Source of the DNA: a virus
Virus record (IMG/VR): IMGVR_UViG_3300034418_006340
Coordinates: 1 to 26,847 of that record
Reading direction: 5' to 3' (one strand)
Length of the DNA: 26,847 nucleotides
The notes below the pieces were generated by a model that was given only the letters and a program-made list of their open reading frames with translations, was not told the origin of the DNA and searched no databases. The translations under genes and the position numbers were made by a program. Of this stretch, positions 1 through 26,847 are shown piece by piece (positions within the stretch are counted from its first letter, which is position 1; every line of letters starts with the position of its first letter).

Positions 1-394
1 GCCTAACTAATTTTTTAGCTTTTTTAGCCTCGGGATCTGCATCCCATAATTCATTAGTCATTTTCCAATTTGGTGGAAGTGGATTTATTAGTTTCCCACT
101 TTCATCAAAGTAAGGGGTTAATCTTCGTTTCCTTATACCTATTAAACCCATTCTATGTGGAAGCTTAAAATCATAAGACTCGTAGAGTATTAAATCCCTT
201 AATCTAAGATTAAAGGCATCTACTACTTTACAATAATCCTGATAGGTTACATAAAACCTACTATTCTTATTGATAGTCCCATTCTTCCTATTGGGTTTAA
301 ATTCTCTAAAATACAAGTTAGCATAGAACTTATAAAAATCTGGAGTCTTTATATGTGTTTTATGTCTCTCTTGCTGCTTCCCTTTTTTTTCCAT
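1..394 (-). CDS. Conserved phage protein of unknown function, C-terminus cut off by window edge
   Basis: The reading frame begins with ATG at 394-392, directly next to the stop codon of the upstream gene, and stays open for 131 codons to the window edge, so the stop is not seen. The N-terminus is basic (M-E-K-K-G-K-Q-Q). It is followed by an aromatic-rich stretch (DFYKFYANLYF) and a basic segment around GLIGIRKRRL, then a Pro-rich PLPPNW. No membrane segment or signal peptide is visible. I do not recognise a catalytic motif. It is the last gene of the visible co-directional run, after the exonuclease and the connector-like gene, so a role in virion assembly or nucleic-acid binding is possible but only inferred. 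Confidence 0.8.
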   Translation of the reverse strand, partial: MEKKGKQQERHKTHIKTPDFYKFYANLYFREFKPNRKNGTINKNSRFYVTYQDYCKVVDAFNLRLRDLILYESYDFKLPHRMGLIGIRKRRLTPYFDESGKLINPLPPNWKMTNELWDADPEAKKAKKLVR

Positions 395-1090
395 TTACTG
401 TTTTGTGAAATCCTCTTTAGCATCATTAGCCTCATCTTTAGGCATTTGCATAGATAATCCAAGTTGCTTTAGAATTTGCTCCTTCATATAAGGTACCATC
501 CAATTATTGATAGGGTACTCATCATCATAAGAGAAACAGCTATTGTTAGTTACGTCACAAGAAAAGTCTTGTAAGTCCTCTGGATTTGCAAAAACTCCTC
601 TGACGTTTACATAATCTAAAGTCTGCATCGCTGGATCCTGAATCAAAAGATAGATATAGTCATTTAACAGAAAAGATACGGGAGCTTTCTTCCCGTATTT
701 ATTATGCATCGAGTATACTGCCTTTTGAAAAGGGTCAAAACTAAATGGTTTACTTATTTTATTAACTGGACCTACTCGTGTAATAGCAGGTCCAGAGTGT
801 AGTTCTATTAAAGCAGGAATCTTCTTCTTTGTTCTAAGAGCTGTACAGCCTGAGGTAATATCACAGCAATCTGCTGCATCTACTTCTTCAAGCTCTAAGC
901 ATCCTAAATCCTGCTCAAGATGTGGGTCTATTTTACGTCCTGATTTATTATATTCATTTCTGAGCCATAAAGCTCTTTGGTTAGCTAGATGATATGCAAT
1001 GTTTCTTCTAGATAAGTCAGTATCGTCAGAGATTTGTCCTCCCCTAACTAATTCCATGATATCAAAAACCAATTCGTTAAATGTAGCCAT
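395..1090 (-). CDS. Connector/ring-type structural protein (putative)
   Basis: A 231-aa soluble protein with no membrane segment. The N-terminal ~50 residues (MATFNELVFDIMELVRGG, then SDDTDLSRRNIAYHLANQRA) look like the helical start of phage head-tail adaptor or ring proteins. A central part is rich in Cys (DLGCLELEEVDAADCCDITSGC), followed by a beta-rich region with an FSFDPFQKAVYSM segment and a Pro/Trp-containing C-terminal helix (WMVPYMKEQILKQL). I recall this pattern from conserved structural proteins of crAss-like and other Bacteroidota phages, where it is an assembly protein of the head-tail region; that assignment is from memory. The start overlaps the stop of the exonuclease gene by one base (TAATG), suggesting translational coupling. 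The cluster of five Cys within about 25 residues is unusual for a cytosolic phage protein. Confidence 0.72.
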   Translation of the reverse strand: MATFNELVFDIMELVRGGQISDDTDLSRRNIAYHLANQRALWLRNEYNKSGRKIDPHLEQDLGCLELEEVDAADCCDITSGCTALRTKKKIPALIELHSGPAITRVGPVNKISKPFSFDPFQKAVYSMHNKYGKKAPVSFLLNDYIYLLIQDPAMQTLDYVNVRGVFANPEDLQDFSCDVTNNSCFSYDDEYPINNWMVPYMKEQILKQLGLSMQMPKDEANDAKEDFTKQ

Positions 1091-2007
1091 TAATCTTTCA
1101 TTTTAGAGTAAACAGTTTTGCTTACTTTGTAATATTTATTACAGTCTGTACATTGCAGTAGATGCTGCTCAGTTCCAGCTGATGTGTGCATTTCTTTTAT
1201 GTGTGTATGCTCTGCGCTACCACATCCTGGACAACTCTCTTTAGAACCGTTTAATTTAGCTCCTACGTGAGTCTCAGGTTTTATATAAGTATATAACTTC
1301 TGATAAACTCTTTCTAGAAGGGTTACATCCTTCTTACAATAGTCTACCATCTTTGTCATAGATTCTTTACAATTGGATTCACAGATGCTTGTCCATAGAG
1401 AGAAGCCTCCAGTTTCCATTTTATGCTCTCCTAAGAGCACTTGGGCTAAATAGTCTAGCTTGTTAGAGTTAAAGTTAAATCCTCCATTACGGACCTTCCT
1501 AAGTGTGTCTAAGGACTTCACATAAGCTGGGAATGGAATCTGATGCATAACTGCTCTTGTTCTAAGCCAAGGAATATCAAATCTATCCCCATTATGTCCA
1601 ATAACTTCATCTGCTTTCATCATCTCCTCTGTGAAGATCTCTAGCATTGTTTTATCACATTGATTCTCATCCCATGTAAGGGAGAATACTTTCTCATCAC
1701 CTTCCCATTTCCAACAGATACAAATAATTGCTCTCTCTTTAATAATGTTATGGTGCCCTAAATTAATTTTATATCCTGCTCTCCAAGAGTACATGATATT
1801 AGGACTAGTCTCAATATCAAAAAACATTCTCTTGAAAGGTTTAGTTGGAGCAGAGTCTGCTGTTAAACCTAGTTCTTTTCTTACTTCCTGTACCGCTTCC
1901 CCGCATTTCTTCTTCGGGATTCCAAAAAGCCTAGAGAGTTTGGGGGTACCTGATTTCAGATACCCCTGTTTTTCTCTAAGAATTATTTTTAATTCCTCTT
2001 TTGTCAT
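1090..2007 (-). CDS. DEDD-family 3'-5' exonuclease with N-terminal helical domain and C-terminal zinc ribbon
   Basis: The central domain (about residues 58-245) is an RNase H-like 3'-5' exonuclease: ExoI motif FDIET at 63-67 (D64, E66), ExoII GHNGDRFD at 137-144 (D144) and ExoIII YCKKD at 223-227 (D227). The YxxxD form of ExoIII resembles the exonuclease domain of family B DNA polymerases, but no polymerase domain follows. Residues 1-50 are basic and helical with an RLFGIPKKKCGEAV turn that could be a DNA-binding helix-turn-helix. The C-terminus has CPGC (259-262) and CTDC (286-289), a likely zinc ribbon. The domain trio suggests a nuclease directed to specific DNA or RNA. It lies among assembly and lysis genes, not replication genes, so a role in DNA processing, host DNA degradation or late regulation is open. 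All three catalytic motifs are intact. Confidence 0.85.
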   Translation of the reverse strand: MTKEELKIILREKQGYLKSGTPKLSRLFGIPKKKCGEAVQEVRKELGLTADSAPTKPFKRMFFDIETSPNIMYSWRAGYKINLGHHNIIKERAIICICWKWEGDEKVFSLTWDENQCDKTMLEIFTEEMMKADEVIGHNGDRFDIPWLRTRAVMHQIPFPAYVKSLDTLRKVRNGGFNFNSNKLDYLAQVLLGEHKMETGGFSLWTSICESNCKESMTKMVDYCKKDVTLLERVYQKLYTYIKPETHVGAKLNGSKESCPGCGSAEHTHIKEMHTSAGTEQHLLQCTDCNKYYKVSKTVYSKMKD

Positions 2008-2010
2008 AAA

Positions 2011-2457
2011 TTATTTTTCAATGAAATATTCCTGTAACATGTAAGCCGTGTCTGTACTTACTACACTAGAGAACTCTAGAAATTCATCTAAAGGGTACTC
2101 TGCATTATTAGTGATTACTTTTCTATCTTTCTTGACAGTAGCAAACTCTACAGGTACTTTGTTCTCCATAAGTTCAGTGGCTTTCTTGGTAAAGGCCTTT
2201 TCATCTGAATATACATAATCCTGTGCTCCTTGAGGAACTTTTGTAGAATCTTTTAGTATTGGGTCTCCACTTTCTCCTCTTGTGATGTACTTCTCAAAGT
2301 TATCATCTAGAGCATCAGTAAGTTCCTTTACTACTTTATCTAAGTTCTCATAAGTAGTTCGTAAAGGCGTTTTTACAGGTGAGTCCCCTTTCCCAATTAC
2401 AGCAGCTAGTGCTTGTAATGTACCAACAGATTCTTGGTAATTCATTTCTCTTTGCAT
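2011..2457 (-). CDS. Small conserved phage protein, DUF1617-like pattern (tentative)
   Basis: A 148-aa soluble acidic protein. The first 60 residues are helical (ESVGTLQALAAVIGKG, then TTYENLDKVVKELTDALDDNFEKYI), followed by a short polar hinge and a second part with YVYSDEKAFTKKATELMENKVPVEFATV. This helix-long helix-(Y/D)-x-helix-'L.e..V.' arrangement resembles DUF1617-type small phage proteins, but the match is by eye only. It starts after a 73-base gap that contains a TATCTTTG box, so it probably heads its own transcript with the exonuclease gene three bases downstream. Function unknown. Confidence 0.7.
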   Translation of the reverse strand: MQREMNYQESVGTLQALAAVIGKGDSPVKTPLRTTYENLDKVVKELTDALDDNFEKYITRGESGDPILKDSTKVPQGAQDYVYSDEKAFTKKATELMENKVPVEFATVKKDRKVITNNAEYPLDEFLEFSSVVSTDTAYMLQEYFIEK

Positions 2458-2478
2458 AAAATATAAATTTAGTTATTA

Positions 2479-2509
2479 CAAAGATAATGGAATTATTTTA
2501 TTAATTCCT
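2479..2509 (-). promoter_or_regulatory. Putative promoter -7 box (TATCTTTG) with adjacent inverted repeat
   Basis: On the minus strand the gap before the 148-aa gene holds TATCTTTG (2486-2479), fitting the Bacteroidota TAnnTTTG -7 consensus, 22 bases before the ATG. Immediately upstream is a perfect 7-base inverted repeat, GGAATTA and TAATTCC separated by 6 bases (2489-2508). No TTTG -33 box lies at the usual distance, so use of a phage factor or an inactive site cannot be excluded. Confidence 0.45.
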
Positions 2510-2530
2510 AATTTATTTAATTATTTTTTA

Positions 2531-2758
2531 TTAATCTTCCTCTTTAGTAGGAGGAATCTTAAATAATTTCATAAACAATCCTTCCAGCAAAGTATCTTTT
2601 GCACTAAGGAATACCCAGCCTAAAACAATAATTAGTAGTGTAGTCCAGAAAGCATGATCCCCTTCAAAGAAAATATTTATAACTATTCTTGTTACGGCTA
2701 GTAACATAATAACTATTCCTATAATTGTAGTGATCCAATTCTTAAATCTTTTTTTCAT
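2531..2758 (-). CDS. Small two-helix membrane protein of the lysis cassette
   Basis: A 75-aa protein with a basic start (MKKRFKNW), two hydrophobic segments (about residues 10-31 and 37-53) joined by a short turn containing EGDHAFW, and an acidic tail (PPTKEED). Size and topology fit a class II holin, an antiholin or another small inner-membrane effector. It begins immediately after the stop codon of the preceding membrane protein gene and closes the run amidase, spanin-like, holin, membrane protein. With a larger holin-family protein already present two genes upstream, an antiholin or accessory pore role is possible; this rests on topology and context only. Confidence 0.7.
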   Translation of the reverse strand: MKKRFKNWITTIIGIVIMLLAVTRIVINIFFEGDHAFWTTLLIIVLGWVFLSAKDTLLEGLFMKLFKIPPTKEED

Positions 2759-3190
2759 TTATCTGTATTTATATCCGTTTCTAACATAATAAAGACCTGC
2801 AAAGTCTGTTCCTCCCTGATACTTCTTTCCATTAGGATGGTGGTAATCAATCTCTGTAGAGTCTGCTGTATTCACATAGTACCCTATCTTAGCCCACTTT
2901 GCTTCTTGTTGTAGATGCGGGGTCCACTTATTATAGAAAGCTATAAAGTCGTAGTACCCTAACCGCATATGTCCAAACTCAGTAATTACTTTATCTTTCT
3001 TAATTTCCCATTCATCAGCTATAGCTTCCTTTGTTGATACTCCTCTTTGTTCTTCCATAACAGATATGATGAAATCTTTGAGGTAGGGTTTAGCTAAAAT
3101 ACCTGTCCCCCCAATAAGAGTCTCAAAAGCTAGGAAGATACTAGATACGATAAGGATCCATTTCCACCAAGGGGTCTTTTTATTTTCCAT
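2759..3190 (-). CDS. Single-pass membrane protein of the lysis cassette, unknown function
   Basis: I choose the ATG at 3190-3188 (MENKKTPWW, 143 aa) over one 39 bases upstream: it gives an 11-base overlap with the holin stop (ATGGAAAATAA), the same overlap seen between the amidase and spanin-like genes, instead of about 50 bases. A basic, Trp-rich start (KKTPWWKW) leads into one membrane helix (about residues 10-32). The rest is soluble and likely periplasmic: a helical part (KEAIADEWEIKKDKVITEF), then an aromatic-rich C-terminus (GLYYVRNGYKYR). No lipobox and no known enzymatic motif. It could be a regulator of lysis or a superinfection-exclusion protein; neither can be shown. Confidence 0.7.
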   Translation of the reverse strand: MENKKTPWWKWILIVSSIFLAFETLIGGTGILAKPYLKDFIISVMEEQRGVSTKEAIADEWEIKKDKVITEFGHMRLGYYDFIAFYNKWTPHLQQEAKWAKIGYYVNTADSTEIDYHHPNGKKYQGGTDFAGLYYVRNGYKYR

Positions 3191-3704
3191 CTTTAAAGTA
3201 TTTCTGCAACCATTGGGGTAATAAGGCAATTAGTTTACGAGTAATAGCTTGGAGGCCTAGGACAAACTTAGAAGGTTTACCAACTGCTGTTAGATTTTCC
3301 CAGATACTAAATGCTTCAATAACAGCTGCAGTATATATAACTAGCTCAGTTAAGCTAAAAACTCTTCCGAGTATATCAGAAGGTTCTCCAGAGAAAAGAA
3401 AATAACCTTCAATGGTGGCAAATACTACAATACCTATTCCATATTCATAAGTCTTTTTCCAAGTTTGTCTTAATAAATAACTTTTTATTGATTTCCAAAA
3501 CAGTTTCTTAAGAGGATTAAAAGAAACTTCCTTTTCATAAAGGCTTTTCTTAATCCCTGTTAAGAGGTCTAAGAAGATTAAAATAGCGAGGCCTATCAAG
3601 GCAAATTGGACATTGAATAGTATCAAGAGTAAAGGACTAGTGAGTAGAATAGTTGCTATCTTTTTTGGTGTAAAAAGTGCTTTAGCTATAGTAGGGAATG
3701 GCAT
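3180..3704 (-). CDS. Phage holin, holin_4/TcdE-like family (putative)
   Basis: A 174-aa protein with several hydrophobic segments (about 15-31, 33-47, 88-105, 117-134). The segment LIFLDLLTGIKKSLYEKEVS carries the D-x-x-T-G-x-x-K core typical of the phage_holin_4_1 (TcdE/phi29-type) group, followed by a second basic region (KLFWKSIKSY) and a C-terminal amphipathic basic helix. The family forms inner-membrane lesions that release or activate the endolysin. It lies two genes after the amidase, behind a 47-base gap holding a TACCTTTG box, so it may be transcribed separately from the amidase for timing. The protein is slightly longer than typical members (about 130-150 aa). Confidence 0.78.
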   Translation of the reverse strand: MPFPTIAKALFTPKKIATILLTSPLLLILFNVQFALIGLAILIFLDLLTGIKKSLYEKEVSFNPLKKLFWKSIKSYLLRQTWKKTYEYGIGIVVFATIEGYFLFSGEPSDILGRVFSLTELVIYTAAVIEAFSIWENLTAVGKPSKFVLGLQAITRKLIALLPQWLQKYFKDGK

Positions 3705-3739
3705 TTTATTTCAGGGTTGTGTAGTATTTTAATGAATTA

Positions 3740-3763
3740 CAAAGGTACAAATTATTTTTGTAC
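3740..3763 (-). promoter_or_regulatory. Putative holin promoter -7 box (TACCTTTG) inside an inverted-repeat region
   Basis: On the minus strand TACCTTTG (3747-3740) fits TAnnTTTG and lies 36 bases before the holin ATG. A perfect 7-base inverted repeat, GTACAAA (3745-3751) and TTTGTAC (3757-3763), overlaps the box and the stop codon of the preceding gene. The sequence AAAAATAATTTG directly upstream of the box is nearly identical to the stretch upstream of the portal promoter box. The repeat lacks a T-run, so it reads better as an operator or promoter element than as a terminator. Confidence 0.45.
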
Positions 3764-4342
3764 TTTCTTTTTATTTCCGAAGATTTTTAATTGGATATTT
3801 AGATGTATGGTTTTATCCAGTACACCGTAGCCTAACATAAATATATGATCCTTCTTTGTCTTAAATCCTAATGTTGGGGCTATACCGAGGGTACTAGTAT
3901 TCCCATATAGATTTACCCCTCCAGTAATAGCCCAGGTATCTTTATATATGGTTTCTTTTGTCTCTATAATAACACTATCTGTGGTATGTATATATTTTGG
4001 AAACTTTGGTAGATAAGTAAAGTTTTGGTCTACTAAGGTACCATCTCTCTTTACTTGCGTAAAGATCTCTCCATCTAAGAGAGAATCATTTACTGCAGTA
4101 GTATAATTGATTATACTACTATCCTCTGAGCTAGGGATACTATCTATCACTGTAAGATGTTTAATGATAATAGAATCCTTGTAGAAGGGTATTGTGTCTG
4201 TATGTGTTTTATATGTAGTTTTTACCTCTGTGATAACCACAGGCTTGGTACCATTAGGAGTACCACATCCTTTAAAGAAAAGGATAAGGATTAGTATTCC
4301 TATTATTGCAAATAGAAATAAAGTAGTTCTATTAATCTTCAT
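3752..4342 (-). CDS. Spanin-like membrane-anchored protein with beta-rich C-terminus (putative)
   Basis: A 196-aa protein with a short basic start and one hydrophobic helix (about residues 7-24) ending in KGCG. The middle (about 30-130) is a polar Thr/Asp-rich, strand-forming stretch (TTYKTHTDTIPFYKDSIIIKHLTVIDS). The C-terminal 60 residues (136-196) show alternating hydrophobic and aromatic residues with Gly turns (AITGGVNLYGNTSTLGIAPTLGF, then HIFMLGYG, then HLNIQLKIFG), like outer-membrane beta strands. It overlaps the amidase stop by 11 bases (ATGAAGATTAA) and sits where spanin genes sit. An inner-membrane anchor, periplasmic linker and outer-membrane-like end would suit a single-protein spanin. 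The Cys after the helix could be a lipobox, but Lys at -2 argues against. Gene confidence is high, function moderate. Confidence 0.68.
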   Translation of the reverse strand: MKINRTTLFLFAIIGILILILFFKGCGTPNGTKPVVITEVKTTYKTHTDTIPFYKDSIIIKHLTVIDSIPSSEDSSIINYTTAVNDSLLDGEIFTQVKRDGTLVDQNFTYLPKFPKYIHTTDSVIIETKETIYKDTWAITGGVNLYGNTSTLGIAPTLGFKTKKDHIFMLGYGVLDKTIHLNIQLKIFGNKKKVQK

Positions 4343-5027
4343 GTTGATCTTCCCAATTTTTAATTCCCTGCACTATTGCATCAATTAAGCTAGTTTTCCA
4401 TTCTTCAGACATCATCCTAACTACTTCTAGTTTATGTGTGTGAAAGCCTGCTTCAATAAGGATAGCAGGCATAGTAGTATGCTTAAGAACATAGAAGTGG
4501 GCCTCTTTGTCTTTATCCCCGTCACTAGCTTTGTCAAATCTCCACTTAACTGTTTTTTCAAAGTTATACTCTAACTCCTGGATTACTTCATTAGCAAAAA
4601 AGTCTGAATTAGTTTGCCCCACTGAAGTATATACAGAGATACCTTGTCCTGGCATCCATACATCCCCCATGCCGTGGGCATCAGAGTGCATAGAAATATA
4701 AACACAAGGGCGAGACTTGCCCAAATCATTGGCTCTTCTAACTCTTTCTTTAAGAGAGATATCGAGATACGAATCAACAATATCAACAGAATCAATGTTA
4801 GCATCGTCTAAGGCTTTCTTTAATCGGTTTATATTATCTCTGTTGTTTACCCCTTCATAGAAACAACTTCCATCTTCAAACTTTGGGCTTCTTTTACCTG
4901 AGGTTACGTATTCTCCTGTTTTAGGGTCTGTACCCCCATGCCCTGGGTCTAAGATGTATAAAAATTTACTAGGTGCTTTCTTCTTAGCACTGGTAAGTTC
5001 CTCACCTGCTTTTTCAGCTTTACTCAT
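4332..5027 (-). CDS. N-acetylmuramoyl-L-alanine amidase (Amidase_3 family endolysin)
   Basis: A 231-aa zinc hydrolase that cleaves the amide bond between N-acetylmuramic acid and the peptide stem of peptidoglycan. The Zn ligands and catalytic residue of the Amidase_3 family are all visible: H30 in LDPGHGG, E58 in FYEGVNN, H114 in ISMHSDAH, and E192 in LIEAGFHTH. There is no signal peptide and no membrane segment; the first 20 residues are Lys/Ala/Glu-rich and probably a flexible tail. There is no separate cell-wall-binding domain, usual for phages of Gram-negative hosts. It opens the lysis cassette and overlaps the spanin-like gene; export through the holin is inferred. Between the EGVNN and NHSDAH-type motifs the enzyme follows the usual order and length. 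Confidence 0.93.
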   Translation of the reverse strand: MSKAEKAGEELTSAKKKAPSKFLYILDPGHGGTDPKTGEYVTSGKRSPKFEDGSCFYEGVNNRDNINRLKKALDDANIDSVDIVDSYLDISLKERVRRANDLGKSRPCVYISMHSDAHGMGDVWMPGQGISVYTSVGQTNSDFFANEVIQELEYNFEKTVKWRFDKASDGDKDKEAHFYVLKHTTMPAILIEAGFHTHKLEVVRMMSEEWKTSLIDAIVQGIKNWEDQHED

Positions 5028-5038
5028 AACTTAAGTTT

Positions 5039-5626
5039 TTAACAGTTACAATTCTCTAATAGTACTCCTAATCTACATACTATTTTATCTAATTCATCAA
5101 AGGTAATACAATTAAAGTCATCTGCAACAGATTCATAGTCTGTAGTAGATAATAAACTTGCTACTAAGGTAGCTCCTGTTGCAACTGATAACTCAGGTGC
5201 AGATGGGAAAGCTTCTCCTGTAGCTTTATATAAAGTAAAGGTTGTGCCGTCAGTAACTTCTCCAGCTACATATTGTCCTCCAGTATTAATATCTTCTACT
5301 AAGTCGGCTAGAGCTTCTGCTAAAGTTCCTGATCCAGTGTAAGTAGCTATTGTTGGTCCCCCTGAATATGGGATTAATGTAAGGGTCTTAGTCCCTACTA
5401 CTACATCAGTAAATACTAGATTGTACACCTCTGTAATTGTAGCTTCAATATCTTCATTAGTTAGATAATTATATATCACCTTAATAAGATAATGAATCTC
5501 CATATTACTTTGATGCAGACTATTTACACAGGAACCTACGCCTAGCTTAGAGCTAAACGTAGATAACCAAGTGCCGTGCTGACATTGAAGATACTGAAGT
5601 AACTTTGTTTTATCTGCAGCTGTCAT
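5039..5626 (-). CDS. Cys-rich phage structural protein with inserted beta domain
   Basis: A 195-aa protein built of a helical N-terminus (MTAADKTKLLQYLQC, then NMEIHYLIKVIYNYL), a central Thr/Gly-rich beta domain (about residues 68-155, TKTLTLIPYSGG, then GTTFTLYKATG), and a helical C-terminus (DDFNCITFDELDKIVCRLGVLLENCNC). Two further Cys lie at the N-terminal helix region. The tip ENCNC is shared with the protein encoded at 7442-8032. It comes last in the fibre/structural cassette, 12 bases before the amidase. Likely a virion (tail or fibre-attachment) protein; no enzyme motif is seen. The Cys pairs could bind metal or form disulfides after lysis. Confidence 0.7.
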   Translation of the reverse strand: MTAADKTKLLQYLQCQHGTWLSTFSSKLGVGSCVNSLHQSNMEIHYLIKVIYNYLTNEDIEATITEVYNLVFTDVVVGTKTLTLIPYSGGPTIATYTGSGTLAEALADLVEDINTGGQYVAGEVTDGTTFTLYKATGEAFPSAPELSVATGATLVASLLSTTDYESVADDFNCITFDELDKIVCRLGVLLENCNC

Positions 5627-5629
5627 AAT

Positions 5630-6469
5630 TTAGTTTTTAATTAGGATTGCTCCTTCTATAGTGATTTGGCCTCCTGATGGAGTAGCCTCTGTACCGTAGA
5701 TAATTATATCCTGAGATACTGTCTCATCATATCCTGTAGGTCTTATAGAGACTGTGTAAGGATCTACATACACTGCAGTGTTACCTTTAGCGCTTAGTAC
5801 TCCACTAGGAATAACTTCTCCTGTAGTCATATTGTTAAATAATACAGTAACCTCTAGTACCCAGGCTCCAATGATATCAGTTACAACAGCATTAGTATAA
5901 AGAGTACCTGTACCTCCTGCAGAGAATTCAACATCAATTGTTTTTAATTCTGCGGCAGTAGTTGTAGTAGCCCCCCAAGCTTTTAATGTAAAAGACTGTC
6001 CTCTGGTATCAAAAGTATCTGCTGGGATTGTTAAAGTAGCCAAGGCTTGCTGGCCTGCAGCATTTATAGTAGTAGCTGCTGTCCCTAGGTAGTCAATAGT
6101 TGGACTAGGCACTTCAGTTAAAGCTGCTGGAAGTATTATTGCAGTTTGATTTGCACTAGGTATCCAAGTTAGTTCCCAGGCAGAGCCCGTATAATAAGCT
6201 TTTACTTCAAACTCTTTCTGAAGCAAATGAGTAGGAACTGCTGTTCCAAGTATTGTCACTGTACCGCCAAGTATTGTGGCAGTGTAATGAAAATTCAAAG
6301 TATGACCTTCAGCTAAAGTTCCACTAGTTGTTATATTTGTAGTTCCTGCAATAGTCACAGATCCAGAAGAAATGATATTAAAAGATGTATATGCATCTGT
6401 AATTACAATTGTTTCTGTAGCTGGTGTTGCGGTTAATGTTATATCTAAAGGTAGTTCAAAAGTAGCCAT
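5630..6469 (-). CDS. Beta-rich phage structural (fibre/tail) protein
   Basis: A 279-aa protein of almost pure beta character, rich in Thr, Ala, Val and Gly with very few charged residues. It starts MATFELPLDITLTATPATETIVITDAYTSF and has a repetitive N-terminal section (SGSVTIAGTTNITTSGTL, then TILGGTVTILGT) that looks like short parallel-beta rungs. The C-terminal half (about 150-279) resembles a jelly-roll fold of receptor-binding tips. No enzyme signature. It is separated by three bases from the downstream Cys-rich gene and overlaps the collagen-like gene by one base, so the three are co-translated. Fibre or decoration protein by composition and context. Confidence 0.68.
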   Translation of the reverse strand: MATFELPLDITLTATPATETIVITDAYTSFNIISSGSVTIAGTTNITTSGTLAEGHTLNFHYTATILGGTVTILGTAVPTHLLQKEFEVKAYYTGSAWELTWIPSANQTAIILPAALTEVPSPTIDYLGTAATTINAAGQQALATLTIPADTFDTRGQSFTLKAWGATTTTAAELKTIDVEFSAGGTGTLYTNAVVTDIIGAWVLEVTVLFNNMTTGEVIPSGVLSAKGNTAVYVDPYTVSIRPTGYDETVSQDIIIYGTEATPSGGQITIEGAILIKN

Positions 6470-7440
6470 TATATATCAAATTTTTTGATTAGTAATTGAT
6501 TAGCTCTAACTGTATTAGCTACATTAGCTGAAGCTCCTTGTATATCAACTAAATTAGTGTTAGCAGCTATAAAAGGGAAAGCAGCATTATTATTTGCGTA
6601 AGAAGCTACTAATTGATTAGCAGAATTCACTAACCAAGATTTAAGTTCTAAGAATACTACTGTAGCACTTACTCGTGTAATAGTAATATTACCTATTAAA
6701 GCATCTGCTCCTACAAATAAATTCCAATCTAAACTTCCTACAGTAACATTAGTTCCTCCTATAAGAACTCTAATGGTACACACAGGCTTAGCTGTTCCTG
6801 TTCTATCTGCATGGAACTGAATATCTATACTGTCTCCGTTAGCAGCTAATTCTCCAGCAGCTATTGTTTCTGACATTAAAGAGCCCATTACTGCTGAGGT
6901 ACTTGTACCTTGGGTATGGTTAGCAAAAAGAACTTCTGGGTCATCTATAGAAGATGCTCCACTTGGTGCAAAAGACATTACTACATCATCTGTATCTGTA
7001 AAAGTTCCATTAGAACCTATATAAGTTATAGTGATAGTGTGGTCAGCACCGTTATCAACAACATTAGTAATCTTTCCTAATAAGAAAGTATTGGAATCAT
7101 ATTGCTTCCATACTCTAACTAGTCCATATTCATCTGTTCCTGATATTGTATTCTTGAAAGTTTCCAAGAAACCATTATAATCTGTACTGTCTGCATTAGT
7201 GTCATTGACATAAATAGCAGTTACTGAAGATAAGGTTGCGTTATTAAATCTTAACTCTGTTACTGGGGGATTAGCTGAAGTAGCGGTATCAAATACCCAC
7301 TCTCCTGAAAACCCACCAAATAGACCATCACTACCATTAGTACCATTGGTTCCATTAGAACCAGCAGCACCATCTGCGCCATCTGCGCCAGCGGGGATAG
7401 TTACTTGAGTTAGATTTGTACATGTTAAAGTATTACTCAT
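6469..7440 (-). CDS. Collagen-like tail fibre protein
   Basis: A 323-aa protein with a 17-residue lead, then eight G-x-y triplets at about residues 18-41 (GADGADGAAG, then SNGTNGTNGSDG), a collagen-like trimerising rod common in phage fibres. The remainder is beta-rich: a domain around residues 42-150 (FSGEWVFDT, ELRFNNATL, TDSTDYNGFLETFKNTISG) and a C-terminal domain from about 165 (FANHTQGTSTSAVMGSLMSETIAAG) that resembles globular heads of fibre or short-tail proteins. The short triplet region implies a short rod. The start is one base after the stop of the 196-aa gene. Receptor binding or virion surface exposure is likely; the target is unknown. Confidence 0.78.
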   Translation of the reverse strand: MSNTLTCTNLTQVTIPAGADGADGAAGSNGTNGTNGSDGLFGGFSGEWVFDTATSANPPVTELRFNNATLSSVTAIYVNDTNADSTDYNGFLETFKNTISGTDEYGLVRVWKQYDSNTFLLGKITNVVDNGADHTITITYIGSNGTFTDTDDVVMSFAPSGASSIDDPEVLFANHTQGTSTSAVMGSLMSETIAAGELAANGDSIDIQFHADRTGTAKPVCTIRVLIGGTNVTVGSLDWNLFVGADALIGNITITRVSATVVFLELKSWLVNSANQLVASYANNNAAFPFIAANTNLVDIQGASANVANTVRANQLLIKKFDI

Positions 7441-7441
7441 T

Positions 7442-8032
7442 TTAATTACAATTACAGTTTTCTATATTACATATACGTTGCAGCTTTGCAAGTAATGCGT
7501 CTCTTGTTGCGTCCATTACACATGATGCAGAGTTTCGTATAGCTTGATATAGGGCTTCTGCTTGTAATGCGGTATTTTTATAATTTATCTCAGAGAAATC
7601 TGTGCATCCACAATCTCCTCCTAATAATTCTTGAGCTGCTTTAGCCCAAAGTTTATCTATGCAGCATCTAACTACACATGTACTATATGTCTTTAATTGA
7701 AAGTCAACTTCTACTGAAGCTTCTTCCGCTGTATAAACAAATTCATATACTCCATCTGTAGCAGTAATATCTATCTGTGCTATAAGGAATTCTCCTGTCA
7801 CAGTAGTTTCTGCGTTAACTGTAGCAGTAACATCTACATCTGTAGCTGATCCTCCTGGAGGAGTATATGTCACTGTTACTGTATCTACATCTGCAGTATC
7901 TATATTAGTTGCTCCCCAGCCACCTGTATTACTTACTGCATTGTAAGCTCCTGTGGTATCGTAAACATCTATAGTAGAACAATTATTGTTAATGCAGACA
8001 CGTAATGTTGGTGTTAATGTACCTATTGCCAT
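7442..8032 (-). CDS. Cys-rich phage structural protein (beta domain plus helical CCIDK-type domain)
   Basis: A 196-aa protein. The N-terminal beta domain (about 1-110) has VCINNNCSTIDVYDTTGAYN followed by NTGGWGATNIDTADVDTVTVTYTPPGG, a pattern I recall from structural proteins of many Bacteroidota phages. The C-terminal half is helical with Cys clusters (VVRCCIDKLWAKAAQELLGGDCGC, then SCVMDATRDALLAKLQRICNIENCNCN). It contains about 12 Cys, extreme for a cytosolic product. It is the first gene after a strong terminator, so its transcription must start in the short gap, read through, or come from elsewhere. Probably a virion protein that forms a base for the fibre genes that follow; no enzymatic motif. 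Confidence 0.72.
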   Translation of the reverse strand: MAIGTLTPTLRVCINNNCSTIDVYDTTGAYNAVSNTGGWGATNIDTADVDTVTVTYTPPGGSATDVDVTATVNAETTVTGEFLIAQIDITATDGVYEFVYTAEEASVEVDFQLKTYSTCVVRCCIDKLWAKAAQELLGGDCGCTDFSEINYKNTALQAEALYQAIRNSASCVMDATRDALLAKLQRICNIENCNCN

Positions 8033-8044
8033 TATTCTAAGGGT

Positions 8045-8086
8045 TTAAAAATAAAAAAGGGAAGAAGAATGTTCTCCTTCCCTTTA
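8045..8086 (-). terminator. Rho-independent terminator after the 420-aa structural gene
   Basis: On the minus strand a stem AAAGGGAAG/CTTCCCTTT (8085-8077 pairing with 8064-8056), extended by four more pairs after one mismatch, is followed directly by TTTTTTATTTTT. This is the strongest intrinsic terminator in the window. It lies 25 bases after the stop codon of the gene at 8111-9373 and before the gene starting at 8032, separating the head/connector block from the fibre block. Confidence 0.85.
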
Positions 8087-8110
8087 GGGTTGTTAGTTTG
8101 ACTAAGCTTC

Positions 8111-9373
8111 TTATGTGATAGCGAAGTTACCGTTAGCTGATCCCCAAACAAGTACTTCAAGTACGTCTGTGATATCATCTGCGGTTCCTGCTACTGCATA
8201 GTTAGGTGCTGTAGTTGGTAAAGCAAGAACATAAGTCTTGTTTATTGGTCCAGATACAATAGAACCTTGATAGTTACTCTTAGACTTCAAAGTAATTAGG
8301 TCATAATTACCTGTAGCTTCAGAACGCTTATCAAATAAATTTGGTTCACCCATTCTATAGAAGTCTCCTTCATTACCTTGACAGAAGAACTCTAGTTCTT
8401 GAACTTGCTTCTGTGTTCCATTACCTGGAGAAGATGCAGTTGCAACTACTGGAGATTCAGTAAAGTTTTGAAGTGTAACATCAAAATCTACATTTTGTAA
8501 ATCTGCGTGTAATTTTCCTATACGGTGTGTACCAGCTACTGCTGTAAGACGGATACCTAAGTTACCTGCTGCTGCTTGAGCTGCTGTAATGTACTCACAT
8601 GCATTCCCTGCTAGACTTAAGTCTGCTGCTAAAGGTACATCTAAGACGATGGTTCCTGAAGCAGTAGCTGCTTTAGAAGCTTCTGCTATTTTATACACCT
8701 CATCTGTAGTCCCAGTTCCGATACGCAAGAAGTCTCCTGCTTCTAACAGTACAGATGCTCCAGAACCATCAGTAATAACTACTGATTTAGAACCTGCTAC
8801 TCCTACTGCTAAATCTGCTGCAGTACCTATTGCTGTCCCTGCGTGATTGCAAAGAGCTTCTACTAATACTGGTGAATCTGGCTCTTTAGAGAACTCATTA
8901 GTAAGCGATTTGTGTAACTCAGAAACTATTTCTGCTTGTGTAGCAGAAGCATCTGAAGTGTAAAAACCGTGCTTTACGTAAAGACCTCCGTGGTTAGAAG
9001 TTCTTCCCTCACGCATGTTAATGCGTACATGATAATCATTATCATTTGTAGCAGTAATGCTTCCAGTTGAACCATCATAACCAATAGTAACTACTTTTTG
9101 TGTTGCTGCAGTATAAACTACACGATTACAAGAAGCATCTACTAAATCGTTTTTGTTGATTACACCTGATAGGTAGATGATTTCGCCTGTACCTCTACCT
9201 TTAACGATGATAAATTCATCTTCTGTAGCTGCGTTAGCTTCTGTCAACCTTGTTCCTGCTGGAGTAAAGAGACCAATTTCACCGTCATTTAATGTTGAGA
9301 TCGCACCAGTAGTCTTTGTAGCTGCTGCTCCAATGAATAAAGATGTGATGTCACTTTGTGAAAATGTTGCCAT
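8111..9373 (-). CDS. Major structural protein of unknown place in the virion (420 aa)
   Basis: A 420-aa Ala/Thr/Gly-rich protein. The N-terminus (SDITSLFIGAAATKTTGAISTLNDGEIGLF) reads like proteins that sample 'new value' beta strands in tail or capsid-decoration proteins. A middle section has HVRINMREGRTSNHGGLYVKHG and a helical part TQAEIVSELHKSLTNEF. The C-terminal region (QKQVQELEFFCQGNEGDFYRMGEPN) is conserved-looking. It could be a tail-tube-type or auxiliary capsid protein; its place after two connector-like genes and its own terminator suggest high expression. No protease or enzyme motif. I do not recognise the family well enough to name it. Confidence 0.72.
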   Translation of the reverse strand: MATFSQSDITSLFIGAAATKTTGAISTLNDGEIGLFTPAGTRLTEANAATEDEFIIVKGRGTGEIIYLSGVINKNDLVDASCNRVVYTAATQKVVTIGYDGSTGSITATNDNDYHVRINMREGRTSNHGGLYVKHGFYTSDASATQAEIVSELHKSLTNEFSKEPDSPVLVEALCNHAGTAIGTAADLAVGVAGSKSVVITDGSGASVLLEAGDFLRIGTGTTDEVYKIAEASKAATASGTIVLDVPLAADLSLAGNACEYITAAQAAAGNLGIRLTAVAGTHRIGKLHADLQNVDFDVTLQNFTESPVVATASSPGNGTQKQVQELEFFCQGNEGDFYRMGEPNLFDKRSEATGNYDLITLKSKSNYQGSIVSGPINKTYVLALPTTAPNYAVAGTADDITDVLEVLVWGSANGNFAIT

Positions 9374-9401
9374 TTTTTGATTTTTGTTTAATTAATAATT
9401 G

Positions 9402-10106
9402 TTACTCGCCTTGTTGTTGCTCAATTGTTTTAATCTGATATAATTCTGGATCAGTTATTCCAGTTGCAATTTTAACTGCCTCATCGACAATTCTTTTATG
9501 CAGAATCTGATCTAATTCACAGTTTAGGGGACCTGTCACGCCATCAACAGTATTTGTCCCAATAATAATAGGATTTAGTCGTTGAATATATCTTAAGTGA
9601 TATTGTGCAACAGTAAAAGTCCCGTCTGTTATTAGTTCATGTAATTCACCTTGATAATCCATCCTCCATATATAATTATATATATCGGGCTTCTTAAAAG
9701 GATTTTCTATGTTAATTGAATACTCATCATGAGTAATCGGCTTAACTCTTATTCTTTTGTTGTTGTTACATGTCGTAACTGAAGCAGTAGTTACTTCTTC
9801 TGATATAACATATAAACAATCTGCTGGTAAAGTACAGAAAACACCGTTAGGCATATTTGCTACAGAAGCAGCAGAGGGAGTTAATGTTGCTCCCTTTACT
9901 AATTCTTTTAGGTCTTTTCTTCTTGCTTCAGACTCTTCAAAACTCTCTCTATACTTATTGTCTAAGTTGTAGTGAGCAAAGAAGGTTCTTTCTTGTGCCT
10001 TAGTCAGGAAAATACTAATCTCTTCCTCAGTATAACCTGGGGCATCAAAACTAGTTACTTTATCATAGAGTATTAAAAACTCTTTTTCCATGTCCTGACT
10101 TGTCAT
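9402..10106 (-). CDS. Head-tail adaptor/ring protein (putative)
   Basis: A 234-aa soluble protein. The N-terminus MTSQDMEKEFLILYDKVTSFDAPGYTEEEISIFLTKAQERTFF resembles a family common in crAss-like and other Bacteroidota phages (acidic helix, 'APG..E.E.S.FLTKAQ' motif), thought to be an adaptor or ring protein between portal and tail. The middle (about 80-190) is beta-rich with RIRVKPITHDEYSINIENPFKKP and YHLRYIQRLNPIII, and the C-terminus is helical (LHKRIVDEAVKIATG) like gp6-type connectors. It lies two genes after the capsid gene, three bases after the previous stop. The connector role comes from position and remembered similarity. Confidence 0.75.
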   Translation of the reverse strand: MTSQDMEKEFLILYDKVTSFDAPGYTEEEISIFLTKAQERTFFAHYNLDNKYRESFEESEARRKDLKELVKGATLTPSAASVANMPNGVFCTLPADCLYVISEEVTTASVTTCNNNKRIRVKPITHDEYSINIENPFKKPDIYNYIWRMDYQGELHELITDGTFTVAQYHLRYIQRLNPIIIGTNTVDGVTGPLNCELDQILHKRIVDEAVKIATGITDPELYQIKTIEQQQGE

Positions 10107-10109
10107 CTA

Positions 10110-10973
10110 TTAGTCTTTAGCTGTTTTTACTCTAGTTTGTAATAGGGTTAAGATATCCTGATTTGCTGGGGCCTTCAAGTATTCTACTACGTGTGCCATA
10201 GTAGGCTGCTCTCCTGGACCACAAAGGTTATCTCCACCAGGTAATGTATATTTTCTACCTTGCTTAATTACAGCTCCAACCTCTACGGCTTCAGCTACAA
10301 GGAGTTTAATTTCATAGTTGTCCTTATCTCTAATCACAGCTAAGAAACCTTCTAAATCATTATCTACAATCTTACTAATTTCTTCAATTAGGAAAGATTT
10401 CTTAGATACTGGAGAAACTTTCTTTCCGTATACTTTAAGGAAATCTTTCATTCCTTCTGTATCTTCTTCTAGTTTTCCAAAAGCTTTATAAGCTTCGATT
10501 TTAAGATCTGCTTGCTTTACAGACTTCTTGTTCTCAAATTCTTCAGATACTAATGCATATCTATAAGTAGCTCTATCATTCATAGCTTCTCCATTAGGAG
10601 CAATAAATAAACGATTTGCTTTAAGAACTAGATAATCCAAGTAGTGCTTAGGATTTTGTAAATCTAATCTTTTTATTGACTTTCCAAGTTTTACCTTAAA
10701 GTCATGCCAGAAATTGTCCTTAGTCTTATGGAAGTTTAAATCCAAATCTAATTCTTTCTCTAACCATTCCTGCTCTTCCTTAGATGAAAAAGGGTTCAAA
10801 AGATTCCCTTGTGTATCTGTAGGTAAACAGTAATTAATTGTTGCATTCCCAACCAAGAAGAAAGCTTCATGTTCTGGGTCTGTTACTAAGGGATTCCGAG
10901 CCCTCATAATAGGTTTTACTACTACTCTTTCTTGTTTAGGAGTAAATACCTTCTTTGCCGTTGTTGTCTCCAT
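10110..10973 (-). CDS. Conserved phage protein next to the capsid gene, unknown function
   Basis: A 287-aa soluble protein with mixed charge. It begins METTTAKKVFTPKQERVVVKPIMRARNPLV, has a segment that is mostly helical (EEQEWLEKELDLDLNFHK, then KHYLDYLVLKANRLF), and a C-terminal part with basic helices (KKVSPVSKKSFLIEEISKIVDN) and KQGRKYTLPGG. No known active site or membrane segment. It lies directly after the capsid gene, behind an attenuator-like hairpin pair, and three bases before the adaptor gene. Candidates are a head completion, capsid vertex or assembly factor; none is supported by a visible motif. Confidence 0.68.
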   Translation of the reverse strand: METTTAKKVFTPKQERVVVKPIMRARNPLVTDPEHEAFFLVGNATINYCLPTDTQGNLLNPFSSKEEQEWLEKELDLDLNFHKTKDNFWHDFKVKLGKSIKRLDLQNPKHYLDYLVLKANRLFIAPNGEAMNDRATYRYALVSEEFENKKSVKQADLKIEAYKAFGKLEEDTEGMKDFLKVYGKKVSPVSKKSFLIEEISKIVDNDLEGFLAVIRDKDNYEIKLLVAEAVEVGAVIKQGRKYTLPGGDNLCGPGEQPTMAHVVEYLKAPANQDILTLLQTRVKTAKD

Positions 10974-10991
10974 TATTTACTATTAATTGTT

Positions 10992-11033
10992 AAAAAGTTA
11001 GCCAAATGGCCCTAACTCCAGTAGGAGCTAAGG
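10992..11033 (-). terminator. Attenuator-like overlapping hairpins after the major capsid gene
   Basis: Downstream of the capsid stop on the minus strand, a first hairpin has CCTTAGCTCC (11033-11024) pairing with GGAGTTAGGG (11019-11010), loop of four, two G-U pairs. A second hairpin uses GTTAG and CTAAC (11016-11012 with 11001-10997) plus inner CC/GG and is followed by TTTTT (10996-10992), the form of an intrinsic terminator. Both need the bases at 11010-11016, so they cannot form fully together. It probably lowers transcription between capsid and downstream genes. Confidence 0.6.
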
Positions 11034-11050
11034 CACTTGGACTATATTAT

Positions 11051-12547
11051 TTATGCATACGTTGTACCGTATCCAGCTTGTATATTGTTAATGAAGCTTG
11101 CAGTTCGTGAAGGATCACGTACTATAGCTGCGCCACAATAGAACTTGTGCTCTTCCCAAGCATCTTCTGCAGTTCCAATTGCTGAGAACTGAGAATCAGG
11201 TGAGAAAGGATTTCTCAAACCAGGGATGTATTTGTGCACAATAGGACTTCCTTTTACTCCAACACGTTGGATATTAGGAGCTCCTTCTGTAGTACCTATA
11301 TCAAAGATATCATAACGGTAAGACTCAGCAACACCTCCATTTGCATGAAGTAATTTGTTACGGTTTCTGTCATCATACATAGAATCTACTGAAAGATTCA
11401 CTTTGATGTTATTAGGTCCTAAGTACTCGATGAATTGTCCACCATATCCAAGACCCATCTGGAATCCAGTTTGGCTTTTCTTGTACATTCTATCTTGATT
11501 CAATAGAGGTGTAAACAATTGTGAGTAGTTTTCTAAAGCTTTATGGAACTCATAAGCTCCACGCTCTCCTGTTCTTAAAACGAATCCTCTTTCATCTGTC
11601 TTAAGTTTACCTTCAGATAAATCTAAAAGTCTCTCAGAAAGATCTGTGATAGAGAATACATTGTAGAAGCTAGAGTTAGCTGCTTCCATTTGCTGACGGA
11701 TACCAGCACCTTCAGTGATTGCATAATCAGACTTACCTTTAATACGGTATTGTCCATCAGCACTTCTGTTAGAAGTTCCGAACATCAATAGTTTATTGAT
11801 ATCCTCACGGAATGCGTTGTCAAACATGAAAGACTCATAGTGCTGCCAAAACTTTACAGCTTTACCAGAAGCGTCTTTGAAGTAAGAACCCATCTTTTTT
11901 CCAGACATATTTCCTGGAGTTTTCTTTTGGATACGGATTTGTGAGAAAGAGTTTCTCATAGAGATATGAGATTTGTACTTAATCTCACGACCTTTTCTAG
12001 ACATTGTTCTTTCTACTGGAGAGAATTCACCAGAAAATCTCTTTCCTGCTGCTAGCTCTTCAAAAGGCATGAACATGTTTGGGTCACCTGAATCCATTCT
12101 ACAAGTATAAACAAAGTTTACACCCTCTTGTACAGGCTCTGCTACAATAAGAATAGGGTAAATCTCGTTAAGTTCACCTACGATACGCTCTGTATCTGAG
12201 AACCAATTCTTTGGAAATACCAATTCAAATGTCGTGAAGTTTCTACCTGTCTGATCTGCAGCTGTTACTGCGGTACCATCAATACGTGCTTCTACTAGCT
12301 CAATGTTATCTAAACCTTGAGATTGAAGATCCCATGTAAAATCTCTATCGTCTTCAAACTCTAGAGTAGGGAACTGGGCTAGTACACTATCAATGTTGTT
12401 ACCAAAATAATTTTGCTGAACATTCATAATCATGTCAGATACTTTTTGAGGAGCTTGCTGCCAGATAGCACCTAAGTGGTTCTCTGTAGTCAACCCTTTC
12501 CAAGTTGTAGCATCTGTCATTTGCAATGGTGATAATCTAGTTGCCAT
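11051..12547 (-). CDS. Major capsid protein (HK97-fold, crAss-like type, putative)
   Basis: A 498-aa protein, of the size of crAss-like phage capsid proteins. It starts MATRLSPLQMTDATTWKGLTTENHLGAIW, has an FTWDLQSQGLDNIELVEARIDG segment, a basic middle region (TMSRKGREIKYKSHISMRNSF) and a well-ordered C-terminal part (NIKVNLSVDSMYDDRNRNKLLHANGGVAESYRYDIFDIGTTEG, then YIPGLRNPFSPDSQ and CGAAIVRDPSRTASFI) that I associate with this family. It lies after large terminase, portal and a scaffold-like gene, the usual position, and is followed by an attenuator-like structure. No prohead protease gene is seen nearby, so maturation by cleavage is not supported here. The leader has AATTAATAAACAACAATTAA before the ATG, fitting Bacteroidota translation signals. 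Confidence 0.85.
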   Translation of the reverse strand: MATRLSPLQMTDATTWKGLTTENHLGAIWQQAPQKVSDMIMNVQQNYFGNNIDSVLAQFPTLEFEDDRDFTWDLQSQGLDNIELVEARIDGTAVTAADQTGRNFTTFELVFPKNWFSDTERIVGELNEIYPILIVAEPVQEGVNFVYTCRMDSGDPNMFMPFEELAAGKRFSGEFSPVERTMSRKGREIKYKSHISMRNSFSQIRIQKKTPGNMSGKKMGSYFKDASGKAVKFWQHYESFMFDNAFREDINKLLMFGTSNRSADGQYRIKGKSDYAITEGAGIRQQMEAANSSFYNVFSITDLSERLLDLSEGKLKTDERGFVLRTGERGAYEFHKALENYSQLFTPLLNQDRMYKKSQTGFQMGLGYGGQFIEYLGPNNIKVNLSVDSMYDDRNRNKLLHANGGVAESYRYDIFDIGTTEGAPNIQRVGVKGSPIVHKYIPGLRNPFSPDSQFSAIGTAEDAWEEHKFYCGAAIVRDPSRTASFINNIQAGYGTTYA

Positions 12548-12565
12548 TTAATTGTTGTTTATTAA

Positions 12566-13765
12566 TTATTTAAAAGTTATAGTTTTTAAACTTTCACCAA
12601 TTTCCGCAGCAGTACTTCCAGTTTGAACATGGTCAGCTACTCCGCTTCCAGCTCTTCCTGGTTTTCCAAAAGAGGAAGTGGAAAGAGCATCAGTGAAACT
12701 TTGCGTAGCTTTAGTTGTTCCTACCTTAATAAGTTTATCAAAATTGGTAAACCCTTTAGTAAGTACATGCAGAGCATGAAGTTTAAATTTATAATCCTCG
12801 TCATTTTCATACTTATCCATTACTTCATTTAGAGGAGAATCTTCTTTCATCTTAACTGGCGTTGTCATAGAAGAAAAAATCTTATCCTTAGTAGGGGTAG
12901 TAATCTTAATCCCAGGAAGGATCTCAGATGTTTCCTCAAGCTTTGATTTTAAAGCTGCAATAGCTTTTTGGCTTGATTCCTGTCTCTGAGTAGCTGCTTC
13001 TTTGTCAGCGGCAATTTTGGCTTGAATTTGCTTTTCCTCGTGAGCAACAAGGTCTTCTCTAGCTTGAAGAGCATCTTCTACACCTGTATCGCTTTTGACA
13101 GATAATACAGCATATTTTTCTGCTTTCCCTGCATCAAACCCTTGAGCTATAAAACTTCGTTTCATTAACTCATACTGTAGATTCTGATTAACTTTAATCT
13201 CCTCTTCGTTTAGGTTCTTATATAGGTCAGCGTTATGTTTTCTTTCTGCAAATTCAGGTTGAGGTATCCCCGCCTTTAATGCTTCTAAATACTCCTTTTG
13301 ATTTTCATTTAATGTAGCGTACTCGTTAGTCTTAATCTGCTTAGCGATAGCTGACATTAAATCCTCTGTTGTTTTTATCCCATTTAATTCTTCTTCATCT
13401 AGTGAAGAAAAAACTCCTGCTTCCGTCAAGGCCGAGGCAAAGGAAGTAAATATCTCATCTTGAGAAGAGGGAGAAGACCTATCAGGTTTTGTCGCAGGAG
13501 TTTGGGAAGTAGTTTCTGAACCATCTTTTCCCTCTGAATCTTCTTCCGTAGAAGTAGTATCCAAGATAGTTTCAGCATTTGCGAGGGCATCTAAATCTAT
13601 TCCTTCGTCTCCACCTTTTGTATCAGTGGTGATCTCTGGAACTGTGCCATCATTAGTTTCTGTTTCTGTACCTGTTGTATTCTCTGAAGTTTCCCCCGAA
13701 TCTACAATTGGTGTCTCTGAGTTAGCGAGTTCTTCCAAATCTACGCCTTCAAAAATGTCTCCCAT
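12566..13765 (-). CDS. Acidic scaffold-like protein
   Basis: A 399-aa protein between portal and capsid genes. The first ~110 residues are acidic and disordered (Glu/Thr/Ser/Asp/Gly-rich), containing two copies of one motif: GVDLEELANSETPIVDS at 7-23 and GIDLDALANAETILDT at 55-70. The middle (about 110-300) is helical, with a likely coiled coil (LVAHEEKQIQAKIAADKEAA, then QKAIAALKSKLEETSE). A C-terminal helical region (SPLNEVMDKYENDEDYKFKLHALHVLTKGF) is followed by a Gly/Ser-rich tail. This layout matches scaffolding proteins, which form the internal core for capsid assembly. It starts 27 bases from a TATATTTG box in a 106-base gap, so it may have its own promoter with the capsid gene. Confidence 0.75.
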   Translation of the reverse strand: MGDIFEGVDLEELANSETPIVDSGETSENTTGTETETNDGTVPEITTDTKGGDEGIDLDALANAETILDTTSTEEDSEGKDGSETTSQTPATKPDRSSPSSQDEIFTSFASALTEAGVFSSLDEEELNGIKTTEDLMSAIAKQIKTNEYATLNENQKEYLEALKAGIPQPEFAERKHNADLYKNLNEEEIKVNQNLQYELMKRSFIAQGFDAGKAEKYAVLSVKSDTGVEDALQAREDLVAHEEKQIQAKIAADKEAATQRQESSQKAIAALKSKLEETSEILPGIKITTPTKDKIFSSMTTPVKMKEDSPLNEVMDKYENDEDYKFKLHALHVLTKGFTNFDKLIKVGTTKATQSFTDALSTSSFGKPGRAGSGVADHVQTGSTAAEIGESLKTITFK

Positions 13766-13791
13766 TTCTTTCCTTTACTTTAATTGTTATA

Positions 13792-13799
13792 CAAATATA
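13792..13799 (-). promoter_or_regulatory. Putative promoter -7 box (TATATTTG) before the scaffold/capsid genes
   Basis: TATATTTG on the minus strand fits the TAnnTTTG consensus and lies 27 bases before the scaffold ATG, in one of the longer gaps. A TTG is present upstream but only 9 bases away, too near for a normal -33 box, so promoter use is tentative. It sits just after the terminator-like hairpin of the portal gene, the arrangement expected for a new transcript for scaffold and capsid. Confidence 0.35.
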
Positions 13800-13823
13800 C
13801 TAATAAAACAAGTGCTAACTGAT

Positions 13824-13842
13824 AAAAATTACGTAGCGTAAT
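13824..13842 (-). terminator. Weak terminator-like hairpin after the portal gene
   Basis: On the minus strand ATTACG-CTA-CGTAAT (13842-13828) forms a 6-pair stem with a 3-base loop followed by TTTTT (the last T of the stem is counted in the run). A wider outer pairing (TAGC a TAA with TTA c GCTA) is also possible, starting at about 13859. The stem is AT-rich, so termination would be partial. Confidence 0.45.
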
Positions 13843-13871
13843 AAATAATGTTATGCTAATTATAACTAAAA

Positions 13872-16307
13872 CTATTTATTAGCAGGTTTACTAGCTGCTT
13901 TTTTCTTAACAGCTATTTCTTTATCCTTTTGCTCTTCTGTTTTCTTGTTATGTCGGACCTTCTCACTGTGGTCCTTCTGTTTAAGGTTATACTCTTTAGT
14001 AATCTTCTCTGCTTGTAGGCGTAAGCTTTCTAAAGAAGTAGTGTCCTCATCAGTGCCTGAAAAATAGCGAGATGTCTCATTATCTTGACGCATTCTCTCT
14101 ATTTCCAACTTAGTTAAATTATCTTGGTCATTTCTTTCATCTTCTCTAGTCCATCCTTCTCTAGTGAAGTTTCTTTCCATGTCCTTCTCTTGAGCAGCGG
14201 CAGCCAATGCTTTATCTTGCATCTCTTTTTGCATCTGCTGTTCTTTTTGTTTCTCTTGCTTCATCTCATTCTCAGCTCTAACTATTTTTCTTCTAATAGA
14301 AGCTATAGAATCTGTAGAGTAAATATCTAGCAATTGTGAGAAATTCATTATTCCATTCTGTATTCCAGCATGGGCTAATTGTTTCATAGTCTGAAGTAAC
14401 TCATAAGAACCTGAACCATCAGTTATTTGTAAACCATATTCACATTCATTGAATTGCTCTCCATCTATTTGAAACATCATAGTAGCTCCGTCATCTAAGA
14501 CGTGCTGAACTTTTTTATTTTTCTTATCCTTCCAAGCATGCTTAGCTGTTTCTAGTAAGCACTCCAGTACTCTTAATTTAACTTGATCATGCTCTAGGAA
14601 CCAATATTCAGTAATATGAGAAGATTGAGTCATCTCTCTTTCTGTATTTCCTACGGCTTGTCTGTTATGAATTTGCCCCTGTCTTGCTTGACTTACTCCA
14701 GCAATCTCACCAAGCTCTTGCTTAATGTGTTGCATCATATTCATATAAAGTTGAATAGTGTTACCCATCTCCATATCAATAACAGGGGAATTCTGATTCA
14801 TTGTACCTGCTAACTTTCCTGTAGCAGCTCCTTTATTACCTTCTTTAAAAGGATCATAGAAAGCAGCATTCATACCCTGAGCAAAAGATAACCATTGGTC
14901 TATTTGCCAATTCTCTGGAATCTCTGCTAAGTTTACTCGCATTATCTTACCATAGTTTTTAGCTATCGCAAGTTCAGTATTGTAGTTTAGTACATTATAG
15001 AGATACTGTAATGGCTTCATTCTGTCCATTAAGGATACCCCATCATTATCATTAGTATTATAGATAGTTCCTACAATACCTGGATGACACTTACTTGGAT
15101 TCTCCATAGACCTAAATTGTACTGGTCTTGGCTGCATTTTACAATAGATGCCTTTGTTGTCATCTTCTCCTCCAGTAGCTCCGCCTATCTTATGGCCTTC
15201 CCACCATTCTGATACCCAAAGAACCTCTTCTTCTTCTCCTGCTTCTTTATTAATTTTATAATTCTCATCAAAGAGATCGTATTGCTCTTCTCCAAATTCA
15301 TCATAGTACTTTACTTTCTTAAGCTTACGCATAGACTTCCAAAGTACTTTTGTTACCTTAATGTTCCCATTATTATCAAATGGAGACCCGTAGCTAAGGT
15401 CATTAGCTAGGATAGAAAGATCTATAGCGTCATCCATTTTAATAGGCAGGTCTGGCTTATAACCAATATCAATAGCTGATTCGCTATTACTATTACCTAC
15501 CATTCCCTCTTCTATATATGTAATCTGACTTGGTGTTAAGTACTCATGATAATCATCTATGATTTGTCCTGGGGACATGTATCCCATAATTGTGATAATA
15601 TCTGAGTCCTCAATATAAGGGGACTCCCCACTACGTACAGTATGTACATTAAGTGGATTCAGTCTTCTAACTACAGGTTCTCCTGCAATAATATCAACTT
15701 GGTAAATTTCTTCAGCACAAATTAAGGCATCTTTAAATCCTTTAGAGAATAGATAGTCTAATTTATTTTGCTTATAAAGATAACTTAAGATTTGAGTAGA
15801 TACTCTTTCTCGAGAATCTTGGTACTCAAAATCCATGTAATTTTGGAACTTAGTGAGTTCCTCTTGTATCTCTTCAGGTTTCTTATTAGGATCCTGAACA
15901 TGAGAAGTAATTAAGTTAATTAACTCCTCTTTAAGTTTCTCCTCTTTAGCAGATATAGCATCATCGTTAACAACTCTAACTTTATAATCAAATTTTCTGT
16001 TAATAGATTCCCCAACTAATAAGTCAATTTTAGGGTTGCAAATAGGATAGTTCTGCATCTTAGCAGGAGAATTTAATCCCATTACTCCTAGTGGGTTACA
16101 GATCTTCTCTATATCAGATTGATCTAATATATCAGAATATAAATCATAGTTGATTCTTTTATTCTGGTAAGATTGTCTTAAGCCTTCATTTTTCCAAATA
16201 GAAGCAGCCTCTCCACCATTAATACATTCCTTGCGCCATTTATCTGTCTTCTGTGCAGTAGACTTCTTTTGGGCAGGAAATTCTATATTGTTTGTTGTAT
16301 ATGCCAT
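13872..16307 (-). CDS. Portal protein (crAss-like type)
   Basis: An 811-aa protein, the size of portals in crAss-like phages. It forms the dodecameric DNA gate at one capsid vertex and docks the terminase. The N-terminal third has the portal-like segment QKRINYDLYSDI, then PKIDLLVGESINRKFDYKVRVVN. The middle has VSTQILSYLYKQNKLDYLF, then RRLNPLNVHTV and MKPLQYLYNVLNYNTELAIAKNYG (stem helix region), and GVSQARQGQIHNRQAVGNTEREM. The C-terminal 170 residues are highly charged Glu/Lys/Gln coiled coil ending in a basic Lys-rich tail. It lies directly after large terminase with a 46-base gap that contains a palindromic TATCTTTG box. Confidence 0.88.
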   Translation of the reverse strand: MAYTTNNIEFPAQKKSTAQKTDKWRKECINGGEAASIWKNEGLRQSYQNKRINYDLYSDILDQSDIEKICNPLGVMGLNSPAKMQNYPICNPKIDLLVGESINRKFDYKVRVVNDDAISAKEEKLKEELINLITSHVQDPNKKPEEIQEELTKFQNYMDFEYQDSRERVSTQILSYLYKQNKLDYLFSKGFKDALICAEEIYQVDIIAGEPVVRRLNPLNVHTVRSGESPYIEDSDIITIMGYMSPGQIIDDYHEYLTPSQITYIEEGMVGNSNSESAIDIGYKPDLPIKMDDAIDLSILANDLSYGSPFDNNGNIKVTKVLWKSMRKLKKVKYYDEFGEEQYDLFDENYKINKEAGEEEEVLWVSEWWEGHKIGGATGGEDDNKGIYCKMQPRPVQFRSMENPSKCHPGIVGTIYNTNDNDGVSLMDRMKPLQYLYNVLNYNTELAIAKNYGKIMRVNLAEIPENWQIDQWLSFAQGMNAAFYDPFKEGNKGAATGKLAGTMNQNSPVIDMEMGNTIQLYMNMMQHIKQELGEIAGVSQARQGQIHNRQAVGNTEREMTQSSHITEYWFLEHDQVKLRVLECLLETAKHAWKDKKNKKVQHVLDDGATMMFQIDGEQFNECEYGLQITDGSGSYELLQTMKQLAHAGIQNGIMNFSQLLDIYSTDSIASIRRKIVRAENEMKQEKQKEQQMQKEMQDKALAAAAQEKDMERNFTREGWTREDERNDQDNLTKLEIERMRQDNETSRYFSGTDEDTTSLESLRLQAEKITKEYNLKQKDHSEKVRHNKKTEEQKDKEIAVKKKAASKPANK

Positions 16308-16320
16308 AATTAATTGATGC

Positions 16321-16339
16321 TATATCTTGCAAAGATATA
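16321..16339 (-). promoter_or_regulatory. Putative portal promoter: TATCTTTG box inside an 8-base palindrome
   Basis: The minus strand holds TATCTTTG (16337-16330), 22 bases from the portal ATG, matching TAnnTTTG. It is embedded in a perfect inverted repeat, TATATCTT (16321-16328) and AAGATATA (16332-16339), spacer 3. Directly upstream is AAAAATAATTTA, nearly identical to the stretch before the holin-promoter box. No TTTG -33 box at the usual distance. The palindrome could bind a dimeric regulator or form a 5' mRNA hairpin. Confidence 0.5.
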
Positions 16340-16353
16340 AATTATTTTTTACT

Positions 16354-18666
16354 TTAAGAAGGAAAATTCCACTTTCTTTGTCCATGGGCAGTTTGTATAG
16401 GTTTAAAGTTCCTAGCAAAAAAGTCATCATCTGCTATAGTCTTTACCTTATCTCTCTGCTTCTTCTCTGCGAACTTAATCTTATCTTCCTTTAAAATCAT
16501 TAACATTATTAATGCTGAGACTCTATCAAAGTTTCCATCAGGATTAAAGTTGATTAGTTCCTTAAGTAACCCTTGGCTCCTTATTCTATGTAGATTAAGT
16601 ACCTCACTTCCTTCCTCTTCTCCATAGGCGGGTTCTAGTAGCCAATCTAATATTAATCTTAAGCCGTAGGCATTAACAGGTTTGGAAGCTGTAGTTCCTT
16701 TAGCTTTATTCCCTATCTTACTTATTGTAATATCCGCAACATCTCTAAGAGATTCGGGAGTGTCACATAGTAAGTGTGTAGAGCTCTTCTGGTCATAGTA
16801 TGAGTAGAGCCCTTTTTTGTTATTCTCATAATTGTGTTCTGTTTTATAGAAAATATTAAGTTTTCTACAAATTTCATAGAATTCTTTGGTACCTCTCCTT
16901 CCTGTATACTCTGCTACTAATCTACCTGTCCACATATCTAGGACCCAAGTAGATCCTAAAGAGGTAGTTACAGAAGCATCGTCATCATAAGTATCTGTAC
17001 CTTGTAGGTATCTACTTCTGAAGACATTACCCATAGCATCTTTCTTAGGCATTTCAAATACCTCTATAACACCAGGGCGATTCTTATTATCTTTTACTGG
17101 CCAATCCTTCTCTAAGGTGTTAGCATTAGCATGTTCTAGTTTTAGGTTTCCTTTGTCATCCCAGATAAGCTCTATATGCCAATGTGCATTTTCAAACCTA
17201 TGAGGGTTAGCCTGTACTTCTGCAAGATGTGCTTTAAGCATAGCCTGTGGGAACATAGCTCCTTTGGCATTTAAAAACATCTCCGAAGGAATCATTGGGT
17301 AGTTCATCATCTCTAGAGATAGAGCTGATGGATCTTTAGATTGTCTCTTCTTATCTCTCTCTGCTTCTTTAAAAGCAGTAGCTCCTTCTACATCAGTATT
17401 ACCATTCTCATCCTTAAATTGGTTCATGGCATATATACAGGATACAAACCATCCTATCTTACCTGATCCTTCCCATTCATCTTCAAAGGGTACAAAGTCA
17501 AAGCCAATAGGGTCTCTAAATATAACCTCAGACTCTTGGATTTTCTCTACGTTACCGCCTGTACCAAGATAAACTGTAGACCCAAATTTCCAACTTCCTT
17601 CCATCTGACAGGCAGTATTGGAACCATGGACAGTAAGTACATTAGGTAAGAGTCCTACCTCCTCTACTGCTATGACTCCAGGTCTTGTTCCCGCTGCAGC
17701 TTCAGGATTCTCTGTAGTAAAGATACCATGCTTAATGTTGGAACCTGTTCCAAATTTTTTCCAGGTTCCTCCCATCTTCTTCTCGTACTCATGTCTCCAT
17801 GGGTTCTTCATATTATTAGGGGCCAATGTCCCTGCCATAGTCTTCATAAAAGGAGATGGGGCATAATCATTGGTGCCAATTCCCCACTCTCCAGGTAGAT
17901 TGTCTAAAGCTTCTCTAGTTTTAGATAATATGTCAGAAGATTTAGAGGATATAGCAGCTCCTACAAATATCTCTGTTTTATATGGATCCTTAATAGATTG
18001 TTCATCATATACCTTAGCTCCGTCAAATAAAAGTTCATGAAGTACGATACCAACTCCTACCATAAAAGATTTACCAAATCCCCTGGATCCAAGCATGAAT
18101 AAGTTTAGGGCTTGGTTATTATATAAAGGATGCCCTATAGGTTTATGGTGTAGCTCCCTAAGCATTTCCCTAGCGGGTTTATAGGCTTTTAGTTCTCCTT
18201 TAGAATTATAGCATTCTTTGGAGAGCTTCATAGTGGATCCTTTTAAGACTTCTAAGATTCCTCTATCTGCAGAGAACTCTTCGTCTTTGGAGAACCCTGA
18301 AAATCCTCTAGCCTCTAGCCAGTTGTAGAAGAACTCCCACTCTATATCTCTTAGGTAGGGGCGCATCTTTTTCTTAGGGGCTGACTTAGGCCCATTTTCA
18401 TCCTGGTGTAGGATAGTTCCAAAGTTTACATAAAAGTAGAGGTTTCCTGGGATAAATCTCCAAGAGTCTCTTTCTTTCTCAAGTTCAGCAGGGATGTCCT
18501 CATCTACATTAACTTCTATTGAAGCATCGTCTATAGACCAAAGTCCTTCAATACATCTCTTTTTTTGTCTCTTCCAGTACTTAATATACTGCAAGGACTT
18601 AGGATGTATTTCAGGAACCTCTGAAATTAAAAAATTATTTCTATTATGTATCTTTACAAAGCTCAT
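16354..18666 (-). CDS. terL: Terminase large subunit
   Basis: A 770-aa DNA-packaging motor with ATPase and nuclease domains. Walker A is GSRGFGKS at residues 193-200; Walker B is VIAVEE at 331-336 with the catalytic Glu; a conserved TENPEAAAGTRPG precedes it. The nuclease half shows an RNase H-like strand with GTDTYDDD (D558) and a later segment SYYDQKSSTHLLCD, then YGLRLILDWLL. The N-terminus (about 1-130) is an extension typical for long terminases of crAss-like and other Bacteroidota phages. The start overlaps the upstream gene stop by one base (TAATG), and the gap after it leads into the portal gene. Both enzymatic centres look intact. Confidence 0.93.
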   Translation of the reverse strand: MSFVKIHNRNNFLISEVPEIHPKSLQYIKYWKRQKKRCIEGLWSIDDASIEVNVDEDIPAELEKERDSWRFIPGNLYFYVNFGTILHQDENGPKSAPKKKMRPYLRDIEWEFFYNWLEARGFSGFSKDEEFSADRGILEVLKGSTMKLSKECYNSKGELKAYKPAREMLRELHHKPIGHPLYNNQALNLFMLGSRGFGKSFMVGVGIVLHELLFDGAKVYDEQSIKDPYKTEIFVGAAISSKSSDILSKTREALDNLPGEWGIGTNDYAPSPFMKTMAGTLAPNNMKNPWRHEYEKKMGGTWKKFGTGSNIKHGIFTTENPEAAAGTRPGVIAVEEVGLLPNVLTVHGSNTACQMEGSWKFGSTVYLGTGGNVEKIQESEVIFRDPIGFDFVPFEDEWEGSGKIGWFVSCIYAMNQFKDENGNTDVEGATAFKEAERDKKRQSKDPSALSLEMMNYPMIPSEMFLNAKGAMFPQAMLKAHLAEVQANPHRFENAHWHIELIWDDKGNLKLEHANANTLEKDWPVKDNKNRPGVIEVFEMPKKDAMGNVFRSRYLQGTDTYDDDASVTTSLGSTWVLDMWTGRLVAEYTGRRGTKEFYEICRKLNIFYKTEHNYENNKKGLYSYYDQKSSTHLLCDTPESLRDVADITISKIGNKAKGTTASKPVNAYGLRLILDWLLEPAYGEEEGSEVLNLHRIRSQGLLKELINFNPDGNFDRVSALIMLMILKEDKIKFAEKKQRDKVKTIADDDFFARNFKPIQTAHGQRKWNFPS

Positions 18667-19262
18667 TAGAATTGTCCTGTTTCACCTGCTGACTCTGCGG
18701 CTCCTCCCCTTAAGGTACCTTCCGTAGATTCTTTGATTAATTTCTCTTTGATATTTAAAAGTTGCTCAAATACTTTACCTGAGTTAACTACCATCTTATC
18801 TAATTGATCTGCAGTTCCTTTTATTACTCTTCCTTTATCGTCTACACTATCCATAGAGTATGGAGTTTTGCTAATAAAATCTCCTCGTTCTACTAATTTC
18901 TTTTCATACCTCACTAGTTCTTTTTGTGCTATAGTAAGTACTCTATTTTGGTATTCTTCTATAAGTTCCACAATTTCTTTGTGTTCCCAATTAAATTTTT
19001 TATCCTTTAAGAAATCTTCAGCTATGAGTTTTCTTTTCTCTTTCTCTACAGTATTCTTCCAAGGGTTAGAATCATGGGGGTCACAACAAAGAGCAATGGC
19101 CCACATCAATTTACTTGATTGGGCCTTTTTGCTACTTTTGTCTTTTTGGTAGACATCCTCGAATAGTTTAATGGTTCTCATTGCTGGATTAGTTATCCAG
19201 TAGTTCTCATTTGTATTCCAGTGTCTAGTTATACTATTTGGGTTTATATTATTTTGGCTCAT
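18666..19262 (-). CDS. Candidate terminase small subunit or terminase-associated protein
   Basis: A 198-aa soluble, helical protein. It has NPAMRTIKLFEDVYQKDKSSKKAQSSKLMWAIALCCDPHDSNPW in its N-terminal third, a basic helical middle (WKNTVEKEKRKLIAEDFLKDKKF), a long helix (HKEIVELIEEYQNRVLTIAQKELVRYEKKL) and a Gly/Ala/Ser-rich C-terminal tail. It lies directly before the large terminase with a one-base overlap, the usual place for a small terminase, and it could oligomerise through the long helix. A clear helix-turn-helix was not seen, so the role is inferred from position only. Its start overlaps the upstream gene by 14 bases. Confidence 0.72.
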   Translation of the reverse strand: MSQNNINPNSITRHWNTNENYWITNPAMRTIKLFEDVYQKDKSSKKAQSSKLMWAIALCCDPHDSNPWKNTVEKEKRKLIAEDFLKDKKFNWEHKEIVELIEEYQNRVLTIAQKELVRYEKKLVERGDFISKTPYSMDSVDDKGRVIKGTADQLDKMVVNSGKVFEQLLNIKEKLIKESTEGTLRGGAAESAGETGQF

Positions 19263-19575
19263 TCCTCATTATAGTTTCTTGGGAAGTGCTTATATCTAAT
19301 ACTTTAGAAATAGGCCCTGCTTGTTCCAAGAGGTCTTCTGGAATGCCATCCCCTGTGGTTATAATAGTTTCTTCAGCAACGTCTTGGAGAAATGCATTTA
19401 TCATATTCTTTAGACGTACTTCTTGAATAGATGAGAATTCCATGACTTCTAACATCATGACTCTTCCCTCTTCTTTATCGCAATAAGCTATTGCTCTCAT
19501 CCCCTTAGTTCTTAAATCATCAAAGAACTTAGTTATGGATTGATTTATTTCCTTCTCTACCATATTATTCGTCAT
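19249..19575 (-). CDS. Small phage protein between chaperonin and terminase genes, unknown
   Basis: A 108-aa soluble acidic protein. The first half is helical and strand-forming (EKEINQSITKFFDDLRTKGMRAIAYCDKEEGRVMMLEVMEF), the second has a helix (QEVRLKNMINAFLQDVAEE) and an Ile/Thr-rich stretch. No recognisable motif. It overlaps the GroEL-like stop by 11 bases and the next gene by 14, so it is translationally coupled in the chaperonin-to-terminase chain. A folding, adaptor or packaging accessory role is conceivable but not shown. Confidence 0.65.
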   Translation of the reverse strand: MTNNMVEKEINQSITKFFDDLRTKGMRAIAYCDKEEGRVMMLEVMEFSSIQEVRLKNMINAFLQDVAEETIITTGDGIPEDLLEQAGPISKVLDISTSQETIMRNEPK

Positions 19576-21100
19576 CTTTAATTATTACACAATTAGTAGT
19601 AAAAATAACTCCTGCAGCTCCCACTGCATTTTGTAATGTTGAAGTTAATACTAAAGCTGGATCTAAGATAGAGTCTCTTTTTACTTGCTCCTCTAAAGTT
19701 GCTAAATTCTCTCCATTGAATGGGATATTTCCATTACTTAACAAAGCTTCTGTTAAGCTTTTCAGAGCTATACTAAGATGTAGCATAGGGATGTCACTAT
19801 TTGCAGAAGACAAATCGTGTAGCTGACAAGCTACTTCTACATAGGTCATAGTTCCACCAGGAACAACTCCTTCTTCTAGTGCGCTTCTTACAGCCCTGAT
19901 AGTATCGTCTAATCTGTCTTTCTTCTCTTTAACTTCTATTTCATTACTTCCTCCAACATAAATAACTGCAGCACCTGCGGATAACATTGCTAGACGCTTC
20001 TTATAGTTCCCAGCAAGTCCCTCTTTGTCCTGATCTATTTTATCTTGATAGTATTGAATCCTAGCATGTACTACATCTTCTTCTCCTTTTCTACCAATGA
20101 TATTAGTTTCTTTAGTAGAGATTTCTACCATTTCTGAAGAGCCTAAGTGAGATGCTGTAATTGACTTTAGGCTTGTCCAACCTACTTTAGAGGTTATAGC
20201 CTTGGCCCCTGTTACAATAGCTAAGTCTTCTACTGCTTCTTTTCTTGCATCTGCAATAAAGGGAGCACGTATAAACTCTATAGGCAAATCAAAATTTGTT
20301 TTGTTGTGTTGTATAATAGTTGCTGCTACTCCAGTTAGATCATTACAAATTACAAGGATAGGAGAACCTAATTCCTTTTGTAAATGAATTACAGCTAATG
20401 CGTCCTCTTGGGTAGTAACATCTAAATCTGTCACAAGTATTCTACATTCTTTATGACGAACTAGGGTTTTCCCATTTGCTAAGGAGGGGATAATATGGCT
20501 TCTATCTAATTTAACCCCTTTAGTTGCGTCTAGCGAAGTAATATAACTTTTAGAATCTGTTACTGTAACAATTCCTTCTTTTCCTATAATAGAAAACGCT
20601 TCTTGTACTAATCCTGCCATTTCAGAATCTCCATTACAAGCGACTAATGCTACGCTATAGATATCTTTATCAGTGGTAGGTGTGGCTAAGCTTCTTACAG
20701 CTGTAACTGCTACTTTTGAAGCCGCTTCTAATTGTCTTCTATATTCTGAAGTCTTTTCTGGATGTTCCTCTAGATACTCAGAAGCTAACTTAATTAAAGC
20801 TGCAGATAGTACAGAAGTACCAGTAGTACCATCTCCTGCAATCTTAGCCGTTTCTTCTGCAGCTCCTTTAATAGTTTGTGCTGCTACATCTTCTATAGGG
20901 TCCCTTAAATTTATTGCCTCAGCAACTGTGACTCCATCTTTAGTAATATGTGGGGGGTTGTATATCTTTGTGATAGCTACATTAGTCCCATAAGGGCCAA
21001 AGGTAGTAGACACAGCATCAGCTGTATCTATACTACCCTTTAGTAACTTTTCTTTAACTTCCTTTCCCTTTACTATTCTACTAGTCTCTCTTATACCCAT
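19565..21100 (-). CDS. Phage-encoded GroEL-like group I chaperonin
   Basis: A 511-aa chaperonin (E. coli GroEL has 548). Equatorial ATP-site motifs are kept: GPYGTN at 35-40, KDGVTV at 54-59, GDGTT at 89-93 (D90 = GroEL D87), DDTIRAVRSALEEGVVPGGT at 398-417 (D399 = D398) and ILDPALV at 478-484 (D480 = D495). The apical domain is intact in outline (EFIRAPFIADARKEAVEDLAIVTGAKAI at about 275-302). Against E. coli GroEL the groove patch Y199/Y203/F204 reads His202/Ser206/Leu207, and the GGM-repeat tail is absent, the protein ending KDDE. It starts 10 bases inside the GroES-like gene and is followed by terminase and head genes, suggesting that it folds virion proteins. Confidence 0.93.
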   Translation of the reverse strand: MGIRETSRIVKGKEVKEKLLKGSIDTADAVSTTFGPYGTNVAITKIYNPPHITKDGVTVAEAINLRDPIEDVAAQTIKGAAEETAKIAGDGTTGTSVLSAALIKLASEYLEEHPEKTSEYRRQLEAASKVAVTAVRSLATPTTDKDIYSVALVACNGDSEMAGLVQEAFSIIGKEGIVTVTDSKSYITSLDATKGVKLDRSHIIPSLANGKTLVRHKECRILVTDLDVTTQEDALAVIHLQKELGSPILVICNDLTGVAATIIQHNKTNFDLPIEFIRAPFIADARKEAVEDLAIVTGAKAITSKVGWTSLKSITASHLGSSEMVEISTKETNIIGRKGEEDVVHARIQYYQDKIDQDKEGLAGNYKKRLAMLSAGAAVIYVGGSNEIEVKEKKDRLDDTIRAVRSALEEGVVPGGTMTYVEVACQLHDLSSANSDIPMLHLSIALKSLTEALLSNGNIPFNGENLATLEEQVKRDSILDPALVLTSTLQNAVGAAGVIFTTNCVIIKDDE

Positions 21101-21405
21101 GTTCCCATAAATGCGTTATCCCGTACTAACAAATATTCTTCTTCTGATATGTACATTCCATTAGCTATTGCTCTAGCATCTGTAACTACGATATCTCCTG
21201 CCTTGAAATCTAATACGCCCTCTCCTACAGCTACTACCTCAATGTTTTCCCAGATAGGTCCCAGAGCTTTAGTTACAAATTCCTGCCTTTGCTCTTCAGG
21301 TAATTCCTCTGCTCCCTTTTCTAAATCGTCTATTTTTCCAAATAGAGGATTCTTAATTAGCACATAATGACGTGCTGGTTTCATTGTTCTTTTTTCACTT
21401 CCCAT
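21091..21405 (-). CDS. GroES-like co-chaperonin
   Basis: I choose the ATG at 21405-21403 (104 aa), which follows an AATTAAATTGAGAAAA leader and clears the upstream stop by 10 bases; an in-frame start 51 bases further up would overlap that gene by 41. The beta-barrel core follows GroES: MKPARHYVLIKNP (8-20), EVVAVGEG (56-63), FKAGDIVVT (67-75), EEYLLVRDNAFMGTWV at the end. Where GroES has its mobile loop with the GGIVL contact, this protein has a long charged, helix-prone stretch (residues 23-50, DDLEKGAEELPEEQRQEF). It overlaps the GroEL-like gene by 10 bases. The pair is read as a matched phage chaperonin system; the GroES assignment is good but less certain than GroEL. Confidence 0.8.
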   Translation of the reverse strand: MGSEKRTMKPARHYVLIKNPLFGKIDDLEKGAEELPEEQRQEFVTKALGPIWENIEVVAVGEGVLDFKAGDIVVTDARAIANGMYISEEEYLLVRDNAFMGTWV

Positions 21406-21415
21406 TTTTCTCAAT

Positions 21416-21697
21416 TTAATTGTTATTAAAAAGACCACTCTTCCCTTGTTGGTCATAAAAAGAAGACATCTGCTTCTTTATTTCATTAAAACTTGCTAAT
21501 ACTACTATAATTTCCTGTGTAACTAAATAGAGGGCTGTCATTGGTTCCTCTACTCCTTCTAAGGGCCCTCCTAAATGTTCCTCATAGAAATTTACAATTG
21601 ATGGATGTATTGCGATTTTATTTCTTATCTGAATATCAGGTTCTATATCACTAGTCTGTATCCATATCCTTGTCAGAATCATTTCTTGCATAGGCAT
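21416..21697 (-). CDS. Small phage protein before the chaperonin genes, unknown
   Basis: A 93-aa soluble protein starting MPMQEMILTRIWIQTSD; ATG codons two and five residues later are equally possible starts, all overlapping the IHF-like gene by 32-47 bases. It has an Ile/Asp-rich N-terminal strand region, an NFYEEHLGGPLEGVEEP segment, and a long hydrophobic helix (MTALYLVTQEIIVVLASFNEIKKQM) that may be amphipathic rather than membrane-spanning. No known motif. It is 10 bases upstream of the GroES-like start, so it could be part of the chaperonin operon. Confidence 0.62.
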   Translation of the reverse strand: MPMQEMILTRIWIQTSDIEPDIQIRNKIAIHPSIVNFYEEHLGGPLEGVEEPMTALYLVTQEIIVVLASFNEIKKQMSSFYDQQGKSGLFNNN

Positions 21698-21908
21698 TCA
21701 TTTTAATTATTTTATGAGGACGAGCTACTAAAAGCCCTAAATGCTTAAATCTAATATTTAAGAAAGTAGAGGGGGTACCAGCTTCTCCCTTTTTTGTAGC
21801 TTCCCTAGCGCATTGGAACTGCGACTCAACTATTGCCTTTACTACATCCACTGGTAACCCAACCTCTAATGATATATCATTGACTATTGATAGTACTCTC
21901 TTTTGCAT
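21651..21908 (-). CDS. IHF/HU-like DNA-binding protein (putative)
   Basis: An 85-aa protein. Residues 5-40 form the two-helix start seen in HU/IHF-type proteins (SIVNDISLEVGLPVDVVKAIVESQFQCAREATKKGE), followed by a strand segment NIRFKHLGLLVARPHK that matches the 'f.GlG.f.v.p' core, and a short basic, then acidic tail. It is shorter than HU (about 90 aa) and lacks a full DNA-binding arm, so it may be a reduced form. IHF-like genes are a known part of the assembly region in crAss-like phages. It could bend phage DNA for packaging or late expression. Confidence 0.7.
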   Translation of the reverse strand: MQKRVLSIVNDISLEVGLPVDVVKAIVESQFQCAREATKKGEAGTPSTFLNIRFKHLGLLVARPHKIIKMNAYARNDSDKDMDTD

Positions 21909-22063
21909 TGTCCTGTTATTGTATGGATCTCAGATCCTAAAATTATTAATATTTCATATGTATATCCTGGATGTTCATTTACCCAGGTCTCGAAGATTTG
22001 AGTCAAAACTATATGGTTTTTTAATAATTTTTCTATGTCTTGGCTTTGTCTCGTTATCGTCAT
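21884..22063 (-). CDS. Short ORF (59 aa) overlapping two neighbours, possibly real
   Basis: The frame runs ATG at 22063 to TAG ending at 21884. It begins inside the 57-aa gene at 21975-22148 in another frame (89 bases shared) and overlaps the IHF-like start by 25 bases. The product (MTITRQSQDIEKLLKNHIVL, then FETWVNEHPGYTYEILIILG) has a normal helical composition and fills an otherwise empty 66-base gap. No motif is recognised. Overlap of this size is unusual, so it is listed with caution. Confidence 0.4.
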   Translation of the reverse strand: MTITRQSQDIEKLLKNHIVLTQIFETWVNEHPGYTYEILIILGSEIHTITGQCKREYYQ

Positions 22064-22148
22064 GCTTTATATCATATTCCGCTATTCTCCTAGCTGCTTC
22101 CAATTCCTTGGGATCTAATTCTAATTCATCAAAAAAGTCTTCTTCCAT
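21975..22148 (-). CDS. Small acidic-then-basic phage protein (57 aa)
   Basis: The frame runs ATG at 22148 to TGA ending at 21975. The product starts with an acidic helix (MEEDFFDELELDPKELEAAR) followed by RIAEYDIKHDDNETKPRHRK and a basic end (IIKKPYSFDSNLRDLGK). Split charge of this kind suits a nucleic-acid- or protein-binding adaptor; function is unknown. The leader AATAAATGAATT before the ATG is typical for the window. It follows the winged-helix gene by 25 bases. Confidence 0.6.
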   Translation of the reverse strand: MEEDFFDELELDPKELEAARRIAEYDIKHDDNETKPRHRKIIKKPYSFDSNLRDLGK

Positions 22149-22173
22149 AATTCATTTATTTGTAGTAAAGGTA

Positions 22174-22542
22174 CTACTTTTCTAAAACAAATATAAATTT
22201 TAGTTCAACTTTCTTATCATCAGTCATTACTAAGTAAGTTTCTGAGATAGTGTTGTCTTCTTTAACTAATCCTTTGGCTCTTAAGCCACTTAATGCGTTC
22301 CTGAATATCGCAGTTGATATATGTAATTGTTTCTCAATATCTCTCCTAATCTCGGGCCCTAGAACTATCTTAGACCTGTCAATAGGATCTTTTATTTCCT
22401 TCTTTACATAATTGTAATACAATAGCTCAGCAAAAACGTCTGCCTCTCTAGTTCTTATATTTTTTAAGAACGGTCTTATCATCTCCACGTAGGCCCTAAA
22501 GAACTTTCGTGTCCCTTGTGTAAATGTGTACTTCTTCTCCAT
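22174..22542 (-). CDS. Winged-helix DNA-binding protein (putative regulator)
   Basis: A 122-aa protein. The N-terminal 60 residues are helical and basic (GTRKFFRAYVEMIRPFLKNIRTREADVFAELLYYNYV). Residues about 62-95 read as a winged helix: LGPEIRRDIEKQLHISTAIFRNALSGLRAKGLV, with the recognition helix in STAIFRNALSGLRAKG, followed by a two-strand wing (EDNTISETYLVMTDDKKVELKFIFV). The family pattern resembles small regulators conserved in late regions of Bacteroidota phages. It is placed before the IHF-like and head genes, so it may act on late transcription; the TAYCTTTG boxes in this window are possible targets (inference). Confidence 0.68.
   Translation of the reverse strand: MEKKYTFTQGTRKFFRAYVEMIRPFLKNIRTREADVFAELLYYNYVKKEIKDPIDRSKIVLGPEIRRDIEKQLHISTAIFRNALSGLRAKGLVKEDNTISETYLVMTDDKKVELKFIFVLEK
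22188..22195 (-). promoter_or_regulatory. Weak -7-like box (TATATTTG) near the end of the winged-helix gene
   Basis: TATATTTG on the minus strand lies inside the 3' end of the winged-helix gene, 40 bases before the 57-aa gene start. It matches TAnnTTTG but has no -33 partner, and A/T-rich coding ends can produce it by chance. Listed as a weak possibility. Confidence 0.2.
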
Positions 22543-22552
22543 ATTATTTAAT

Positions 22553-22636
22553 TTACCACCCTTTCCAAGTTGCTATAGCCAGTAAGGCTACCATACAGAC
22601 CATTCCTATTATTACTCCTCCTATAAATGTCAACAT
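22553..22636 (-). CDS. 27-aa membrane microprotein, DUF3789-like
   Basis: ATG at 22636 to TAA ending at 22553. The product is one hydrophobic helix with Gly-rich and Met/Cys-containing core (MLTFIGGVIIGMVCMVALLA) and a Trp/Lys end (WKGW). This resembles the very short DUF3789-type phage and plasmid proteins, known only as tiny membrane proteins. It sits directly behind the best-formed promoter in the window, 16 bases after the -7 box, and 10 bases before the winged-helix gene, so it may be the first gene of that transcript. Confidence 0.6.
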   Translation of the reverse strand: MLTFIGGVIIGMVCMVALLAIATWKGW

Positions 22637-22652
22637 AATTCTGTTATTTATA

Positions 22653-22683
22653 CAAAGGTAATAATAATTTCCGTTACGCCAAA
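22653..22683 (-). promoter_or_regulatory. Canonical Bacteroidota-type promoter (TTTG-N19-TACCTTTG)
   Basis: On the minus strand TTTG (22683-22680) is followed by 19 bases and TACCTTTG (22660-22653), an exact fit to the Bacteroidota -33/-7 consensus spacing. It lies just before the 27-aa microprotein and the winged-helix, IHF-like and chaperonin genes, so it probably drives that block with the host's primary sigma factor. Confidence 0.7.
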
Positions 22684-22695
22684 TAATATGCGGTA

Positions 22696-23004
22696 TTATT
22701 TAAATAAGTTTTTTTGCCACATTATCTCGAGTAGGTTCTGAAGAAAGGCGTTTAAGAAGGCGACCACTAGCATTATAGGGATAATCTTCCAAGAGTATTC
22801 TCCAGTTAGTATTGGGTACCACACTAAGGTATGGACAGAAGACATACAGGTAGCACATAATAATAGGGGTTTCCCTAAGTACTTAATAGTCTTACTGGTT
22901 GTGCTGTCAAATGGTTTTCTTAGAAAATAAAGAATCATTCCTTTACTAGTGATGCTCCTAAAGCCTAAGGAGGCTAGAGATATTAAAAGTGCTGTATATA
23001 ACAT
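22696..23004 (-). CDS. Membrane protein with Cys motif (DUF1360-like pattern)
   Basis: I choose the ATG at 23004-23002 (102 aa, MLYTALLISLASLGF); an in-frame TTG 27 bases upstream lies in the terminator stem region and is unlikely. Three hydrophobic parts are seen: residues 1-15, about 43-63 containing GKPLLLCATCMSSVHTLVWYP, and about 73-92. The C-x-x-C-M core flanked by Gly/Pro and Trp resembles the DUF1360 pattern of small phage and bacterial membrane proteins of unknown role. It has a TATATTTG box 15 bases upstream. It could be a holin-like or superinfection-related membrane protein; unproven. Confidence 0.65.
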   Translation of the reverse strand: MLYTALLISLASLGFRSITSKGMILYFLRKPFDSTTSKTIKYLGKPLLLCATCMSSVHTLVWYPILTGEYSWKIIPIMLVVAFLNAFLQNLLEIMWQKNLFK

Positions 23005-23018
23005 AATATTAGTTTTTA

Positions 23019-23026
23019 CAAATATA
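23019..23026 (-). promoter_or_regulatory. Possible -7 box (TATATTTG) before the DUF1360-like gene
   Basis: TATATTTG on the minus strand, 15 bases from the ATG at 23004. The usual -33 position falls in the hairpin of the preceding terminator, and no TTTG lies there, so promoter activity is uncertain. Confidence 0.25.
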
Positions 23027-23029
23027 AAC

Positions 23030-23060
23030 AAAAAAAGACCAGTAACATAATTACTGGCCT
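23030..23060 (-). terminator. Rho-independent terminator after the fibre gene block
   Basis: On the minus strand CCAGTAA (23057-23051) pairs perfectly with TTACTGG (23045-23039) across a 5-base loop, followed within two bases by a run of T (TCTTTTTTTG). It ends the transcript of the tail-fibre genes at 23189-26847. Confidence 0.8.
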
Positions 23061-23188
23061 ATAACGTCTTACACAAGGATCTAGTTAATGCTTATCCAGT
23101 TAAGAGGTTTCTTTTTAGTTAAAGATTAAGATATTTAAAGTTTTAATCTATTTTATTTTTACGTCTATCACACCCTACGATTATTTCA
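23061..23188 (-). other. Non-coding gap with TTAACT repeats and an inverted repeat
   Basis: This 128-base stretch before the terminator has no convincing ORF and no tRNA-like fold. On the minus strand it holds three copies of TTAACT within about 40 bases (spacers 13 and 9) and a GATTAA/TTAATC inverted repeat (plus-strand positions 23124-23129 and 23143-23148). It may be a 3' untranslated region or a small RNA; nothing firmer can be said. Confidence 0.4.
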
Positions 23189-23416
23189 CTAATCTTCGTT
23201 TATTGTGAATGTTGTTACGTTTCCTAGCGGTGCTAAATCACCTGGAAAATACCAAAAATCTCCCTCGCTTCCCTCATTGTGCTTAGCTTCAAATGCCGTT
23301 TGTGTCACATTTTCGGGTGCTGTAGGATAACCATAGAACTGTGTCGCTATCGCTTCTGCACTATGGGCAGCATTTTCATTTTGCCATTTATATCCAGTTA
23401 TTTCTTTTATTGCCAT
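23189..23416 (-). CDS. Small phage structural-type protein (75 aa)
   Basis: A 75-aa soluble protein (MAIKEITGYKWQNENAAHSAEAIATQFYGYP, then GSEGDFWYFPGDLAPLGNVTTFTINED). The aromatic-rich, turn-rich C-terminus and lack of charge clusters fit a small tail or fibre accessory protein. It starts two bases after the LamG-like fibre gene and is the last gene before the terminator. No motif recognised; it may be a chaperone or capping peptide for the fibre. Confidence 0.65.
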   Translation of the reverse strand: MAIKEITGYKWQNENAAHSAEAIATQFYGYPTAPENVTQTAFEAKHNEGSEGDFWYFPGDLAPLGNVTTFTINED

Positions 23417-23417
23417 C

Positions 23418-24260
23418 TTATACTAAATAATATGCTGTTAAATTTGAATCTAAAGCTGCTCTGTCACTTTCTTTATCAGCTTCGTAATAAATATGTTCTT
23501 GAGTATGTCCTGTGTTAAAGTATAGATGTGCTTCACCAATACTAGATAGATAAGCTACATCATTAGCTAAATTTTGAGTAGTTAAAGCACTACTATTTAA
23601 CCATGCCTTGCAATCGTTACTCGAATCTCTTAATGTTGTAAACAAAAAAGTACCTGTTTGAGTTTGGCTAGTGGCATGGTTGCTGAATGGTGTTACAGCG
23701 AATAATGTTTGAATGGTATTACCATTATTCCAGTATAAACCTGTAGCACCGTAGGCATTGTGTCTTGCCATTCCTATTGTCTTAATCCCTGACGTGGGTC
23801 TATTAAATACAGCAGTGTAATAGTACAATGAAACCGTTAAGAAGCCTGTCCATTTTAAGGAATCGTCTATTCCATCATAATATACAGCGGGTTTACCATT
23901 TACGGGGTCAACTTCAGTTACTCCAGCGGTGCATATTAAAGGCTGTGCGGCTGCTGTTGCGTTGGTAGCATCTATACCATTACCACTCTGGTCGTACCAA
24001 GTTACTACATATCCGTTATTAGCCCCGCAATGGGTTTCTAACGCTGCTGTATCAAAGTTTCCATCAACATCAAATCCTATATCTGCCTCTGTGCCTCCAC
24101 CCGCTTCTCGAACCCTTATAGCACTCCCAGCATAAGCCGTTCTTAATTGTCGTAACGAATAAGCAACTTTAGCACCCGTATAAGTATCTAATGGTGGAGG
24201 GAGTACTCCTCCTAATTGCGAATTATTTAACCAATAAGAATGAGTATAATATCCATACAT
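23418..24260 (-). CDS. Tail adhesin with GH54/LamG-like jelly-roll domain
   Basis: A 280-aa protein. After a Tyr-rich lead (MYGYYTHSYW) and a PPPLD linker, residues 33-108 match the start of the alpha-L-arabinofuranosidase B catalytic-domain pattern often found in phage tail proteins: AYSLRQLRTAYAGSAIRVRE, DIGFDVDG and VVTWYDQSGNGIDATNATAA. The remainder is a concanavalin-like beta sandwich (PAVYYDGIDDSLKWTG, then GTFLFTTLRD, AHLYFNTGHTQEHIYYEADK). The fold is commonly carbohydrate-binding; whether it cleaves sugars here is unknown. It belongs to the fibre block and is a good candidate for host glycan recognition. Confidence 0.8.
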   Translation of the reverse strand: MYGYYTHSYWLNNSQLGGVLPPPLDTYTGAKVAYSLRQLRTAYAGSAIRVREAGGGTEADIGFDVDGNFDTAALETHCGANNGYVVTWYDQSGNGIDATNATAAAQPLICTAGVTEVDPVNGKPAVYYDGIDDSLKWTGFLTVSLYYYTAVFNRPTSGIKTIGMARHNAYGATGLYWNNGNTIQTLFAVTPFSNHATSQTQTGTFLFTTLRDSSNDCKAWLNSSALTTQNLANDVAYLSSIGEAHLYFNTGHTQEHIYYEADKESDRAALDSNLTAYYLV

Positions 24261-24263
24261 AGC

Positions 24264-24536
24264 TTATAGTATTATAATAACCGAGCCACTTGTTAAGTCT
24301 ACTCCAGAGAACTTCTTAGAGTCCATAGGAACAATTATAGCTCCTGCTTTAACTGCAGTTGCGGGTGTAGTTACATAATCGGCCAAAGCATCAGTTCCAG
24401 CTATTTTTAATGTAGCAAATACAGTATCTTCTAGTACCATTACTGCACTGAAGGGTCTTGTTACTTCATCTGTATCGTTAACTACTATAGAGCCTTTAGA
24501 GGCTGTCATTTTCTGTAGTTCATTTAATTCACTCAT
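24264..24536 (-). CDS. Small beta-rich tail protein (90 aa)
   Basis: A 90-aa protein with a helical lead (MSELNELQKMTASKG) and a beta-rich remainder: VTRPFSAVMVLEDTVFATLKIAG, then GAIIVPMDSKKFSGVDLTSGSVIIIL. The pattern 'f.av.vledtvfa.l...G......i..l.sG.vi..' is common in short phage tail or fibre-attachment proteins. It lies three bases before the adhesin gene and may form its base or trimer collar (inference). Confidence 0.68.
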   Translation of the reverse strand: MSELNELQKMTASKGSIVVNDTDEVTRPFSAVMVLEDTVFATLKIAGTDALADYVTTPATAVKAGAIIVPMDSKKFSGVDLTSGSVIIIL

Positions 24537-24561
24537 TCTATATTATTTAAAAATTATTATT

Positions 24562-25251
24562 TTAAGAGGCTGCAGTAATAACTCCGTTTTCTATTGTAAA
24601 GTTAGTATATGCGCCTGTTCCTGTAAATCCCGCACTAGCTGAGGAGGGAATTACTCCTGAAGCATCGGTTAATGTATAGTTTCTAGTAGCTGTCAATCCT
24701 GTATTTGCAATATTAAATCCTGCTGAGCCATTTAGAGCGGCTATTCCTGCTGTATTCAAGGAAAAAGAACCTGTTGGAATTTGGTGGACTATCCCTGTTG
24801 TATCTATAGTAGTGTACTCAGTTAAACTTGATCCTATGATGAAGATATCTCCTAATCCTCTTTTGAACCCGTATGTGCCAGCTGTAAATTGATTATACCC
24901 TAAAGTTACAGCATCACTATTAAAAGAAATAACATCATTGTTTGTTACAGCGATGTCCGTACCTCCTGTAGTATTGCCTTGAGTTAACCCAAGAGATAAT
25001 TTAGTATCTCCTACAGTAGCAAATGTACCATTTTGATTAGGGTAATATTGGGTCCTATTTCCTGTTAAGGTAGTTGGACGGAGGGTTACTGTATAACCAC
25101 TATCTACTGGTTTATTTATCTGCAGTGCAGTAATCAAATCCTGTTTAGTTATTGCGTCAGGTACAGGCCTCGTAGGTCTACCTATAAAGAATAGACTATC
25201 GTCAGGTACTGTTGTTACTTTACGTAATGCTGGTGGGTGCCATAATGCCAT
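24562..25251 (-). CDS. Tail fibre protein with repeated beta rungs
   Basis: A 229-aa protein. The N-terminus (MALWHPPALRKVTTVPDDSLFFIGRPT, then AITKQDLITALQ) is typical of fibre proteins that anchor by a short folded domain. From about residue 48 it is Thr/Gly/Asn-rich and beta-repetitive (TVTLRPTTLTGNRTQYYPNQ, SLNTAGIAALNGSAGFNIAN, TGAYTNFTIENGVITAA). No intramolecular chaperone or catalytic motif was seen. It lies in the fibre block 12 bases after the previous gene. Confidence 0.7.
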   Translation of the reverse strand: MALWHPPALRKVTTVPDDSLFFIGRPTRPVPDAITKQDLITALQINKPVDSGYTVTLRPTTLTGNRTQYYPNQNGTFATVGDTKLSLGLTQGNTTGGTDIAVTNNDVISFNSDAVTLGYNQFTAGTYGFKRGLGDIFIIGSSLTEYTTIDTTGIVHQIPTGSFSLNTAGIAALNGSAGFNIANTGLTATRNYTLTDASGVIPSSASAGFTGTGAYTNFTIENGVITAAS

Positions 25252-25263
25252 AATTTTTTATTT

Positions 25264-25884
25264 TTATATTTGTATTCCGTATCCTATTATGTTAAAGGTA
25301 GTGATGCCTGTAGATAGCTTGTCCTTCACTGTAAAGGTTAATTTGTCAGAACTTCCCTTCCTAAGCCTAACCCCAAAAGGATTACCAAACAATACAGCTA
25401 GATCTATGAATACTACTACTGCGTCTGCTCCACCTCCTGATAAATCTATTATAGTAGGTACTCTATTGGCTAGTCTATACCACTCTAAGTTATCTTGTAT
25501 ACCATCATGTATAATTTCTGAACCCCCAACATAGTCAAATGAAAATTCTACACCGTTGGTAAGTGCCGTTAAAGCTCCAAATAAATTAAATTTAGCGCCA
25601 GCATCGGCTATTTCTACGCTAATTGATTTAATAAAAGTAACCTTATCTTGTTGTGATCTGATGTAAAAAGGTACATTAACAGTAGACCCGTCCACACGCA
25701 TATCATTACTTCCTGTAGATAATCCATTATCAGTAAAGTATTGCCTAAAAGGTAACGCAGTAATATCATCTTCTAAAGGAGGGTGTGTTTGTACTGCTAC
25801 ATTAACTGCTCCTTCTCTAGTTAATTTTAACGGAGGATTTTTACCTCCCCCGTCAATAACTTTAACATTTATACCTTCAGCCAT
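25264..25884 (-). CDS. Phage virion protein, beta-rich (206 aa)
   Basis: A 206-aa soluble protein. It begins MAEGINVKVIDGGGKNPPLKLTREGAVNVAVQTHPPLED and continues as a beta-sandwich-like region (NVPFYIRSQQDKVTFIKSISVEIAD, then FGNPFGVRLRKGSSDKLTFTVKDKL). The mixture of short strands and Gly turns fits a tail or baseplate component. It pairs with the next gene upstream in transcription (187 aa), which has a similar composition; the two may form one subassembly. Role inferred from context. Confidence 0.68.
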   Translation of the reverse strand: MAEGINVKVIDGGGKNPPLKLTREGAVNVAVQTHPPLEDDITALPFRQYFTDNGLSTGSNDMRVDGSTVNVPFYIRSQQDKVTFIKSISVEIADAGAKFNLFGALTALTNGVEFSFDYVGGSEIIHDGIQDNLEWYRLANRVPTIIDLSGGGADAVVVFIDLAVLFGNPFGVRLRKGSSDKLTFTVKDKLSTGITTFNIIGYGIQI

Positions 25885-25890
25885 TTACTA

Positions 25891-26454
25891 TTAATTTATT
25901 CTTCTAATGCTTTCATACCAGAATCTACAGTCTATTTCACATAATCCTGTTGTACCTGTATCATATTCTATAGTAATTGCTTTATTAGGACCTAGTATTA
26001 AAGCACCATGAAAATTCATACTTGCCTCACCAGTAGCTGTAGTTCTATGTGTCCCTAATTGTCCATTAGTAGTTAATCCTGTAATAGTAGCTCCACCACC
26101 CATGCAAGTAGCTTCAGCATCAAATCCTGCGGATAAGTTTAAGTTCTTAGGGGTAATGGTTGTTCCTGCAGCAGCAGTACCAGTTACTTCCCATATCTTC
26201 CAATGGACAGCCTGTAATGAATGAAATTCAATTATATCTATATACATATTTTTATCATTTGAAGTATTCTTCAAATAAAATACATATTCACCTGCAGCGG
26301 CACTAAATGAGGGCATTACAGCATTAAATGCTCTTTTCTCATCTCTACTTATATAAAAAACTCTTTCAGCGTTTTTACCACTTATATTAAGTCTTTGGGC
26401 TTCGGATACAGTAGCTTTTGCGCCAAGCCTACCTCCTCCATCTTCTATAATCAT
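25891..26454 (-). CDS. Phage virion protein, beta-rich (187 aa)
   Basis: A 187-aa protein starting MIIEDGGGRLGAKATVSEAQRLNISGKNAERVFYISRDEKRAFN, followed by a beta-rich part (GEYVFYLKNTSNDKNMYIDIIEFHS, KAITIEYDTGTTGLCEIDCRFWYES). The 'f.YLkN..nd..m.I..i' pattern is one I recall from tail proteins that display surface domains. The ATG overlaps the upstream stop (ATGA), so it is coupled to the truncated gene before it. Virion protein by composition and neighbours. Confidence 0.68.
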   Translation of the reverse strand: MIIEDGGGRLGAKATVSEAQRLNISGKNAERVFYISRDEKRAFNAVMPSFSAAAGEYVFYLKNTSNDKNMYIDIIEFHSLQAVHWKIWEVTGTAAAGTTITPKNLNLSAGFDAEATCMGGGATITGLTTNGQLGTHRTTATGEASMNFHGALILGPNKAITIEYDTGTTGLCEIDCRFWYESIRRIN

Positions 26455-26847
26455 AATTGTATTTGTATTTCAATATCATCTCCGCTGTATTCATTACCAG
26501 TAATATCAGATAGATATTTATTATTAATAATTAGTTGTTTTAATATCTCTTTATTTAATTTCAGACTATTCGCAATATCTTCTTGTAAAAAGTAATTCTC
26601 TGTTTCTTTTTCAGGTCTAGAAAAAATAATTTGAAGACTATCTTCATCATTCATGTTAGAAGTATCATAGTCTAATATCAGAACTGTCTTTCCGTCTCTT
26701 TCTAAGTCACCCCCAAGGCCTTCACATGCAAAATTATATATAATAGTATTAGTAGTAACATTAGTTATAACTAAGAAATTCTCTAAATTAAAAGACTCTG
26801 CTCTATCAGTAATAGTAATTCTTCTGGTAGAGGCATCAAAAATATAT
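26451..26847 (-). CDS. Phage tail protein, N-terminus cut off by window edge
   Basis: The frame is open from the window edge (no stop for 131 codons) to TGA at 26453-26451; the ATG at 26654 is internal, because coding sequence clearly continues upstream. The upstream part reads DASTRRITITDRAESFNLENFLVITNVTTNTIIYNFAC followed by VLILDYDTSNMNDEDSLQIIF. This 'ITNvt...iYn...ldydT..M...D.LqI' pattern is known in many phage tail proteins with a small beta domain. The C-terminal 65 residues are helical (SLKLNKEILKQLIINNKYLSDI). The full protein must be longer. Confidence 0.78.
   Translation of the reverse strand, partial: YIFDASTRRITITDRAESFNLENFLVITNVTTNTIIYNFACEGLGGDLERDGKTVLILDYDTSNMNDEDSLQIIFSRPEKETENYFLQEDIANSLKLNKEILKQLIINNKYLSDITGNEYSGDDIEIQIQL

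Follow-up and report, generated by a model that had tools for sequence, protein, structure and literature searches.

To dock on GroEL, GroES normally uses a mobile loop that lacks fixed structure; the IVL tripeptide of this loop touches GroEL residues L234, L237, and V264 (PMC3514286). This tripeptide docking is a highly conserved protein contact. In E. coli GroEL, mutation of N265 blocks GroES binding (PMC3514286), while Y203 and V264 bind substrate (PMC10723157). The phage T4 co-chaperonin gp31 folds gp23 (about 56 kDa) on host GroEL (PMC6318259, PMC3012670). The chaperonin encoded by phage EL shows no binding to E. coli GroES (PMC7185714), and those of phages OBP and AR9 function without a co-chaperonin (PMC9598537). 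Among crassviruses, Gp15 of crAss001 is already annotated as '10kDa chaperonin', and GroEL is present in phi14:2, cr108_1, and cr111_1. We found no mention of a chaperonin in the crassvirus papers examined; a study of virioplankton chaperonins (Marine et al., ISME J) lay outside that scope, and prior notice is possible.

The window analysed here is a 26,847-base virus fragment from IMG/VR. Because its capsid, portal, terminase, and tail ring proteins match those of crassviruses, the window is assigned to Crassvirales, close to Cellulophaga phage phi14:2 and crAss001. In particular, profile searches identified CrAss_Ring_2 (1.9e-46) and CrAss_Ring_3_4 (1.4e-40) in addition to the head and packaging families of Table 1, and the nearest large terminase (TerL) among phage records is that of phi14:2. 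The original prediction, which placed a phage-owned GroEL/GroES pair in the packaging and head gene run of a crAss-like phage, is borne out in this respect, as are the identities that it gave to TerL, the portal, and the major capsid protein (MCP). The genes that it named small terminase (TerS) and scaffold are conserved and syntenic, but these names are positional and a convincing family match is absent. Likewise, the pair does lie ahead of the packaging and head genes, but a 108-aa gene separates GroEL from the putative TerS. A gene of this kind was found between GroEL and the putative TerS only in the clade of the window (also L096, L099, L103, and L107). Its product gave no convincing family match in profile searches, and it may belong to the chaperonin cassette as a third component. 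Upstream, a terminator-like hairpin may separate the conserved block from the preceding genes. Elsewhere in the window, a PolB-type 3'-5' exonuclease gene (PHROG_403, 7e-61; positions 1090-2007) sits amid tail ring and lysis genes, not replication genes, and the lysis genes, encoding an Amidase_3 endolysin (4332-5027) and a holin-family protein (3180-3704), lie inside the structural gene run.

Table 1. Features of the chaperonin and head gene block, with positions in the window
Feature	Position	Strand	Basis
Terminator-like hairpin, 11 pairs and T run, upstream of block	23036..23060	-	Consensus match only
Protein in the place of crAss001 Gp13 'VpsT-like regulator'; first gene of conserved block	22174..22542	-	Position
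Small protein in the place of crAss001 Gp14 'protein HU'	21651..21908	-	Position
93-aa protein just before GroES	21416..21697	-	ORF; elsewhere only in L096 (strong) and L014 (weak)
GroES-fold co-chaperonin (predicted), 104 aa	21091..21405	-	PHROG match, predicted structure, Foldseek
GroEL-like group I chaperonin, 511 aa	19565..21100	-	Pfam, PHROG, and PDB sequence matches
108-aa protein, function unassigned	19249..19575	-	ORF; 11-base overlap with GroEL stop
Putative small terminase	18666..19262	-	Position; syntenic in 99 related loci
Large terminase, 770 aa	16354..18666	-	PHROG 6.8e-115; 50% identity to phi14:2
Portal protein, 811 aa	13872..16307	-	PHROG 3.7e-141
Putative scaffold/head gene	12566..13765	-	Position; conserved upstream of MCP
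Major capsid protein, 498 aa	11051..12547	-	Pfam Crass_capsid 2.2e-141; PHROG 5.1e-99

The two chaperonin reading frames have exactly the coordinates predicted, on the minus strand, and overlap by 10 bases; for the GroES-like frame, alternative starts at 21384 and 21456 would give proteins of 97 aa and 121 aa. The GroEL-like protein is a group I chaperonin, as predicted. It matches Pfam Cpn60_TCP1 over profile positions 2-488 of 490 (3.6e-40; 138.5 bits against a curated cut-off of 34.3), PHROG_5725 (GroEL, 6.9e-95), and 140 PDB sequences at E<=0.001. In the alignment, it keeps E. coli residues D52, D87, G88, T89, T90, D398, and G415 of the nucleotide site, which had been described as intact, but differs at three positions (L31F, T91G, and S151A), and these changes might weaken its ATPase. 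The positions of D52, D87, and D398 are intact throughout the window clade, which comprises eight members with a support of 100/100 in the GroEL tree. The C-terminus of the window protein bears no GGM tail. A split with a support of 99/98 sets the GroELs of crassviruses and some other phages apart from those of bacteria. A recent capture of a host GroEL was rejected since the crassvirus proteins fall outside the bacterial clade (99/98), although their deep, long-branch placement is unsure.

The 104-aa neighbour is, as judged from its predicted structure, a GroES beta-barrel. Its only profile match is to PHROG_3188 (GroES, 1.4e-4); Pfam, including Cpn10 at its cut-off, and PDB sequences yielded no match, and sequence search found no close GroES relatives. 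The AlphaFold2 model, built with 43 homologues in the alignment, has a pLDDT of 92, and its top Foldseek matches in the PDB are all Cpn10/GroES (best 6.5e-4), with T4 gp31 lower down. Consistent with this assignment, the VIA Z score is 9.8 against M. tuberculosis Cpn10 (79 residues, 3.2 A), 8.7 against 3nx6 (64 residues, 1.9 A), and 7.4-7.8 against T4 gp31, compared with at most 7.1 for dehydrogenases with a similar barrel. Furthermore, a profile-profile comparison of the crassvirus GroES family with bacterial GroES gives 98.3% probability (1.7e-14). The predicted identity therefore stands, and the possibility of an unrelated fold is not supported. The Pfam Cpn10 profile detected no GroES above its cut-off in 12 crassvirus records, so a missing Cpn10 match is not evidence of absence. 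The window-clade GroES alignment is too diverged for use as a search profile. Among other crassvirus families, the GroES model built here matches DAC15; cr4_1 and cr10_1 gave no match to it, though cr4_1 has a gene annotated as 'putative chaperonin'.

To place the pair in its phage group, 173 loci were mapped with profiles grown from the window, and 66 distinct loci, including the window and with identical TerLs counted once, carry the VpsT-to-TerL block in a sample that is biased to relatives and includes incomplete contigs. A GroES-like gene precedes the terminase in 55 of the 66, as detected with a profile grown over four rounds that could drift, but whose matches stay syntenic. GroEL is present in 21 of them, between GroES and TerS in 14 and upstream of VpsT in seven. 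The pair is therefore common in this group, and its description as unusual fails. On a TerL tree that covers Steigviridae within Crassvirales, the distribution of GroEL takes at least six gains or losses when starred branches are counted, or eight on the tree as drawn. No GroEL was found in the whole genome of crAss001, nor in the 20-kb contig of L118, a close relative of the window, which covers 2.8 kb upstream of VpsT; in relatives, GroEL can lie 2.1-3.8 kb upstream.

The Steigviridae crAss001, phi14:2, cr108_1, and cr111_1 share with the window both the gene families and the order VpsT, HU-like, GroES, TerS, TerL, portal, MCP. However, the GroEL gene of phi14:2, cr108_1, and cr111_1 is located upstream of VpsT, and its product retains 4-6 of the nine groove sites described below, whereas the window has GroEL between GroES and TerS and a rebuilt groove. 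As a separate observation, cr111_1 (MT774387.1), cr128_1 (MT774392.1), and cr116_1 (MT774389.1) are among the crassviruses in which homing endonuclease genes interrupt the capsid gene and leave it in two parts. In a broader set of phage GroEL loci, GroES lies within 500 bases of GroEL in 32 of 95; this set contains a few crassviruses and possibly includes prophages or host contigs. Flavobacterium phage immuto and Bacteroides phage DAC19 have adjacent GroES and GroEL genes, but outside a crassvirus packaging operon, with a GroES found by the bacterial GroES profile and with canonical grooves (YSYFLLLVV and FSYFLLLVV). GroEL further adjoins a GroES-like gene in two small environmental phages, L276 (MW202828.1) and L281 (MW202566.1). 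In the latter, a 39-kb phage, a 107-aa GroES-like gene (weak match, 0.0096) and GroEL are followed by terminase and portal, apparently an independent instance of the layout of the window; unlike the window, this phage is by annotation no crassvirus, and its groove is mostly kept.

What looks new here, from sequence comparison and structure prediction, is a rebuilt interface between GroEL and GroES. We compared nine sites of the apical groove (Y199, S201, Y203, F204, L234, L237, L259, V263, and V264), which are conserved in bacteria and unused in the Pfam family definition. The window groove reads H I S L L I A Q H and is identical to E. coli at one of the nine. The median identity is 0.5 sites in the eight GroELs of the window clade (range 0-3), compared with 9 in bacteria (n = 81) and 5 in other phages and other crassviruses. 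Specifically, none of the eight retains Y199, Y203, or F204, while most still have a hydrophobic residue at L234 and L237. Overall divergence does not fully account for this loss, since the crassvirus GroELs of L033, L041, L053, and L055 also branch far from bacteria yet retain 4-6 sites. The window GroEL keeps N265, and some of the old GroES interface may thus remain.

On the GroES side, the window model has two predicted helices (residues 25-33 and 37-51) in place of the canonical mobile loop, with a pLDDT of 91-95 over residues 21-50, although AlphaFold may impose order on a loop that moves freely in the unbound protein. In contrast, the GroES of L118 has a GIHL motif and a pLDDT of 74-77 over residues 11-40. 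No hydrophobic tripeptide was found in the window loop, and it is absent from seven of the eight window-clade loops, L110 having a late MYV run; an 'LP'-like step, then a helix-like stretch, and then a W-IEI strand recur in six of the eight. Across the sampled loci, 4 of 21 loops from GroEL carriers contain a hydrophobic tripeptide, compared with 13 of 18 from loci without detected GroEL (Fisher p = 0.0013, ignoring relatedness). This statistic varies with the motif chosen: a stricter one, [GSADNT]G followed by hydrophobics, which was tried first, gives p = 0.087, likewise ignoring relatedness. L090 and L092 carry GroEL together with canonical-looking GroES loops.

The reading that we favour, and judge on balance to be probable, is that the pair forms a working ATP-driven chamber with its lid, which is co-expressed with the packaging and head genes, folds late proteins, and by its rebuilt docking is largely private. 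The GroEL-like protein would form an ATP-hydrolysing ring, as suggested by the kept nucleotide-site residues and D398, and the fold, adjacency, and gene overlap of the GroES-fold protein suggest that it caps this ring. In the window clade, a helical hairpin on the lid (helices predicted) and a re-made apical groove would replace the contact between IVL loop and aromatic groove, so that engaging host GroES or host GroEL would be unnecessary. By analogy with gp23 and T4 gp31, the client would be one of the late proteins, and the 498-aa capsid protein, close to gp23 in size, is the likeliest candidate; the terminase and portal are larger. At 770 aa and 811 aa, these two exceed the substrate size usually said to fit the cage. 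Where a crassvirus has a GroES-like gene and no detected GroEL, its lid probably serves host GroEL, as in T4. A bolder version, that one crassvirus lineage jointly swapped its docking for the hairpin and new groove and so acquired a natural orthogonal chaperonin, dedicated to phage late proteins and insulated from host GroEL/ES, is put forward tentatively, as an idea with a reasonable but lesser chance of being right.

The pair might instead not be private, with the phage GroES mainly re-lidding host GroEL like T4 gp31, and the phage GroEL serving as an extra chamber that also takes host GroES. The far wider spread of the GroES-like gene than of GroEL (55 versus 21 loci), the lid-only genome of crAss001, and the match of gp31 to the window GroES fold all point this way. 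The resemblance has its bounds: T4 gp31 and RB49 CocO are, as proposed for the window, phage GroES-fold lids for a capsid protein, with very low sequence identity and a longer loop, but gp31 works on host GroEL, while the window has a phage GroEL next door. For the window clade we regard re-lidding as unlikely, given that its lid has lost the tripeptide for docking on host-type GroEL and its GroEL the matching groove. That same loss of the canonical motif would suit a GroEL acting alone beside a GroES-fold protein with another job. Phages EL, OBP, and AR9, which like the window encode GroEL homologues, offer the precedent, their chaperonins being reported as co-chaperonin-free, whereas the window GroEL adjoins a GroES-fold gene. 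We give this lidless arrangement a small chance: GroES and GroEL are adjacent, overlapping or nearly touching, in all eight window-clade loci, both sides of the interface have changed together, and both genes are under purifying selection where measurable. Specifically, dN/dS between L099 and L103 is 0.10 for GroEL and 0.10 for GroES, so both are maintained there. This value, the full length of the protein, and the intact D52, D87, and D398 across the clade also make it improbable that GroEL has taken on a new role, such as that of a scaffold or of a holdase with no folding cycle, to which its highly diverged apical domain, the T91G and S151A changes, and the missing GGM tail would lend themselves.

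A lineage in which both docking sides appear rebuilt while the nucleotide-site aspartates are kept would make it testable how a chaperonin pair gains specificity, along with why many phages bring only a lid and which crassvirus proteins need folding help. Named proteins allow direct comparison: the window and L099 show the rebuilt form, L090 combines GroEL with a loop of canonical appearance, crAss001 has only the lid, and so does L118 as far as its contig reaches. The GroES loops of L041, L053, L033, L055, L021, and L024, which have GroEL next door and a groove mostly kept, have a strongly acidic character (net -5 to -10), which may be a further type of interface change.
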